From Roseomonas sp. (GTDB lineage Bacteria > Pseudomonadota > Alphaproteobacteria > Acetobacterales > Acetobacteraceae), in NCBI GenBank assembly GCA_020249265.1, contig JADCGA010000004.1, positions 1 through 64,000 on the forward strand: DNA of 64,000 nt, read 5' to 3'. Positions within the stretch are counted from its first letter, which is position 1. Each line of letters begins with the position of its first letter. Both the position numbers and the translations under genes were made by a program. Under the pieces are notes generated by a model that made no database searches, was not told the DNA's origin, and was given only the letters and a program-made list of their open reading frames with translations. This document shows positions 1-64,000 of this stretch, piece after piece.

Positions 1-347
1 AGGTTATGGCGCATCCAGACACCGCGCACGCCGCCGGAGGAGACCTGCAGACCCTTCAACCGCAACTCCTGCTCGACACGCGTGGCGCCGTGGCAGGGAT
101 GGGCAAGGGCGTGGTCGAGGATCGCGGCCTCAATCTCGGCCGGAACGCGGTTCGGGTGAGGCCCCTTCGCGCCGGGGAGCCGGTCGATCAGGCCGTCCGC
201 GCCGTAGGTCTGGAAGTTCCGCCGGATTTCGTAGAATTGCTGCCGGGAATAGCCGATCAGCTTGCAGGCGCGGCTCACATTGGACAGTTCGCTGGCGAGT
301 TCGAGCAACGACAGCTTGCGTCGTGCTACCTTGTCTTTCGTGGTCAT
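1..347 (-). CDS. IS481-family transposase, N-terminal part (partial)
   Basis: Read on the minus strand from an ATG at 347, an uninterrupted frame of 115 codons runs off the window. It starts MTTKDKVARRKLSLLELASE and contains the segments ACKLIGYSRQQFYEIRR, GLIDRLPGAKGPHPNRVP and QVSSGGVRGVW. These are typical of the helix-turn-helix N-terminus of IS481-family transposases, which bind the element ends. The DDE catalytic domain should follow and lies outside. Overlapping open frames on both strands are shadows. Whether the full gene is intact is unknown. Confidence 0.8.
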   Translation of the reverse strand, partial: MTTKDKVARRKLSLLELASELSNVSRACKLIGYSRQQFYEIRRNFQTYGADGLIDRLPGAKGPHPNRVPAEIEAAILDHALAHPCHGATRVEQELRLKGLQVSSGGVRGVWMRHN

Positions 348-385
348 CGTCGTGGTCTTTCATGTTTGAGGGTTGTGTCGCAACA
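1..385 (-). mobile_element. IS481-family insertion sequence, 5' end, cut by window edge
   Basis: Positions 1-347 encode the N-terminal part of an IS481-type transposase on the minus strand. The outer end of the element is placed at about 385: read on the minus strand, the sequence from 385 begins TGTTGCGACACAACCCTC, and IS481-family termini typically begin with TGT. The other end lies outside the window, so the second inverted repeat and any target duplication cannot be checked. The exact boundary is inference. Confidence 0.6.
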
Positions 386-411
386 CCATCAAACCCGCTT
401 CCACGCGGTCC

Positions 412-487
412 GGCCACCGCGAACCGGGCGCGCAGACTCTTGCGGTCCGCGCCCGGTTCCGACGGTGGCCTATGTCAGGTAATTACC
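412..487. repeat. Large imperfect palindrome plus a 10-bp palindrome beside the IS end
   Basis: Arms GGCCACCGCGAACCGGGCGCG (412-432, shown in halves: GGCCACCGCG and AACCGGGCGCG) and their reverse complement ending at 470 pair with a short bulge around a loop of about 15 bases. A perfect palindrome, GGTAATTACC, follows at 478-487. They lie between the IS end and msrP, in a stretch (386-633) with no gene. The role is unknown: terminator, IS-related structure or regulatory site. Confidence 0.5.
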
Positions 488-633
488 GTAGGAGGACACC
501 CCGAGAGGATCAGGAGTAGGGGCTAACTTGCCTTTACTCTGGCAGCTTGGCAGCCGCTTTATTTTTTGCGGCCTTTCACGCTTGACCTTCACGGTCAGCG
601 CGCCTTTATCGGGTTAAGGAGGCGCTTCCCGCC

Positions 634-1566
634 ATGCATATCCTGAAATTCCGCCGCTTTTCCCTGCCCGAGTCCCAGGTCACGCCCGAAGCACTGGTCT
701 TTAACCGCCGCCAAGCCATGGCGGTCGGCGCTGGGATGCTCGCCGCCAGCCCGGCACTCGCCCAGCAAGCCGGATTGCCGCCCGCCATGCGCAATACGCG
801 CTACGTCCCGGGCCGCGCCATCACCGCTGAACGCGAAGTCACCACCTACAATAATTTCTATGAATTCGGCAGCCACAAGACCATCAGCGCCGCCGCGCAA
901 CGCATGCCCATGCGCCCCTGGACGGTGAAGGTGGAAGGCATGGTGGAGAACCCGCGCGATTATGGCATTGAGGATCTGCTCGCGCGCATGCCTTTGGAAG
1001 AACGCGTCTATCGCCTGCGCTGCGTTGAAGCCTGGGCCATGGTGGTGCCCTGGACCGGCTTTCCGCTTTCCGCCCTGATGGCCGAAGTGAAGCCGCTTTC
1101 TTCCGCGCGCTATGTTGTGTTCCAGACCGCGACCCTGCCGAGTGTCATGCCAGGCCTTCGGCAAAGCTGGTACCCCTGGCCCTATACGGAAGGCTGCACC
1201 ATTGCCGAAGCCGCCAATGAGCTTTCCTTCATGGTGGTGGGTGCCTATGGCAAGCTACTGCCGCCGCAAAATGGCGGGCCAATCCGGTTCCACCAGCCCT
1301 GGAAATACGGCTTCAAGGCCGGCAAGAGCATTGTGACAATCCGCCTGACCGATCAGCGTCCGGTGTCCTTCTGGGAGAAAATCCAGTCGCAGGAATATGG
1401 CTTCTGGGCCAATGTGAATCCCGCCGTGCCGCATCCGCGCTGGAGCCAGGCGCAGGAACGCATGCTCGGCACCGGGGAAACAGTGCCGACGCTGCTTTTC
1501 AATGGCTATGGCGAATTCGTCGCTGATCTCTACACCAATCTGCAACGCGAAAGGCTCTGGGCGTGA
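634..1566 (+). CDS. msrP: Protein-methionine-sulfoxide reductase catalytic subunit MsrP (YedY)
   Basis: This is a periplasmic molybdopterin enzyme that reduces methionine sulfoxide in envelope proteins. The 310-residue product has a twin-arginine (Tat) signal, NRRQA at residues 24-28, followed by a hydrophobic stretch and a likely cleavage after ALAQ near residue 44. The sulfite-oxidase-type fold is evident, with the molybdenum-ligating cysteine in RLRCVEAWAM (Cys130). The conserved C-terminal half includes GGPIRFHQPWKYGFK. Length matches the family. MsrP normally pairs with the heme membrane protein MsrQ, about 200 residues with six helices. No MsrQ is next to it; the following small membrane ORF is too short. 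The ATG at 634 follows an AAGGAGG-like ribosome binding site at 616-622. Confidence 0.95.
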   Translation: MHILKFRRFSLPESQVTPEALVFNRRQAMAVGAGMLAASPALAQQAGLPPAMRNTRYVPGRAITAEREVTTYNNFYEFGSHKTISAAAQRMPMRPWTVKVEGMVENPRDYGIEDLLARMPLEERVYRLRCVEAWAMVVPWTGFPLSALMAEVKPLSSARYVVFQTATLPSVMPGLRQSWYPWPYTEGCTIAEAANELSFMVVGAYGKLLPPQNGGPIRFHQPWKYGFKAGKSIVTIRLTDQRPVSFWEKIQSQEYGFWANVNPAVPHPRWSQAQERMLGTGETVPTLLFNGYGEFVADLYTNLQRERLWA

Positions 1567-1573
1567 GGGCGTG

Positions 1574-1831
1574 ATGCGCCTGATTGGCCTTAGCCTGTTG
1601 CTGCTGGCGGCAGGGCTTTTTGTGAGTTTTGGTGGCGATCCGTTGGGGGCGGTGCTGTTCAGGCTCGACCCCGGAATACTGAATTTGGCGCAGGCCGTGG
1701 TGCAGCGCTATCTTCTGCCCATGTTGTGGGATGATGTGTTGCTGCCTGTATTGGAAGCGCCGGCCTTTGTTGCGCCGGCGGTATTGGGCGGCGCCCTAAG
1801 CTTCTTCGGTTGGATGCGCGCGCGTGGCTGA
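1574..1831 (+). CDS. Small hydrophobic membrane protein, unknown function
   Basis: The 85-residue product has an N-terminal hydrophobic helix (residues about 3-20, LIGLSLLLLAAGLFVSF) and a second hydrophobic segment near residues 62-80. It has no motif that I recognise. The ATG at 1574 lies 7 bases after the msrP stop, and its end overlaps the GTG start of the next gene by 8 bases, so the three genes are probably co-transcribed. It occupies the place where msrQ is often found but is less than half the length and lacks conserved histidines (none present), so it cannot be a heme-binding MsrQ. Confidence 0.6.
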   Translation: MRLIGLSLLLLAAGLFVSFGGDPLGAVLFRLDPGILNLAQAVVQRYLLPMLWDDVLLPVLEAPAFVAPAVLGGALSFFGWMRARG

Positions 1832-3269
1832 CAGAGAGGCGCGGCATCAGCTTTTGCTGGTGGAGGATTCACCTTCCCTCGCCACCGTCTATCAGGAGTA
1901 TCTGCGCGCGGGGCCTTACGATATTCGCCACGCGCATTGCATCGCCGATGCGCTGAAATTCGCCGATCAGGCCATGCCCGATGGCGTGCTGTTGGATTTG
2001 CGTCTGCCGGATGGTGATGGGCTTTCCGTGCTCCGCGAATTGCGCGGGCGCGATCCTGATCTACCGGTAGTGGTCATGACCGCGCATGGTTCGGTTACGC
2101 TGGCGGTGGAGGCGATGCAGGCTGGTGCCTCGGATTTTCTCGTAAAACCCTTCGCACCAGAACGCCTGACGGTGACGGTTGCGAATGTGATGGAACGCGC
2201 GGCCTTGCGCCGGCAGGTGGCGGTGCTGGCGGCGGGCGCACCGCGCCAGGGTTTTGCCGGCTTCATCGGTGCCGCACCCACCATGCAGGCAGTCTATCGC
2301 ATTCTTGAAAATGCCGCTGCGTCTCGTGCGACCGTCTTTGTCACGGGTGAAAGCGGCACCGGCAAGGAATTAGCCGCAGAGGCTGTGCATGGCATCTCAC
2401 CACGCAAGACCGGCCCTTTCATCGCCATCAATTGCGCGGCGATCCCGAAGGATTTGATTGAAAGCGAAGTCTTCGGCCATGTGCGTGGCGCCTTTACCGG
2501 CGCGGTGGCCGACCGCATCGGCGCGGCGCGGGCTGCCGATGGTGGGACGCTATTCCTGGACGAGATTTGCGAAATGGATTTGGCGCTGCAAGGCAAGCTG
2601 CTGCGCTTCATCCAGACCGGCACGTTTCAGCCCGTGGGCAGCGGCAAGACCATGCAGACCGATGTGCGCTTTGTCTGCGCCACCAATCGCGACCCTTTGG
2701 AAGAAGTGCGCGCCGGGCGCTTCCGCGAAGATTTGTATTACCGCCTGCATGTCATCCCGGTGCCATTGCCGCCGCTGCGTGATCGCGGTGATGATGTGCT
2801 GGCTTTGGCCGAAGCCTTTCTGGCGAAAAGCGCCGCCGAGGAAGGCAAGCGCTTCTTGCGTTTTGACCCGGAAGCGCGCGCCACGCTGCTGCGCCACACC
2901 TGGCCAGGCAATGTGCGCGAATTGGAAAACGCCGTTCGTACCGCCGTGGTGCTGCATGATGGCGAAGTGGTGACCACCGCGATGCTGCCCGCAACCGTGC
3001 GTGAAGGTGGCGCTAAGCCCGCCCCTGCGCCCGCGCCACCACCTCCACCACCGGAACCCCCGAAAGTGCAAGCGGCCCCGCCACCGGTTGCACCAGCGCC
3101 GCGCGCCGTTGAATCCACCAAGCGCATCCGCCCCTTGGCTGACACGGAACGTGAGGCGATTGAGGAAGCCGTGAAGCTCTGCGGCGGCAATATCGCCAAG
3201 GCGGCGGCGTTTTTGGGCATCAGCCCATCCACACTTTATCGCAAGCAGGAAAGCTGGCGGCGGCGTTGA
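1824..3269 (+). CDS. Sigma-54-dependent response regulator (NtrC family)
   Basis: This is a transcription activator that remodels sigma-54 RNA polymerase. The 481 residues hold a receiver domain (about 8-120, phospho-acceptor Asp58 in LLDLRLPD, Lys in FLVKPF), an AAA+ domain (about 145-385) with Walker A GESGTGKE at 175-182 and the sigma-54 contact loop GAFTGA at 222-227, a Pro/Ala-rich linker, and a C-terminal Fis-type helix-turn-helix (GGNIAKAAAFLGISPSTLYR). The start is GTG and overlaps the small upstream gene. No histidine kinase is adjacent, so its sensor is unknown. It is reminiscent of LuxO-like regulators, but no specific role can be assigned. The sigma-54 gene rpoN lies at 57.9 kb in the same window. 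Confidence 0.92.
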   Translation: MADREARHQLLLVEDSPSLATVYQEYLRAGPYDIRHAHCIADALKFADQAMPDGVLLDLRLPDGDGLSVLRELRGRDPDLPVVVMTAHGSVTLAVEAMQAGASDFLVKPFAPERLTVTVANVMERAALRRQVAVLAAGAPRQGFAGFIGAAPTMQAVYRILENAAASRATVFVTGESGTGKELAAEAVHGISPRKTGPFIAINCAAIPKDLIESEVFGHVRGAFTGAVADRIGAARAADGGTLFLDEICEMDLALQGKLLRFIQTGTFQPVGSGKTMQTDVRFVCATNRDPLEEVRAGRFREDLYYRLHVIPVPLPPLRDRGDDVLALAEAFLAKSAAEEGKRFLRFDPEARATLLRHTWPGNVRELENAVRTAVVLHDGEVVTTAMLPATVREGGAKPAPAPAPPPPPPEPPKVQAAPPPVAPAPRAVESTKRIRPLADTEREAIEEAVKLCGGNIAKAAAFLGISPSTLYRKQESWRRR

Positions 3270-3273
3270 GGTA

Positions 3274-3717
3274 TCAGCGCAAGCCGAGCGCCAGGCGCGC
3301 GGCGGCAATCGCCTCATGCGCGGCTTCGGTCAGATCATAAGCCACCAATTCATGCGGCAGCGCCCAGGCGACCTCACTCACATCATCGCCGGCACGCGCT
3401 TCGCCTTCCAGCCAATGGGCGGCGAAATCAACGATGGTGTAGTGATAGCGCGCGCGGCCATCCTCATCTTCATTTATGGCATCGAAAACATAAGCGAGTG
3501 CGAGTGGGCCCACTTCAATGCTGGCCTCTTCGCGCAATTCGCGCCGCGCTGCTTCTTCGGCCCTCTCGCCCACATGCTGCGCGCCACCGGGCAAAGACCA
3601 TTGGCCGATGCGGGGTGGCTTGCCGCGGCGGACCAGCAGCACTGCTTCCTCACGGAACACAATGCAGCCAATGCCGACCCAGGGGCGGTCAGGATATTCG
3701 CGCGGCGCCGTGCTCAC
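3274..3717 (-). CDS. Nudix hydrolase
   Basis: This is a pyrophosphohydrolase of 147 residues, probably acting on a nucleoside diphosphate-X compound; ADP-ribose or a damaged nucleotide are plausible substrates. The Nudix box starts at Gly45: G-x5-E51-x7-R59-E60-L61-x-E63-E64-x-S66-I67. The usual glycine of the final GU pair is serine here; the metal-binding REL-EE core is intact. The GVIG-like strand VGIGCIVF precedes it. Its start overlaps the end of the upstream DUF4340 gene by 4 bases, so it is the last gene of the Gld-like transporter operon. It ends tail-to-tail 4 bases from the sigma-54 activator. Substrate is not predictable. Confidence 0.88.
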   Translation of the reverse strand: MSTAPREYPDRPWVGIGCIVFREEAVLLVRRGKPPRIGQWSLPGGAQHVGERAEEAARRELREEASIEVGPLALAYVFDAINEDEDGRARYHYTIVDFAAHWLEGEARAGDDVSEVAWALPHELVAYDLTEAAHEAIAAARLALGLR

Positions 3718-4754
3718 CTTGGCACAATCGGCGGTTCGGCAGGGGTGGCGGGGGCTTCTTCCTGGCGGCGCAAATCCTCAAGCCGGGGGATGAAGGCTTT
3801 TTCCTTCCATTGCCCGATTTGATAGACCCAGCCGCGCCAACGCGCATTCAGGCGCGCCGCCTCATCATCACCCTCAGCGGCCAAAGTTACCCAGATTTCC
3901 TCGCCCTGCTTGCGCGGGCGGGCGATGATCGCCAGCCGATCGGTCATTTCAAAACGCGCTTCGCCAAGCGCTTCACCGGGCGCATCGGCTTCGCGCCGTA
4001 CATCGAGGAAGGTGAGGAATTCAAAGCTGCGCGTCACCTCATCCAGGCTGATATCATCAGCGGGGGGCGCATCGGCGGGCGTTGTGATGGCAAGCTTGCC
4101 ATCGGGCTGGCCGCTATGCGTCAGCACCAGCGCTTCTTCGCCGGCGCGCGCAATCACCACGCGCTGGACGCGTTCGCGCGGCAGGTTCGCGATGTCGCGG
4201 TCAAGCCAAAGCTGCGGGTCGGCATCCACCGGAATGCGCCCTTCCGCGAGCCAAGCCTGGTTCTCATTGGGCCGCCGCACGTAAGCGCTTTCCGGCACAT
4301 TGCCTTGCGTGCGCACGCGCCGCCGGCCAATCACCAATTCCACCAGCGCCGCGCCTTGCGCATCCACCACACGCAGCAGCGTGGAGGTCGCGCCCGCGCG
4401 CATCGGGTCTTCCAACCCTAGCCGATCAAACATCTCAGGATTGCCGGTGCGCGGTTCCATCAACCGCAATTCCGTGAGCCCTGTCAGCAATTCGCGTAGT
4501 TTTTCTTGCCGGATCGGATAATCCCCCTTGGTCGGCAGCACCCAAACATCACCGCGACGGCTGATTTCAAGCGCACCATCATGCCGGCGCACCTCAATCC
4601 GCGCAGCATTGGGCAGGCGCTGCGCAAGGCCCGGAAAGGCAAGTGCGCCCGTACCCACTGGCGGCGCTGGTGGCTGCGGAGGCTTAATCAAAAGCGCGCC
4701 CGCCATGGCGATAACGGCGGCGCTGCCAAGCAAAATTAGGGAACGTCTTTGCAT
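3714..4754 (-). CDS. DUF4340 domain protein of Gld-like ABC operon
   Basis: The 346-residue protein has an N-terminal hydrophobic helix (about residues 5-23, SLILLGSAAVIAMAGALLI), so it is probably membrane-anchored with the bulk in the periplasm. The pattern of alternating beta-rich segments (EISRRGDVWVL, ELVIGRRRV, AWLAEGRIPVDADPQLWLDR) is that of DUF4340. The family usually sits directly downstream of GldG-like proteins, as here, and is presumed to be an accessory of that exporter-like complex; its biochemical role is not established. Fifteen bases separate it from the GldG-like gene, and its end overlaps the Nudix gene. Confidence 0.8.
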   Translation of the reverse strand: MQRRSLILLGSAAVIAMAGALLIKPPQPPAPPVGTGALAFPGLAQRLPNAARIEVRRHDGALEISRRGDVWVLPTKGDYPIRQEKLRELLTGLTELRLMEPRTGNPEMFDRLGLEDPMRAGATSTLLRVVDAQGAALVELVIGRRRVRTQGNVPESAYVRRPNENQAWLAEGRIPVDADPQLWLDRDIANLPRERVQRVVIARAGEEALVLTHSGQPDGKLAITTPADAPPADDISLDEVTRSFEFLTFLDVRREADAPGEALGEARFEMTDRLAIIARPRKQGEEIWVTLAAEGDDEAARLNARWRGWVYQIGQWKEKAFIPRLEDLRRQEEAPATPAEPPIVPR

Positions 4755-4769
4755 GTCTGCTCCCCTTTT

Positions 4770-6710
4770 TCAGTGCCGAGCCGCGGCACGGCGGCGCGCC
4801 CGCAGAACACCCATGACCAGCGCGAGAATCGTCAGCAGCACCGGCACGGCGGCGATATTGAGGATACGGAGCCGTGTTTCCAACCCTTCAATATCGCGGC
4901 GCAAATCAAGCTGCACGGCGCGTAGTTGCTGACGGGTACGCAGGATTTCTTCCCGCGCGCTATCAATTTCCGCGCGCTGTTCGGCGCTGATCACGGCATT
5001 GGTCTGGCCGCGATCCCCGCCCTGCGGGCCTTGGCGCAATTCGCGCAAGCGCTTTTCGGTCGCTTCCAGGCGCTGAGTCAGTTCCCGTTCCGTCTGGCGG
5101 AAACGCGCTTCGGCATCGCGGCGGATATCATCCACCACTTCAAACGGTCGCAGCGATTCACCGCGAGACCGCAGCGAAATCAGCGCATCACCGCCGGCCA
5201 TGGTATCCACAAGATTCGCAATCAGCGCGCCATTATCGCTGAAAGGTGTCGCAACCTGCTGGCCAAAGAAATCCTGCACGCGCACCCAAAAGCGATCTTC
5301 CAGCACATCCGCATCATGGATGACGATGATATTGGCCGCACCTTCGCTTTTCGCACGATGCGCCGGGAAATTCGCCGGGCGTTCCGCGCCTTGCGGTGGT
5401 GGCGGAGGGCCATCCGGAAAGGCCGTGCTGACTTCGCCGCGCAGCCGCGCCGCCAGCACGCGGGTTTGCCCATCGGGCCGGAAATCCGCCAGCAATTGCG
5501 TGGGGTTCGGATTGTCGCGGACCTTCGCCGCATCCGCTTCCATACTGCGCGGGCTTGAGGTGATCAGCGGCGTGAATTCCACCCGCGCGCCATCCTTGCG
5601 CCGTAGAAAGCCCGTCGAGGCAAAAGTCACCTGATTAAGCTGCGCGGTCGCAACTTCCCCCTGCGCGATGGAATCGCCCTGCGCATTGAACCACGCAACG
5701 TAATCCACCGCCTGCACCCTATCCTGCGGATTGGCGCGCACACGCCAGGCGCCGCGCAAATCCAGCACCACCTTGTCTGAAGGCGCTTCAATGCCCCAGG
5801 CATTGGTCAGGCGTTCCAGGCTGGATGCGGTATTGGCGGGCGGGCGACCTCCGGGCCCGGGGCGCGATGCCTGGCCTTCAGAATGCGGGTCAATCAGCAG
5901 GATAAGCTTGCCGCCGCGCAGCACGAATTGATCCACGGCATATTGCGCTGCCTCCGACAATCCTTGCGGATGCGCCAGGATCATCACCTGAATGTCGTTT
6001 TCAATCACCTGCGCATCCAGGGCCACATCGCGCAAAGTGAAGAATTGCCGAAGGCTATTCATCACCGCGAAAGGTTGGCCCATCGCGGCCTGGCGCATCA
6101 TCATCGCGCGCGGATCACCATTCAAAGGCAAGGGCGACATGACGCCAATCACCGGGCGTCGCGGGTTGGAAAGCTCATAAACCAAGCGCGTCAGATCAAA
6201 TTCCAGAAAGCGTTCGCGGTCCGGCTGGAAGAAGGGGATGTTGCGTTCATCATCCAGCAAATTCGCGCCAACCAGGCCGAAATAAACCTGCTCACCGGAT
6301 TGATCCACCGGCACGCCTTGCAAGCCGAAAGCGAGCGCGCGGTCTTCGGTTTCGCTGAAGGGCTCCGGGTCCAGCACTTCAAGCCGAAGCTTGCCGCCAG
6401 ATACCGCGACATATTCATCAAGCATCGCGCGCACGCGTTCCGCATAGGCCCCAAAGGCCGGGACGGCGGTGCCGAGCTTGCGTGAATAAAACAGCCGCAG
6501 CGTCACCTGGTCTTGCAAACCGGACAGTACGCTGCGCGTACCATCCGACAACGTGTAAAGTTTTTGTGCGGTGAGATCGAGCCGCGCCCGGGGCGCAAAA
6601 CGCTCCACCAGCATATTGACGCCGATGGCCAGCGCCAGCGCCGCCACCACGCCAAGCGCGGATGACCAGATGCGCCGTGTGCCGGGCTTTGCCTTAATTT
6701 GATCAGCCAT
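4770..6710 (-). CDS. GldG-like ABC transporter auxiliary protein
   Basis: The 646-residue protein is anchored by one helix near the N-terminus (about 15-37) and one at the extreme C-terminus (IAAVPVLLTILALVMGVL), with a large extracytoplasmic domain between. The N-terminal LDLTAQKLYTLSDGTRSVL segment is the characteristic opening of the GldG / ABC_transp_aux family. A coiled coil (about residues 530-615, rich in E, R, Q) precedes the last helix. In Bacteroidota GldA-GldF-GldG is tied to gliding; in proteobacteria the homologous set is an uncharacterised ABC-2 system, so no gliding role is claimed. It lies 3 bases downstream of the permease gene. Confidence 0.85.
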   Translation of the reverse strand: MADQIKAKPGTRRIWSSALGVVAALALAIGVNMLVERFAPRARLDLTAQKLYTLSDGTRSVLSGLQDQVTLRLFYSRKLGTAVPAFGAYAERVRAMLDEYVAVSGGKLRLEVLDPEPFSETEDRALAFGLQGVPVDQSGEQVYFGLVGANLLDDERNIPFFQPDRERFLEFDLTRLVYELSNPRRPVIGVMSPLPLNGDPRAMMMRQAAMGQPFAVMNSLRQFFTLRDVALDAQVIENDIQVMILAHPQGLSEAAQYAVDQFVLRGGKLILLIDPHSEGQASRPGPGGRPPANTASSLERLTNAWGIEAPSDKVVLDLRGAWRVRANPQDRVQAVDYVAWFNAQGDSIAQGEVATAQLNQVTFASTGFLRRKDGARVEFTPLITSSPRSMEADAAKVRDNPNPTQLLADFRPDGQTRVLAARLRGEVSTAFPDGPPPPPQGAERPANFPAHRAKSEGAANIIVIHDADVLEDRFWVRVQDFFGQQVATPFSDNGALIANLVDTMAGGDALISLRSRGESLRPFEVVDDIRRDAEARFRQTERELTQRLEATEKRLRELRQGPQGGDRGQTNAVISAEQRAEIDSAREEILRTRQQLRAVQLDLRRDIEGLETRLRILNIAAVPVLLTILALVMGVLRARRRAAARH

Positions 6711-6713
6711 GGT

Positions 6714-7445
6714 CTAGTCAGCCTTCCGGTGGTCAAGCACCACCGCATTCACGAACAGCCAGAACCCGATGAAGGACGCAAAAAACACCACATCACGCAA
6801 AGCAATCACACCGCGCGTGAGGCCATTGAAGCGTTCCGTGAGCGATAGCGCGCGGGCAATTTCGGCCAGGACGGGGATGCGTTGGCTCAGGAAATCCGTC
6901 ACCAAAGCGCTGCCGGCGACCGCAAACAGGAAGCAAACGGCAACGGCCAAAACGAAAGCTATCACCTGGTTCTTGGTCATGGCCGACATGGCGGAACCAA
7001 TTGCAAGGTAGGCGCCCGCCATCAGCAGGCAGGCGCCATAGCCCGCAGCGATCACGCCATTATCGGGGCGGCCCAGAAAATTCACCGTCAGCACCAACGG
7101 GAAGGTCAGCGCCAGCGCAATGGCGCAAAACGCCCAAGCCGCCAGGAATTTTCCAAGGACTGCCTGCCATTGCGCTATGGGCAAGGTCAGCAGCAATTCG
7201 ATGGTGCCAAGCCGGCGTTCTTCCGCCCAAAGCCGCATCGTCAACGCCGGCACCAGAAACAGAAAAAGCCAGGGGACGAAGCCAAAGAAGGGGCCAAGAT
7301 CAGCCTGACCGCGATTGAAGAAACCGCCCAGGCTGAAGGTCATCGCACCCGCCATCATCAGGAAAATCACGATGAAAACGTAGGCAACGGGGGTCGCGAA
7401 ATAGCCGGCCAATTCCCGGCGAGCGACCAGCAGGGCAGCGCGCAT
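6714..7445 (-). CDS. ABC-2 type transporter permease (GldF-like)
   Basis: The 243-residue integral membrane protein has about six hydrophobic helices. It opens with the family-typical RRELAGYFATPVAYVFIVIF, in which the cytoplasmic RRE...F(A/S)TP segment precedes helix one. The middle carries RRLGTIELLLTLP, a cytoplasmic coupling-helix motif common in ABC-2 permeases of the GldF type. Its ATG overlaps the TGA of the ATPase gene by one base (TGATG), indicating translational coupling. With the ATPase and the GldG/DUF4340 proteins it forms one membrane complex; substrate is unknown. Confidence 0.88.
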   Translation of the reverse strand: MRAALLVARRELAGYFATPVAYVFIVIFLMMAGAMTFSLGGFFNRGQADLGPFFGFVPWLFLFLVPALTMRLWAEERRLGTIELLLTLPIAQWQAVLGKFLAAWAFCAIALALTFPLVLTVNFLGRPDNGVIAAGYGACLLMAGAYLAIGSAMSAMTKNQVIAFVLAVAVCFLFAVAGSALVTDFLSQRIPVLAEIARALSLTERFNGLTRGVIALRDVVFFASFIGFWLFVNAVVLDHRKAD

Positions 7446-8173
7446 CAGGCAGCCTCCCGCTTCAGGGTCAAATCGCGGAAGACTTGCTCAAGCGTTTTGC
7501 CGGGCGATTCAAGCTGTTTCGGCGTGGCATCGGCCAGCACCTTGCCGCGCGCGATGATGATGGCGCGGGTGCAAACCGCATCCACCTCTTCCAGGATATG
7601 CGTTGAAATCACGATGGCCTTTTCGGGCGCCATGCGGCGGATCAATTCACGGACCTCATGCTTCTGGTTCGGGTCCAGGCCATCGGTTGGTTCATCCAGC
7701 ACCAGCACGGGCGGGTCATGCAGCAGCGCTTGCGCCAAACCGACGCGGCGTTTGAAACCTTTGGAGAGTGTCTCAATCGGTTGCAGGCGCACGCCTTCCA
7801 ACTGCGTCATGGCCATGGCGCGGGCCATGCGTTCATTGGCCTCGGCGCCGCCAAAACCGCGAATGCGCGCGATGAAATGCAAAAACCCCGTGACGGTCAT
7901 TTCGGGATAGGTCGGCGCACCTTCGGGCAGATAGCCAAGCGCGCGTTTGGCCGCGACGGGTGCTTCAATGACATCCTGGCCGCAAATCCGCGCCGTGCCG
8001 GCGCTGGGTGTGACGAAGCCTGCCAGCATTTTCATGGTGGTGGATTTGCCGGCGCCATTGGGGCCAAGGAAGCCCACAACCTCGCCGCGATTCACCGTGA
8101 AGGATACATCATCAACGGCGGTGAAGGCGCCAAAGCGCTTGGTCAGGCGCTCAATTTCGATCAGCGCGGCCAA
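7445..8173 (-). CDS. ABC transporter ATP-binding protein (GldA-like)
   Basis: The 242-residue ATPase energises the permease encoded immediately downstream. Walker A is GPNGAGKST (about 38-46). A degenerate signature, LSKGFKRRVGLAQALLHDPP, is followed by Walker B VLVLDEPTDGLDPNQ and the switch histidine in VISTHILEE. The signature reads LSKGFKRR rather than LSGGQ, which is common in this subfamily of ABC-2 exporters. It is the first gene of a five-gene minus-strand operon (ATPase, permease, GldG, DUF4340, Nudix). The start codon at 8173 is preceded on the minus strand by a purine-rich GGGAGATAGG, a reasonable ribosome binding site. Confidence 0.93.
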   Translation of the reverse strand: MAALIEIERLTKRFGAFTAVDDVSFTVNRGEVVGFLGPNGAGKSTTMKMLAGFVTPSAGTARICGQDVIEAPVAAKRALGYLPEGAPTYPEMTVTGFLHFIARIRGFGGAEANERMARAMAMTQLEGVRLQPIETLSKGFKRRVGLAQALLHDPPVLVLDEPTDGLDPNQKHEVRELIRRMAPEKAIVISTHILEEVDAVCTRAIIIARGKVLADATPKQLESPGKTLEQVFRDLTLKREAA

Positions 8174-8275
8174 AGCCTATCTCCCATTATCCTGCCTCAA
8201 CTCAATTCTTTGCAACGTGGCGCGGCGCGATTTGACCCTTCCCGCACCGCCTTGCAAGCCCCAGGGGGCAGCAGG

Positions 8276-10393
8276 TCACCCGGCATCCAAGGGCGCCATG
8301 GAAAGATCATGGCCGAAAAGCCTGAGCAGCAGCCGCGCCGCCTGCCCGCGCGGGGAGGAAAGCGCCGCATCGCGCGTCAGCAGGGCTTCCGCATCCCGAT
8401 GGGCAATCTGCACCAGCCGCGAAAATTCGTCCGGGTCTTCCCGCGCATCAAACAGCCGGGCGCCGGGCAGGCCGGCCTGGCGCGCGCCCAAAGCATCGCC
8501 GCCGCCGCGCGTTTTCAAATCCTCCTCAGCGATCACGAAACCGTCTTCGGTGTCGCGCAGCACTAGCAAGCGCCGCCTTTCGCCGTCACTGAGGCCTGGT
8601 GAATGCACCAGCAGGCAGGAAGAAGCCTCCCGCCCACGCCCGACGCGCCCGCGCAACTGATGCAGCGCCGCAAGCCCAAAGCGTTCCGCCTGTTCAATCA
8701 GCATGATGGTCGCTTCCGGCACATCCACACCGACTTCGATCACGGTGGTGGCGACCAGGATATTGGTCCGCCCGGCGGCGAAATCGCCCAAGGCGGCTTC
8801 GCGCACCGCAACATCCTGCATGCCATGGGCCAAGCCAACCCGGCCCGGGAAATGGGCGGAAAGCTCGGCAAAGCGGTCCTCGGCCGCGACACTGTCATCC
8901 TTTTCGCTGCCGGTAATGGCGCGCACCACCCAATAAGCGCGCGCGCCGCGCGCCACGGCTTCATGCAGGCGGGTGACAATTTCTGGCAGGCGTTCCTGGC
9001 TGAGGATGCGGGTCGCGATGGGTTGGCGCCCGGCGGGTTTGCCGGCCATGCGGCTTACGGCCATTTCGCCCCATTGCGTCAGCAACAGCGTGCGTGGAAT
9101 GGGCGTTGCCGTCATCACCAGCATGTCCGCGGCCTGGCCCTTTTCCGCGAGCATCAGGCGCTGCGCCACGCCAAAGCGGTGCTGTTCATCCACCACGGCC
9201 AGGCCCAGATCCTTGAAGGCGACGCCTTCCTGAAACAGCGCATGGGTGCCGACCACGATGGGCAGCGTTCCATCCGCCAGCCCTTGCAGCACGCGGCGCC
9301 GTTCCTTGCCCTTCACACTGCCCGCCAACAGCGCCACCGGCACGCCCGCGGCGCCGCAAAGCCGCTCAAAACTCCGCACATGCTGCCGGGCCAGCAATTC
9401 CGTGGGCGCCATCAGCGCGGCCTGGGCGCCGGCTTCCACGGCGCGCAGCATGGCCATCAGCGCGACCAGGGTTTTGCCCGCGCCGACATCGCCTTGCAGC
9501 AGGCGCAGCATCCGCCTTGGTGCCGCCAGATCAGCATCAATCTCGGCCATGGCCTGAAGCTGGGAAGGTGTCGGCGCATGGCCAAAGGCGGCCAAGGCAG
9601 GGCCACGCAGACGCTCATTGCCCATCAGTGCCCGGCCTGGCCTTTCGCGCGACCGGCGCCGAACCAGGCCAAGGGCGATCTGCCCCGCCAGCAATTCATC
9701 ATAGCCAAGCCGGCGGCGCGGCGCCTCGGCGCTTTGTGCCTGAGGCGCGTGCAGGGCGCGCAAGGCATCGCCAAAGCCAGGCCAGGCTTCGCGCTTCAGC
9801 AGCGGGCCATCCACCCATTCCGGCACATCAGGCAGCGCTTTCAGCGCCCCGTCCAGCGCATCGGCCATATTCCGCCAGGAAAGCCCAGCCGTCAGCGGCC
9901 ACATGGGCTGCCAAAGCGGGATGCTGAGCGGCGGTTCCACCAGCGGGTCCGCATCCAATTCCAATTGCCAGGCGCGCTGATAGGGTTTGAGCCGTCCCGC
10001 CACGCGCCGTTCCGCCCCCTGCGGGAAGGCGCGCGCCAGCGCCGTGCCGGCCCAAGTAGCGCGGGAGAAGGAAATCAGCGCCACCGGATCAGCACCGCAG
10101 ATCGCCGGCACCGTCCAGGGCCCGCGCCCACCGCGCGCTGGGGCGCCGGTGATGCGGAGTTCCAGGGTTACTTCCTGCCCCTCAATCGCGCTCACCAACC
10201 CGCGCAAAACCGGGCGGTGTTGGACGCGCTCCGGCAGATGCAGCAGCAAATCCAGCACCCGCCCCCCACCCGCCGCGCGCGCCAGCAATTCTGCCTTGCG
10301 CAGCCCAGGCAGGCTTTCAATCGGCGCCAATAGCCGCGCGAGGGGGTCCTCGGCGGTCTCGGGCGGTTCGGGGCGGGCTGACAGGATTCCCAT
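8276..10393 (-). CDS. recG: ATP-dependent DNA helicase RecG
   Basis: RecG remodels stalled replication forks and Holliday junctions. The 705 residues show the N-terminal wedge/OB domain (about 50-160), then superfamily 2 helicase motifs: I (GDVGAGKTLVAL), Ia (APTELLARQH), II (DEQHRFG), III (TATPIPRT), and the C-terminal helicase lobe with VIEVGVDVPEAT and QLRGRVGRG. The closing LKTRGGGDALGARQAG is RecG-type. Length is normal. Its start lies 37 bases from sdhE, transcribed divergently, so 10394-10430 must hold both promoters or parts of them. Confidence 0.97.
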   Translation of the reverse strand: MGILSARPEPPETAEDPLARLLAPIESLPGLRKAELLARAAGGGRVLDLLLHLPERVQHRPVLRGLVSAIEGQEVTLELRITGAPARGGRGPWTVPAICGADPVALISFSRATWAGTALARAFPQGAERRVAGRLKPYQRAWQLELDADPLVEPPLSIPLWQPMWPLTAGLSWRNMADALDGALKALPDVPEWVDGPLLKREAWPGFGDALRALHAPQAQSAEAPRRRLGYDELLAGQIALGLVRRRSRERPGRALMGNERLRGPALAAFGHAPTPSQLQAMAEIDADLAAPRRMLRLLQGDVGAGKTLVALMAMLRAVEAGAQAALMAPTELLARQHVRSFERLCGAAGVPVALLAGSVKGKERRRVLQGLADGTLPIVVGTHALFQEGVAFKDLGLAVVDEQHRFGVAQRLMLAEKGQAADMLVMTATPIPRTLLLTQWGEMAVSRMAGKPAGRQPIATRILSQERLPEIVTRLHEAVARGARAYWVVRAITGSEKDDSVAAEDRFAELSAHFPGRVGLAHGMQDVAVREAALGDFAAGRTNILVATTVIEVGVDVPEATIMLIEQAERFGLAALHQLRGRVGRGREASSCLLVHSPGLSDGERRRLLVLRDTEDGFVIAEEDLKTRGGGDALGARQAGLPGARLFDAREDPDEFSRLVQIAHRDAEALLTRDAALSSPRGQAARLLLRLFGHDLSMAPLDAG

Positions 10394-10430
10394 CCGCCTC
10401 TATATGCCAGCGCCTTGAGACTAGAGCGAT

Positions 10431-10703
10431 ATGTCAGACCCAACAGAACTTGACGCCCGGCGCCGCCGGCTTGTTTTTCGCGCCCAGCACCGCGGCACCA
10501 AGGAAACCGATATCCTGATCGGCGGCTTTGTCGCGCGCCATATCGGCAGCCTTTCGGATGCCGATGTGACAGCCTTGGAGGAAATCCTGGAACTTTGGGA
10601 TGTGGATTTGGCCGATTGGCTTTCTGGCCGCCGCCCGATTCCGCCCGAACATGACCACCCGCTGTTGCGCCGGATCATGGCCGAAGCCGGTGGCGGGCGA
10701 TGA
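10431..10703 (+). CDS. sdhE: FAD assembly factor SdhE (succinate dehydrogenase assembly factor 2)
   Basis: The 90-residue soluble protein promotes covalent attachment of FAD to the succinate dehydrogenase flavoprotein. The diagnostic RGxxE motif is present as HRGTKETD (about residues 20-27). The rest follows the family's five-helix pattern, with LWDVDLADWLSGRRPIP near the C-terminus. In many alphaproteobacteria this gene lies between recG and mfd, exactly as here. Its TGA overlaps the ATG of mfd by 4 bases (ATGA), implying coupled translation. Confidence 0.93.
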   Translation: MSDPTELDARRRRLVFRAQHRGTKETDILIGGFVARHIGSLSDADVTALEEILELWDVDLADWLSGRRPIPPEHDHPLLRRIMAEAGGGR

Positions 10704-13700
10704 AGCCCATCACCATCCATGGCGCGCCTGAGGGTTTCGATGCCCTGCTGGTCGCGCGTCGTCGCGCAGAGATTGAGGCACCCATCGCCCATGTTTGCCG
10801 CGATGATGCGCGCATGGCCCGCATGGCAGAGGCTTTGGGCTTCTTCGCGCCGGAGATTGAGGTCCTGCGCCTCCCGGCATGGGATTGCCTGCCCTATGAT
10901 CGCGTTTCGCCCAATCCAGAGATCATTGCCGAACGTGTTGCGACGCTGACGCGCTTGTTGGAAGCGCCGAAGCGCCCGCGCGTGTTGCTGACCACCGTGA
11001 ATGCGCTGGTGCAGAAAGTGGCGCCACCTTCGGTGTTTGAAGGCGCCACGCTATCGCTCGCGAAATCCGGTCGCATCCAGCCGGAAAAGCTGACCGAATT
11101 TCTGGAAGCCAATGGCTATCACCGCACGGGCACGGTGATGGAACATGGCGAATATGCCGTGCGCGGCGGCATTATTGATCTTTACCCGGCGGGTGAGGCA
11201 GAGCCATTGCGGCTCGATTTTTTTGGTGATGAGATCGAGGATATGCGCCGCTTCGATACGGCCAGCCAACGCAGCGGCAAGGTAGTACCCGCGCTTTCCC
11301 TGCGTCCTGTTGGCGAAGTGTTTTTGGATGAGGCATCGCGCACGCGCTTTCGCAGCGGCTACCGCGATTTATTCGGCGCGGCGGCGGCGGATGATCCGCT
11401 TTATGGCGCCATCAGTGCCGGGCGGCGCTATCCCGGCATGGAACATTGGGCGGGGCTGTTTCACGCAAGCATGGTGCCGCTGTTGGACTATTTGCCGGGT
11501 GCCGAAATCAGCTTCGATCACCAGGCGGAGGAAGTGCTGAAGGCGCGGCTTGAGATGATCACCGATCATTACGAAGCCCGCCGCGTGCCGTCCCGCATTG
11601 GGGAAGGCGATGTGCCCTATCGCCCCGTGCCGCCTGCAACGCTTTATTTGGATGAAGCCGGCTGGGTGGCGATGCTGGCCGATTGCCGCGTGCTGCGCTT
11701 TTCGCCCTTTGCGGTGCCGGATGGCATTGCCGCAGGCGGGCGCCCCGGCCCGCTTTTCGCCGAAGCCCGCAGCGCGGGGGAGAATGTTTTCGCGGCCTAT
11801 GCCGCGATGGTGCAGGGCGAAGCCAAGGCTAAGCGCCGGCCCGTGCTGGCGGCGTGGTCACGCGGGTCTCGTGAAAGGCTTGGCAATCTTTTGCGCGAAA
11901 ATGGTGTGCGTGCGGAGGCGGCCGAGGATTGGAAGGCCGCGCGCGCGCTGCCGGCGGATGTCGTTGCCCTGGTGGTCATGGGGATTGAGCGCGGCTTTAT
12001 CGCGGAAGGCATCGCTGTCACGGCTGAGCAGGATTTGCTCGGCGAACGTATCGCCCGCCCGCCACGCCGCCGGCGCCGGGCTGATCAATTCATCGCGGAC
12101 GCCACGGAAATCGCCGAGGGTGATTTGGTGGTGCATCAGGATCACGGCATTGGCCGCTATGAAGGCTTGGTCACCATCGAAGTATCAGGCGCACCGCATG
12201 ATTGCCTGAAGCTGATTTATGATGGTGGGGACAGGCTGTTTGTGCCGGTCGAGAATATCGAGATTCTCTCCCGCTTCGGGTCTGAAGGTACTGGCGTTGC
12301 GCTGGACAAGCTTGGCGGCGTTTCCTGGCAAAATCGCAAGGCCAAGGCCAAGTCGCGTATTCGCGACATGGCGGCGGAACTGATCCGCACCGCGGCCATG
12401 CGGCGCATGAAGGATGGCACTTTGGCAACACCGCCAGAGGGCATGTGGGATGAGTTTTGTGCCCGCTTCCCCTTTGCCGAGACGGAAGACCAATCCCGCG
12501 CCATTGCCGATGTGCTGGAAGACCTTTCTGCCGGCCGCCCGATGGACCGGCTGATTTGCGGCGATGTTGGCTTCGGCAAGACGGAAATCGCGTTGCGCGC
12601 TGCCTTTGTGGTGGCGATGTCCGGCGCGCAAGTCGCGGTGGTGGTGCCGACCACGCTGCTGGCGCGCCAGCATCATCGCGTTTTCCAGAAGCGCTTTGAA
12701 GGTTTCCCTTTGCGCATCGCGCAACTCTCCCGCCTGGTGACGGCGAAGGATGCGGCGGAAACGCGGGAAGCCATGAAGCGCGGCGATATCAATATCGTGA
12801 TCGGCACCCATGCGCTTTTGGCGAAGGGGATTGAATTTGCCGATCTCGGCCTGCTGGTGGTGGATGAGGAACAGCATTTCGGCGTGCGCCATAAGGAAGC
12901 GCTGAAGGCGCTGAAATCCGATGTGCATGTGCTGACGCTGACCGCGACCCCCATTCCACGCACGCTGCAATTGGCGCTGACGGGCGTGCGGGAGATGAGC
13001 GTGATCGCCACCCCGCCTGTGGACAGGCTTGCGGTACGCACCTTCATCATGCCCTGGGATGAAGTGGTATTGCGGGAGGCCATTCAGCGCGAACGCTTCC
13101 GTGGCGGGCAGATTTTCTGCGTGGTGCCACGCATTGAAGACATGGCGAAGCTCGCCGAACGTCTGGCCGCGATTGTGCCGGAAGCGCGCATGGTCCAGGC
13201 CCATGGCCGCATGACACCGACCGAACTTGAACGCGTCATGACCGAATTTGGCGATGGCAAGCATGATATTCTGCTCTCCACCAATATCGTTGAAAGCGGC
13301 TTGGATATGCCGGCAGTGAATACACTGATCATCCATCGCGCGGATATGTTTGGGCTCGCTCAGCTTTATCAGCTGCGTGGTCGCGTTGGGCGAGGTAAGC
13401 TGCGCGGTTATGCGTATCTGACCTGGCCGGAAGCACATCGGCTTTCGGCGGCGGCGGAGAAGCGGCTGGAAGTGATGCAGACTTTGGATAATCTGGGCGC
13501 GGGCTTCACGCTTGCGTCGCATGATCTGGATATTCGCGGCGCCGGTAACCTTTTGGGCGAGGAACAATCCGGCCAAATCCGCGAAGTGGGGATCGAGCTT
13601 TACCAGCAAATGTTGGAAGAAGCCGTGGCGGATATCAAAGCCGGCGCCGAGGGGCGGGAGAGTGAGCGGGAGTGGACGCCGCAGATCAATCTCGGCCTGC

Positions 13701-14131
13701 CGGTGCTGATCCCTGAAAACTACGTGACCGACCTACCCGTGCGGCTTGGGCTTTATCGGCGTATCGGCGGCCTGGCCACGGATGGCGAGAATGACGCCAT
13801 GGCGGCGGAATTGGCTGATCGCTTCGGCCCCTTGCCGGCGGAGGTTGAAAACCTGCTGCAAGTGGTCGCCATCAAGCGGCTCTGCCGGGATTCGGGGGTG
13901 GAAAAGCTGGATGCTGGGCCGAAGGGGCTGGTGCTGAGCTTCCGGGGGCAGAATTTCGCCAATCCCGGCGGGCTGATCACCTGGATCCAGGGGCAGAAGG
14001 GGGCCGTGAAGCTCCGCCCCGATGCCAAGCTGGCGCTGATTCGCGATATGGACCTGGCGGAGCGGGTGAAGCGGGCGCGGGATTTGCTGCGCGTGCTGGC
14101 GCGGCTGGCGGGTGAAGCAAAGCGCGTTTGA
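10700..14131 (+). CDS. mfd: Transcription-repair coupling factor Mfd
   Basis: Mfd displaces stalled RNA polymerase and recruits UvrA to transcribed-strand lesions. The 1143-residue protein has the UvrB-like N-terminal region (PAWDCLPYDRVSPNPE), the RNA-polymerase-interacting domain (GDLVVHQDHGIGRYEGL), and RecG-like translocase motifs: I (GDVGFGKTEIALRAAF), Ia (VPTTLLARQH), II (VDEEQHFGVRHKE), III (TATPIPRTLQ), VI (QLRGRVGRG), then the TRCF C-terminal domain (LPVLIPENYV). Length is usual. It starts inside the sdhE stop and ends 36 bases before a tRNA gene. There are no oddities. Confidence 0.98.
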   Translation: MKPITIHGAPEGFDALLVARRRAEIEAPIAHVCRDDARMARMAEALGFFAPEIEVLRLPAWDCLPYDRVSPNPEIIAERVATLTRLLEAPKRPRVLLTTVNALVQKVAPPSVFEGATLSLAKSGRIQPEKLTEFLEANGYHRTGTVMEHGEYAVRGGIIDLYPAGEAEPLRLDFFGDEIEDMRRFDTASQRSGKVVPALSLRPVGEVFLDEASRTRFRSGYRDLFGAAAADDPLYGAISAGRRYPGMEHWAGLFHASMVPLLDYLPGAEISFDHQAEEVLKARLEMITDHYEARRVPSRIGEGDVPYRPVPPATLYLDEAGWVAMLADCRVLRFSPFAVPDGIAAGGRPGPLFAEARSAGENVFAAYAAMVQGEAKAKRRPVLAAWSRGSRERLGNLLRENGVRAEAAEDWKAARALPADVVALVVMGIERGFIAEGIAVTAEQDLLGERIARPPRRRRRADQFIADATEIAEGDLVVHQDHGIGRYEGLVTIEVSGAPHDCLKLIYDGGDRLFVPVENIEILSRFGSEGTGVALDKLGGVSWQNRKAKAKSRIRDMAAELIRTAAMRRMKDGTLATPPEGMWDEFCARFPFAETEDQSRAIADVLEDLSAGRPMDRLICGDVGFGKTEIALRAAFVVAMSGAQVAVVVPTTLLARQHHRVFQKRFEGFPLRIAQLSRLVTAKDAAETREAMKRGDINIVIGTHALLAKGIEFADLGLLVVDEEQHFGVRHKEALKALKSDVHVLTLTATPIPRTLQLALTGVREMSVIATPPVDRLAVRTFIMPWDEVVLREAIQRERFRGGQIFCVVPRIEDMAKLAERLAAIVPEARMVQAHGRMTPTELERVMTEFGDGKHDILLSTNIVESGLDMPAVNTLIIHRADMFGLAQLYQLRGRVGRGKLRGYAYLTWPEAHRLSAAAEKRLEVMQTLDNLGAGFTLASHDLDIRGAGNLLGEEQSGQIREVGIELYQQMLEEAVADIKAGAEGRESEREWTPQINLGLPVLIPENYVTDLPVRLGLYRRIGGLATDGENDAMAAELADRFGPLPAEVENLLQVVAIKRLCRDSGVEKLDAGPKGLVLSFRGQNFANPGGLITWIQGQKGAVKLRPDAKLALIRDMDLAERVKRARDLLRVLARLAGEAKRV

Positions 14132-14167
14132 TTTCCCCGGCCTTGGGGCGCTATCAGGGGTGTTGAT

Positions 14168-14240
14168 GGGCCTGTAGCTCAATGGTCAGAGCGGACCGCT
14201 CATAACGGTTTGGTTGCAGGTTCGAGTCCTGCCGGGCCCA
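14168..14240 (+). tRNA. tRNA with CAU anticodon, probably tRNA-Ile2
   Basis: A full cloverleaf can be drawn: acceptor GGGCCTG/CGGGCCC (one G-T pair), D arm GCTC/GAGC, anticodon stem GACCG/CGGTT with loop CTCATAA, T arm GCAGG-TTCGAGT-CCTGC, discriminator A at 14240. CCA is not encoded. The anticodon is CAT. The GGGCCTGTAGCTCAA start and CAU anticodon suggest the lysidine-modified isoleucine tRNA (TilS substrate) rather than elongator methionine tRNA. This identity is inference. Confidence 0.9.
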
Positions 14241-14393
14241 TTTTTGCCCGCTGCGCGGGCAAAAATCCCCCGGAGGGACGCGGCCAAAGGCCGCGTAGAC
14301 AGACCCTCGCGCGGCACTGCCGCGCGAGTATTGGGATTTCGAGGTTCCTTCGATTATTCGCCTAACCAGCATCGGGCAAAAATCCCCCGGAGG
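14241..14393. repeat. Three stem-loops and a 20-bp direct repeat after the tRNA
   Basis: Immediately after the tRNA is a perfect 11-bp stem with a 3-base loop (14241-14265, TTTTTGCCCGC / GCGGGCAAAAA), which can serve as its terminator. It is followed by two more perfect stems: ACGCGGCC-AAA-GGCCGCGT (14278-14296) and CTCGCGCGGC/GCCGCGCGAG (14306-14328). The 20-mer GGGCAAAAATCCCCCGGAGG occurs at 14257-14276 and again at 14374-14393. The block looks like a dispersed intergenic repeat family, but copies elsewhere in the genome cannot be seen here. Confidence 0.7.
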
Positions 14394-14444
14394 CCGGCGA
14401 GATTGTTTTGAGCGGCTGATACGAAGCACCAAAGACCGAAACCA

Positions 14445-14522
<78 letters not shown>

Positions 14523-14628
14523 AACGCGCGCAACCTATGAGGAGCCGCGCTGTGGGGCAAGCCTTATCACCGGCTTGCGCACATTTTTCACCGAAACCGA
14601 TGGCATCAGCGGCGCGAAAGGCCGGGCG

Positions 14629-15027
14629 CTACAGCTTGCCCTGCTCCTTCAGCACTTCCTCTGCCACGCGCAGCGCATCAATCGCGGCGGGAAAGCCGCA
14701 ATAGGCAACGGCATGGGTAAAAATCTCCGAAATCTCCTCTGCCGTGCAGCCATTATTCAGCGCGGCCACCAGATGGATACGAAGCTCATGCGGGCGATTG
14801 AGCGCGCAGATCATGGCGAGCGTGATCAGGCTGCGTTCGCGCCGATCAAGCCCCGGCCTTTGCCATAGCGTGGCATAGGCGAATTCTTCAGACAGCCGGC
14901 GCACCGCGGCGTTGAAGGGATTGGTGCCAGCGTCGCGCTTTTCCATATACGCGCGGCCAAGCACTTCATGCATCACCGCGCGACCTTCGGCGCGCAGCGC
15001 GTCATGGGCTTCTTGTTGGTCCATCAT
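14629..15027 (-). CDS. Carboxymuconolactone decarboxylase (CMD) family protein
   Basis: The 132-residue all-alpha protein resembles PcaC/AhpD-like CMD proteins: RSLITLAMICALNRPHELRIH is the central helix pair and ALNNGCTAEEISEIFTHAVAYCGFPAA the conserved second half. The AhpD CxxC pair is absent, with single cysteines near 75 and 110, so a peroxidase role is unlikely and a gamma-carboxymuconolactone decarboxylase-like or unknown catalytic role is more probable. No other beta-ketoadipate pathway gene is adjacent. A gene for a metallo-beta-lactamase-fold hydrolase lies 25 bases upstream in the same direction, so the two are probably co-transcribed. There is an AAAGGAC ribosome binding site before the tandem ATG ATG start. 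Confidence 0.85.
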   Translation of the reverse strand: MMDQQEAHDALRAEGRAVMHEVLGRAYMEKRDAGTNPFNAAVRRLSEEFAYATLWQRPGLDRRERSLITLAMICALNRPHELRIHLVAALNNGCTAEEISEIFTHAVAYCGFPAAIDALRVAEEVLKEQGKL

Positions 15028-15052
15028 TTTGTCCTTTCAGGTAGTGCTGTGT

Positions 15053-15823
15053 TCAGGGTGAAGGCGGTGCCAAGGAAAACATCGTCGTGTCCTGCAAATC
15101 CTTGCCGAACCAGGAACGGATGCCTGCGCTATGGCTTGAAAGCGCGCGCGGCACGCCATTTTCCACCATCACCGGCACATCATGCCCTGGGATCAGCACG
15201 CAGCCCGGATGGGTGCGGCATATCTCCCACACCATTTCAATGGTGGCGCGGCTCACCGCCGCGTCATAGGTCATATCCGTTGTGCGGGTGGTGAGTTCCA
15301 CGCGGTTCTTGACCGCATCCTGCAACAGCACCACTGCCTGGGGCGCGCCCGTAATCAGGAACAGCAAATGCCCAGGCGTGTGGCCAGGTGAAAGATGCGC
15401 TGTGATGCCAGGCAGCACTTCCTGCCCATCATCCATTAATTGCATGGTCGGCCAGCGGCTGAGCGCCTCCACGGTATGTTCCGGCACAGCGGTCTCACCC
15501 CAGCCTACACCCAACGCCCAAGCCAATTCCTTGCGCCCGACATGAATCTGCGCATCGCGAAACATGGGCCAATTCACCACATGATCATGGTGCAAATGGC
15601 TGACCAAAAGATCTGTCACATCGGATAGCTTCACGCCCTGCTTTCCAAGCGCTTCAACCAGCGGCTTGCGCATGCCATAGCCGCCACCATCCAGCACCAC
15701 GATACGACCATGGCCGCGCAGCAGCGCCACCGTGCTCCAGCCCAAGCCGCCATGCTGTGTGGATTTGCCGGGGTAACCCTGGATCAGAACATCAATCCGC
15801 CAATCGCCGCTGGTGAAGTGCAT
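15053..15823 (-). CDS. Metallo-beta-lactamase-fold hydrolase
   Basis: The 256-residue protein is a probable zinc-dependent hydrolase. The metal motif HxHxDH appears as SHLHHDHVVNW, and further ligands are in LSPGHTPGHLLFL and LIPGHDVPV. The fold resembles N-acyl homoserine lactonase / lactone hydrolases, but the substrate is not fixed by the sequence. The start is placed at 15823 (MHFTSGDWRIDVLIQGYPG) because of a strong AAGGGAGA ribosome binding site just upstream; the open frame continues further upstream without family similarity. There is no signal peptide. It probably shares a transcript with the CMD-family gene downstream. Confidence 0.88.
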   Translation of the reverse strand: MHFTSGDWRIDVLIQGYPGKSTQHGGLGWSTVALLRGHGRIVVLDGGGYGMRKPLVEALGKQGVKLSDVTDLLVSHLHHDHVVNWPMFRDAQIHVGRKELAWALGVGWGETAVPEHTVEALSRWPTMQLMDDGQEVLPGITAHLSPGHTPGHLLFLITGAPQAVVLLQDAVKNRVELTTRTTDMTYDAAVSRATIEMVWEICRTHPGCVLIPGHDVPVMVENGVPRALSSHSAGIRSWFGKDLQDTTMFSLAPPSP

Positions 15824-15884
15824 GGCACTTTCTCCCTTGAATGCTTCGCAACAGCATCGCCAAAGAAGACAGCTTGGTCCAGCC

Positions 15885-17222
15885 CTACCCCGGCACCCTG
15901 ATCCGCGCGCGCAAGCCGCCCAAGGGGCTATCTTCCAGAAACACATCGCCGCCATGCGCGCGGGCGATGTCGCGCGCAATCGCAAGGCCAAGCCCGGTGC
16001 CGCCGCCTGAAAGGCTGGTGAAAGGCTTAAAGGCATCTTCACGCGATGCAGCCGGAATGCCCGGCCCATCATCGTCAATCGCGATATCAGCCCAAATGCC
16101 ATTCTGACCGCGTGCCTGTTTGGCAAGCGTCACGGTTACGCATGTGGCGTGCTTGCGCGCATTATGGAGCAGATTGGCAAAGCAGCGCCGCATCGCACCG
16201 GCGCGGAGTTCCATCAGCAGCGTCTCCGGCCCCGCAAAAGGTATTTCCGCACCACCGCGCGCCTGTTGCGCGACAACGTCCCGAAGCAAGGCAGAAAGGT
16301 CGGTTTCTTTCGGCTGTTCCAGACCTTCACCGCGTGCAAAGGCCAAGTACACGCCGATCAGGCGGTCCATTTCCTCCACATCTTCGGTCATGGCCGCTGC
16401 ATCTTCGCGCGCCGCTTCTGGCAGCATGGCAAGCCCAAGTCGAAGCCGCGTCAGCGGCGTGCGCAAATCATGGCTGATGCCGGCCAGCATTTCCGTCCGA
16501 CTATCCACAAAACGGCTGATGCGTTCTTCCATGCGGTTGAAGGCGGCTGCGGCCTGCCGGACTTCAGCCGCGCCTTCCGGCTTCATCGGCCCCACCGTGC
16601 GGCCCATGCCGAAAGCCTCAGCCGCAGCTGAAATCTTGCGCAGCGCGCGGACTTGGTTGCGCATGAAAATCGCCGCCACCAGAAATAGCAGCAAGGACGA
16701 CCCGACCAGCCAGATCACAAAAAGATAAATCGTGCCGCTGAACAGCCGCTTGCGCGCCACTTCCACATGCAAAATCCCATCCGGCATTTGCACGCGAATG
16801 ATCACGCTGCGCGGATCGCTTTGCCAATCTGCATCAAAGGGCAGGCGTACACGTTCCTGCATCGCCGCCGCCAAATCTTCCTCCAATGGCAACCAGGGCA
16901 TGGCCGCAGGCCGCGCGCCCGTTAAGGCCAGCATCGCCCCCGCTTCGTAAGCAAGTGACAAATCAAGCCGCCAGGCAGCCTCACGAAAAATCCAGCTCCG
17001 ATCCTTGGCTTCCGTTTCGCGGTCCAGCAGGCCGACCACCATGGCGATATCGCCCGCAACACCCGCCGCCAGGCGGCGGGAAATCACATCCAAATGGCTG
17101 CCATAGAAAAGCTGCAAGGCAATCGCCTGCAGGATCACTAGCGGCACCAGAATGATCAGCAGCGAACGACCCAAAAGCCCACGCGGCACCAGCCGGCGCA
17201 AGCCCCGGTCCAGCGGAGTCAC
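15885..17222 (-). CDS. Sensor histidine kinase (EnvZ-like)
   Basis: The 445-residue membrane sensor has helix one at about 18-40, a periplasmic sensor region of about 120 residues, helix two at about 165-188, a HAMP domain, the dimerisation/phosphoacceptor motif AGISHDLRTPLTRLR with His251, and an HATPase domain with N box (FANLLHNARKHA), G1 (DDDGPGIP) and G2 (GGTGLGLAI). It starts with GTG inside the stop of the response-regulator gene (GTGA overlap), so kinase and regulator are translationally coupled. The signal is unknown. Confidence 0.93.
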   Translation of the reverse strand: MTPLDRGLRRLVPRGLLGRSLLIILVPLVILQAIALQLFYGSHLDVISRRLAAGVAGDIAMVVGLLDRETEAKDRSWIFREAAWRLDLSLAYEAGAMLALTGARPAAMPWLPLEEDLAAAMQERVRLPFDADWQSDPRSVIIRVQMPDGILHVEVARKRLFSGTIYLFVIWLVGSSLLLFLVAAIFMRNQVRALRKISAAAEAFGMGRTVGPMKPEGAAEVRQAAAAFNRMEERISRFVDSRTEMLAGISHDLRTPLTRLRLGLAMLPEAAREDAAAMTEDVEEMDRLIGVYLAFARGEGLEQPKETDLSALLRDVVAQQARGGAEIPFAGPETLLMELRAGAMRRCFANLLHNARKHATCVTVTLAKQARGQNGIWADIAIDDDGPGIPAASREDAFKPFTSLSGGGTGLGLAIARDIARAHGGDVFLEDSPLGGLRARIRVPG

Positions 17223-17926
17223 GGCCCCGGCCTCAAGACATAGCCGCGATGGCGAATGGTCTGGATGAAACGCGGCTCTCGCGGGTCAGGTTCCACCTTG
17301 CGACGTAGCCTGGTGACCTGCACATCAATCGCGCGTTCGCCGGCATCAGGCGTGCCAAGGGCTTCGCCGATATCCTCGCGGCTGAGGATTTCGCCAGCGC
17401 GGCGCGCAAGCGCTTGCATCAAGGCGGCCTCACCACCCGTCAGGCGAATAATGCCATCCGGGCCGCGCAATTCTGCGCGTTCAATGTCAAACCAACGATT
17501 GCCGATTTGCATCGGCGCCAGGCTTTGTGGTGCGGCAGGGGCGGGCGCGGCGCGGCGCAGAATGGTGCGAATGCGCAAGGCCAATTCGCGCGGATCGAAA
17601 GGCTTGGCCAAATAATCATCCACGCCCTGTTCCAGCCCCGCGATGCGATCATCCGGCGCACCATTGGCGGTCAGCATCAGGATGGGCACTTCCTGCCCCT
17701 CAGCGCGGAGCGCGGCGGTCAGTTCCAACCCCGTCTCACCGGGCATCATCACATCCAGTACCAGAAGATCAAACGCCATATCCGCCAAGGCAGCCCGCGC
17801 CATGGCGGCATTTTCGGCGGCGCTGACGCGAAAACCCTGTTCGGTCAGAAAGCGCTGCAACAACGCACGCAGCCGCGCATCATCATCCACCACCAGAATA
17901 TGCGCGGGGTCTTCCTGGCCGTTCAT
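17219..17926 (-). CDS. OmpR-family response regulator
   Basis: The 235-residue protein has a receiver domain (acidic pocket VVDDD at about 12-16, phospho-acceptor Asp58 in LVLDVMMPG, KPFDPRELALR) and a winged-helix DNA-binding domain ending in RFIQTIRHRGYVLRP. It is encoded between an overlapping MarR-type regulator gene and the kinase gene. A MarR-like gene immediately ahead of an OmpR-type regulator recalls the petP-petR pair of Rhodobacter, which controls cytochrome bc1 expression; that parallel is inference from gene order. Its ATG overlaps the upstream TGA (ATGA). Confidence 0.93.
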   Translation of the reverse strand: MNGQEDPAHILVVDDDARLRALLQRFLTEQGFRVSAAENAAMARAALADMAFDLLVLDVMMPGETGLELTAALRAEGQEVPILMLTANGAPDDRIAGLEQGVDDYLAKPFDPRELALRIRTILRRAAPAPAAPQSLAPMQIGNRWFDIERAELRGPDGIIRLTGGEAALMQALARRAGEILSREDIGEALGTPDAGERAIDVQVTRLRRKVEPDPREPRFIQTIRHRGYVLRPGP

Positions 17927-18477
17927 CGCCTGCTGCCCTCAGCCTCTGGCCCTTCCAGGCGGTTGAGGCTGGCTTGCGCATCTTCTCCCATCAGCCCGCG
18001 CATGACGCGGCGAAAGCCTTCCACCGCCGCAGGGCCGGCTTCGCGATAGGCGCGCATCACTGTTTCGCGTTGGCGTTCAAACAGGCGCCGTTCAAGGGCC
18101 ATACCCTTTTCGGTCAGCGTCAGGCGCCTTTGCCGGCGGTCGCTTGCACCTGGCGCCTGCACCACATAGCCATCGCTCATCAGCGGTTGCAGCACGCGCC
18201 CCAGGCTTTGCTTGGTGATGCCCAAAATCCCGAGCAATTCGCCAACCGTAATCCCCGGCCGCCGCCCCACAAAATGCAGTACGCGATGATGCGCGCGGCC
18301 CATATCCAGGGTGGCCAGGATTTCATCCGCCCCTGCGGTGAAATCGCGATAACCGAAAAACAGCAAATCCTGAGCAAGGCGGAGTTCCTCCTCGCGCAGG
18401 AACAGCAGATTGCGCCCGGCTGGCAGGGCACGCGCCTCTACCATTTCTGCCGCCATCATGCTGCCCTTTGTCGGCAT
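17923..18477 (-). CDS. MarR-family transcriptional regulator
   Basis: The 184-residue protein has a winged helix-turn-helix: VLHFVGRRPGITVGELLGIL, then ITKQSLGRVLQPLMSDGYV, then the wing GASDRRQRRLTLTEKG. DRRQRRLTLTEKG is the classic MarR wing. The start at 18477 is chosen because residues beyond it match no expected family region; ATG 18459 or 18444 are alternatives. It is the first gene of the MarR/regulator/kinase operon, divergent from the binding-protein gene at 18611, so the 18478-18610 gap probably carries both promoters and perhaps its own operator. Confidence 0.88.
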   Translation of the reverse strand: MPTKGSMMAAEMVEARALPAGRNLLFLREEELRLAQDLLFFGYRDFTAGADEILATLDMGRAHHRVLHFVGRRPGITVGELLGILGITKQSLGRVLQPLMSDGYVVQAPGASDRRQRRLTLTEKGMALERRLFERQRETVMRAYREAGPAAVEGFRRVMRGLMGEDAQASLNRLEGPEAEGSRR

Positions 18478-18610
18478 CGCCCCGATCCCCATTTGGTCAG
18501 CATTATTGACGCACCCATCGCCCCTGTCCAATGGCAAAGCGCAGCCGCGCTTGGCAAGCGGGCCCGGGACTTTCTATATGCGCGCCACGCCCCTGCCGGA
18601 GAAACCCCCC

Positions 18611-19582
18611 ATGATCGCTCGTCGCCCCTTGCTGGCCGCTGCCCTGCTGGCCACACCTTCCATCGCCCGCGCCCAGGGGGAATGGCCGGTGCGCCCGGTT
18701 CGCATCATTGTGCCCTGGCCGCCGGGCGGGTCCACCGATGTGCTGGTGCGCATGTATGCCGAATTGATGCAGCCGATCCTGGGGCAGAATTTCGTTATCG
18801 AGAATCGCCCAGGTGCTGGCGGGAATATCGGCATTGACGCCACCGCCAAGGCCGCGCCGGATGGCTATACCATGGGCATCGCTTCCGTCGGGCATTTGGT
18901 GATCAACAACTTCCTTTATGCCCGCCTGCCCTATGACCCGGCGCGGGATCTCATGCCGGTCGGCATAGCCTGGGATTTGCCGAATGTCGTGGTGGTTTCT
19001 TCTCAACATAACCCTTCGCGAAGCCTGGCGGATTTCACCGCCTGGGCGCGCGCCAAGCGCGGCGGCTTTACCTATGGTTCCCCCGGTGTCGGCACCACGG
19101 GGCATTTGACCGGCGCGCTTTTCGCCGGGCGCGTGCAGGTGGAAGGCACCCATGTGCCCTTCCGTGGCGCGGCGCAGATCATCCCCGCCATGCTGTCAGG
19201 TGATCTCGATTCCGCGCTGGATAACCTTGCTTCCTATGTGCCGGTCATTCAGGAAGGGCGGATGCGGGCGCTGGCCGTGACCTCTGCGGCGCGCTGGCCG
19301 ACCATGCCGGATGTACCGACAATGGCCGACGCAGGACTCGCGGATTTCGTCGTTTCCTCCTGGCAGGGCTTTGTTTTCCCGGCCGGCACGCCGCGCATCG
19401 CCATTGAACGCGTGAATGGCGCGCTGCGGCGCATTGTCGCCGATCCCGCCGTGAAGGAGCGCTTCCTGCGTGTGGGCGCCGAGGCTGTGTGGTCCACCCC
19501 GGAAGATATGATCGCGCGTGCCCAGCGCGAACGCCCCATGTGGCAGGAAGCGGTGCGGGTTTCCGGCGCCAGGCTGGAATAG
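18611..19582 (+). CDS. Tripartite tricarboxylate transporter (Bug/TctC) substrate-binding protein
   Basis: The 323-residue periplasmic binding protein has a Sec signal peptide (MIARRPLLAAALLATPSIARAQ). The mature part shows the Bug-family pattern: VRIIVPWPPGGSTDVLVRM, then ENRPGAGGNIGIDATAKAAPDGYTMG, and the closing AGTPRIAIERVNGALRR. Bug proteins capture carboxylates for TctAB permeases or act in sensing; no TctAB genes are adjacent, so this is an orphan, as is common in Acetobacteraceae and Burkholderiales. The start at 18611 gives a proper signal peptide. The ligand cannot be predicted. Confidence 0.92.
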   Translation: MIARRPLLAAALLATPSIARAQGEWPVRPVRIIVPWPPGGSTDVLVRMYAELMQPILGQNFVIENRPGAGGNIGIDATAKAAPDGYTMGIASVGHLVINNFLYARLPYDPARDLMPVGIAWDLPNVVVVSSQHNPSRSLADFTAWARAKRGGFTYGSPGVGTTGHLTGALFAGRVQVEGTHVPFRGAAQIIPAMLSGDLDSALDNLASYVPVIQEGRMRALAVTSAARWPTMPDVPTMADAGLADFVVSSWQGFVFPAGTPRIAIERVNGALRRIVADPAVKERFLRVGAEAVWSTPEDMIARAQRERPMWQEAVRVSGARLE

Positions 19583-19588
19583 CGGCGC

Positions 19589-20233
19589 GTGACGCCCACC
19601 GCCACCTGGGGCAATGCGCTTTTCATAGACCACGCCATTTTGCGCCTTGGTTGGCGCAATTGGGGCGTTGTGGCGCCTGGGCGGCTTTACCGGTCCAACC
19701 ACCCGCTGCCCTGGCAATTGCGCCGGGCGGCGCGGCGTCATGGCATTCGCACCATCATCAATCTGCGTGGTAACCGTGCCGATTGCGGGGCCGATGCACT
19801 TAGCCGGGCAGAGGCCGCGCGGCTTGGCCTGATTCATATAGACGCGCCATTTGAAAGCCGCGGCGCACCGCATAAGGACCGTATTCTGCGCCTGGCCCGC
19901 ATTTTCGAGGAAATTGATGAACCAGCGCTGATCCATTGCAAATCGGGCGCGGATCGCACCGGGCTTGCGGCCGGGATCTGGCTTTTGCTGCAAGGCCACC
20001 CGGCGCAGGATGCACTTGCCCAGCTTTCGCTGCGCCACGGCCATGTCGCAGCGGCGCGCACCGGCATTCTGGATGCTTTCTTCAAAAGCTTTGCCGCCTT
20101 CCAGCAGGACAATCCCGGCATCCCCTTCCTGGATTGGGTGCGCGATACCTATTCCGAAGCTGCTTTGCGGGAGAGCTTTTCGAGCAATCCCTGGGCGGAT
20201 CGGCTGGTGGATCAGGTATTGCGCCGGGAATGA
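19589..20233 (+). CDS. Protein tyrosine phosphatase (dual-specificity-like)
   Basis: The 214-residue protein has the Cys-dependent phosphatase loop C-x5-R as HCKSGADRTG, with Cys117 and Arg123, and the preceding FRSN-like YRSNHPLPWQL segment. The general-acid region is probably in GRLYRSN to IINLRG. It resembles the bacterial dual-specificity/tyrosine phosphatases sometimes found next to envelope genes. The gene starts with GTG 6 bases after the binding-protein stop and lies 187 bases before lpxC, so its natural partner could be either. The substrate is unknown. Confidence 0.87.
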   Translation: MTPTATWGNALFIDHAILRLGWRNWGVVAPGRLYRSNHPLPWQLRRAARRHGIRTIINLRGNRADCGADALSRAEAARLGLIHIDAPFESRGAPHKDRILRLARIFEEIDEPALIHCKSGADRTGLAAGIWLLLQGHPAQDALAQLSLRHGHVAAARTGILDAFFKSFAAFQQDNPGIPFLDWVRDTYSEAALRESFSSNPWADRLVDQVLRRE

Positions 20234-20420
20234 TCTGGGCAGGCCCGCCTTGATTTTGCCCCTTTTTGCTTCGCACCACTTCAATAAAATCAGATACTTG
20301 CGGTGAAACATGCAGAAACAAGGCTTGAATCGCTTTTGTCAGATCGTCATGAGAAAGTAACACTGGGCTGATGACGGATGCGCTTCCTGCGTGGCTTTCA
20401 GCCCAGAAATGAAGGATGCG

Positions 20421-21371
20421 ATGGACGGTTTTATTCCCGCGGAACATGGCAGGCGCAAGACGCTCAAGGCACCTATCGGGTGCGTGGGCGATGGGCTGCA
20501 CACTGGCCGCAGGATTTCCCTTACGCTGCACCCGGCTGCGGCTGGCGCCGGCATCCAGTTCCGCCGCGTTGATCTTGGCGTTGATATCCCTGCCCGCTTC
20601 GAATTCGTGACCGATACGCGGCTTTGCACTGCCATCGCCCATCCGAAGGCGCCGGAAGTGCGCATCGGCACCATTGAACATGTCATGGCCGCTTTGGCTG
20701 GCGCTGGCATTGATGACGCCATCATTGAAGTAGATGGGCCGGAAATCCCCATTCTGGATGGTTCCGCAGCGCCCTTCCTGTTCCTGATTGACTGCGCCGG
20801 CATCGCCACCAGCGCAGCACCACGCCAGATCATTGAAGTGCTGCGGCCGGTCCGCGTGGAAGATGGCCGCGGTGCCTTTGCCGAATTGCACCCCAATACC
20901 GAAACCGCCTTCGATGCGGCTTTGGACATTGATTTCCCTAATACCGCCATTGGCCAGCAATCCCTAGCACTCCGCATCACGCCCGAAACCTTCCGGGGGG
21001 CATTGGCCGATTCACGCACCTTCACCCTGGCTGAGGAGGTGGAGCGGCTGCGTCAAGCAGGCCTAGCCCTGGGCGGTACCCTGGACAATGCCGTGGTGGT
21101 GGATGGCCCGGCCATTCTGAACCCCGGCGGGCTACGCCATGCCGATGAATTTGTCCGCCACAAGCTGCTGGATGTGGTGGGGGACCTGGCCCTGGCCGGC
21201 GCACCGCTTTGTGCCCGCTTCAGGGGCAATCGTTCGGGCCATGCGCTGAACAATCAGCTTCTCCGCGCCCTTTTCGCCGATAAAGACGCTTGGCGATGGG
21301 TTGGGGGTGCCGTTGCGCCCGCTCAGGCCGCCTCTGCGCGGGTCAAGCAAAAAGCCCCGGCCTTCGCCTGA
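20421..21371 (+). CDS. lpxC: UDP-3-O-acyl-N-acetylglucosamine deacetylase LpxC
   Basis: LpxC carries out the committed zinc-dependent step of lipid A synthesis in the cytoplasm. Family landmarks: KAPIGCVGDGLHTGRRISL near the N-terminus; the zinc-ligand histidine in GTIEHVMAAL; PILDGSAAPF; the second metal site HKLLDVVGDL; and the late histidine in GNRSGHALNN. Length (316 residues from this start) is normal. The ATG at 20421 is preceded by GAAGGA (20411-20416); GTG 20391 and ATG 20409 are in-frame alternatives. bamD follows after 82 bases. Confidence 0.96.
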   Translation: MDGFIPAEHGRRKTLKAPIGCVGDGLHTGRRISLTLHPAAAGAGIQFRRVDLGVDIPARFEFVTDTRLCTAIAHPKAPEVRIGTIEHVMAALAGAGIDDAIIEVDGPEIPILDGSAAPFLFLIDCAGIATSAAPRQIIEVLRPVRVEDGRGAFAELHPNTETAFDAALDIDFPNTAIGQQSLALRITPETFRGALADSRTFTLAEEVERLRQAGLALGGTLDNAVVVDGPAILNPGGLRHADEFVRHKLLDVVGDLALAGAPLCARFRGNRSGHALNNQLLRALFADKDAWRWVGGAVAPAQAASARVKQKAPAFA

Positions 21372-21453
21372 TATAGAGACTCTGCACCAAGGCGATTTCA
21401 CCCGCGGCCAATCTGCCCTATATCAACCCCATCCTTCTGTTGATCCGGGAATC

Positions 21454-22296
21454 ATGCGCCGCTTCCTACCGATAGCCCTACTCCTAGCCCTGGCGGCTTG
21501 TGGCAGTTCAACGCCGCAGCAAAGCACCGGTGCGGACCCCTCGCTCACGCGGCGCGTCACCGCCAATGCAGCCGATGAGGAACCGCAAATTCTTTATGCC
21601 CTTGGCATGCAGAATCTGCGCGCCCGCAACTACGCCCGCGCGGTGGAATACTTCGATGCCATTGAACGTGAGCATCCCTATTCCGCCTGGTCTACCAGCG
21701 CAAAGCTGATGGCGGCCTATACGGAATATCTGCGTAATCGCTACACGGAAGCCATCGGCGCGCTGGATCGCTTCATTCTGCTTCACCCGGCGCATCGCGA
21801 CATCGCCTATGCCTATTACCTGCGCGCGCTGTCCCAATATGAACAGATCACCGATGCGCAGCGTGACCAGCGCCAGACCACCATCGCCATCGCGTCCCTG
21901 CAGGAAGTCATCAACCGCTTCCCCGATAGCGCCTATGCCCGCGATGCGCGGCTGAAGATTGACCTGGGCCGAGACCATTTGGCCGGCAAGGAAATGACCG
22001 TGGGGCGCTTCTATCAGCGCCAGGGCCTGCACCAGGCAGCCATCGGCCGCTATCGCCGCGTGGTGGAGGATTTCCAGACCACGAACCACGTGCCGGAAGC
22101 CTTGCATCGGCTGGTCGAAATCTACCTGAACCTTGGCCTGACCGAAGAAGCGCGCCGCAACGCCGCCGTGCTTGGCTACAACTACCCCGGCAGCGATTGG
22201 TATGCCGATAGCTACGCGCTGCTGGTCGCCGCTGGCGCCGAAGCCCGTGGTGAGCGTCCCGGCTTTGTCAGCCGGATGCTGAACCGTATTTTCTGA
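21454..22296 (+). CDS. bamD: Outer membrane assembly lipoprotein BamD
   Basis: BamD is the essential lipoprotein partner of BamA in beta-barrel insertion. The 280-residue precursor has a lipoprotein signal with lipobox LAAC (Cys16) and TPR-like repeats across about residues 45-245 (ILYALGMQNLRARNYARAVE, AAYTEYLRNRYTEAIGALDR, YQRQGLHQAAIGRYRRVVED). Length fits the family. The ATG at 21454 gives a clean lipoprotein signal. recN follows 18 bases downstream, an arrangement (lpxC-bamD-recN-ligA) widely conserved in alphaproteobacteria. Confidence 0.95.
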   Translation: MRRFLPIALLLALAACGSSTPQQSTGADPSLTRRVTANAADEEPQILYALGMQNLRARNYARAVEYFDAIEREHPYSAWSTSAKLMAAYTEYLRNRYTEAIGALDRFILLHPAHRDIAYAYYLRALSQYEQITDAQRDQRQTTIAIASLQEVINRFPDSAYARDARLKIDLGRDHLAGKEMTVGRFYQRQGLHQAAIGRYRRVVEDFQTTNHVPEALHRLVEIYLNLGLTEEARRNAAVLGYNYPGSDWYADSYALLVAAGAEARGERPGFVSRMLNRIF

Positions 22297-22314
22297 GCAC
22301 GGGGCGGCGCGCCA

Positions 22315-26194
<3,880 letters not shown>

Positions 26195-26250
26195 TCTGCG
26201 TAGGTCGCATGACCGAAGCGGTGAATCAGTTGCCCCAAACCAAGCCACAC

Positions 26251-28017
26251 CTAAATGGGCGCGCAGGCGGCATGCAACCAGGCAGCGGTTTCCGCATCCA
26301 GCATCGGCGCCACTTCTGCGGCGACGCGCGCGTGATAGGCATTCACCCAATCACGCTCCGCCACCGTCAGCAGCGCGGGTTCGATCAGTGCGCGATCAAA
26401 GGGCGCCAGCGTCAGGGTTTCGAATTCCAAAAACGGCTTTGCGGCAGCGGCGATATCAGCCTTTTGCACCAGCAACAGATTCTCCAACCGAATGCCGAAT
26501 TCACCGGTGGCGTAATAGCCGGGCTCATTGGACAGAATCATACCATCGGCCAAAGCCACCACACGCGCTGCACGGCTGAAAGCCGCCGGGCCTTCATGCA
26601 CCGAAAGATAGGACCCAACGCCATGGCCCGTGCCATGATCATAATCCAGCCCCACATCCCATAGCGGGCGCCGCGCCAGCGCGTCCAAATGCGGCCCGGC
26701 AACACCGGCGGGGAAGCGCAAAGTGGCGAGCGCAATGTGCCCCTTCAGCACGCGCGTGACACATTCACGCAAGCGTTGCGGTGCCGCACCCGGCCCGGTC
26801 CACAGCGTGCGCGTGATATCCGTGGTGCCATCCAAATATTGCCCACCCGAATCAATCAAATAGCATTCATTGGGGTGGATAGCGCGATGGCTCGCCTCCG
26901 TCGCGCGGTAATGCACAATCGCACCGTTTTCGCCCGCGCCGCTGATGGCCGGAAAACTCTCGGCCTGAAACAGCGGCACATCGCGGCGAAAGGCCAGCAA
27001 TTGCGCGGCGGCCGAGATTTCATTCAGCTCGCCCTTCGGCGCTTCCTCGACAAACCAGCGCAGAAACCGCACCATCGCCACCGCATCACGCCGATGCGCC
27101 GCCCGCGCGCCTTCCTGTTCCACTGCATTCTTACAGGCGCGCGGCATGCGGCAGGGGTCTTCTCCTGCGCGGATTTCAGCGCCCGCATCGCGCAGCCAAT
27201 CCGTGAACCAGGAAGGGGTCGCTTCCCGGTCAATCCGTACGCGCTTACCCCTCAAGGCGCTAAGCGCCGCCGGCATGGCATCACGCGGCGCAATCGCCAC
27301 CGCATTGCCCAAATGCGCGCGGGTTTCGTGGTCCAGCTTCGCCGGTTCCATGAATAATGAGACCGCGCCATCCGCAAACAGCAACGCAAAGCCAAGCGCC
27401 AATGGCGTATGGTCCAGATCGCCGCCGCGGATATTCAACAGCCAGGCGATGGAGTGCGCATCGGCCAGCACCACCGCATCTTCCCCCACCGCGCGTAATG
27501 CCGCTGCCGCTTCGCTGCGCTTTTCGGCGGATGGCTTGCCGGCATAGGAAAGCGGATGGGCGCGGGCCGGCGCTTGCGGCGCGCGCGGCCTGTCCGCCCA
27601 AATCGCGTCAATCGGGTTGGCAGGCAAAGCGCGGAACGTCACGCCCGGGCGCTTCAAGCGTTCCAACGCCGGTTCGCTATGCAGCCAGGGATCATAGCCA
27701 AGCACCAGGCCATCCGCATGGGCGGCCAGCCATTCGCCCGGCGGTTCTTCCGTGATGTGGCGCGGTTCCCAAAGAGCTACATCAATCTGGGTGCGAATTT
27801 GCAGCGTATAGCGACCATCGGAAAACACCGCCGCTTGCCGGGGCAGCACAATGGCCAGCCCCGCACTGCCCGTGAAGCCCGTCAGCCAAGCCAGCCTTTC
27901 GGCGGAACGCGGCACATATTCGCCCAAATGCTCATCAGCGCGGGGGATCAGAAAGCCCTGCACCCCCATCCGCGTGAGTTCAGCGCGCAAGGCGCCCAAG
28001 CGTTCAGCCCGATTCAT
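26251..28017 (-). CDS. Aminopeptidase P family protein (Xaa-Pro aminopeptidase, M24)
   Basis: The 588-residue cytosolic metallopeptidase probably removes N-terminal residues preceding proline. Two creatinase-like N-terminal domains (about 1-300; RADEHLGEYVPRSAERLAWLTGFTGSAG split across the first) precede a pita-bread catalytic domain. Metal ligands are visible in YLIDSGGQYLDGTTDITRT (two Asp), the His in GTGHGVG, and the Glu residues in SNEPGYY and RLENLL. It is a long, eukaryote-type aminopeptidase P with the C-terminal extension. The start at 28017 follows GGAAGCGGTC, a fair ribosome binding site; the frame upstream is not conserved. Confidence 0.95.
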   Translation of the reverse strand: MNRAERLGALRAELTRMGVQGFLIPRADEHLGEYVPRSAERLAWLTGFTGSAGLAIVLPRQAAVFSDGRYTLQIRTQIDVALWEPRHITEEPPGEWLAAHADGLVLGYDPWLHSEPALERLKRPGVTFRALPANPIDAIWADRPRAPQAPARAHPLSYAGKPSAEKRSEAAAALRAVGEDAVVLADAHSIAWLLNIRGGDLDHTPLALGFALLFADGAVSLFMEPAKLDHETRAHLGNAVAIAPRDAMPAALSALRGKRVRIDREATPSWFTDWLRDAGAEIRAGEDPCRMPRACKNAVEQEGARAAHRRDAVAMVRFLRWFVEEAPKGELNEISAAAQLLAFRRDVPLFQAESFPAISGAGENGAIVHYRATEASHRAIHPNECYLIDSGGQYLDGTTDITRTLWTGPGAAPQRLRECVTRVLKGHIALATLRFPAGVAGPHLDALARRPLWDVGLDYDHGTGHGVGSYLSVHEGPAAFSRAARVVALADGMILSNEPGYYATGEFGIRLENLLLVQKADIAAAAKPFLEFETLTLAPFDRALIEPALLTVAERDWVNAYHARVAAEVAPMLDAETAAWLHAACAPI

Positions 28018-28197
28018 GACCGCTTCCTTACCAAATATTTCTGAATTGTTGCATGACTTCCTGTGGAAGCATGCGTCTGGTGCATATCTCTGCTGTGGTC
28101 TTCGCGCATCACCTGTGCCCCAGAAGCCTCTATATGATCGCCTATCGGACAGGGTTGCTGCCCTATCGGCCAGCACCTCCGCAAAGGAAAGCTAAAC

Positions 28198-28533
28198 ATG
28201 AACCCGCATTTCGCCAATCTCGAAACCAGCCTCTCGGCCCGCGCCGCGACGATTGAGGCTATCCACCGGGAAGCCGCCGCCGCCCGCGCCACCGCACGCA
28301 GCCGCGCCTTCCGCCATGCCTTTACCATGATCGGCGCCGGCATCGGCGCGGTGCTTTCCGCCATCGCCACCTGGCCCACCAAGCGCGACACCTACAAGGC
28401 GCTGGACCAGCTTTCGGACAAGCAGCTTTCCGATATCGGCTTGGCGCGTGGTGAAATCAGCCGCGTTTTTGAACCGGGCTTCGCGCTGCAAGCCGCCAAT
28501 GATGGCGACCTGCCCACGGGCCGTGCCGCCTAA
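28198..28533 (+). CDS. DUF1127 (YjiS-like) domain protein
   Basis: The 111-residue protein has a C-terminal arginine-poor variant of the DUF1127 motif, TYKALDQLSDKQLSDIGLARGEI (given in parts: LDQLSDKQLSDIGL, ARGEISRVF), and an N-terminal helical region rich in Ala/Arg. Small DUF1127 proteins in alphaproteobacteria have been linked to RNA turnover and phosphate or stress metabolism; the function of this longer version is unknown. The ATG at 28198 follows AAGGAAAG. A strong terminator follows. It ends tail-to-tail with the gene at 28530. Confidence 0.85.
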   Translation: MNPHFANLETSLSARAATIEAIHREAAAARATARSRAFRHAFTMIGAGIGAVLSAIATWPTKRDTYKALDQLSDKQLSDIGLARGEISRVFEPGFALQAANDGDLPTGRAA

Positions 28534-29282
28534 CCGCGAAAAATCCTGCGCAGCCAGGATTTCAGGCCGCCCCCGTCGGGCGGCCTTTTTTTTGCCCCGG
28601 GAGACTTTTGGTGCGTCACATGCGGGCGCCGCGCCGGGGGGGCGAGGGCCGAGGCTATGCTATGCCGGCCCGCATCTTCCGCCGCGATCAACCGCGCTTC
28701 CAGGGCGGAGACCTGCGCCACCGCCTCGGGCGGCTTGGTCCTGGTGAGTGCCGTGACTGCGGCTTCAGCATCAGCGAAATCCCCCGCACGGCGCAAAGCA
28801 TCAATCACGCGCACTGATTGTTCGGCATCCAAAGCAGGCCCGCTCCGCCACAGCGCCACCGCTTCGCGCCGCCATTGCCGCGCCAAATCGTCGCGGTTCA
28901 GATCATCCGCGACCCAAGCCGCGTGCAAGGTGGCTTCCGCTGCCGCGTGCAAGGCGCCGGTTTCTTCCAGCACATGCGCCCATGCCAAAAAGCGCCGCGC
29001 CAAAACCGGGTGTGATGTATCGGCGATCAGCGCACGATAGGGGGCGGCGGCCACCGCCTCGGCCCCGGCGGGATGCGCTTCACTGATATCAGGCGCGGCA
29101 TAGCCGCAATGCGGGCAGGCTTGCAGCCAGCGCGCCATGGTGGAGCGCACCGGCTCACCCGGCCTTAAATCGAGATCGGGCGCTTGTTCCGGCACGGGCG
29201 GGCGAAATAGCGCCTGGCGGCTTTCATGGCCGCAAACGCCGCAACGCTTCTCCCGCGCGTCAGATGCCCGCGGCGTTGCCAT
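28530..29282 (-). CDS. Zinc-ribbon protein of unknown function
   Basis: The 250-residue protein has two CxxC knuckles, CGVCGHES (about 14-21) and CPHCGYAAPD (about 56-65), likely one structural zinc site, followed by an alpha-helical region resembling TPR-type repeats (ARRFLAWAHVLEETGALHAAAE, ARQWRREAVALWR) and a basic C-terminal tail (KSWLRRIFRG). It may be a DUF2225-like protein; I do not recognise a function. Its ATG overlaps the ppdK stop (TAATG), so it is translationally coupled to pyruvate phosphate dikinase. The last 60 bases double as the terminator region of the opposing gene. Confidence 0.7.
   Translation of the reverse strand: MATPRASDAREKRCGVCGHESRQALFRPPVPEQAPDLDLRPGEPVRSTMARWLQACPHCGYAAPDISEAHPAGAEAVAAAPYRALIADTSHPVLARRFLAWAHVLEETGALHAAAEATLHAAWVADDLNRDDLARQWRREAVALWRSGPALDAEQSVRVIDALRRAGDFADAEAAVTALTRTKPPEAVAQVSALEARLIAAEDAGRHSIASALAPPARRPHVTHQKSPGAKKRPPDGGGLKSWLRRIFRG
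28564..28593 (+). terminator. Terminator of the DUF1127 gene
   Basis: A perfect 9-bp stem, AGGCCGCCC / GGGCGGCCT (28564-28572 and 28578-28586), has a CCGTC loop and an 8-T run. It lies inside the 3' coding region of the convergent minus-strand gene, so the same DNA is coding on one strand and terminator on the other. Confidence 0.85.
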
Positions 29283-31954
29283 TACGCGGTGCGATCAGCC
29301 CCGCCCGATTGCAGCGCCGCCTGCGCCGCCGCCAGCCGCGCCACCGGCACGCGATAGGGCGAACAGGAAACGTAATCCAAGCCGACACTTTCGCAGAAAT
29401 GGATGGAGGATGGATCGCCGCCATGTTCACCGCAAATACCAAGCTTGATATCCGGCCGCACGCTGCGGCCTTTCTCGACCGCGATGCGCACCAAAGCGCC
29501 CACACCGTCCGGGTCAATGGAGACAAACGGGTCCTTCGGGAAAATGCCCTTCTCGATGTAAAGCGGCAGGAACTTGCCGGCATCATCGCGCGAAAGGCCG
29601 AAGGTGGTTTGCGTCAGGTCATTCGTGCCGAAGGAAAAGAAATCCGCGACACTGGCAATGGCATCGGCAGTAAGGGCAGCGCGCGGCAATTCAATCATGG
29701 TGCCGACGCTGTAGACCACGTGATACCCGCCTTCAGCGAAAACCTCCTCCGCGACGCGATCCACCATGGCGCGGGTGATTTCCAATTCGCGCTTGGTCGC
29801 AACCAAGGGAATCATAATCTCCGGGACCGGGGCCTTATGCGTCTTGCGGCCAATTTCCGCCGCCGCTTCGAAAATCGCGCGCGCCTGCATTTCATAGATT
29901 TCTGGGAAGGAAATCCCGAGGCGACAGCCGCGATGGCCAAGCATGGGGTTTGCTTCCGATAATTCCTGCATGCGCCTTTGCATCGCCTCAACCTCGGTGC
30001 CGAGGGATGCCGCGACTTCCGCGATTTCATATTCGCTATGCGGCAGGAATTCATGGAGCGGTGGATCAAGCAAGCGGATGGTGACCGGCAGGCCGGCCAT
30101 GATCTCAAACAGATCCAGAAAATCCTTGCGCTGGAAGGGCAGCAAACGCGCGAGTGCCGCACGGCGGCCTTGTTCCGTTTCGGCCATGATCATCTGGCGC
30201 ACCGCGCCAATCCGCTCAGGGTCGAAGAACATGTGCTCGGTGCGGCAAAGCCCGATGCCTTCCGCGCCGAAGCGCCTGGCGGTTTCCGCATCTAACGGCG
30301 TTTCCGCATTGGCGCGGACACGCAAGCGGCGCACCTTGTCGGCCCAGCCCATCAATGTTGCGAAATCGCCCGAAAGCTGCGGTTCCACCATAGCGACGGA
30401 GCCAATGAAAACCTCACCCGTCGCACCATCCAGCGTGAGGATTTGGCCAGCTTCAATGCGTACGCCCCCAGCACTTAAATACTGGTTGTTGTAATCCACC
30501 GTGACGCCGCCACAGCCCGCCACACAGGGCCGGCCCATACCGCGCGCGACAACCGCCGCGTGGCTGGTCATGCCGCCGCGTGTGGTCAGCACGCCGCGCG
30601 CCGCATGCATGCCGTGAATATCTTCCGGCGAGGTTTCAATCCGCACCAGAATGACGCTTTCGCCTTTTTGCGCACGCGCTTCTGCTTCATCCGCGCTGAA
30701 GACAACAATGCCACACGCCGCACCGGGGGAAGCAGGCAGGCCCTTGGCAAGCAGCTTGCGCGGTGCCTTGGGGTCTAGCGTTGGGTGCAGCAATTGATCA
30801 AGCGCTGCTGGGTTCACGCGCCGCACGGCTTCGGTGTGATCAATCAAGCCTTCGCGCGCCATATCAACCGCGATTTTCAAGGACGCCGCGGCAGTGCGCT
30901 TTCCATTGCGAGTTTGCAACATATAAAGCTTGTTGCTCTGCACCGTGAATTCAATGTCCTGCATGTCACGGTAATGGCGTTCCAGCGTGGCGCGCACCTG
31001 CACCAATTCGGCATAGGCCGCCGGCATGGCATCTTCCATGCTGCGTTCGCTGGGTTTGGAGCGTTCCTTCGCCATGGGTTGCGGCGTGCGGATACCCGCC
31101 ACCACATCCTCACCCTGAGCATTGATCAAATATTCGCCGTAGAAAATATTCTCGCCAGTCGAAGGGTCGCGCGTGAAGCACACGCCGGTTGCGCAATCTT
31201 CGCCCATATTGCCGAAGACCATGGCTTGTACATTGACCGCCGTGCCCCATTCGGCCGGGATGTCATGCAGGCGCCGATAGGTCACCGCGCGCTGGTTCAT
31301 CCAACTGCCAAACACCGCGCCAATCGCGCCCCAAAGCTGCGTTTCAGGATCCTGCGGGAAGGGCCTGCCGGTGACTTCCGCGACCATTTCCTTATAGCCA
31401 TCCACCACGCGATGCCATTCGGATGCGGTGAGTTCCGTATCCTCATTCTTCCCGGTGTCGAGCTTCACATGCTCGATAACTTCCTCAAAGCGGTGATGAT
31501 CAACGTCGAGCACCACGGACCCATACATCTGGATGAAGCGCCGATAGGAATCCCAGGCGAAGCGCGCATCACCGGAAGCCGTGACCAGGCCTTCGACGGT
31601 CTGGTCATTCAGGCCCAGGTTCAGCACCGTATCCATCATGCCCGGCATGGAAACCCGCGCGCCGGAGCGGACGGAGACCAGCAGCGGGCGGTGATGATCA
31701 CCGAAGCGATTACCCACCGCTTCTTCCACCCGCGCCAGGGCCGCACGCACCTGCTGCGCCAGATCATCGGGGTATTTCTGCCCATTATCGTAATAGGCGG
31801 TGCAAACTTCGGTGGTGATGGTGAAGCCAGGCGGCACCGGCAAGCCGATCGAGGCCATTTCGGCCAAATTGGCGCCTTTGCCACCCAGAAGATTCCGCAT
31901 ATCGGCTCGGCCTTCATTGTGGCCGGCGCCGAAGCTATAGACCCATTGTGTCAT
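29282..31954 (-). CDS. ppdK: Pyruvate, phosphate dikinase
   Basis: PPDK interconverts pyruvate + ATP + phosphate with PEP + AMP + pyrophosphate in the cytoplasm. The 890 residues comprise the ATP-grasp domain (GGKGANLAEMASIGLPVPPGF), the swivelling phosphohistidine domain with GGMTSHAAVVARGMGRPCVAG (catalytic His, and the regulatory Thr two residues before it), and the PEP-binding TIM barrel (GLCRTEHMF, LGHRGCRLG, SFGTNDLTQTTFGLSRDD, GICGEHGGDP with catalytic Cys). Length is typical. Its probable regulator, a PSRP kinase/pyrophosphorylase, is encoded at 39.8 kb in this window. Confidence 0.97.
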   Translation of the reverse strand: MTQWVYSFGAGHNEGRADMRNLLGGKGANLAEMASIGLPVPPGFTITTEVCTAYYDNGQKYPDDLAQQVRAALARVEEAVGNRFGDHHRPLLVSVRSGARVSMPGMMDTVLNLGLNDQTVEGLVTASGDARFAWDSYRRFIQMYGSVVLDVDHHRFEEVIEHVKLDTGKNEDTELTASEWHRVVDGYKEMVAEVTGRPFPQDPETQLWGAIGAVFGSWMNQRAVTYRRLHDIPAEWGTAVNVQAMVFGNMGEDCATGVCFTRDPSTGENIFYGEYLINAQGEDVVAGIRTPQPMAKERSKPSERSMEDAMPAAYAELVQVRATLERHYRDMQDIEFTVQSNKLYMLQTRNGKRTAAASLKIAVDMAREGLIDHTEAVRRVNPAALDQLLHPTLDPKAPRKLLAKGLPASPGAACGIVVFSADEAEARAQKGESVILVRIETSPEDIHGMHAARGVLTTRGGMTSHAAVVARGMGRPCVAGCGGVTVDYNNQYLSAGGVRIEAGQILTLDGATGEVFIGSVAMVEPQLSGDFATLMGWADKVRRLRVRANAETPLDAETARRFGAEGIGLCRTEHMFFDPERIGAVRQMIMAETEQGRRAALARLLPFQRKDFLDLFEIMAGLPVTIRLLDPPLHEFLPHSEYEIAEVAASLGTEVEAMQRRMQELSEANPMLGHRGCRLGISFPEIYEMQARAIFEAAAEIGRKTHKAPVPEIMIPLVATKRELEITRAMVDRVAEEVFAEGGYHVVYSVGTMIELPRAALTADAIASVADFFSFGTNDLTQTTFGLSRDDAGKFLPLYIEKGIFPKDPFVSIDPDGVGALVRIAVEKGRSVRPDIKLGICGEHGGDPSSIHFCESVGLDYVSCSPYRVPVARLAAAQAALQSGGADRTA

Positions 31955-31965
31955 GGGGGGGTTCC

Positions 31966-34230
31966 TCAGGCTTCAATCTTGGAGAAATCCGCCACGGCAT
32001 CCATGGCGGCACGAAGACGGGCGAGCAGTCGCAGACGATTGCGGCGAAGTTCCGGCGCGGGATCGTTCACGATCACTTTTTCGAAAAAAGCATCCACCGG
32101 GGCGCGGAGCCCGGCCATGGCTTCCATGGCGCGTTCAAAATCCTCGGCCTCGATATCCAGGCGAATGCGGGTGCCGGCTTCTTCAAGCGCGGCGGCAAGG
32201 GCGGCTTCTTCGGGTAGTTTCAGCAGATGCGCTTCATAGCCGGTATCAAAGGCGTGGCCGTCGCGCTTTTCTTCGATGCGGAGAATGTTCACGGCGCGGC
32301 GATGCGCCGCCAGCAGATTGGCGCCGGCTTCACTTTCCACAAAACCGCGCACCGCATCGGCGCGGGAGAGTAGGCGGTTGAGGTCATCATCCGGCGTGGC
32401 GCCAAACACCGCCGTCACCACATCATGCCGGGCGCCTTCGCCACGGAGTTGGACGCGCAGCCGTTCGGCGAGGAAATCGAGCAAGCCAGCGGCAAAGGCC
32501 GCGACCAAGGGTGGATGCGCGCTGCTGGGCGGGGCCTGCCAGCCGCTGGCACGCTTGGCTTCGGCAATTTCCACGCCGAAATCCGGCGCGGAGGTAGCAT
32601 TGGTGGCTTGTGGGAAAATGAGGAAGGCTTCGCCCATCAAATCAGCCAAGGGCAGCCGCAAGCCATTTTCACGAATGATGCGAATGACGCCGAGCCCAGC
32701 GCGACGCAGCGCGAAAGGGTCACCACTACCGGTAGGCTTTTCGTCCACGGCGAAGAAACCGACCAATTGATCAATCTTATCCGCCAGCGCCACCGCAATC
32801 GCGATGGGCTCCTGCGGCACGGCATCTCCCGCGCCCACCGGGCGGTAATGCGCGGCGATGGCGTCCGCCACGCGCGCATCCTCACCCTGACCCAGCGCGT
32901 AATACCGCCCCATCACGCCCTGCAATTCCGGGAATTCGCCCACCATGCCGGAAGCAAGATCTGCCTTCGCCAACCGCGCCGCGCGCCGCGCCAGCGTCGC
33001 ATCCGCACCCAATTTTTCCGCGATCAGCCCCGCGAGGTTTTCCAGCCGCGCCACGCGCTGGCCCTGTGTGCCAAGCTTGGCGTGGAATACCACGCTATCC
33101 AGCTTGGGCAGGAAGCTTTCCAGCTTTTGCTTGCGGTCCAAATCCCAGAAGAACCGCGCATCAGCCAAGCGCGCGCGCAGCACGCGTTCATTGCCGGCCA
33201 CAATCGCGGCACCACCATCGGGCGCTGCGATATTCGCCACCAACGCAAAGCGCGGCGCTGCTGAGCTATCCATCTTGCGCAAGGCGAAATAGCGTTGATT
33301 GACGCGCATGGTTGTGCGCATCACCTCCGGCGGCAAATCCATGAAGGCATCATCAATCCGCCCGAGCAAAGGCACCGGCCATTCAATCAGGCCCGCGACT
33401 TCGGCAATCAAGCCCTCATCCGGCACCACTTCCAGCCCTTCGGCGGTGGCGAGCGCCGCGATGCCATCGCGGATCATCCGCGCGCGTTCTTCCGCTTCCA
33501 GCACCACATGGCGCGCGGCCAAAGCGGATTTGTATTCGGCGAAGCTGCGCACGGCAAAAGCACCAGGGGACATGATGCGATGGCCTTCGGTCAGATCGCC
33601 ACTCGCCAAACCATGACCATCATCGCCGCCTTGCGCCAGAGTGAACAGCACCACTTCACCATTCAGCACGCACAGAATGCGCTTCAGGGGCCGCACCCAT
33701 ACCATGGAAGATGTGCCACCCCAGCGCATGGATTTCGGCCAGGGGAAGGCGCGGATCAGCATAGGCAATTCGCGCGCCAAGACGGATGCAGGTGCCTCGC
33801 CAGTCAGGGTTCGCCGCATGAAGACATGCGTTGCTCTTCCTGCCTGGGTAGCTTCGAACCGCAGTTGTGAAGGTCCGCCTACATCGAAGACCCCTCCGCT
33901 TTTTAGCGTTGCCAAGCCCTGTTTCGCCCAAGCCCTCGGGTCCTCGCCACGCGGCAAGTGGCTTGTAAGGAAAGCTAATAACGCCTCATCGGGAGCATCC
34001 AAACGAGGCCCCCGCTTTTCGTCTTCCCGTGAGGGGATCGCAGTGCGGATTTCTGCGCGATAGGTGATCCGCCTAGGCCCGAATGCGCGATGCTCGTGTC
34101 GGGGGGGTGATATGCTTTTTCCCAAGAAGTTACGCATTGAATCGCAGAAGCGGTCAGCCGCCGTTTCCTGCATACGCGCAGGTATTTCTTCGGAAAATAG
34201 TTCAATCAGCAGTTCAGCAAATTCAGCCAT
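31966..34230 (-). CDS. glyS: Glycine--tRNA ligase beta subunit
   Basis: GlyS is the tRNA-recognising subunit of the alpha2-beta2 bacterial glycyl-tRNA synthetase. It opens LLIELFSEEIPARMQ, the family hallmark, followed by FPWPKSMRWG, then the HD-like region (KADLASGMVGEFPELQGVMGRYYA) and a C-terminal DALR-type anticodon-binding domain. At 754 residues it is somewhat longer than the usual ~690. The first ~170 codons (33.7-34.2 kb) look AT-richer and less codon-biased than the rest, suggesting recombination. Its ATG lies inside the last codons of vapC (8-base overlap), so its translation is coupled to a toxin gene. Confidence 0.95.
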   Translation of the reverse strand: MAEFAELLIELFSEEIPARMQETAADRFCDSMRNFLGKSISPPRHEHRAFGPRRITYRAEIRTAIPSREDEKRGPRLDAPDEALLAFLTSHLPRGEDPRAWAKQGLATLKSGGVFDVGGPSQLRFEATQAGRATHVFMRRTLTGEAPASVLARELPMLIRAFPWPKSMRWGGTSSMVWVRPLKRILCVLNGEVVLFTLAQGGDDGHGLASGDLTEGHRIMSPGAFAVRSFAEYKSALAARHVVLEAEERARMIRDGIAALATAEGLEVVPDEGLIAEVAGLIEWPVPLLGRIDDAFMDLPPEVMRTTMRVNQRYFALRKMDSSAAPRFALVANIAAPDGGAAIVAGNERVLRARLADARFFWDLDRKQKLESFLPKLDSVVFHAKLGTQGQRVARLENLAGLIAEKLGADATLARRAARLAKADLASGMVGEFPELQGVMGRYYALGQGEDARVADAIAAHYRPVGAGDAVPQEPIAIAVALADKIDQLVGFFAVDEKPTGSGDPFALRRAGLGVIRIIRENGLRLPLADLMGEAFLIFPQATNATSAPDFGVEIAEAKRASGWQAPPSSAHPPLVAAFAAGLLDFLAERLRVQLRGEGARHDVVTAVFGATPDDDLNRLLSRADAVRGFVESEAGANLLAAHRRAVNILRIEEKRDGHAFDTGYEAHLLKLPEEAALAAALEEAGTRIRLDIEAEDFERAMEAMAGLRAPVDAFFEKVIVNDPAPELRRNRLRLLARLRAAMDAVADFSKIEA

Positions 34231-34624
34231 GGGGTTTGATCGCCGGCTCTATATCGGTTGCGGCGAAATCACCGCCCTTGAACAGCAATGTCTGCCCGCG
34301 GTCCTTGGCCAGCGCATAGGAAAAGCAATCGCCGAGGTTCAACCCCGCCTTGTGGCGGCCCTTGCCGTAGCGGCGCCAGGCATCGCGGGCGATTGCGGCA
34401 TGCGCCGCTGTAAAAGGCACTATTTCCGGACGAATGGCGCCCATCAAGGCATCCAGCTTTTCCGCCATGCCCGGTCCTGTCCGACCCTCCGCGATAATGG
34501 CGGTTTCCAGCAAGGTTGGCGCGGCAATTGCCGCGGTATCTGCGTCGCGGATCATGGCAGCCAGGCGCTCTGCCTCAGGCTCCTTGAACAGGATTGCGAC
34601 CAATGCCGAGGAATCAAGAATCAT
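34223..34624 (-). CDS. vapC: VapC-type PIN-domain ribonuclease toxin
   Basis: The 133-residue PIN domain has MILDSSALVAILFKEPEAE at the start (first acidic residue Asp4), Glu in PTLLETAII, and the third and fourth acidic positions in GLNLGDCFSYALAK, ending FKGGDFAATDI. VapC toxins are Mg-dependent endoribonucleases that cut tRNA or rRNA. It overlaps vapB (ATGA, 4 bases) upstream and glyS downstream (8 bases), so it sits inside the glyQ-glyS operon. All four acidic residues are present, so it is probably active. Confidence 0.93.
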   Translation of the reverse strand: MILDSSALVAILFKEPEAERLAAMIRDADTAAIAAPTLLETAIIAEGRTGPGMAEKLDALMGAIRPEIVPFTAAHAAIARDAWRRYGKGRHKAGLNLGDCFSYALAKDRGQTLLFKGGDFAATDIEPAIKPHG

Positions 34625-34869
34625 CGCGGCAGCCCGGTTTCGTCATAAAGATCGCGATGATCGCTGGTCACGCCGGGCGGGACCAGCTTGGAGGCTTCCT
34701 CGGCTATTGCCATGATGGCGTCGAATTTGCGCTGCCGCGCGGCCTTTTCCCGTGCCAGTTTTTCCGCCACCGCTTCGCGGACAGCCCCGGTCGCCGTGGT
34801 GCCGAGCATTGCCGCAAGCTCCTTCGCTTCGGCAATCAGCGCGGCATCCTTGATGTTCAACTGGCCCAT
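34621..34869 (-). CDS. vapB: VapB-family antitoxin
   Basis: The 82-residue protein starts MGQLNIKDAALIAEAKELAA, followed by GTTATGAVREAVAEKLARE, the hallmark of the Rv0623-like VapB family, in which an N-terminal ribbon-helix-helix binds DNA and the C-terminal tail (about 60-82) wraps the toxin. It directly precedes and overlaps vapC. It lies 58 bases after the glyQ stop, so a promoter of its own is possible in that gap, in addition to read-through from glyQ; autoregulation by VapBC at such a site is expected from the family. Confidence 0.92.
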   Translation of the reverse strand: MGQLNIKDAALIAEAKELAAMLGTTATGAVREAVAEKLAREKAARQRKFDAIMAIAEEASKLVPPGVTSDHRDLYDETGLPR

Positions 34870-34927
34870 GGCGCACCTTTGGTAGAAAGCGCATAGAATA
34901 TGGTAGAAAATCCCCGAAAGCGCAAGA

Positions 34928-35791
34928 TCAGGCCGCCTCGCCGGCCAGCCAGGCCTCGCAGCAGCCCTTCGCCAGCGTCCGCACGCGGCCGATATAGGCG
35001 GCGCGCTCCGTCACGCTGATCGCCCCTCGCGCATCCAGCAGGTTGAAGCGATGCGATGCCTTGATGCATTGGTCATAGGCCGGCAAGGCGAGCTTCCGCT
35101 CCAACAGCGCGGCGCATTCGGCTTCTGCATCCTCAAAATGGCGGAACAGCATTTTGGTGTCGGCGGCTTCGAAATTATGGGCGCTGTATTCGCGCTCAGC
35201 CCGCAGGAACACATCGCCGTATTTCACGCCTTCGCCGTTGAAATCCAGGTCGTAAACATTCTCGACCCCCTGGATATACATGGCCAGGCGTTCCAGCCCG
35301 TAAGTCAGTTCGGCGCTGGGTTTCTCACAGGCAATGCCGCCTACCTGCTGGAAATAGGTGAATTGCGTCACCTCCATCCCATCACACCAGACTTCCCAGC
35401 CCAGGCCCCAGGCGCCGAGTGTCGGGCTTTCCCAATCATCCTCAACAAAGCGGATGTCATGCAAGGCAGGGTCAATGCCAAGGGCGCGATAGCTTTCAAT
35501 CAGCAGCGCCTGCGGGTCTGCGGGCGATGGCTTCAGGATCACCTGATATTGGTAATAATGCTGTAGGCGATTGGGGTTTTCGCCATAGCGGCCATCGGCG
35601 GGGCGGCGCGATGGCTGTACATAGGCGGCCTTCCAGGGCTTTGGGCCAAGGGCGCGCAAGGTGGTCGCCGGGTGAAAGGTGCCGGCACCCACTTCCATGT
35701 CATAGGGCTGCAGGATCACGCAGCCCTGATCCGCCCAATAGCGATGCAGGCGCAGGATGATGTCCTGAAAACTGGGCGGCTTGGCGGTCAT
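34928..35791 (-). CDS. glyQ: Glycine--tRNA ligase alpha subunit
   Basis: GlyQ is the catalytic subunit that activates glycine. The 287-residue protein contains [56 protein letters not shown] and [20 protein letters not shown], all highly conserved. The start at 35791 ([10 protein letters not shown]) is chosen because that is where family similarity starts. The open frame extends upstream, but with a non-conserved stretch. It is the first gene of glyQ-vapB-vapC-glyS. Confidence 0.97.
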
Positions 35792-35870
35792 GCTGGTTCT
35801 ATGCTCTGGCGCGGCGGCAATGAGGGGTGCTCTATAGGCACCGCAGGCCCCTCGGGCAAGGAATCCCGCC

Positions 35871-36275
35871 ATGACCAATGTGCAAGAAATCATCGCCGCT
35901 TATCTCGCGGTCTTTAATCGCGGGGATTGGCCGGGCATGCTGGCGTTGCTGGCCGATGATGTGGCGCATGACATCAATCAGGGCGCCACACAGCACGGCA
36001 AGCCGGCCTTCGCCGCGTTCCTCGACCATATGGCGCGCTGCTACCGTGAAGAATTGCGGGATATCGTGATCATGGCGGGGCCGGATGGTAGCCGTGCGGC
36101 AGCAGAATTTCGGGTTGAGGGGGAATATTTGGCCACCGATGAAGGGCTGCCGCCGGCAAAGGGCCAGCGCTATTCCCTGCCCGCCGGGGCCTTCTATGCG
36201 CTGCACGATGGCAAGATCACGCGCGTCACGGTGTTCTACAATTTGCAGGATTGGCTCCGCCAAGTGGGCGGCTGA
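35871..36275 (+). CDS. SnoaL-like (NTF2-fold) protein
   Basis: The 134-residue protein has an NTF2-like fold: an N-terminal helix pair ([33 protein letters not shown]), then strands and the C-terminal [24 protein letters not shown]. It is similar to ketosteroid isomerase-related / SnoaL-like proteins, which may be enzymes or ligand binders. The function is not predictable. The ATG at 35871 lies 79 bases from the divergent glyQ start, and the stop lies 39 bases before aroE, so it may be part of the aroE-coaE-dnaQ transcript. Confidence 0.82.
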
Positions 36276-36314
36276 ACGCTTGCTTTCCGGCTGGCTGAAG
36301 TGCTTTCTGGTGGG

Positions 36315-37163
36315 ATGAAGCTTTTATCCGGTCATGCCCGGCTCGCCGGGGTTTTCGGCTTTCCCGTCACCCATTCGCGCTCCCCGCGGCTGCATGGGTA
36401 CTGGCTGCAACGCTATGGCATTGATGGCGCCTATATCCCGCTTGGCGTGGCGCCGGAACGCTTTGGGCATGCGGTGCGGTCTTTGGTGGATCTCGGCTTT
36501 CGCGGCGCCAATGTCACCATACCCCATAAGCTCGCGGCCTTTGAGATTTGCGATGGGGTCGCGCCCTTCGCCCGCCGCGCTGGGGCCGTGAATACACTGA
36601 TTTTCCGGGATGGGCGGATTGAGGGGTCAAATACTGATGGCTTCGGCTTTCTGGAAAGCATCCGTGACGCTGCGCCTGGCTGGCGGGCCGATGCCGGCCC
36701 TGCGGTGCTTTTGGGCGCGGGTGGTGCAGCGCGGGCCATTGCCGCCGCTTTGCTCGATGCCGGCGCGCCGCGTGTAACGCTAGTGAACCGCACCACTGCG
36801 AAGGCCGAGGCTCTGGCGCGTGATCTTGGCGGGCCGATTCATGTGGCGGATCGGGCTCCGTTGGAAGACGCGGCTTTGCTCGTGAACACAACCTCGCTCG
36901 GCATGCAGGGTCAGCCGCCGTTGGAGATGGACCTGAGCCCCTTAGCCACGAGCGCCGTGGTTGCCGATATTGTCTATGTGCCGCTCGCAACCCGCCTTCT
37001 GGCGGCGGCGCGGGCGCGCGGCCTGATTGCAGTGGATGGGCTTGGCATGTTGCTGCATCAGGCGCGGCCGGGCTTTGAGGCCTGGTTCGGCGTGGCGCCA
37101 CAGGTGGACCAGGCTTTGCGCGATGTGGTGGCGGCCGATATTCCAAAACGTGATGGCGCATGA
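36315..37163 (+). CDS. aroE: Shikimate dehydrogenase (NADP+)
   Basis: AroE reduces 3-dehydroshikimate in aromatic amino acid synthesis. The 282-residue protein has the shikimate-binding FGFPVTHSRSPRLHGYW, the catalytic Lys in NVTIPHK, GAVNTL, the nucleotide-binding GAGGAARAIAAALLDAG and NRTTAKAEAL, and the closing DGLGMLLHQARPGFEAWFG. ATG 36315 follows GGTGGG; an in-frame GTG at 36300 is the less likely start. Its stop overlaps coaE (ATGA). Confidence 0.96.
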   Translation: MKLLSGHARLAGVFGFPVTHSRSPRLHGYWLQRYGIDGAYIPLGVAPERFGHAVRSLVDLGFRGANVTIPHKLAAFEICDGVAPFARRAGAVNTLIFRDGRIEGSNTDGFGFLESIRDAAPGWRADAGPAVLLGAGGAARAIAAALLDAGAPRVTLVNRTTAKAEALARDLGGPIHVADRAPLEDAALLVNTTSLGMQGQPPLEMDLSPLATSAVVADIVYVPLATRLLAAARARGLIAVDGLGMLLHQARPGFEAWFGVAPQVDQALRDVVAADIPKRDGA

Positions 37164-37753
37164 AGATTATCGGCCTCACGGGGGGGATCGGGATGGGGAA
37201 ATCCACGGCCTCCGCCACGTTTCGCCGCCATAGGGTGCCGATATTTGATGCTGACCGCGCTGTGCATGATTTGCAGGCGGTAGGCGGGCGGGCGGTACGG
37301 CCCATTGAGGCAGCCTTCCCCGGCACCACGCAAGGTGGCGCGGTAAATCGGGAAGCATTGCGTCGGGCTGTGCTGGGCAATCCAACGGCCTTGAAGCAAT
37401 TGGAGCGGATTGTGCATCCCTTGGTGCGCGATGCTGAGAAGCGTTTTCTGGCGTCGGCGCGTCGTGCGGGGAAGTCCCTTGTCATTTTGGATATTCCCTT
37501 GCTGCTTGAAACGGGTGGGCAGAAGCGCGTTGATCTGGTGGTGGTGGTCTCAGCCCCCGCTGCCGTGCAGGCGGTGCGCGTGCTACGCCGCCCTGGCATG
37601 ACGGCGGAGCGCCTGGCCGCTATTCGCGCGCGGCAAATGCCGGATGCGATGAAGCGTCGGCAAGCGGATGTGGTGATCCATAGCGGGCTGTCGCGGCACT
37701 TCGCGGTCTCAGCTATTCGCCGCCTGATGGTCCGGTTGAGGAGCACCCGCTGA
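37160..37753 (+). CDS. coaE: Dephospho-CoA kinase
   Basis: CoaE catalyses the last step of coenzyme A synthesis. The 197-residue P-loop kinase has GLTGGIGMGKSTASATFR at the N-terminus, DADRAVHDL, IVHPLVRDAEKRF, and the lid-region ARQMPDAMKRRQADVVIHSG, all typical of the family. It is coupled to aroE (ATGA overlap) and to dnaQ (TGATG, one base). Confidence 0.96.
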   Translation: MKIIGLTGGIGMGKSTASATFRRHRVPIFDADRAVHDLQAVGGRAVRPIEAAFPGTTQGGAVNREALRRAVLGNPTALKQLERIVHPLVRDAEKRFLASARRAGKSLVILDIPLLLETGGQKRVDLVVVVSAPAAVQAVRVLRRPGMTAERLAAIRARQMPDAMKRRQADVVIHSGLSRHFAVSAIRRLMVRLRSTR

Positions 37754-38454
37754 TGCGACAGATTGTGCTGGATACGGAAACCACGGGCCTCGATCCGCTG
37801 ACCGGTGATCGCGTGATCGAAGTGGCGGCGGTGGAATTGTTCAATCTGCTGCCGACTGGTGAAGCGTTTCATACGCTGCTTGACCCGGAACGCGATATCC
37901 CCGCCGAGGCTTCGCGTATTCATGGCTTCACCAATGGTGATGTCGCCGGCAAGCCAAAATTCGCCGCGATTGCCGATCAGCTTTTGAAATTCTTGGGTGA
38001 TGCAGACATCATTGCGCATAACGCGCCCTTCGATTTTGGCTTTCTGGATGCAGAGTTGTTCCGCTGTCAGCGCCCGCCCCTGGATCGCAGGCGCATGATT
38101 GACAGCCTGGCGATGGCGAAGGCGCGCTTTCCCGGCATGCCGAATAATCTGGATGCGCTGTGTCGTCGGCTTGGCGTGGATAATTCCATGCGTGGCAACC
38201 ACAATGCTATTCTCGACTGTCAGCTTTTGGCGCAAGTCTATCTGGAAATGATGGGCGGCAAGCAGCCGGGCCTGGAATTGGCCGCTAAAGCCGCGCCACG
38301 TATGGTTGCCCTTGATGTGGAAGCGGTGGAGCGTGACGCGGTGGTGATCACCCCAAGCGCAGAAGCACTGGCCGCGCATGAGGTGTTCGTTTCGAGCAAG
38401 GTTAAGGAGGCGCTTTGGTTGAAGCCCCCCTTCACCACAGAAGGCAGTTCCTAG
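37753..38454 (+). CDS. dnaQ: DNA polymerase III epsilon subunit (3'-5' proofreading exonuclease)
   Basis: The 233-residue DEDDh exonuclease has motif Exo I (LDTETTGLDP), Exo II (IIAHNAPFDFGFLDAE) and Exo III (HNAILDCQLLAQVY), with the catalytic His in GNHNAILD. The C-terminal tail provides the polymerase alpha-binding segment. In Caulobacter, aroE-coaE-dnaQ also lie close to the origin. The gene converges on hemE, with only 6 bases between the stops. Confidence 0.95.
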   Translation: MRQIVLDTETTGLDPLTGDRVIEVAAVELFNLLPTGEAFHTLLDPERDIPAEASRIHGFTNGDVAGKPKFAAIADQLLKFLGDADIIAHNAPFDFGFLDAELFRCQRPPLDRRRMIDSLAMAKARFPGMPNNLDALCRRLGVDNSMRGNHNAILDCQLLAQVYLEMMGGKQPGLELAAKAAPRMVALDVEAVERDAVVITPSAEALAAHEVFVSSKVKEALWLKPPFTTEGSS

Positions 38455-38460
38455 GGCGCC

Positions 38461-39519
38461 TTACCCGGTCCGAATGATGCGCATGAGCTGCGCGACATGT
38501 TCCGGCGGCGTTGGTGGGATTATGCCGTGGCCAAGATTAAAGATAAAAGGCCGGCCGCGCATGGCGGCCAGAATGCTCCGTGCCTCGGCTTCCAAAGCAG
38601 CACCACCAGCGACCAGCGCTAGCGGGTCCAGATTGCCTTGCAAGGGCATGGTTGCAGGCACCGCCTGGGCGGCCCAGCGAGGGTCCATGCTGGTATCCAT
38701 GGCAACCCCATCCACCGCCGCCCGGCTGGCGTAATCGGGCAGCATGGGCCCCGCTAGGCGCGGGAAGCCGATAATGGGCGTGGTTGGGCAGCGCTTACGC
38801 ACCGCGCGGGCGATGGTGGCTGAGGGTTCGATCACCCAGCGGCGGAATTGGCTGGGGGGGAGCAGGCCGGCCCAGGTGTCGAACAACATCAGCGCCTCGG
38901 CACCTGCTTCAACCTGGGCGACCAGATATTCGACGGTGGCATCCTGCAGAATGCGGATCAGTCGGCCAAAGCTAGCCGGGTCGTTGTAGGCCATGCCGCG
39001 GGTGGCAGCGAAATCCTTGCTGCCGCGACCTTCCACCATGTAGCAGGCGACGGTGAAGGCCGAGCCCGCGAAGCCAATCAGCGCTGTTTTTGGGTGATCT
39101 TGATTAAGCCCGGCCCGCGTCAGGCGCACTGTCTCGAAAATCGGTGCTGCTTTCGCAAGCAAGCCATCCAAATTGAGGGCGGCGATGCCCTCGGCCGAGC
39201 GGATCGGGTCCAGCAATGGCCCTTCGCCCTCGACAAAGCGCAGCCCTTGGCCGAGCGCCCAGGGTACGATCAGGATATCGGAAAAGAGAATGGCGGCATC
39301 CATGCCATAGCGGCGGATGGGTTGCAGCGTGACCTCAGCCGCTAGATCGGGCGTCGTGCAAAGGGAGATGAAATCCCCGGCTATGGCGCGGGTGGCGCGA
39401 TATTCGGGCAAATACCGCCCGGCCTGGCGCATCAGCCATACGGGGGGCGGCCAGACGGGTTCTCCGGCCAAGACGCGCAAAAAGGGTTTGGCCCGGCTGG
39501 GCTCGTTTTCCATTTCCAT
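38461..39519 (-). CDS. hemE: Uroporphyrinogen decarboxylase
   Basis: HemE decarboxylates uroporphyrinogen III to coproporphyrinogen III in heme synthesis. The 352-residue protein has the diagnostic PVWLMRQAGRYLPEYR near the N-terminus, AILFSDILIVPWALG, LIGFAGSAFTVACYMVEG and the C-terminal FNLGHGIIPPTPPEHV. Start ATG 39519 follows AGGTGAGG; a GTG nine bases upstream is in frame. In Caulobacter and Rickettsia, hemE is the left flank of the replication origin; here too its upstream side holds an origin-like sequence. Confidence 0.96.
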   Translation of the reverse strand: MEMENEPSRAKPFLRVLAGEPVWPPPVWLMRQAGRYLPEYRATRAIAGDFISLCTTPDLAAEVTLQPIRRYGMDAAILFSDILIVPWALGQGLRFVEGEGPLLDPIRSAEGIAALNLDGLLAKAAPIFETVRLTRAGLNQDHPKTALIGFAGSAFTVACYMVEGRGSKDFAATRGMAYNDPASFGRLIRILQDATVEYLVAQVEAGAEALMLFDTWAGLLPPSQFRRWVIEPSATIARAVRKRCPTTPIIGFPRLAGPMLPDYASRAAVDGVAMDTSMDPRWAAQAVPATMPLQGNLDPLALVAGGAALEAEARSILAAMRGRPFIFNLGHGIIPPTPPEHVAQLMRIIRTG

Positions 39520-39576
39520 GACCCTCACCTAAGCATTGAATCTAAGATTCTGAAAGATGAGGTAGCTTGTAGGGCC

Positions 39577-39585
39577 TGTGGATCA
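39577..39585 (-). promoter_or_regulatory. DnaA-box-like site TGATCCACA
   Basis: The minus-strand reading is TGATCCACA, one mismatch from TTATCCACA and identical to the moderate-affinity G-box form known from the Caulobacter origin. Confidence 0.55.
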
Positions 39586-39608
39586 TGGGGAGGCAAGTGA
39601 TGCCAATT

Positions 39609-39617
39609 TCATCCACA
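39609..39617 (+). promoter_or_regulatory. DnaA-box-like site TCATCCACA
   Basis: TCATCCACA is one mismatch from the consensus TTATCCACA, 24 bases from the previous site. Confidence 0.5.
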
Positions 39618-39783
39618 GGGTTCTCCAGATAGCAAATCAATGGGTGTTGGTGATTCTAGCAGGGGTGAAGGGAGTTGCGCCTGTAGTTGGTCACGGCTCG
39701 GCAAAAGCGTCCAGGCTTGCGCGATGAGGGGGTTTCATCCCCATTATGGGCTCGCGCGGGATCGGTGCTGGAATCCACCCCCG

Positions 39784-39792
39784 TTATCCACA
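39784..39792 (+). promoter_or_regulatory. Consensus DnaA box TTATCCACA
   Basis: This is a perfect TTATCCACA, 24 bases upstream of the PSRP start codon. A perfect 9-mer is unlikely by chance in a gap this short in GC-rich DNA. Confidence 0.65.
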
Positions 39793-39815
39793 TTGATTCA
39801 CGGAATTCTACCGAT

Positions 39816-40706
39816 ATGCCCAACAGGCACATTGATTTGCATTTGGTATCCGATTCAACCGGGGAGACGCTGCAATCTATCGCCCGCGCGACGCTGGCGC
39901 GGTTTGATGATCATCATGTGGTGGATCATCGTTGGAGCCTGATCCGATCGCGCCTGCAATTGGATCGAGTCTTGGAGGGTATTCAGCATGAACCGGGGCC
40001 GGTGCTCTATACCTTGGTGGATTCAAGCCTGCGCCATGTGTTGGAGGAGGCCTGCCAGCGCATGGGTGTGACCTGCCTATCACCACTTGATCCGGTGATG
40101 GAGCTATTGCAGGAGGCAACCGGGGTTCGGGCACGCGAAAAACGTGCGGCGCAGCATGTGATGGATGCGGATTACTTCCGGCGTATTGATGCCATGCATT
40201 ACGTGTTGTCCCATGATGATGGACAAGGCACGGTCGGCATTCGTAATGCGGATGTGGTGTTGGTAGGGGTATCGCGCAGCAGCAAGACACCTACCTGCTT
40301 TTACTTGGCTAATCGCGGGATCAAGGCAGCGAATGTGCCGATTGTGCCAGGCGCAAGCCTGCCCGAGATTTTGAATGATCCGCCTTGCCCCGTTGTCGGG
40401 CTTTATATTGAAGCGAATGCGCTGATTGATATCAGGCGCCATCGCTTGAAGATCATTGGTGGCCAAGGTGTGCGGCAAGACACTACCGATTACATCGACC
40501 CAGAATCAGTAAAGGCGGAGATCGTCGCCGCGCGCCGGCTTTGTACCAGCCAAGGTTGGCCGGTGATTGATGTGACACGGCGCAGCATTGAGGAAACCGC
40601 GGCAACGATTTTGCAATTGATGGAAGCCTGGCACGCACGGCGGCGTGAGACCAAGGCAGCCGCCCCGCCTGAAGACCCTGCCGCGGGTGTTATCGGGAAG
40701 GTCTGA
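39816..40706 (+). CDS. Pyruvate, phosphate dikinase regulatory protein (PSRP, DUF299; RP001-type)
   Basis: This bifunctional Ser/Thr kinase and phosphorylase inactivates PPDK with ADP and reactivates it with phosphate. The 296-residue protein starts [19 protein letters not shown], with the family P-loop [18 protein letters not shown] and the C-terminal [16 protein letters not shown]. The target enzyme PPDK is encoded at 29.3-32.0 kb. The ATG at 39816 is where similarity starts; the frame is open further upstream across the presumed origin, without family similarity. RP001-type genes mark the right flank of alphaproteobacterial origins. Confidence 0.94.
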
Positions 40707-40708
40707 CA

Positions 40709-40951
40709 TTGGTGATAGAAGACCAACCGCATATTGCTGCGCTGGAGCGCGCCTGCTTGACCGCTGTACCGGCGCAGCGTGTGGCCTTTGATGGCAGCTT
40801 TGTCGTGCGTGGCTTTCTGGGCGGCACGGGCCGCGCCAATGCAGCAAGCAGTTTGAGCCCAGAGGCTGACCCAGAATTATCGGCTCGCAGCGCGGAAAAG
40901 GAACGTGCGGTCAGCATGATGATGGTGCCGGCGACTTGGCTGGTGTTGTAG
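40709..40951 (+). pseudogene. Truncated GNAT acetyltransferase remnant
   Basis: A GTG two bases after the PSRP stop opens an 80-codon frame whose first ~55 residues (IAALERACLTAVPAQRVAFD, VVRGFLGGTGRANAASSL) look like the N-terminus of GNAT acetyltransferases of the kind that often follow this position. After about residue 63 (near 40900) the similarity stops, and the frame closes at 40951 without the acetyl-CoA-binding core. The point of loss coincides with the left edge of the foreign-looking 40.9-43.9 kb segment. Family assignment is moderate. Confidence 0.5.
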
Positions 40952-41414
40952 GAGGAGGTTATTACGCGCGAGGCGCGGGTGCTGCGACGCGAAGGTACGC
41001 GTTGGGCCGTTCGCTCAACATGGTCAGGACCTGTGATTGGCGGCGGGACTTCCGCAGTGGCGATCAGGTGCGGCGCATGAGTTGATGGCGGAGGCTGCCC
41101 CTGGAAGGCACCATGAGCATGCCGACCTGGCAAGCTGCCACGGCCGAGAGCGACCACGTCATCAAGGACGACGCAATGCAGTAGTTGTTGAAAAGGGCCG
41201 GGATGGAGAATGGCCGCCGCGGCAGTCCATCAGGACGAAAGCCACGCCACACCAGGATAGCTGTCCCTAAACCCGGACCGAAGCCGTATGCACCCGCTCC
41301 GATAAGTAGTTTGTCCGAAGTGCCCAAGTGCGCGCGTTATGGCGAGATCGGCTTGGCGCGAGCCAAGGCGCGGCAAAAAACTCGCCCAAGCACCCCGCGC
41401 CCCGCACTACTTTG
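40952..41414. other. Non-coding or decayed stretch
   Basis: I see no supportable gene in these 463 bases. A minus-strand open frame (41064-41327) with two hydrophobic stretches has no recognisable family and no ribosome binding site. Codon pattern and base composition differ from the flanking core genes, and no terminal repeats are visible. It is probably debris at the edge of the inserted segment. Confidence 0.5.
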
Positions 41415-41972
41415 TCAACGATATAGCCAGCGCGATACGAGGCGCGTGTAGCGCGGCATGATTGCGTAGACCATGAGCGCCACGATGACGGCCGCGACCA
41501 CCGCCTTACTGGCCAGCAGCGGAACGCCATCCAGCAGCGGACCAAGTGCCCAGGGCACGAAAACGGTCAGCGGAAAGATCGCTGACAGGGTCATCAAATA
41601 TTGCTTCCAGGACTTCGGTGGTTGGACCGTGGGCGGCGCAAACCAAAAGTCGAGCCCCGTTCGGATTGCATAGCGGTCGGCCCGTTCCAGCGAAGGTTCG
41701 ATGAGCTGCAGTGCCTCGCGCCGTTCCGGCGATTCCGTCCAAGCGCGCAAGGCTTCAATGCCAGCAAAGCGGATGATGATGGTATAGTTGGGCTGGCTAC
41801 CGACCGGGCGAATCACGTCAGTGGACAGATAGCCGGGAAACCTCCGGCATGTCTCGCTGATGTCGGTGAGCCACGCTTCGTACGCGGTACGGGCGTCAGT
41901 GCGAGGATGGTGAACGATGATCCCAGTGACGGTTTCGTCGGCAGCGGGACTAGCAGGCGCAGGGCTGCTCAT
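41415..41972 (-). CDS. Antibiotic biosynthesis monooxygenase (ABM) domain membrane protein
   Basis: The 185-residue protein has an N-terminal ferredoxin-like ABM domain (about 14-110: TGIIVHHPRTDARTAYEAWL, FPGYLSTDVIRP, YTIIIRFAGIEALRAWTESP) followed by two transmembrane helices (about 125-147 and 155-172). The ABM/two-helix architecture is a recognised family with no firmly known role; the domain is found in small heme- or quinone-modifying enzymes. It shares orientation with the YcaC-like hydrolase gene 82 bases upstream. It lies in the foreign-looking segment. Confidence 0.8.
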   Translation of the reverse strand: MSSPAPASPAADETVTGIIVHHPRTDARTAYEAWLTDISETCRRFPGYLSTDVIRPVGSQPNYTIIIRFAGIEALRAWTESPERREALQLIEPSLERADRYAIRTGLDFWFAPPTVQPPKSWKQYLMTLSAIFPLTVFVPWALGPLLDGVPLLASKAVVAAVIVALMVYAIMPRYTRLVSRWLYR

Positions 41973-42054
41973 GCGAGGGCGCTCCTCTCAATAACCGTAC
42001 ATGCTGCCGGAACGGGGGCGAGCAACGCCCAGCCCCCCGCTTCCTGCGGCTGGC

Positions 42055-42681
42055 CTACTTGCCGCCCTTGAACGTGAAATAGCTGGTCATCAGGTTCTTG
42101 TAGTCCGGGATGTGGTTGGCCAGCAGCGTCCCCAGGCCCTCGACGTCGTTGCGCCAGTCGCGGTGCAGTTCACAGGCCACAGCGAACCAGTTGACGAGTT
42201 GGGCGCCCGCCGCCGACATGCGATCCCAAGCGGAATCACGGGCAATCGCGTTGAAAGTTCCCGAGGCATCAGTGACGACGAAGACCTCGAAGCCGGCTTC
42301 GATTGCCGACAGCGCCACGAAGGCCACACAGACCTCGGTCACCACGCCAGCGATAAGAAGCTGCTTTTTGCCTGTGGCTTTGACTGCCTCCACGAAGTCG
42401 GCGTTGTCCCAGGCGTTGATTTGGCCGGGGCGGGCAATGTAGGGAGCGTCCGGGAAGAGGGCCTTCAGTTCGGGCATCAGGGGGCCGTTAGGGCCGTCCT
42501 CGAAGCTTGTTGTGAGAATGGTCGGGAGCCCGAAATACTTAGCTGCATCAGCCAACGCCAGGACGTTATTGTTAAAGCGCTCAGGCTCGATGTCGCGCAC
42601 CAGCGAGAGTAGCCCCGCCTGATGATCTACCAGCAGAACGGCGGCATTGTTCTTATCGAGCTTAACGTATCGCTTGCTCAT
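42055..42681 (-). CDS. Isochorismatase-family (YcaC-like) cysteine hydrolase
   Basis: The 208-residue protein has the catalytic triad pattern of the isochorismatase-like superfamily: Asp in AAVLLVDHQAGLLSLV, Lys in the VKATGKKQLLIAG region, and Cys in AGVVTEVCVAFVALSA. The cis-peptide-adjacent VVTEVC motif is intact. It resembles YcaC, an amidohydrolase of uncertain substrate. The start at 42681 (MSKRYVKLD) follows GGGAGAAG. The longer open frame is not conserved. It is probably co-transcribed with the ABM membrane protein gene downstream. Confidence 0.88.
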   Translation of the reverse strand: MSKRYVKLDKNNAAVLLVDHQAGLLSLVRDIEPERFNNNVLALADAAKYFGLPTILTTSFEDGPNGPLMPELKALFPDAPYIARPGQINAWDNADFVEAVKATGKKQLLIAGVVTEVCVAFVALSAIEAGFEVFVVTDASGTFNAIARDSAWDRMSAAGAQLVNWFAVACELHRDWRNDVEGLGTLLANHIPDYKNLMTSYFTFKGGK

Positions 42682-42872
42682 GATCTTCTCCCAAGAGTTT
42701 GTCTGGCGTTGGGAGGATTCTGACCTCGGCTTTAGCCGATTACGCAGATCCAGCAAGTCGGGCGACTAGGCCATCGGGACTTCGAGCACAGTCAAGGCAT
42801 GAATAGAATAGCATGCCGCCATACTCTTCGTTCTTCGCTTGGCGAATGCATCTTTGGAAAATCGAGGTCCCG

Positions 42873-43466
42873 TTATTCAGACGGACGCTTGATGCCGACC
42901 AAACGTTCCATCCGCCGATCTGGCCGCAGCCAAACCAAGGCAAGGCCCGTGAACACTACAAAGCCCAACATCGGATAGCCGGCCAGAGCCGCACCGATTC
43001 CGAGAGTATAGGCCAATATCGAGCCTTTGCCCTTGGCATCCCGCCCAAGGACATCGCCGAAGCCGTGGAGTTCATCATGCGCGGAAGCGACGCAGGATTG
43101 CAGCAGGTTGTACGACAGCGCGGCGAGGAGAAGGTTCAGGCCGTATAGTATCACCGGCAGACGCGCGAATTGGTTCTCTCCCATCCAGCCGGTCGTAAAT
43201 GGTATGAGGGAGAGCCAGAACAGCAGGTTCAGATTGGCCTGCAGAACACGCACAGTCACGCGCGGCGCCGCCTGCAAGAGGTGGTGATGATTCATCCAGT
43301 ATATGCCAATATAGGCGAAGCTTAGGATATAACTCAGGAAGACCGGCCAGAGCGGCTTGAGCGCCTCCAGAGTAGCGCCATGGGGAACTTTCATTTCCAG
43401 GACCATGACAGTCAGCGCAACCGCCATCACACCATCCGTGAATGCCTCGATTCTTCCCTTGTTCAA
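42873..43466 (-). CDS. TMEM175-family (DUF1211) potassium channel-like protein
   Basis: The 197-residue membrane protein has about six hydrophobic helices. The first carries the family signature, here RIEAFTDGVMAVALTVMVLE (FSDGVFAIAITLLVLE-like), which lines the pore of prokaryotic TMEM175 potassium channels. A conserved WMNHHHLL segment follows helix three. The start is placed at TTG 43466, with GAGGGG seven bases upstream; the longer reading of the frame upstream lacks conservation. It is in the same orientation as the two preceding island genes but is separated by 191 bases. Confidence 0.85.
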   Translation of the reverse strand: MNKGRIEAFTDGVMAVALTVMVLEMKVPHGATLEALKPLWPVFLSYILSFAYIGIYWMNHHHLLQAAPRVTVRVLQANLNLLFWLSLIPFTTGWMGENQFARLPVILYGLNLLLAALSYNLLQSCVASAHDELHGFGDVLGRDAKGKGSILAYTLGIGAALAGYPMLGFVVFTGLALVWLRPDRRMERLVGIKRPSE

Positions 43467-43853
43467 GACGGTCCCCTCATGGTTCCGGTTCCAGCACCGG
43501 GGTTGCTGGCACAATCGGCCCCTTGCAGGCCGATGATGAGCCCGCAGACTACGCTGGAGTGAGGCGCGGGTCCGCCTCGATAGCGCACGCAAGCCCGAAA
43601 TCTACCCTAGCCCGCCACGTTCTGCCGTCAACCGGCATGGCGCTGGCGCAGCACGGAATTCCCGCTGACCACTTCGGGCGCGACCGTGGACCGCATCATG
43701 AAAGCTGAACTGGCTATGGGCGCAAGTGGCTTCGGCCAATCAGGCTTCCTGCGCGGCGCAGCAAAGCCTCGGCATGCGGGAAGCCTATCGCTATGTTTAT
43801 TTCGTCAGGCCGCAGGACAAGGTCGCGGCATTGCACTTCGGATAATGGTAGCC
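43467..43853. other. Intergenic stretch with a possible gene remnant
   Basis: These 387 bases hold no intact gene. A plus-strand frame ending at 43842 reads EAYRYVYFVRPQDKVAALHFG then stop, preceded by a Cys/Gln-rich stretch. It looks like a 3' remnant of a lost gene, which I cannot identify. The stretch probably contains the right edge of the foreign-looking segment; no inverted or direct repeats mark it. Confidence 0.4.
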
Positions 43854-43889
43854 GCTTGGGCTTCAGGTTAAGCATCCTGAAGCCCAAGC
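43854..43889 (-). terminator. 14-bp perfect stem-loop downstream of the quinone oxidoreductase gene
   Basis: The arms GCTTGGGCTTCAGG and CCTGAAGCCCAAGC pair perfectly around the 8-base loop TTAAGCAT. It begins 8 bases past the stop of the minus-strand oxidoreductase gene. There is no long T run on either side, so termination may be Rho-assisted, or the hairpin may protect the 3' end. Confidence 0.6.
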
Positions 43890-43896
43890 ATAGGTC

Positions 43897-44871
43897 TTAC
43901 GGAATCAGAACGGTGCTGCCCGTGGTCTTGCGCGCTTCAAGCGCAATATGCGCGGAAGCGGCATCCTTCAAAGCGTAGCTTTGATTTACGCGAATCTTGA
44001 CCGCGCCTGAGGCCACAACCTCAAACAAATCATTGGCACGGGCCACCAAATCCTCGCGCTGCGCCGTGTAGGTCGCAAGCGTGGGCCGGGTGACATAGAG
44101 CGAGCCCTTGGCGGCCAGAATCCCAAGATCAGGAATGGCAACGGGGCCTGAGGCATTGCCGTAGGAAATCATCAGGCCATAAGGCGCCAAGCAATCGAGC
44201 GAGGTCAGGAAGCTATCCTTGCCGACGCTGTCATACACCACGGGCAGCATGGCGCCCTTGGTGATGTCCTTCACGCGGGCGGGGATATCGTCGCTGGTGA
44301 GCAACGCGTGATCCACGCCATGTTCCTTCACCAGTGCTGCCTTTTCTGGCGTGCTGACGACGCCAATGACGGTGCAGCCAAGATGCTTTGCCCATTGGCT
44401 GAGAATAAGCCCAACCCCGCCGGCAGCCGCATGGATCAGCACGGTCTGGCCAGCCTTGGCGGCGTAGCATTTCTTGATCAGGAAAGCTGCGGTCATGCCT
44501 TGCAGCATCATCGCTGCACCCTGATCGAAGCTGATGGCCTCAGGCATTTTCACCAAACGATCAGCCTTGATAGCGCGCGCCTCGGCATAGGCGCCGATTG
44601 GCCCGGTTGCGTAGGCGACGCGGTCGCCAACCTTCACCTCGGTCACGCCCTCACCAATCGCTTCCACAATGCCAGAGGCTTCCATGCCGATGATCGCCGG
44701 CATGCTGGGGGCCTTGTAGAGGCCAGTGCGGAAATAGACATCAATGTAATTGAGCCCGACTGCCTTGTGGCGCACCAGCGCCTCGCCAGGCTTCGGCGCG
44801 GGAAGGGGCACTTCTTCCCAGACCATTTTTTTCGGGCCGCCGGTTTCATGGATGCGGATGGCGTGATTCAT
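43897..44871 (-). CDS. Quinone oxidoreductase (zeta-crystallin type)
   Basis: The 324-residue NADPH-dependent medium-chain reductase starts MNHAIRIHETGGPKKMVWEE, with NYIDVYFRTGLY, GMEASGIVEAIGEGV, the nucleotide-binding AAAGGVGLILSQWAKHLG and the late YALKDAASAHIALEARKTTG. Zinc-ligand cysteines are absent, as in the quinone reductase subgroup (Qor). Length is normal. The ogt gene lies 21 bases upstream in the same orientation. Substrate is not certain; one-electron reduction of quinones is typical. Confidence 0.93.
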   Translation of the reverse strand: MNHAIRIHETGGPKKMVWEEVPLPAPKPGEALVRHKAVGLNYIDVYFRTGLYKAPSMPAIIGMEASGIVEAIGEGVTEVKVGDRVAYATGPIGAYAEARAIKADRLVKMPEAISFDQGAAMMLQGMTAAFLIKKCYAAKAGQTVLIHAAAGGVGLILSQWAKHLGCTVIGVVSTPEKAALVKEHGVDHALLTSDDIPARVKDITKGAMLPVVYDSVGKDSFLTSLDCLAPYGLMISYGNASGPVAIPDLGILAAKGSLYVTRPTLATYTAQREDLVARANDLFEVVASGAVKIRVNQSYALKDAASAHIALEARKTTGSTVLIP

Positions 44872-44892
44872 GGGGGTATCCGTCAGGGCCGC

Positions 44893-45369
44893 TCAAGCGG
44901 CGCCGGGAGGTTGAGGGAGGAAAAGAGATCGGCGTTCAAGGTCCAGAAGGTACTGCTTTGTAGCCGGTCCATCGCCGCCGGAATAGCCACCGAGCGATCC
45001 ATCCGCTGCCACGACTCGGTGGCAGGGAATGATGATAGGTATGGGGTTGGCGCCATTGGCTCCCCCGATAGCACGAGGGGCAGAACCGATGACGCGGGCG
45101 ATATCCGCATAGCTTCGGGTCTCGCCCGGCGGGATGGCGCAAAGCGCTGCCCAGACGCGTTTTTGGAATGCTGAGCCGTGGGGCGCCAGGGGTAGGTCGA
45201 AGGTCAGGCGCTTGCCATCGAAATAATCCTGCAACTGATCCCTGGCACGGCAAAGAAGGGGGGTTTCCTTCTGATCCCGCCCGCGACCCCAATCAAGCGC
45301 GACAATGGCGCCATCCTCCTCTGAGATGGTGAGGTCGCCAAGGTTGGTCAGGAGAGAAAGTTGCGGCAT
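44893..45369 (-). CDS. ogt: Methylated-DNA--protein-cysteine S-methyltransferase
   Basis: This suicidal repair protein removes methyl groups from O6-methylguanine. The 158-residue protein has the active-site IIIPCHRVVAADGSLGGYSGG (Cys in PCHR), the recognition helix with TRSYADIARVIGSAPRAIGGANGANP and the N-terminal ribonuclease H-like domain. ATG 45369 is chosen over ATG 45390 because similarity begins at PQLSLLTNLG. A 66-bp gap separates it from the divergent ferredoxin gene. Confidence 0.92.
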   Translation of the reverse strand: MPQLSLLTNLGDLTISEEDGAIVALDWGRGRDQKETPLLCRARDQLQDYFDGKRLTFDLPLAPHGSAFQKRVWAALCAIPPGETRSYADIARVIGSAPRAIGGANGANPIPIIIPCHRVVAADGSLGGYSGGDGPATKQYLLDLERRSLFLPQPPGAA

Positions 45370-45435
45370 GACGCGGGGGCGAAGTGGCATTATGGCTGGC
45401 CAGCGTCAAGCGGTGGCGCCGTTGTTGAGAGGGGA

Positions 45436-45819
45436 ATGGCCGTGGAAGAGATGAAAGCTGAGGCGCAACAGATGGCCGATCCACCGGCCTTTTTTCAGGC
45501 GCATGTCTTCGTTTGCTGCAATCGGCGGCCTGATGGGCATAAGCGCGGTTCCTGCGCGGCGCGGGGCAGTGAGGGCTTGCGCGATTACATGAAGGCGCGT
45601 GCCAAGGAGCTGGGTCTGGCCGGGGTGCGGGTGAATATGGCTGGCTGCCTGGACCGCTGCGAATTCGGACCCACCATAGTAATCTATCCCGAGGGAATTT
45701 GGTACAAAATAGTAACGACATCCGATATTGATGAGATTTTAGAAATACATCTGCGCCGAAAGGGCCGTGTGACAAGGCTGATGCTGACGGAACGCGATGT
45801 TCCGCCTGGGAAAGCTTGA
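45436..45819 (+). CDS. Thioredoxin-like [2Fe-2S] ferredoxin
   Basis: The 127-residue protein carries cysteines in HVFVCCNRRPDGHKRGSCAA and AGCLDRCEFGPT, matching the C-x(10-12)-C ... C-x3-C pattern of thioredoxin-fold 2Fe-2S ferredoxins (the NuoE-like small ferredoxin family). It may carry electrons to an unknown partner. The ATG at 45436 follows GAGAGGGG. The C-terminal third (45.68-45.82 kb) is AT-richer (IVIYPEGIWYKIVTTSDIDE). It ends 11 bases before a parS site, and mnmE follows. Confidence 0.88.
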   Translation: MAVEEMKAEAQQMADPPAFFQAHVFVCCNRRPDGHKRGSCAARGSEGLRDYMKARAKELGLAGVRVNMAGCLDRCEFGPTIVIYPEGIWYKIVTTSDIDEILEIHLRRKGRVTRLMLTERDVPPGKA

Positions 45820-45830
45820 GGCCCATCGAG

Positions 45831-45846
45831 TGTTTCACGTGAAACG
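45831..45846. promoter_or_regulatory. parS centromere site 1
   Basis: TGTTTCACGTGAAACG matches the 16-bp parS consensus TGTTTCACGTGAAACA at 15 of 16 positions. It lies between the ferredoxin and mnmE genes, about 4.6 kb from parB. ParB spreads from such sites to organise origin segregation. Confidence 0.92.
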
Positions 45847-45855
45847 AGGCGATTG

Positions 45856-47172
45856 GTGAGCGCAGCCGATACGATCTATGCCTTGGCGAGCGGTGCTGCG
45901 GCCGGTGCGGTCGCGGTGTTGCGGGTATCGGGCCCAGTTTCTGCCGCAGCCGTGAAGCGTTTGGCCGGCGACCTGCCGCCGCCGCGGTACGCGAGCCTAA
46001 GACGGTTGCGCACGGCCAATGGCGAGACGCTGGATCATGCTTTGGTGCTGTGGTTCCCCGGACCGGCTTCCTATACGGGCGAGGATGCAGCGGAATTTCA
46101 CTTGCATGGTGGGAGTAGCGTTATTGCGGGCGTGATGGAAGCGCTGGCGGCGGCGGGCCTGCGCCAGGCAGAGCCTGGCGAATTCACCCGTCGCGCCTTT
46201 CTGCACGGCAAGATGGACCTGACCGCCGCCGAGGGTATCGCTGACCTGATTGCTGCCGAGACCACCGCGCAGCGCCGCCAAGCTTTGCATCAGGCAGGTG
46301 GTGGCCTCGCCAGGCTTTACAGCGGTTGGGCTGAGCGCCTGGCGTTGCTGCTGGCGCATCAGGAGGCTGCGATTGAATTTGCGGAAGATGGCCTTCCCAC
46401 CGATCTGGACGCCAGGGCACGCGTCGGGGCCGGGGAGCTACGATCGGCAATTGAGGCGCATCTGGCCGATTCAAGGCGCGGTGAATTGCTGCGTGAGGGC
46501 CTGGTTTTCGCCATTATCGGCGCCCCAAATGCCGGAAAATCATCTCTTCTCAACGCCTTGGTAGGCAGGGAGGCAGCGATTGTCTCCGCCCGCGCTGGCA
46601 CAACACGTGACATTGTGGAAGCGCGGTTGGATTTGGCGGGTGTGCCCGTAACCTTGTCTGACACGGCCGGCCTGAGAGAGGCTGGCGATGAGATTGAGGC
46701 AGAGGGCATCAAGCGCGCCGAGCGCCGGGCAGAGGAGGCGCAGCTTGTCATCACGGTCTTTGCCGCCGATCAGTTGCCCGATGCCGAGACGCTGCGCTGG
46801 GTGAGCCCTGATGCGGTTGTGCTGGTCAATAAATGCGACCTTCAGGCTGCACCAGCCGTGATTGGCGGCATTCCAGCCATGAGGGTCTCGGCACGCGAGG
46901 GTATGGGCCTGGACGCGCTGAGAAGCCGACTTGCCGAGGCGGCGCTACGGCTGACGGGCGCGGGCGAGGGCAACCAACTCACGCGTCCGCGGCATCGGGC
47001 CATTCTGACCGAAGCGGCGGCGCTGCTGGCCGACGCCGAAGCATCTAGTCTTCCGGAACTGACCGCCGAAGCGTTGCGAACCGCGCTTTTTGCTCTTGGC
47101 CGCCTCACAGGGCGTGTGGGCGTTGAGGAAATTCTTGATATTGTCTTCCGGGACTTCTGTATCGGCAAATAA
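45856..47172 (+). CDS. mnmE: tRNA modification GTPase MnmE
   Basis: With MnmG, MnmE installs the carboxymethylaminomethyl/aminomethyl group on U34 of certain tRNAs. The 438-residue protein has the N-terminal TrmE domain (DTIYALASGAAAGAVAVLRVSG, PGEFTRRAFLHGKMDLT), the G domain (G1 GAPNAGKSSLLN, G2/G3 AGTTRDIVE and LSDTAGLRE, G4 NKCD) and the C-terminal FCIGK motif with the essential cysteine. Start GTG 45856 (or TTG 45853) follows GAGG. It lies next to mnmG, 18 bases apart. Confidence 0.97.
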   Translation: MSAADTIYALASGAAAGAVAVLRVSGPVSAAAVKRLAGDLPPPRYASLRRLRTANGETLDHALVLWFPGPASYTGEDAAEFHLHGGSSVIAGVMEALAAAGLRQAEPGEFTRRAFLHGKMDLTAAEGIADLIAAETTAQRRQALHQAGGGLARLYSGWAERLALLLAHQEAAIEFAEDGLPTDLDARARVGAGELRSAIEAHLADSRRGELLREGLVFAIIGAPNAGKSSLLNALVGREAAIVSARAGTTRDIVEARLDLAGVPVTLSDTAGLREAGDEIEAEGIKRAERRAEEAQLVITVFAADQLPDAETLRWVSPDAVVLVNKCDLQAAPAVIGGIPAMRVSAREGMGLDALRSRLAEAALRLTGAGEGNQLTRPRHRAILTEAAALLADAEASSLPELTAEALRTALFALGRLTGRVGVEEILDIVFRDFCIGK

Positions 47173-47190
47173 AGCTGATATAGGCACCGT

Positions 47191-49068
47191 ATGATGGGCG
47201 CGGATTTGACCTTTGATGTTGTGGTGGTGGGCGGCGGCCATGCTGGCTGTGAGGCGGCAGCTGCTGCGGCGCGCTGTGGCGCGCGCACCTTACTGCTGAC
47301 CCACAAGATTGAAACCATTGGCGAAATGTCCTGCAACCCAGCGATTGGCGGGGTAGGGAAGGGGCATCTTGTCCGCGAAATTGATGCGCTTGATGGCATT
47401 ATGGCCCGCGCGGCAGATGCGGCGGCAATTCACGTCAAGATGCTCAATCTGTCGAAAGGCCCTGCCGTTCGGGGGCCACGCGCCCAGGCGGACCGGCGGC
47501 TCTATCGTGAGGCGGTCCAGGCACTGCTGCGCGCTCAGCCGGGCCTCACCCTTATGGCGGGTGGTGCCGAGGGGCTGGAGCTTGACCAGACGGGCGGGCT
47601 TGCCGCGATCCTGACTGCCGATGGCCAGCGTATCCGCTGCGGGGCGGCGATCATCACCACAGGCACGTTCCTACGCGGCGAAATCCATATCGGCGAAAAG
47701 CGCTTCCCGGCAGGTCGGGTGGGGGATGCGCCGGCGATTGGCCTGGCGCTGGCCTTTGAACGGCTCGGGCTGCCGCTGGCACGGCTGAAGACCGGAACGC
47801 CGCCCCGGCTTGATGGTCGGACCATTGATTGGGCGGCGCTGGAAGCTCAGCCAGGGGATGACCCGCCAGAACCTCTTTCTTGGCTGACCGAGCGCATCAC
47901 CAATCGGCAAGTGACCTGTGGCATCACGGCCACAACGCCGGAAACCCACGAGATCATCCGGGCCAATCTGCACTCAAGCGCGGTTTATGGTGGGCGTATC
48001 CAGGGCGTTGGTCCGCGCTATTGCCCTTCGATCGAAGATAAGGTGGTGCGCTTTGCTGAACGCGAGCGGCACCAGATTTTCCTTGAGCCTGAAGGGCTTG
48101 ATGACCCGACGGTCTACCCGAATGGCATCTCCACCAGCTTGTCAGAAACCGTGCAAGAACAGGTCGTTGCCTCCATCCCCGGCCTTGGCCATGCCCGCAT
48201 TCTGCGTCCAGGCTATGCGATCGAGTATGATCATATTGATCCCCGTGCGTTAACCCCCATGCTGGAACTGCGCGAGGTGCCGCGCCTGTTCCTCGCCGGT
48301 CAGATCAATGGTACAACAGGATATGAGGAAGCCGGCGCCCAGGGCCTTATGGCTGGGATCAATGCCGCCCGCCGCGCTTCTGGTGCGACGCCAGAAGCCG
48401 TCTTCACCCGTAGTGAGGCCTATATCGGCGTGCTGGTGGATGATTTGACAGTCCAGGGCGTTTCCGAACCCTATCGCATGCTTACGGCAAGGGCCGAGCA
48501 CCGCCTGTCACTCCGTGCGGATAATGCGGGGCTCAGGCTCACTGAACGCGGCGTAGCATGGGGGTGTGTAGGCGCTGATCGGGCCATGCGCCACCGTGCC
48601 TTTGCCAATGTCGTGGCTGGAGCCCTGGCGCGCGCCCTTGCTGATGGTGCGACACCTGCCGCGCTTTCTGGTTCTGGTATCGCCGTCAATCAGGATGGCA
48701 GGCGACGGTCAGTCCTCGAGGTCCTTGCTTTGCCCGGCGCAGCGATGGAAAGGGTCGAAGCGGCCTTTCCTTGGTTGCGGGAAATTTCCCCTGCCATACG
48801 CACGCAGTTGGAAGCCGAGGCGCTTTACGCGCCGTATTTGCGACGCCAGGAAGCCGAGCGGCGCCTTCTGGAGCGTGAAGAGAAAGCGAGCATCGCTGAA
48901 ACGCTCGATTTCGATGCGGTGGATGGGCTTTCCGCCGAAATGCGCCAGCGCCTGAAGGCTGCCCGCCCCGCGACCCTTGGCGCTGCAGGCCGCATCCAGG
49001 GCGTTACTCCAGCCGCCCTGGCGGCGCTTGCGGTTCATTTGCGGCGTGATACTCAGCGTTTCACGTGA
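47191..49068 (+). CDS. mnmG: tRNA uridine-5-carboxymethylaminomethyl modification enzyme MnmG
   Basis: This FAD-dependent partner of MnmE has 625 residues. The dinucleotide-binding [20 protein letters not shown], the [23 protein letters not shown] signature (CNPAIGG motif) and the substrate channel Cys in VTCGIT are visible, with the family C-terminal domain [16 protein letters not shown]. Length is normal. Its stop codon TGA (49066-49068) lies inside a parS site and overlaps the rsmG GTG start. Confidence 0.98.
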
Positions 49069-49072
49069 AACA
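49057..49072. promoter_or_regulatory. parS centromere site 2, inside the mnmG/rsmG junction
   Basis: CGTTTCACGTGAAACA matches the parS consensus at 15 of 16 positions. The mnmG TGA stop (49066-49068) and the rsmG GTG start (49065-49067) both lie within it, so the site is fixed by coding and centromere constraints together. It is 3.2 kb from parS site 1. Confidence 0.92.
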
Positions 49073-49652
49073 CTTGCCTGAAACCTCTGCGCGGCTCGCT
49101 GACTATCGCGACCTGCTGCTACGCTGGAATGCCCGCATCAATCTGATTTCAGCAGAAACTGCCGCTCAAGCAGATCAGCGCCACATTGCCGATTGCGCAC
49201 AATTGCAGCGATTTTTGCCTCAAGGGGGGCCAGTCGCTGACATTGGCTCCGGCGGCGGCCTGCCGGGTATGGTGCTGGCGATTTTGCAGCCGGATCGCGA
49301 ATTCCACTTGGTGGAGTCCGACAAGCGAAAGGCTGCGTTTCTTGTCGAAGCGAGTGCCCGGTTGACGCTACCCATGGTTCGCGTGCATGTCTGCCGCGCC
49401 GAAAGCGCCAAGCTACCCCCACTTACCGCCATCACCGCCCGCGCCCTCGCGCCCCTTGCCTCACTGCTGCCCTATGCCGTCAAATTTCTGGCGCCAGACG
49501 GTGTTGCGCTATTCCCCAAAGGCAAAACCGCCGAGAAAGAGTTGACGGAAGCCGCTCAGGACTGGCACTTCACCCTTGAGCGCTTTCCAAGTGCTACCAG
49601 CCCCGAAGCAACCATCCTGCGCCTGAGCGATATCCAACGTGCAAAACCCTGA
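49065..49652 (+). CDS. rsmG: 16S rRNA (guanine527-N7)-methyltransferase RsmG (GidB)
   Basis: The 195-residue SAM-dependent methyltransferase modifies G527 of 16S rRNA. It contains [15 protein letters not shown], the SAM-binding [30 protein letters not shown] and [16 protein letters not shown]. It starts with GTG within the parS site. Its 3' end overlaps the GTG start of parA by 14 bases, so mnmG, rsmG, parA and parB are probably read from one transcript. Confidence 0.95.
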
Positions 49653-50451
49653 TGCCGCCAGGCCTAAAATCATTGCTATCGCCAATCAAAAGGGCGGGGT
49701 GGGCAAGACCACGACGGCGATCAACCTTGCCACCGCGCTTGCCACCACGCGCAAGGTCTTGCTGATTGACCTTGACCCGCAGGGCAATGCCTCCACCGGG
49801 CTTGGTCTGCCGCGACAGGAGAGGGGCCAGGGCAGCTACGCTTTGCTGGTAGGGGCCGCGCCCCTGGCGGACCTCATCAAGCCTTCACGTATCCCGCAGT
49901 TGGATCTGCTGCCGGCTGACGCCGATTTGGCCGGCGCTGAGATTGAATTGATTGATGTCGAGGCCCGCGAAAGGCGCCTGATCAATGCCCTGGACGCCGC
50001 CAGCGACAGGCTGGCCGGCACGGACCTGATCATCATTGATTGTCCGCCATCGCTTGGCCTGATTACGCTCAATGCTTTGGTCGCGGCGGACGAGGTTTTG
50101 GTGCCATTGCAATGCGAATTCTTTGCGCTGGAAGGCGTGTCGCAAATCACCAGAACGATTGAGCGCGTCAACAAAACGCTGAATCCCAACCTCAAGCTTG
50201 GCGGCATAGTGCTGACCATGTTCGACAAACGTAACAATCTATCGGAACTTGTTGCCGCGGATGTCCGCAGCTTCTTCGGCGATAAGGTATATGAAACAGT
50301 AATACCACGAAACATTCGCATCACAGAAGCGCCATCACACGGCCTGCCGGTGCTGGTTTATGATCATCGCTCGGCGGGCGCCGAGGCCTATGTGGCACTC
50401 GCACAAGAATGGATCCGCCGCCAGAAGCAATTGAAGGAAACCACCCAATGA
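49639..50451 (+). CDS. parA: Chromosome partitioning ATPase ParA
   Basis: The 270-residue Walker-type ATPase drives origin segregation. It has the deviant Walker A KGGVGKTTTAINLATALA, LLIDLDPQGNAST, and DLIIIDCPPSLGLITLNAL (Walker B). It lacks an N-terminal helix-turn-helix, as is usual for chromosomal ParA. It starts with GTG inside the rsmG end and its TGA overlaps the ATG of parB. Together with parB and the two parS sites it completes the segregation system. Confidence 0.97.
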   Translation: MQNPDAARPKIIAIANQKGGVGKTTTAINLATALATTRKVLLIDLDPQGNASTGLGLPRQERGQGSYALLVGAAPLADLIKPSRIPQLDLLPADADLAGAEIELIDVEARERRLINALDAASDRLAGTDLIIIDCPPSLGLITLNALVAADEVLVPLQCEFFALEGVSQITRTIERVNKTLNPNLKLGGIVLTMFDKRNNLSELVAADVRSFFGDKVYETVIPRNIRITEAPSHGLPVLVYDHRSAGAEAYVALAQEWIRRQKQLKETTQ

Positions 50452-51305
50452 AAAAGCCCGTCCGGCTCGGCATGGGTCTTTCGGCCCTCATGGGTGATGC
50501 GCCACAACCGCCAAGCGCCCCCCAAGCCGGGCCGCCGCGCAGCCTCCCGATTGCCATGATCGAACCTGGGCCCTTTCAGCCACGGATGGAACCGGACCGT
50601 CAGGCACTGCAGGAACTGGCGGCCTCCATTACCGAGCACGGCATTTTACAGCCCCTGCTCGTGCGCCCGAAGCCAGGTGCCGCAGGGCGCTACCAAATCA
50701 TCGGCGGGGAACGCCGCTGGCGTGCGGCGCAAATCGCCAAGCAACACGACGTGCCTGTTGTCATCCGCGAATTGGATGACCGCATGGCGATGGCCGCCGG
50801 CCTGGTTGAAAACCTTCAACGCGAAGACCTGAACGCGATCGAGGAAGCAGAGGGCTTCTCACGCCTGATAGACCAATTCGGCCTCAATCAAGAAAGCCTT
50901 GCGCGCGCAGTCGGCAAATCGCGCAGCCATATTGCCAACACGCTGCGCCTGCTCAACCTGCCGCCTGCCATACGCGAGCATTTGCGTGCTGGGCGCATCA
51001 GTGCCGGCCATGCTCGCGCCCTGCTGGGGGCGGAGGAGCCGGAAAAACTGGCGACCCAAATCCTGACACGCGGCCTTTCCGTGCGTCAGGCCGAAGCCAT
51101 GGCTGCTGCGCAACCAAAGAACCCTGAGTCCCGGCGCGGCAATGCCAAGGATAGCGATACTCTTGCCCTGGAACGCCAGCTTCTGGAACGGCTCGGCCTG
51201 CAAGTGTCCATCAGGCATTTCGGCAAGGGTGGGCAGGTCACCATCACCTATAATGATCTTGATCAGCTTGATGGTCTGATTCGCCTTCTCATGCCTGACG
51301 CATGA
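50448..51305 (+). CDS. parB: Chromosome partitioning protein ParB
   Basis: The 285-residue parS-binding CTPase has GLGMGLSALMG-like RLGMGLSALMGDA at the N-terminus, the CTP-binding box (YQIIGGERRWRAAQIA), VENLQREDLNAIEEAEGF, the helix-turn-helix region (LARAVGKSRSHIANTLRLL) and a C-terminal dimerisation domain. All boxes are intact, including GERRWRA. Length is typical. An Lrp-type gene overlaps its stop by 4 bases. Confidence 0.97.
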   Translation: MKKPVRLGMGLSALMGDAPQPPSAPQAGPPRSLPIAMIEPGPFQPRMEPDRQALQELAASITEHGILQPLLVRPKPGAAGRYQIIGGERRWRAAQIAKQHDVPVVIRELDDRMAMAAGLVENLQREDLNAIEEAEGFSRLIDQFGLNQESLARAVGKSRSHIANTLRLLNLPPAIREHLRAGRISAGHARALLGAEEPEKLATQILTRGLSVRQAEAMAAAQPKNPESRRGNAKDSDTLALERQLLERLGLQVSIRHFGKGGQVTITYNDLDQLDGLIRLLMPDA

Positions 51306-51802
51306 CGCCCCCTCACACCCGGGAGCCTGCCTTGTCGAAACTCAATGAACTGGATGCCACCGATCTAGCCATCCTCCGCCTAATTCAGGCGGATGCCTCG
51401 CTCTCGCTCGGCGATATTGCGAAGGAAGTCGGGCTGACGCAAACCCCATGCTGGAAGCGTATTCGCCGCATGGAGGAAGCGGGCATCATCACGGGCCGCG
51501 TGACCTTGGTGAATGCCGAAAAGCTCGGCCTTGGCATTTCGGTCTTCGTTGCGATTGAAACCGGTGACCATTCCGCCACCTGGATCGAAAGCTTTGCGAA
51601 AACCGTCGCTGAGATGCCTGAGATTGTCGAATGCTGGCGGCTTGGCGGCGATGTGGATTACCTGCTGCGCGTCGTTGTCTCCGACATGACGGCCTATGAT
51701 GTCTTCTACCGCAAGCTGACGGCCCGTGTCGCGAGCTTGCGCAAGGTGACATCCCGCTTTGCCATGGAATGCGTGAAATCAACCACTGCACTACCACTCT
51801 GA
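51302..51802 (+). CDS. Lrp/AsnC-family transcriptional regulator
   Basis: The 166-residue protein has the N-terminal winged helix-turn-helix (LDATDLAILRLIQADASLSLGDIAKEVGLTQTPCWKRIRRMEEAG in sections: DIAKEVGLTQTPCWKRI) and a RAM/ligand-binding domain with EIVECWRLGGDVDYLLRVVV. The start is taken at ATG 51302 (ATGA overlap with parB); TTG 51332 with GGGAG upstream is an alternative. It may regulate the UxaA-like genes 138 bases downstream; that is inference from proximity. Confidence 0.9.
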   Translation: MTPPHTREPALSKLNELDATDLAILRLIQADASLSLGDIAKEVGLTQTPCWKRIRRMEEAGIITGRVTLVNAEKLGLGISVFVAIETGDHSATWIESFAKTVAEMPEIVECWRLGGDVDYLLRVVVSDMTAYDVFYRKLTARVASLRKVTSRFAMECVKSTTALPL

Positions 51803-51939
51803 CCCGTTGTTTGGTTGCATTTTCCGAGTCGCCAAGTGTTTCCACTTGGCTTGAAAATGCCCCAGCAGCCTGATTGACCCGGAAGGGGCCGCGCCCTAGC
51901 TTCTCTCACCATTTTCAAAAACAGGGAGGATATGCCGGC

Positions 51940-52224
51940 ATGACCGTGCATTTCTGTGTGCATGACGAAGGCGATTCCGTCGGCGTTGTGGTTGTGGAGG
52001 GGATCAAATCCGGCCAGGCGCTGAATGGCTGGATCATGGATCAGGACAAGATGATCACCTTCAACGCCAAGTCGGATATTCCGATCGGGCATAAGCTGGC
52101 CATTCGCGCCATCGCTGCCGGTGATACCATCATCAAATACGGCATTGATATCGGCAAGGCCGTGAAGGCAATTTCCGCCGGCGAGCATTTGCATGTCCAC
52201 AACGTCAAGACGAAGCGGTGGTAA
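51940..52224 (+). CDS. UxaA-family small subunit (SAF domain)
   Basis: The 94-residue protein matches the SAF domain found at the N-terminus of altronate/galactarate dehydratases: [20 protein letters not shown], then [32 protein letters not shown] and the closing HVHNVKTKR. The split small/large arrangement also occurs in sulfolactate sulfo-lyase (SuyA/SuyB). The ATG at 51940 follows GGAGG with 9 bases spacing. The large subunit is encoded immediately downstream. Confidence 0.87.
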
Positions 52225-52229
52225 GCGCC

Positions 52230-53405
52230 ATGGGCATCAATCTGAAGAACGCCGCTTTTGAAGGCTGGCGCCGCGAAAATGGCCGCATGGGTGTGCGCAA
52301 CCATGTCATCATCCTGCCGGTGGATGATCTGTCCAACGCCGCTTGCGAAGCAGTCGCGAATAACATCAAAGGCGCGCTCGCGATCCCGCATGCCTATGGC
52401 CGTCTGCAATTCGGCGCGGATCTGGATTTGCACTTCCGCACGCTGATCGGCACCGGCACCAATCCCAATGTCGCCGGCGTGGTGGTGATTGGTATCGAAC
52501 CAGGCTGGACCGGCCGCATTGTTGAAGGCATCGCCAAATCCGGCAAGCCGGTGGAAGGCTTCGCCATCGAACAAAATGGCGATATCAACACCATCGCCAA
52601 TGCATCCCGCGCGGCTTATCGCATGGTGAAGCACGCATCGCGGCTGAAGAAGACCCGCGCTTCCATTCAGGAGCTTTGGGTTTCCACCAAATGCGGCGAA
52701 AGCGATACCACATCGGGCCTTGCTTCCTGCCCAACGGTTGGCAATTCCTTCGACAAGCTCTGGGAAAACGGCAATACGCTCGTTTTCGGCGAAACCACCG
52801 AACTCACGGGCGGAGAACATCTGGTGGCGGCACGTTGCCGCACGCCGGAAATCCGTGCCCAGTTCCAGGCGATGTTTGATCGCTACCAGCGCGTCGTTGA
52901 GGCCAACAAGACCAATGATCTTTCCGAAAGCCAGCCCACCAAGGGCAATATCGAAGGCGGCTTGACCACCATTGAAGAAAAGGCGCTCGGCAATATCCAA
53001 AAGATCGGCAAGAAATGTCTGGTGGATGGTGTGCTGGACAAGGCAGAAGAACCGACCCATTCCGGCTTGTGGTTCATGGATTCAAGTTCGGCCGCCGCTG
53101 AGATGGTGACGCTTTGCGCCGCTTCGGGCTTTGCCGTGCATACCTTCCCGACTGGGCAAGGCAATGTCATCGGCAATCCGATTCTGCCCGTGATCAAGCT
53201 TACCGCCAATCCGCGCACCCAGCGCACCATGTCCGAACATATTGATGTGGATGTGACAGGGCTTTTGCAGCGGCAGATGAATATGGATGATGCGGGGGAA
53301 ACCTTGCTTGATTGCATCATCCGCACCGCTGATGGCGAATTGACCGCGGCTGAATTGCTCGGCCATCGTGAATTCAGCCTGACACGGCTTTACGAAAGCG
53401 CGTGA
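52230..53405 (+). CDS. UxaA-family large subunit (dehydratase/lyase catalytic domain)
   Basis: The 391-residue protein is the C-terminal domain of altronate/galactarate dehydratase-type lyases: [24 protein letters not shown] near the N-terminus, [33 protein letters not shown] (cysteines that bind the iron centre in this family), and [22 protein letters not shown]. Substrate could be altronate-like sugar acids or sulfolactate (SuyB size match); the sequence does not decide. ATG 52230 gives a start 5 bases after the small subunit stop; GTG 52218 is an alternative. A terminator follows. Confidence 0.88.
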
Positions 53406-53412
53406 GTGAAAG

Positions 53413-53446
53413 GGGCGGCGCGCCAATCACTGCGCGCCGCCCTTCA
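53413..53446. terminator. Terminator between the UxaA-family and LysE genes
   Basis: An 11-bp perfect stem, GGGCGGCGCGC / GCGCGCCGCCC (53413-53423 and 53432-53442), with loop CAATCACT, followed by TTCATT. The two flanking genes converge on it, so it probably terminates both. Confidence 0.75.
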
Positions 53447-53448
53447 TT

Positions 53449-54093
53449 CTAATGCCGCTTGGCCAGCGCCAGCCCAGCGCCAAGCGCAATCATCGAAGCG
53501 CCCGAGATTTCGCGCAGCCGCCGAATGAAGGCGGGCCGCGATGCCGCACCTTCCCGGATACGGCTGGCACCAATCGCCACCACAATATCCGCCAGCGTAT
53601 TCAGCGTGACGGAAATCACGCCCAGTAGAATGAAGGGCAACGCCACCGCGCCCGCGCTGGGGTTAAGAAACTGCGGAATGAAGGCCAGGAAGAAGGCTGC
53701 GGTTTTGGGGTTCAGCGCCTCCACCACCACACCTTCGCGAAAGGCACGTCGCGCACCCATGGCGGGGGCCGGCTCGGCGCCAGCCAAACCCTGAGCCGCA
53801 TCACGCCGCGCGGCCATAATGGTGCGGAGGCCGAGCCAAACCAAATAAGCCGCGCCGAGCCATTTCAGCGCTGTGAAAAGCTCCGCACTCGCCAAGACAA
53901 GCGCGGAAACGCCAAGTGCCCCGGCCAGCACATGCACCAAGCCGCCGAGTGCGGTGCCGAAGCTGGAGGCGATGCCCTCAGCCCGCCCGCCCGCCAGGCT
54001 GCGCGCCGCGACATAGAAAATCCCGGGACCCGGCGTGACCGCCAACAGGAGTGCGGCCGCGAGGTAGAGGAAAAATTGTGTGATGTCTGGCAT
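53449..54093 (-). CDS. LysE/RhtB-family amino acid exporter
   Basis: The 214-residue membrane protein has about six helices. The N-terminal LLLAVTPGPGIFYVAARSLAGG and KWLGAAYLVWLGLR, then ALNPKTAAFFLAFIPQFL, are the LysE-superfamily signatures. Such exporters move amino acids or related metabolites out of the cell; the substrate is unknown. It converges on the UxaA-like genes across a shared terminator. The broken hpf copy lies upstream (to the right) at 54153. Confidence 0.93.
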   Translation of the reverse strand: MPDITQFFLYLAAALLLAVTPGPGIFYVAARSLAGGRAEGIASSFGTALGGLVHVLAGALGVSALVLASAELFTALKWLGAAYLVWLGLRTIMAARRDAAQGLAGAEPAPAMGARRAFREGVVVEALNPKTAAFFLAFIPQFLNPSAGAVALPFILLGVISVTLNTLADIVVAIGASRIREGAASRPAFIRRLREISGASMIALGAGLALAKRH

Positions 54094-54152
54094 GGCGCCT
54101 TATTACGCCATGCCAGACACAAAAACGAGGAGGCGCGCGCCGCGCCGACGCC

Positions 54153-54545
54153 CTACCCCTCCCCCGGATCAATCCAGCCGATATGTCGATCGGCGCGGCG
54201 ATAAACCACGTTCAGCCCGCCGCCCTTCTTGTTAAGGAACATCAGCGCCTGGGCTTGGGCCAGATCAAGGCGCATCAAGGCCTCACCAATCGTCAGGCGT
54301 TCAATATGCGCGGGGTGTTCGACGATGATGGCACCATGGTCACCATGTTCAGGCGCTTCCTCCTCACTTGGGGCTTCAATCACATAGCGGCGGCCAGAAG
54401 GCGCTTCTTCTGCGAGCGCTTCCCGATCTCCGGCGAAGGACCGCGCATGTTCATTCACGCGCCGGCGATAGCGGCGCAGCCGCTTGGCCAGATGCTCGGC
54501 TGCGACTTCAAAGGCGCGATGGGCATCGGCACCTTTGTCACGCGC
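54153..54545 (-). pseudogene. 5'-truncated second copy of hpf (HPF C-terminal part)
   Basis: From GADAHRAFEVAAEHLAKRLR to the stop, this frame is nearly identical to residues about 67-194 of the intact HPF encoded at 57236-57820, ending in the same HIGWIDPGEG. The N-terminal ribosome-binding domain is missing; upstream of about 54545 the similarity vanishes and the 3' end of an AraC gene overlaps. An ATG in frame (54546, MARDKG) or at 54590 could still yield a protein of the hinge plus C-terminal dimerisation domain. DNA differs from the intact copy mainly at silent positions, so it is not a very recent duplication. Confidence 0.85.
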
Positions 54546-55473
54546 CATCGGTTCGCGCCGCACGTCGCACATCCGCGGGGGTGCGCCCAAAGGCCCTGCG
54601 AAAGGCTAGGGTAAAACCTGATACCGAACGATACCCATACGCAACTGAAATGCGGGAGATACTGTCCCGGCCGGACTGTAGAGCGTTCGCAGCGAGACTT
54701 AATCTTAGCTTCGCCACATAAGCCATAGGGGTCAGGCCGATGGCTTCCCGAAAGCGCTCGGCAAAGCTGCTACGAGACGCACCCGCTTCTGCTGCCAGAG
54801 TGACGAGCGTCCAAGGCGCCATAGGGCGGGCATGAATGGCCGCCAGAGCGCGCCCAAGCGATGGATCGGCGATGGCTGACAACCAGGCGCCACGCAAAGG
54901 CAATGTCGTCACTGCTTCCCGCAGCGCTTGCACCAGAAGCACCTCCCCTAATCGGCGAAGAATTGGCGCGACGCCTACCTGTGCTGCTTGGCTCTCTGCC
55001 ATTATCGCTTCGATGACCCTACGAATGCCTGTGGGGAAGCCGCCGTCAGTCGCATCAAGTACAATAATCCGTGGCAATCCCCGCAAAGCGACACCTTGGA
55101 AAAGGCCCTGGGCGGTGAAGCTTGCGGTGAGCAGCTTACAACGCAGGCCCGTACCGGGCATGCGGAAAGTCGTCATGTTTCGATCGCGACGGTCGAGCCC
55201 CTGCAGCAGCGTCACCGCCACTGGGGAGCTGGTGGCATCGCTGCGCAGCCAATGCCGCGAATCAAGCGGTAGCAGAGCCACGTCGCCAGTTTTGAGTTCC
55301 ACCGCCTCATCGGTTCCCGGGATGTCCAACCGACAATGCCCCTCAAGCACGGCATGCAAAGCTACGAGCCGACCCCCAGGCAATTCGAACCCCCAAGGAG
55401 CCGCAAGATCGCTGCGGCAGAAGAACCAACCTTCAAAGCGGATTTCATTGAGAAGGCTGCTGAGCGCATCCAT
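54538..55473 (-). CDS. AraC-family transcriptional regulator (cupin_6 type)
   Basis: The 311-residue protein has an N-terminal cupin ligand domain (about 15-195: FELPGGRLVALHAVLEGHC, GDVALLPLDSRHWL) and a C-terminal double helix-turn-helix (TLVTLAAEAGASRSSFAERFREAIGLTP and ISVAYGYRSVSGFTLAFRRAFGRTP). The start is set at 55473 (MDALSSLLNEIRFEG), where cupin similarity begins. It is divergent from the dioxygenase gene at 55571 and likely controls it. Its last codons overlap the start of the broken hpf copy, marking the left junction of the inserted segment. Confidence 0.9.
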   Translation of the reverse strand: MDALSSLLNEIRFEGWFFCRSDLAAPWGFELPGGRLVALHAVLEGHCRLDIPGTDEAVELKTGDVALLPLDSRHWLRSDATSSPVAVTLLQGLDRRDRNMTTFRMPGTGLRCKLLTASFTAQGLFQGVALRGLPRIIVLDATDGGFPTGIRRVIEAIMAESQAAQVGVAPILRRLGEVLLVQALREAVTTLPLRGAWLSAIADPSLGRALAAIHARPMAPWTLVTLAAEAGASRSSFAERFREAIGLTPMAYVAKLRLSLAANALQSGRDSISRISVAYGYRSVSGFTLAFRRAFGRTPADVRRAARTDGA

Positions 55474-55570
55474 TCCGGATTTTCTCGATAAAAAACAGGA
55501 TTTTTCTTCTATCGGAGTATCGCGGGCGATAGGCCAATATTCAAGCTGCAAAGCAACACAGGTGATCCAG

Positions 55571-56338
55571 ATGTCCCCCATAACGCGACGGATGGCCTCA
55601 TTGGGTATCTCGGTTCTTGGCCTTCTAGGTAGCCGTCAGGCTCTAGCCATGCCCCAACGGGACCCATCTGGACTGACCAGCGCTCAAAGCGGCCTCGGAT
55701 GGCCGAGAGAAGCCAGCACTCCCGCGATGGCCAGGGACGCGTACTTGACACCAACCCCAAATGTCAGCCGCGGGCCGTTTTATCCTCCGGCGCCATGGGG
55801 CCTGCCCTTTTTGTCGGCACGGCCCCAACGCTGGCCGGAGCCGCCTGGCACCGACCTTACCCGCGGGACCGATCCAGCGGCTGCCCCCGCACGAGGGCAG
55901 CATATCACGTTGACCGGCCGGGTTCTGCGCACCGATGGGCGTCCTGTACCGCAAGCCCGCATAGAGATCTGGAGCGTGAATGCCGACGCGCTTTATCGCG
56001 CGGAAGACGATGGGGTTTCAGATCCAGGATTTACCGGTTATGGTATCACTGCTAGCAATGCTGACGGTGCCTATGTTTTTCGAACCATTCGCCCGCCAAG
56101 CTATACACGCTTTCTTGGCCTGATCAAACGCACCGCACATATCCATCTTCTGGTTCAACCACCCGGTGGAACCGAATTGACCACCGAAGCATGGTTTGCC
56201 GATGAACCAAAAAACGCGTCTGACAGCCTCCTGTCGCGCATCACGGATTCATCACTGCGGCAACGCATGATTATGGCGGGTGAGTCGGCCAACCCAGCAA
56301 GCGTGCCACTTTTTCGTTTCGATATCGTTCTAGCATAA
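55571..56338 (+). CDS. Intradiol ring-cleavage dioxygenase-like protein (secreted)
   Basis: The 255-residue protein has an N-terminal signal (TRRMASLGISVLGLLGSRQALA), possibly Tat-exported because of the twin arginine. The body resembles the beta subunit of protocatechuate 3,4-dioxygenase: SRGPFYPP, GRVLRTDGRPVPQARIEIWSVNADALY, GYGITASNADGAYVFRTIRP and HIHLLVQPPG. The metal-binding His-x-His and the ligand tyrosines are visible; catalytic activity on a catechol-like compound is likely but unproven. Exported intradiol-type enzymes exist. It lies between the divergent AraC gene and an NAD(P)-binding protein gene. Confidence 0.82.
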   Translation: MSPITRRMASLGISVLGLLGSRQALAMPQRDPSGLTSAQSGLGWPREASTPAMARDAYLTPTPNVSRGPFYPPAPWGLPFLSARPQRWPEPPGTDLTRGTDPAAAPARGQHITLTGRVLRTDGRPVPQARIEIWSVNADALYRAEDDGVSDPGFTGYGITASNADGAYVFRTIRPPSYTRFLGLIKRTAHIHLLVQPPGGTELTTEAWFADEPKNASDSLLSRITDSSLRQRMIMAGESANPASVPLFRFDIVLA

Positions 56339-56403
56339 TCCATTTGCGGGTTGCCGTTCACCATCATTCGGCGCGTGCTCGCTCACACGACGGAGGTTTG
56401 AGA

Positions 56404-57111
56404 ATGCGAATTGTTGTATTTGGTGCAAGTGGTGCGACGGGCAGGCATATAGTTACCCATGGTCAGGCAAGGGGCCTCGACATGGTTGCGGTTGCGCGCA
56501 ATCCGGCAGTTCTGCCAACCGAGTTTAGGACCAGAGCAGCTTGGCCGGTTCTGCCGCTCGATCAGAGCAACTTGCAATATGGTATAAATGGCTTGGGGAC
56601 TGACGGCTCGGTAAAAGCACAGCAAGAGACCCTATGCGAGATTTTGCGCGGTGCCGACGCGGTGGTTGTGGCGCTTGGCATTCGCCGTCGCACGCGCTCC
56701 CCCTTTGCGCCTCTTGTTTCGCCGAAAAATGTGTGCTCCGCAGCGACGGCTTTGATAATGCCGGCCATGATGGCAGAGCGTGTGCCCCGCCTTCTATATA
56801 TCAGCGCCTACGGTGTAGGTCAGGCGTGGGGTAGCTTACCCTGGTGGGCCCGCGCTTTCATCGGAATCAGCAATGTGCGCTGGAGCTATCGCGACCATGC
56901 CGTTGCTGAAGCGGCCATAGAGAAAAGCGCGCTCGATTGGCGTATTCTGAACCCTACGCTGCTGACGGACGAAGCCGGTCCCGATGCGCGACCAATGACG
57001 CCGACTGACAACCCCTTACGCAAGATCTCACGAGAAGGACTTGGCGCTTACGTCATCACAAACATCACGGACAGCTCCCTGGTGCGCCAGCGAGTTACCT
57101 TGGCTGCTTGA
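56404..57111 (+). CDS. NAD(P)-binding (NmrA-like atypical SDR) protein
   Basis: The 235-residue protein has the Rossmann opening MRIVVFGASGATGRHIVTHG and RGLDMVAVARNP, then ADAVVVALGI, RLLYISAYGVG and WRILNPTLLTDEAG. It resembles atypical short-chain dehydrogenases of the NmrA/SDR_a5 type, which bind NAD(P)H and may act as reductases or sensors. The ATG at 56404 follows GGAGG. It lies 66 bases after the dioxygenase gene and is probably co-transcribed. Between its stop and hpf (57112-57235) I see no gene. Confidence 0.85.
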   Translation: MRIVVFGASGATGRHIVTHGQARGLDMVAVARNPAVLPTEFRTRAAWPVLPLDQSNLQYGINGLGTDGSVKAQQETLCEILRGADAVVVALGIRRRTRSPFAPLVSPKNVCSAATALIMPAMMAERVPRLLYISAYGVGQAWGSLPWWARAFIGISNVRWSYRDHAVAEAAIEKSALDWRILNPTLLTDEAGPDARPMTPTDNPLRKISREGLGAYVITNITDSSLVRQRVTLAA

Positions 57112-57235
57112 AAACCAGAATAGCAGATAGCTTCCGCGCACCAGGCCACTCCGCCTGGCGCGAGAATATTGAGCAAACGCACGGCGTCCGACGGACCTGC
57201 TGGGTGGCTCAATAGGCGACGCCAAGCGGGCTGGC

Positions 57236-57820
57236 TTATCCCTCTCCCGGATCAATCCAACCGATATGCCCATCGGCGCGGCGATAGACAACATTCAGCC
57301 CGCCGCCCTTCTTATTGCGGAACATCAGCGCTTGCGCCTGCGCCAAATCCAACCGCATCACCGCTTCTCCCACGGTCAGGCGTTCAATATGCGCCGGGTG
57401 TTCGGCAATGATGGCACCGTGGTCGCCATGATCAGCCGCTTCCTCATCCGCCGGGGCTTCGATCACATAGCGCCGGCCACGCGGCGCTTCCTCTGTCACC
57501 GCTTCGCGTTCGCTGGCGAAGGACCGCGCATGTTCATTCACACGGCGGCGATAGCGGCGCAGGCGCTTGGCCAGATGCTCCGCGGCAACCTCAAAGGCGC
57601 GATGCGCATCCGCGCCTTCCCCTTCGGCGCGCATCATCAACCCGCGCCCGGCCTTCAGATTGATGTCACAACTGAACTGGCTTCGATGCTTGTGGAAGGT
57701 CACATTGGCTTCAAGCGCATGATCGAAATACTTGGCGGTGATCATCGCCAGCCCGTCACTCACATGGGTCTTCAGCGCTTCTCCGGTTTCAACCTGTTTG
57801 CCGGCTACCGTAATATGCAT
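57236..57820 (-). CDS. hpf: Ribosome hibernation promoting factor (long form)
   Basis: HPF pairs 70S ribosomes into inactive 100S dimers in stationary phase. The 194-residue long form has the S30AE domain (MHITVAGKQVETGEALKTHV, AKYFDHALEANVTFHKHRSQ) and the C-terminal dimerisation domain (HIERLTVGEAVMRLDLAQAQ, GGLNVVYRRADGHIGWIDPG). It follows rpoN, as in many proteobacteria, 97 bases downstream. A broken copy of its 3' two thirds lies 2.7 kb away on the other side of the AraC/dioxygenase insert. Confidence 0.95.
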   Translation of the reverse strand: MHITVAGKQVETGEALKTHVSDGLAMITAKYFDHALEANVTFHKHRSQFSCDINLKAGRGLMMRAEGEGADAHRAFEVAAEHLAKRLRRYRRRVNEHARSFASEREAVTEEAPRGRRYVIEAPADEEAADHGDHGAIIAEHPAHIERLTVGEAVMRLDLAQAQALMFRNKKGGGLNVVYRRADGHIGWIDPGEG

Positions 57821-57917
57821 GGGCCTATGCCCTCCCTTTTTGCAAAGCGGAGGGGCCGCCCCAAGGCGACCGGGCGTGCGACCCTTGCCTTTCTCCCGGG
57901 TCGCCTTTCTGTCCGGA

Positions 57918-59393
57918 TCAGGCCGAGGCGGCCTTCTCCCGTTTGCGCTGCACGGATGATGGAATGCGCAGCGCGTCCCGGTATTTGGCCACAGTTCGCC
58001 TGGCAATGTCCACGCCTTCTTCACGCAACCGGGCCACAATCGTATCGTCGGAGAGGATATCCTCCGGGCTTTCGGCATCCACCATGGCCTTGATGCGGTA
58101 GCGCACGGCCTCAGCGCTATGCGCTTCCCCACCGCGCGTGCCGGAAATGGCGGTGGTGAAGAAATACTTAAGCTCAAAAGTGCCGCGCGGCGTGGCAATT
58201 GCCTTGTTGGAGGTAACGCGGGAGACGGTGCTTTCATGCAGCGAAACCTCATCCGCCACATCGCGCAGGATCAGCGGGCGCAAATGCCCAACGCCATGCC
58301 GGAAAAAGCCATCCTGCCGGCGCACAATTTCGGCGGCCACTTTCAGGATGGTATTGGCGCGCTGCTCCAGCGACTTCACCAACCATGACGCGGTCTGGAA
58401 GCGTTCCGCGATCCAATTCTTGTCTTCCTTGCCGCGCGCGCTGACATTGGCGGAGGCAAAGAAGCCCTTATTCACGAGCACACGCGGCAGCGTTTCCAGA
58501 TTGAGCTCAACAATCCAATCATCATCCGGCCCGCGCCGCATCAGCACATCCGGTATCAGGGTTGGCGCGGGTGGTGCATCAAAGGAAGCGCCGGGCTTGG
58601 GGTTAAGCCGCTTCAGCTCTGCGACCATCTCCACCATGTCTTCGGCATCCACGCCGCAAATCTGTTGCAAGCCCTTCAGATCACGCTTGGCGAGCAATTC
58701 CAGATTGGCGAGCAGCGCCGCCATTGCGGGATCATAGCGATTGCGATCCTGCAATTGCACCGCGAGGCATTCCGCCAAATCATGGCAGAACATGCCAACG
58801 GGATCGAAGCGCGCCATGGCAAGGCGCACGCGTTCCACCAGCGCTTCCGCGCACCCCAGCGCATCCGCAATCATCTGCGCGCGCACATGCAGCCGCCCCG
58901 CGGGGTCCACCAGCGCGAGCAGATTGCCGGCAATCAGTCTTTCCTGCGGTGAGGTGAAATTCAGCCGTATCTGTTCCGCGAGATGATCACGCAGAGAACG
59001 CTCCGGCGCTTCCATCGCTTCAATGCCGGAAAGATCATCATCAAAATCGCGGCTGCCACCACGGCCAATCGGCGGTAGGCCATTGTCGTAGACATTATCC
59101 CACTCGGCATCGAGCGGCGCAGCATTTTCCGAAGGCAGCGCATCAGAAGCGGCGGCGCTGGCGGCATCCGCTGGTTCGGGTGCGGCAGGCAAGGGATCAG
59201 TGCTGCGCCCGGCATCCGGGCCGGCGATGGGGCGTTCGTCGCGCTCCAGCAGCGGGTTGCGCTCAAGCTCATCCTCGACAAAGGCGGAGACTTCCATATT
59301 GGAAGATTGCAGCAGCTTGATCGCCTGGCGCAGCTGCGGCGTCATCACCAGCTGCTGTGATTGCCGCAGATCGAGACGCGGGCCGATCGCCAT
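57918..59393 (-). CDS. rpoN: RNA polymerase sigma-54 factor RpoN
   Basis: The 491-residue sigma-54 has the activator-contacting region I (LDLRQSQQLVMTPQLRQAIKLLQ), an acidic linker, the core-binding domain and the C-terminal DNA-binding domain with the RpoN box ARRTVAKYRDALRIPSS (consensus ARRTVAKYRE). It partners bacterial enhancer-binding proteins such as the one at 1.8-3.3 kb. It lies 61 bases downstream of lptB and ahead of hpf. Confidence 0.97.
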   Translation of the reverse strand: MAIGPRLDLRQSQQLVMTPQLRQAIKLLQSSNMEVSAFVEDELERNPLLERDERPIAGPDAGRSTDPLPAAPEPADAASAAASDALPSENAAPLDAEWDNVYDNGLPPIGRGGSRDFDDDLSGIEAMEAPERSLRDHLAEQIRLNFTSPQERLIAGNLLALVDPAGRLHVRAQMIADALGCAEALVERVRLAMARFDPVGMFCHDLAECLAVQLQDRNRYDPAMAALLANLELLAKRDLKGLQQICGVDAEDMVEMVAELKRLNPKPGASFDAPPAPTLIPDVLMRRGPDDDWIVELNLETLPRVLVNKGFFASANVSARGKEDKNWIAERFQTASWLVKSLEQRANTILKVAAEIVRRQDGFFRHGVGHLRPLILRDVADEVSLHESTVSRVTSNKAIATPRGTFELKYFFTTAISGTRGGEAHSAEAVRYRIKAMVDAESPEDILSDDTIVARLREEGVDIARRTVAKYRDALRIPSSVQRKREKAASA

Positions 59394-59454
59394 CAGCGCT
59401 GCTCACTAGGCTGGGCGGAAAGGAAGACAGGAAACATGCGGCGCCATTATCCAA

Positions 59455-60213
59455 TTACAGGCTGAATTTTTCGCCAAGATAGACGCGGCGCACATCCTCA
59501 TTCGCCACGATTTCCTGCGGGTTGCCCTCCATCAAAACCTTGCCTTCATGCAGAATATAAGCGCGGTCAATGATTTCCAGCGTTTCGCGCACATTATGGT
59601 CGGTGATCAGCACGCCAATGCCGCGGTCCTTCAAATGCTTGACCAGATCACGGATCTCGCCAACCGCGATGGGATCAATGCCGGCGAGTGGTTCATCCAA
59701 CAGGATATAGGAAGGGTGGGTCGCCAAGGCACGCGCAATTTCGCAGCGCCGCCGTTCACCACCGGAAAGCGCCAAGGCGGGCGCGCGACGCAAATGCGCA
59801 ATGCCGAATTCTGCCAGCAATTCATCCAGCATTGCCGCGCGGCGATCAGCTTCCGGTTCCACAACTTCAAGCGCGGCGCGGATATTTTGTTCCACCGTCA
59901 GGCCGCGAAAGATGCTGGCTTCCTGCGGCAGATAGCCAAGCCCAAGCCGCGCGCGGCGATACATGGGCAGCATGGTGACATCATGCCCATCCATCATCAC
60001 GCGCCCTTCATCGGGCTGCACCAGGCCGGTAATCATGTAGAAGGTTGTTGTCTTGCCCGCACCATTCGGGCCGAGCAGCCCAACCGCTTCGCCGCGCTGC
60101 AAAGACAGCGACACATTGCGCACCACCGGCCGCTTTTTGTAACGCTTGCCGAGCGCTGTGGCGTGCAGCCCTCCGGCGCCAGGGACCACCTTCAATGGCG
60201 CGGTCTCGTTCAT
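59455..60213 (-). CDS. lptB: LPS export ABC transporter ATP-binding protein LptB
   Basis: LptB powers extraction of lipopolysaccharide from the inner membrane by LptFG. The 252-residue ATPase has Walker [16 protein letters not shown], the Q loop, the signature [16 protein letters not shown], Walker [14 protein letters not shown] and the switch His in [30 protein letters not shown] is typical of LptB. Its start overlaps lptA by 4 bases. Confidence 0.97.
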
Positions 60214-61115
60214 CGCATCGGCGCCCCAGGTCCTGGAAGGCCCTGGCCTTCACCTGGTACGATGATGCCGCGCACCCTTTCATTCGGGCAGGCCACAAGT
60301 CGCGAAATGCCGGTGTCCATATTCACAATCGCCTCACACCCCGTCAGTGTATTGTCACCGCGCACAATGGTGACATTGCCAAGCAGCCGCGCAAGACTAT
60401 TGGGCGGCGTATAGACGCCAGAATCCCCGCGCACCACTTCGGTTGGGGTGCGGATTTCAATGCGCCCGAAAGCTTCGACCCTTTCAAGATTGCTGCCCGA
60501 ACCTGGCGAAGCCCCGGACGCTGCACGCGTGGGCTGTGGGCGCGTTGCAGTTGCTTCCGTTGGCGCTTCGCGGAAATAGGCCACCAACACATCGGCGCGC
60601 ACGCGCCTGTCATCCTTCGTCACCACCACCGCATCGCCGCGCGCCACCGCCATGCGCCTTTGCGGCCAATATTCGACACTATCGCGCGCTGTCAGTACAT
60701 TATCCGGTGAGGTCAGGCGCAGGTTCCGCCCGGTCAGCACCATCACCGTCTGATCCAGATCGTAAATCGCACGCTCGCCCTCTGCCCGGTCTGTTGCCGT
60801 GGTGATCACGACATTGCCTTCGGCTTCCAGGCGCCAAATCTCACTCGCGCCGCCGGGGCCTTCACTGGGTGGGCGTGTTTCCGCCGGTGCCCCACCACGC
60901 GGGCGATAGCGTGCCAGCAGCAGATCAGCATCAATTGTGACACCGCCGCGCACGGCCCGCGCCGCACCGCGTGCGATCACCAATTGTTCATTCTGGCGCC
61001 ATTCAATGCCATCCCGCGCGGTGACTTCAATCGGCCCACCTTGATTGAGCTCAGCCATTTGCGCCGAGGCCACGCCAGCAAGAACACATAACGCCAAGGC
61101 AAGGCGACGGATCAT
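60210..61115 (-). CDS. lptA: LPS periplasmic transport protein LptA
   Basis: LptA forms the periplasmic bridge that carries lipopolysaccharide. The 301-residue precursor has a signal peptide ([19 protein letters not shown]) and OstA-type beta-jellyroll repeats ([61 protein letters not shown]). It is longer than the E. coli protein (185 residues), mainly through linkers rich in Pro/Ala/Ser/Thr (about 78-92 and 185-205). It lies between lptC and lptB with overlapping ends, which fixes the identity. Confidence 0.92.
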
Positions 61116-61792
61116 TGCCGGCCCTCCAACAGGGCGCGTGATTGACCGGTAAAGACCACTACCGCGCCCTTGTCATAAAGGCGGAAGCCCTCACTCACCA
61201 GCGTGCCGAAGGGGCCTTGCGCGGCCACGGGCTTGTCGCCGGAGGCCGCCCCTTCCTTCAATTCAATCGCAGCTTCTTCGGTGACCAACAGATTGCCGCC
61301 ATCATGCCACAGCGTGACCTCGCCCCGCAGATCAAGATGATTGCGGGCCTTGTCCAGCCGGCCTTCGCGCGATTCCAAAAGCACCCAGCCATCGGTCATC
61401 AGCAAATCAGCGCGCGGTGCCTCAAGATCAACAATGTCCTGATTCTGCCCCTGAGTCGCGACCGAAGCCGTGACGGTATAGGGCCGGTTCTGTTCATCCA
61501 CCCCCTGATAGCGAGGGGCGACGATCCGCACCGCATCGGGCGCGGTTTGCGTGACACGCCGGAAGGAAACCCGCGCGCGTTCTTCAGCGCCTTCCAATTT
61601 CGGCCAGATTGCAATGGCCAGCAGCACCGCCAAACCCGCGCCTGGCACCAGCCATTTCAGCGCGCCCAACATCACCCGCCTGCGTGCCATCTGCCCCGCG
61701 GAAGGGGACCAGCGTTCGCGCGAAGGCGGCGTGATGCGCCGCGGCGCGCGGGGGGCCGCGATCACCGATGCCTCAGGCGCACGGTTCTTCAC
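61112..61792 (-). CDS. lptC: LPS export system protein LptC
   Basis: LptC is the bitopic inner-membrane protein handing LPS from LptBFG to LptA. The 226-residue protein has a basic cytoplasmic N-terminus (about 1-45), one helix (about 48-66, WLVPGAGLAVLLAIAIW) and a periplasmic jellyroll (RVSFRRVTQTAPDAVRIVAP, YTVTASVATQGQNQDIVDLE, EVTLWHDGGNLLVTEEAAIEL). It overlaps kdsD upstream and lptA downstream (4 bases each). Confidence 0.92.
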   Translation of the reverse strand: MKNRAPEASVIAAPRAPRRITPPSRERWSPSAGQMARRRVMLGALKWLVPGAGLAVLLAIAIWPKLEGAEERARVSFRRVTQTAPDAVRIVAPRYQGVDEQNRPYTVTASVATQGQNQDIVDLEAPRADLLMTDGWVLLESREGRLDKARNHLDLRGEVTLWHDGGNLLVTEEAAIELKEGAASGDKPVAAQGPFGTLVSEGFRLYDKGAVVVFTGQSRALLEGRQ

Positions 61793-62772
61793 GCCACACC
61801 TGCGCGTAACAAATCATGGATATGCAGAATGCCGATCGGCCGGCGCCCTTCATCTACCACGAAAAGCGCGGTGATGCCGTGCTTGTTCATCAGCCCAAGC
61901 GCTTCCGCTGCCAGCGCATCGCCCGTGATCGCACGGGGCTTACGTGTCATCACCTCACCGGCTGGACGCGCCAGCAAACCCACCCCGCCCGAGACTTCGA
62001 GCGACCGGCGCAAATCGCCATCCGTAATCACGCCGGCGAGCACGCCATCTGCGCCCACCACGCCAAGGCAGCCAAAGCGCCGCGCGGTCATGGCCAAAAT
62101 CGCGGCTTCCATTGGCATATCCGGCGGTGCCAGCGGCAATTCCGCCGCGCCATGCATCAAATCCCGCACGCGGGACAACCGCGCCCCCAACTTCCCGCCC
62201 GGGTGAAACACCCGAAAATCGGACGCCGTGAAGCCCCGCCGCGTCAGCAACGCCACCGCCAAAGCATCCCCCAGCGCCATCTGCATGGTGGTGGAGGTTG
62301 TGGGGGCGAGGCCCATCGGGCAGGCCTCAGCCGCTGCCGGCAAAACCAGCGCCACATCGGCAGCGCGCGCCAAGGTGCTTTCCGCGCGGCCGATAATGCC
62401 AATCAGCGGCAGGCTGAAGCGGCGGGAATGCGCGATCAAATCCGCTAATTCCGGCGTTTCCCCAGAATTGGACAAGGCCAGCACCGCATCCCCGGCCAGG
62501 ATCATGCCCAAATCCCCGTGGGAGGCTTCCGCCGGATGCACAAACAGCGCCGGCGTGCCGGTGGAAGCCATGGTCGCCGCAATCTTGCGCGCCACATGGC
62601 CCGATTTCCCCATGCCGGAGACAACAACGCGGCCCGTGACACCCGCCAGCAAACCCACCGCGCGCACAAAGCCATCATCCAAAACATCAGAAAGCGCGCG
62701 CAGCGCATCTGCTTCCAGGGCCAGCACGCGGCGGCCTTCGGCAAGGTCAGGATGGGGGCTAAGAGTGTTCAC
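61789..62772 (-). CDS. kdsD: Arabinose-5-phosphate isomerase KdsD/KpsF
   Basis: KdsD converts ribulose-5-phosphate to arabinose-5-phosphate for Kdo synthesis. The 327-residue protein has an SIS domain (GRVVVSGMGKSGHVARKIAAT, PAEASHGDLGMI, ALSNSGETPELADLI) followed by two CBS domains (about 205-325). The GTG at 62772 (VNTLSPHPDLAEG) gives the family length; a TTG at 62832 is an alternative in frame. Its stop overlaps lptC. Head of the kdsD-lptC-lptA-lptB-rpoN-hpf block. Confidence 0.95.
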   Translation of the reverse strand: MNTLSPHPDLAEGRRVLALEADALRALSDVLDDGFVRAVGLLAGVTGRVVVSGMGKSGHVARKIAATMASTGTPALFVHPAEASHGDLGMILAGDAVLALSNSGETPELADLIAHSRRFSLPLIGIIGRAESTLARAADVALVLPAAAEACPMGLAPTTSTTMQMALGDALAVALLTRRGFTASDFRVFHPGGKLGARLSRVRDLMHGAAELPLAPPDMPMEAAILAMTARRFGCLGVVGADGVLAGVITDGDLRRSLEVSGGVGLLARPAGEVMTRKPRAITGDALAAEALGLMNKHGITALFVVDEGRRPIGILHIHDLLRAGVA

Positions 62773-62861
62773 GCCACCTTGTATGAGGCGGCGGCCCTCA
62801 AGGGTCAATAAATTCTGGGGCTGGCCCTGCAAAAAAAATGCCAGCAGCAGTAGTGCGCCGA

Positions 62862-63518
62862 TTAGTGATGGAAAATATCCGGGTCTTCATAGCCCAGCAG
62901 ATCAAGCCGCCCGCGTGCCGGCAGGAAGCGGAAACAGGCCTCCGCCAAATCCAACCGGCCTTCGCGCTTCAACAACCCCTCAAGCTTCGCCCACAGCGCA
63001 TGCAAATGCAGCACATCAGAAGCGGCATAGGCCATTTGTTCGGTGGTGAGTTCCGCCGCACCCCAATCTGACGTTTGCTGCTGCTTGGACAAATCCACGC
63101 CCAGCAATTCCCGGCACAAATCCTTGAGCCCATGCCTATCCGTAAAAGTCCGCACCAGCTTGGCGGCGATTTTGGTGCAAACCACCGGCGCCGTGACAAC
63201 ACCCAGCGCATGATACAACGCCGCGACATCAAACCGCGCGAAATGAAACAGCTTGGTGATGGCCGGATCAGCCAATAATTTCTTCAAATTGGGCGCATCC
63301 GCCCCACGCCCACCAAGCGATGCCGGGCTGATCTGCACCAGATGCGCGGACCCATCGCCCGAAGATAACTGCACCAGGCAAAGCCTATCCCGATGCGGGT
63401 TAAGCCCCATGGTTTCCGTATCAATCGCAACCACACGGCCCAAATCCAGGCCATCCGGTAGGTCGTTTCTATAAAGCCGGATGGTCACGCCGGCATGGGA
63501 GAATAAGGTGGAACCCAT
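62862..63518 (-). CDS. Ribonuclease D-like 3'-5' exonuclease
   Basis: The 218-residue DEDDy exonuclease has Exo I (VVAIDTETMGLNPHRDRLCLVQLSSGD in parts: AIDTETMGL), Exo II (LFHFARFDVAALYHALG) and Exo III with Tyr (TTEQMAYAASDVLHLHALW). HRDC domains are missing; it is the short RNase D form common in alphaproteobacteria, distinct from full-length Rnd (about 380 residues). Probable role in tRNA 3' trimming. It is preceded by a tRNA-Leu gene in the same orientation 29 bases upstream. Confidence 0.93.
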   Translation of the reverse strand: MGSTLFSHAGVTIRLYRNDLPDGLDLGRVVAIDTETMGLNPHRDRLCLVQLSSGDGSAHLVQISPASLGGRGADAPNLKKLLADPAITKLFHFARFDVAALYHALGVVTAPVVCTKIAAKLVRTFTDRHGLKDLCRELLGVDLSKQQQTSDWGAAELTTEQMAYAASDVLHLHALWAKLEGLLKREGRLDLAEACFRFLPARGRLDLLGYEDPDIFHH

Positions 63519-63547
63519 TGGTCTCGCCGCCTCATGAAAAGAAAAAC

Positions 63548-63634
63548 TGGTGCCCAGGAAAGGACTCGAACCTTCACAGCCTTGCGGCCACAGGTACCTG
63601 AAACCTGCGCGTCTACCAATTCCGCCACCTGGGC
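63548..63634 (-). tRNA. tRNA-Leu(CAG)
   Basis: Read on the minus strand, the acceptor GCCCAGG/CCTGGGC, D arm, anticodon stem CAGGT/ACCTG with loop TTCAGGT (anticodon CAG), a long class II variable arm (GTGGCCGCAAGGCTGT), T arm GAAGG-TTCGAGT-CCTTT, discriminator A and an encoded CCA (63548-63550) are all visible; 87 bases in total. Confidence 0.95.
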
Positions 63635-63850
63635 AAAGGGGGCCGGCGCCTTTCGGCGAGACGCGCGCATTTACGCGCTGGGGGGTGGGGCGTCAAGGAG
63701 GTGTGATGAGGGGTAGATCGGGGGCGCTGCCCGCTGAAACCGGCCTTCGGAGCACTATTCATACAGGATTTATCAAGCATAATCCGCTTCTTAGCGTTTT
63801 TGTTGAGATAACATCAGCACGATGATACTAATTGAACGCGGGTGGATGAC

Positions 63851-64000
63851 ATGCTGGAAATAGCCGAAAAAGACATTCTGCAAAGCCTAGAACGTGACAA
63901 CCCTTGGTGGGCTGATCACCGTGGCGCCATTGGCGCGGACTTTGCCCATACGCGGGCATATTTCGCGAATTTCAGAGAGCTCGCCCTGAACTGGGGCGTT
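63851..64000 (+). CDS. ATP-binding protein (DUF4143-type AAA), N-terminal part, partial
   Basis: From the ATG at 63851 the frame reads MLEIAEKDILQSLERDNPWW then ADHRGAIGADFAHTRAYFAN, uninterrupted to the window end. The ERDNPWW segment is typical of the start of AAA-type ATP-binding proteins with a DUF4143 C-terminus, where the Walker A would follow shortly. Its P-loop is outside the window, so the assignment is provisional. Upstream 63635-63850 holds no gene that I can support; base composition there is AT-richer, suggesting acquired DNA adjacent to the tRNA-Leu gene. Confidence 0.6.
   Translation, partial: MLEIAEKDILQSLERDNPWWADHRGAIGADFAHTRAYFANFRELALNWGV

Follow-up and report, generated by a model that had tools for sequence, protein, structure and literature searches.

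A VapBC30/VapBC10-like module probably entrenched between glyQ and glyS in roseomonad Acetobacteraceae

The role and persistence of chromosomal toxin-antitoxin modules are an open question. The window (the whole 64,000-nt stretch of Roseomonas sp. DNA analyzed here) raises it for a module that splits the two glycyl-tRNA synthetase genes: what keeps a toxin gene there? The gene order on the minus strand is glyQ-vapB-vapC-glyS. The alpha subunit gene glyQ (34928..35893; PF02091 tRNA-synt_2e, E = 1.8e-146; NCBIfam PRK09348) likely has its true start near 35791, where the homologous part begins. After a gap of 58 b (34870..34927) come vapB (34621..34869; 82 aa; PF07704 PSK_trans_fac, E = 3.4e-16), vapC (34223..34624; 133 aa; PF01850 PIN, E = 1.7e-17) and the beta subunit gene glyS (31966..34230; PF02092 tRNA_synt_2f, E = 4.2e-161; TIGR00211). 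The pyruvate phosphate dikinase gene ppdK (29282..31954; TIGR01828, 1405 bits) starts 11 b past the glyS stop and is probably the final member of this transcription unit. vapB and vapC overlap by 4 b, and vapC and glyS by 8 b (ATGGCTGA, 34223..34230). The initial annotation had already put a VapBC-type pair into the glyQ-glyS interval on this strand, with the same overlaps and a tight apposition to glyS, and our coordinates, Pfam families and distances agree. It also called the pair translationally fused to glyS; the reading frames do overlap, but there is no protein fusion.

The same annotation knew of no described example, and the pair turned out to be conserved. Among 121 Acetobacteraceae loci, 119 could be classified: vapBC followed glyQ in 41 (hereafter carriers), five held remnants and 73 had no vapBC. 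glyS was visible behind the pair in 40 carriers, and the remaining one (L055) ends inside vapC at a contig end. The remnants (L067, L071, L073, L087 and L097) were chosen by eye; L071 has an antitoxin-like ORF only and may therefore represent a different event. Within the genus, 27 of the 35 genomes searched were vapC-positive, and by coordinates vapC lies some hundreds of bases downstream of glyQ in every one of them. A second collection showed the arrangement in 15 of the 80 loci kept, three of which (L166-L168) presumably come from the same genomes as G121, G131 and G112. The recurrence of the order in other genomes rules out an assembly error at the junctions, and a recent one-off insertion is rejected because vapBC is common across the family. 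No vap match lay on the minus strand in the 121 loci. Outside the family, vapBC was at glyQ/glyS in none of 40 regions from other Alphaproteobacteria and beside these genes in none of the best 29 out-of-family loci (L247-L275), and inspection by eye found no shared place with glyQ among the matches listed. Thus, a spread beyond Acetobacteraceae was rejected. All 136 pairs of 17 linked loci shared neighbors, which is true by definition since these loci were picked by glyQ/glyS, compared with 6 of 66 pairs of 12 unlinked family loci; all that this comparison tells is that no site is shared to the same degree among the unlinked loci.

The geometry of the insertion was also conserved. Of the 40 carriers in which the vapC-glyS distance could be measured, 39 had values from -8 to +5 b (exactly -8 in 18), the 4-b vapB/vapC overlap recurred in 36 of the 37 carriers measured, and in 30 of the 37 carriers whose vapB was located the glyQ-vapB gap spanned 55-63 b. 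As the vapC stop lies next to the glyS start or overlaps with it, ribosomes ending vapC could begin glyS. The glyQ-glyS gap was at most 20 b in 63 of the 73 family loci lacking vapBC and in 33 of the 40 non-family loci, and in the six vapC-less genus loci shown the start of glyS overlapped glyQ by 8 b. ppdK lay within 150 b of glyS in 37/37 measurable carriers, 5/5 remnant loci and 43/69 loci without vapBC.

Both proteins seem to belong to a known kind of toxin-antitoxin system. The window VapC is a PIN-domain protein with conserved acids, and a small gene of a DNA-binding antitoxin family (PF07704) lies directly upstream and overlaps the toxin gene. Residues D4, E40, D99, D119 and D124, presumably including the catalytic ones, were invariant across 10 diverse sequences. 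Among 40 full-length carrier VapCs, D4, E40 and D124 were kept in all, D99 in 39 and D119 in 37; one or two PIN acids were lost in L053, L099 and L110. The median dN/dS among 17 genus relatives (pairs with dS outside 0.05-1.2 were dropped) was 0.19 for vapB, 0.14 for vapC, 0.14 for glyS (1-300) and 0.03 for glyQ, and vapB and vapC are under purifying selection. M. tuberculosis VapBC30 is a stand-alone module in its own host, and we know of no VapBC30 inside an aminoacyl-tRNA synthetase operon. Its structures (4xgq, 4xgr) were the sole PDB sequence match for both proteins: VapC matched VapC30 at E = 5.4e-31 and VapB matched VapB30 weakly (E = 0.021; both 4xgq), and the C-terminal core GKGRH.AGLN.GDCFSY...LLFKG.DF..TDI is common to M. 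tuberculosis and the window. S. meliloti VapBC10 provides an alphaproteobacterial VapC of the VapC30 type; the available part of its source describes VapC10 as highly homologous to VapC30 and the operon as chromosomal, with no mention of glyQS there (PMC10945364). PADLOC defence models gave no family for vapB or vapC at E up to 0.001, and an anti-phage defence family was rejected. The window pair therefore looks like a VapBC30/VapBC10-like type II module with a predicted toxin. Its kind is known; what is new is its apparent entrenchment inside an essential operon.

The glyQ-vapB gap contains a paired element, TTCTACC-N14-TTCTACC (34881..34908, minus strand), which occurs nowhere else in the genome and which the initial annotation had missed. 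Of the 27 vapC-positive genus genomes, 26 had the paired element once; the eight without vapC had none. At least two TTCTACC-type cores were scored in 33 of 41 carriers and in none of the 73 empty loci. No core was found in L057, L075, L099, L110 and L125, and one each in L124 and L158; L053 was scored as operator-less since the scanned stretch was too short, and a separate look found its operator. An inverted form was seen at seven linked loci (L049, L060, L171, L172, L178, L189 and L210), and hence the direct pair fails as a mark of every linked locus. Unlinked PF07704/PIN vapBC modules from many phyla, not located at glyQS, have both families and the TTCTACC/GGTAGAA upstream core in common with the window. 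A core lay upstream of 52/103 unlinked homologues versus 4/103 random controls, which points to an operator of the VapB type. Among 28 unlinked modules with at least two cores, 16 had an inverted GGTAGAA-TTCTACC at 18-20 b and none had the direct TTCTACC pair at 21 b. We interpret the pair as a putative autoregulatory operator at which VapB(C) would repress transcription.

The gap may also hold an internal promoter. A TTGC...CATAT element was conserved in 23 genus sequences. A scan for the sigma-70 consensus, which covers E. coli-type promoters only, found none in the gap; an E. coli-type promoter was rejected, and for this reason the gap promoter is treated as presumed. No terminator-like hairpin was called on the minus strand of the gap. 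Rfam gave no match at E up to 0.1 over 31500-36500, and the predicted folding of the gap was unremarkable (z = -0.45); an RNA leader or riboswitch and a special RNA fold were rejected on these grounds. A separate promoter for vapBC and glyS, one part of what the initial annotation said would refute its reading, is likely the actual state; it strengthens the link, as vapBC and glyS would then answer to a single operator. Two genomes in which glyS is separated from glyQ bear on this. In G043 and G049, the only PF02092 match lies downstream of operator-vapB-vapC, not of glyQ, with an opposite-strand ORF ahead of the operator and ppdK behind glyS. This placement suggests that the vapBC promoter probably serves glyS. 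The upstream ORF of G043 had no Pfam match, and the G049 assembly had no glyQ match at all.

We think it rather probable that the glyQS operon of roseomonad Acetobacteraceae has for a long time housed a VapBC30/VapBC10-like module, which has its own operator and a presumed promoter and has become entrenched there. Transcription could then reach glyS (and ppdK) in two ways, as read-through from glyQ and from an internal promoter under VapBC autoregulation. The module would persist mainly through entrenchment, because a simple deletion would take away the promoter, the upstream frame to which an essential gene is coupled and the antitoxin. The suggestion of the initial annotation that the insertion stabilizes itself in an essential operon fits this family-wide retention. 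Degradation of VapB would derepress vapBC-glyS-ppdK at the same time as VapC cleaves tRNA, with tRNA-Ser(GGA/UGA) the most likely substrate. Several observations count against this account: the sigma-70 scan found no promoter; vapBC is absent at 73 of 119 loci and is thus dispensable and often lost or exchanged, with 21 state changes on the glyQS tree; VapB and VapC distances do not follow GlyQ among the 17 closest relatives; some carriers lack the paired operator as scored, have it inverted or have lost PIN acids; G049 has no glyQ match and the G043 upstream ORF no Pfam match; and several tRNAs other than tRNA-Ser contain (U/C)GA. It is possible, and we propose it only tentatively, that VapBC was recruited as a transcriptional regulator of glyS (and ppdK): stress that degrades VapB would raise GlyS while VapC cuts tRNA-Ser, the module would be the only glyS promoter in lineages like G043 and G049, and the recognition segments of VapB and VapC would be swapped with operator binding undisturbed.

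In either case, expression of an aminoacyl-tRNA synthetase subunit would depend on a toxin-antitoxin operator, an arrangement of which no description was found among the matches listed in the available parts of open-licence PubMed Central papers. A partial parallel is Staphylococcus mazEF, a toxin-antitoxin module that immediately precedes the important regulatory operon sigB, where the accessible part of the report states that mazF loss left sigB transcription unchanged (PMC6879715). That case differs in that sigB is no aminoacyl-tRNA synthetase gene and mazEF splits no subunit gene pair. Here the module is held across a family inside a needed operon and its operator is retained, and relatives show empty, remnant and separated states; thus, entrenchment and regulatory recruitment can be directly tested against each other.

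Several related vapBC modules might instead have inserted independently at one site, and we regard such a hotspot as a real but lesser possibility. The vapBC state changed 21 times on the glyQS tree (19 of 121 loci placed by GlyQ alone, as GlyS was absent or its guessed frame met a stop), linked loci show direct and inverted operators, the glyQ-vapB gap is 27 b in L049 and 39 b in L060, and L057 and L079 have second antitoxins. However, linked VapCs cluster: label changes between linked and unlinked numbered 5 compared with 53 in shuffles in a set including near-copies, and 6 after duplicate removal. A single clade of linked VapCs was not rejected (AU P = 0.42; 13 duplicates and nine long rows removed, 171 to 158 to 149). 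Moreover, distances of vapB (r = 0.89) and vapC (r = 0.79) followed those of glyQ in Mantel tests of 35 loci. These were 35 of the 41 carriers: L053 and L055 were omitted, L125 had no clean glyS frame, and L075, L099 and L109 had no BLAST vapB match. In the last three an antitoxin-like ORF was visible by eye. The clustering and the unrejected clade suggest common descent of the linked modules.

Entrenchment could also be purely selfish, removal harming glyS or freeing the toxin and the operator having no useful effect on glyS, which we judge rather unlikely. The patchy presence and the five decaying remnants, two of which (L073 and L087) still extend to the start of glyS and overlap it (-1), fit this reading, as does the presence of further antitoxin-like ORFs in three gaps (L057, L067 and L079), which points to repeated toxin-antitoxin traffic. 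Against it, the gap operator is retained across distant genera and vapBC rather than glyQ precedes glyS in two genomes; neither is proof of usefulness.

A specificity-switching locus, in which vapBC is retained because it diversifies toxin-antitoxin recognition (directed at phage, plasmids or rival modules) and sits in glyQS incidentally, seems improbable. Among the 17 closest genus relatives, VapB and VapC distances did not follow GlyQ (r about 0.1 or less). In favor of this reading, the C-half of VapB and the N-half of VapC covaried with each other there (r = 0.95; partial Mantel 0.93, P = 0.0002) but showed no such relation to GlyQ or GlyS (r about 0.1 or less), and the flanking halves were more conserved. 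Against it, ordinary one-segment recombination explains the correlation, as these two segments lie side by side in the DNA. In addition, the partial correlation was weaker over all 35 loci (0.48), and the missing PADLOC match speaks against such a role.

Charging-linked control, with VapC cleaving tRNA-Gly and toxin output following GlyRS capacity as initially suggested, has the gene neighborhood in its favor and is very improbable, since the nearest characterized toxins, VapC30 and VapC10, both cut tRNA-Ser at G^A according to the parts of the literature available, and the tRNA-Gly CCC and TCC anticodon loops of this genome contain no GA. The VapB-type operator in the gap also favors a link to glyS through transcription over one through charging. 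tRNA-Gly was thus rejected as the target; no tRNA-Gly GCC gene was found in the assembly, and the loop check covers CCC and TCC. VapC10 is described in the available part of its source as cutting the anticodon loop of tRNA-Ser(GGA/UGA) (PMC10945364), and by analogy this is most likely the target of the window VapC. The VapC10 site CU[UG]GAA occurred only in tRNA-Ser GGA and UGA among 42 tRNAs found in this genome; the looser VapC30 site, (U/C)GA, was present in nine of the 42 loops, several of them not from tRNA-Ser.

The initial annotation had described a glyQ-vapB-vapC-glyS order at this locus, and the ORF coordinates, the overlaps and the Pfam naming of all four genes at high significance bear it out. 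On the minus strand, glyQ (34928-35893) is followed by vapB (34621-34869), vapC (34223-34624) and glyS (31966-34230). The overlaps were 4 b between vapB and vapC and 8 b between vapC and glyS, and ppdK (29282-31954, minus strand) begins after an 11-b spacer behind glyS.

The survey of glyQ-glyS spacing in Acetobacteraceae that the annotation had proposed was carried out. glyQ was matched in 126 genomes and its region was fetched from 120; 121 loci were classified, window included, with the searched genomes G100, G114, G115 and the partial G082 and G103 omitted. vapBC stood behind glyQ in 41 loci (hereafter carriers) and as remnants in five; 73 had none and two were unclassifiable. Within the genus, 24 loci had vapBC and six did not. 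The 91 loci outside it comprised 17 with vapBC, five remnants, 67 without and two unclassified. In 40 carriers glyS was visible behind vapC; in the remaining one (L055) the contig end falls inside vapC. No opposite-strand vap genes were found among the 121 loci. VapC searches matched 27 of 35 genus genomes and 45 of 100 family genomes (sampled one per genus), and coordinate comparison placed the best VapC a few hundred bases past glyQ in all 27 vapC-positive genus genomes. Loci without vapBC mostly had a glyQ-glyS gap of at most 20 b (63/73), overlap or abutment being usual. Among 40 Alphaproteobacteria of other families, the gap was at most 20 b in 33, 20-200 b in five and larger in two, and none had vapBC. 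A second collection, with named records, gave 80 kept VapC relatives, of which 15 adjoin glyQ and/or glyS; three of these (L166-L168) apparently overlap the genus sample. The titles of the 15 name Roseomonas, Belnapia, Falsiroseomonas, Plastoroseomonas, Roseococcus, Rubritepida and three unclassified bins.

Other insertions were also seen. At locus L119, a 789-b glyQ-glyS gap held an unrelated ORF of more than 250 codons and no VapB or VapC match. The gaps of L057, L067 and L079 held additional antitoxin-like ORFs that had no toxin of their own: in L057 and L079 they lay upstream of a complete vapBC, and in L067 next to what remains of vapC. Outside the family, non-toxin genes were rare in the glyQ-glyS gap; those of L320 and L323 we take to resemble aspartate decarboxylase and a PhzF-type protein.

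Among carriers, the 4-b vapB/vapC overlap occurred in 36/37, and the glyQ-vapB gap was 55-63 b in 30/37. The vapC-glyS distance in 40 carriers was -8 in 18, -1 in nine, +1 to +5 in 12 and +14 in one. In vapC-less genus loci (six shown), glyQ itself overlaps glyS by 8 b at the glyS start codon; thus, in carriers, vapC replaces glyQ at the glyS start.

The glyQ-vapB gap contains the pair TTCTACC-N14-TTCTACC (34881-34908), a pattern match with a single occurrence in the 3.96-Mb window genome. The exact pattern was found once each in 26 of 35 genus genomes, always just upstream of vapBC. That is, it was present in 26 of 27 vapC-positive genomes vs none of the other eight, and a control matched none. 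Among 100 family genomes, it had 13 matches in 12 genomes, compared with two for the reversed control pattern. Eleven of the 13 were at vapBC of the glyQS locus, ten with glyS visible behind and one (G075) where the contig ends in vapC. The remaining two, about 820 b apart, were by a further vapBC (G014:C206:2675-4182). As scored, at least two cores were present in 33/41 carriers and one core in 2/41, whereas a core was present in 0/73 empty glyQ-glyS junctions. Upstream of unlinked homologues (those encoded elsewhere than at glyQ/glyS) from many phyla, the core occurred in 52/103 vs four in a random control, and 16 of the 28 with at least two cores had the inverted pair GGTAGAA...TTCTACC at 18-20 b. 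Given this conservation, near-exclusivity and presence at unlinked homologues, the pair is best read as the putative operator of this VapB family. A consensus scan of the control region found no E. coli-type promoter. A TTGC...CATAT arrangement in the gap is conserved in the genus and may represent the promoter. ppdK lay close behind glyS in all 37 measurable carriers, so pyruvate phosphate dikinase may be expressed from the putative vapBC promoter as well.

Three genomes bear on the control of glyS. In G043 and G049, the sole glyS found does not follow glyQ, which is on a different contig in G043 and had no match in the G049 assembly. Both have the order operator, vapB, vapC, glyS, ppdK, and the next ORF upstream (DUF3280 in G049, unnamed in G043) points away. 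In both, transcription of glyS would most simply start at the vapBC region or inside it. G080 has a wider glyQ-glyS gap, grown to 2.6 kb, in which vapBC and its operator remain adjacent to glyS. A 2.6-kb glyQ-glyS gap at L053 (L053:1237-3841) contains two ORFs ahead of vapBC, one of the beta-lactamase family (PF13354) and the other large and unnamed. Therefore, the module and its operator remain with glyS, not with glyQ.

The module is of a known kind, VapBC30-like, and its location is unusual and conserved; judging from sequence, this location is probably under regulation. Among the matches listed in open-licence PubMed Central, no title or abstract start described the arrangement, and the sole paper naming glyQ, glyS and vapC together used them unrelatedly in the part available. 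The nearest known arrangement found, from the accessible part of its source, was mazEF-sigB (PMC6879715). What is new is that a VapBC has become entrenched between the genes for two subunits of an essential enzyme, and that its putative operator is likely to control one of these genes.

On a first VapC tree, which comprised 67 linked and 104 unlinked rows with near-copies among them, the linked/unlinked label needed five changes vs a shuffled mean of 53; without duplicates and nine long rows it needed six. An AU test on 54 linked and 95 unlinked VapCs did not reject a single linked clade (p 0.42). VapB and VapC distances followed GlyQ distances over 35 loci (Mantel r 0.89 and 0.79); among the 17 closest relatives they did not. 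On the glyQS tree, the vapBC state needed 21 changes vs 34 when shuffled, which indicates a clustered yet patchy state. The simplest reading is a single ancient insertion with later losses or replacement; several separate insertions by related vapBC modules are a possible alternative.

The annotation had also proposed testing whether VapC cuts tRNA-Gly. The sole PDB sequence match of VapC was VapC30 (E 5.4e-31). In the available portion of PMC10945364, VapC30 and the alphaproteobacterial VapC10 are described as cutting tRNA-Ser anticodon loops, at (U/C)G^A and CU(U/G)G^AA, respectively. Among 42 distinct tRNAs recovered in the window genome, only tRNA-Ser GGA and UGA contained CU[UG]GAA; the looser (U/C)GA was in nine loops, several not of tRNA-Ser. 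The tRNA-Gly CCC and TCC loops lack GA (the GCC gene was not recovered among the 42), so tRNA-Gly cleavage, and with it a glycine-specific loop, is unlikely if the VapC30/VapC10 specificity is conserved.

Median dN/dS among the 17 closest relatives was 0.03 for glyQ, 0.14 for both vapC and the first 300 codons of glyS, and 0.19 for vapB. In 40 full-length VapCs, D4, E40 and D124 were kept in all, D99 in 39 and D119 in 37; the catalytic ones among these acids are assigned from general PIN-domain knowledge. Low dN/dS and kept PIN acids make VapB and VapC look functional in most carriers. L053, L099 and L110 have lost one or two of these acids (D99 to E; D119 to G or E), so their VapC, still preceding glyS, may be weakened or inactive.

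The C-half of VapB and the N-half of VapC covary among the 17 relatives (r 0.95) but not with GlyQ or GlyS, and the other two halves are more conserved. Across window:34223-34869 and L137-L165, the varying halves form a few linked allele types that change as a block. The halves presumably serve toxin binding and DNA binding, an assignment taken from family knowledge. GlyS (window:31966-34230) had a mean protein distance of 0.207 vs 0.025 for GlyQ in these relatives, and its distances did not track those of GlyQ, which suggests allele exchange or fast evolution of glyS.
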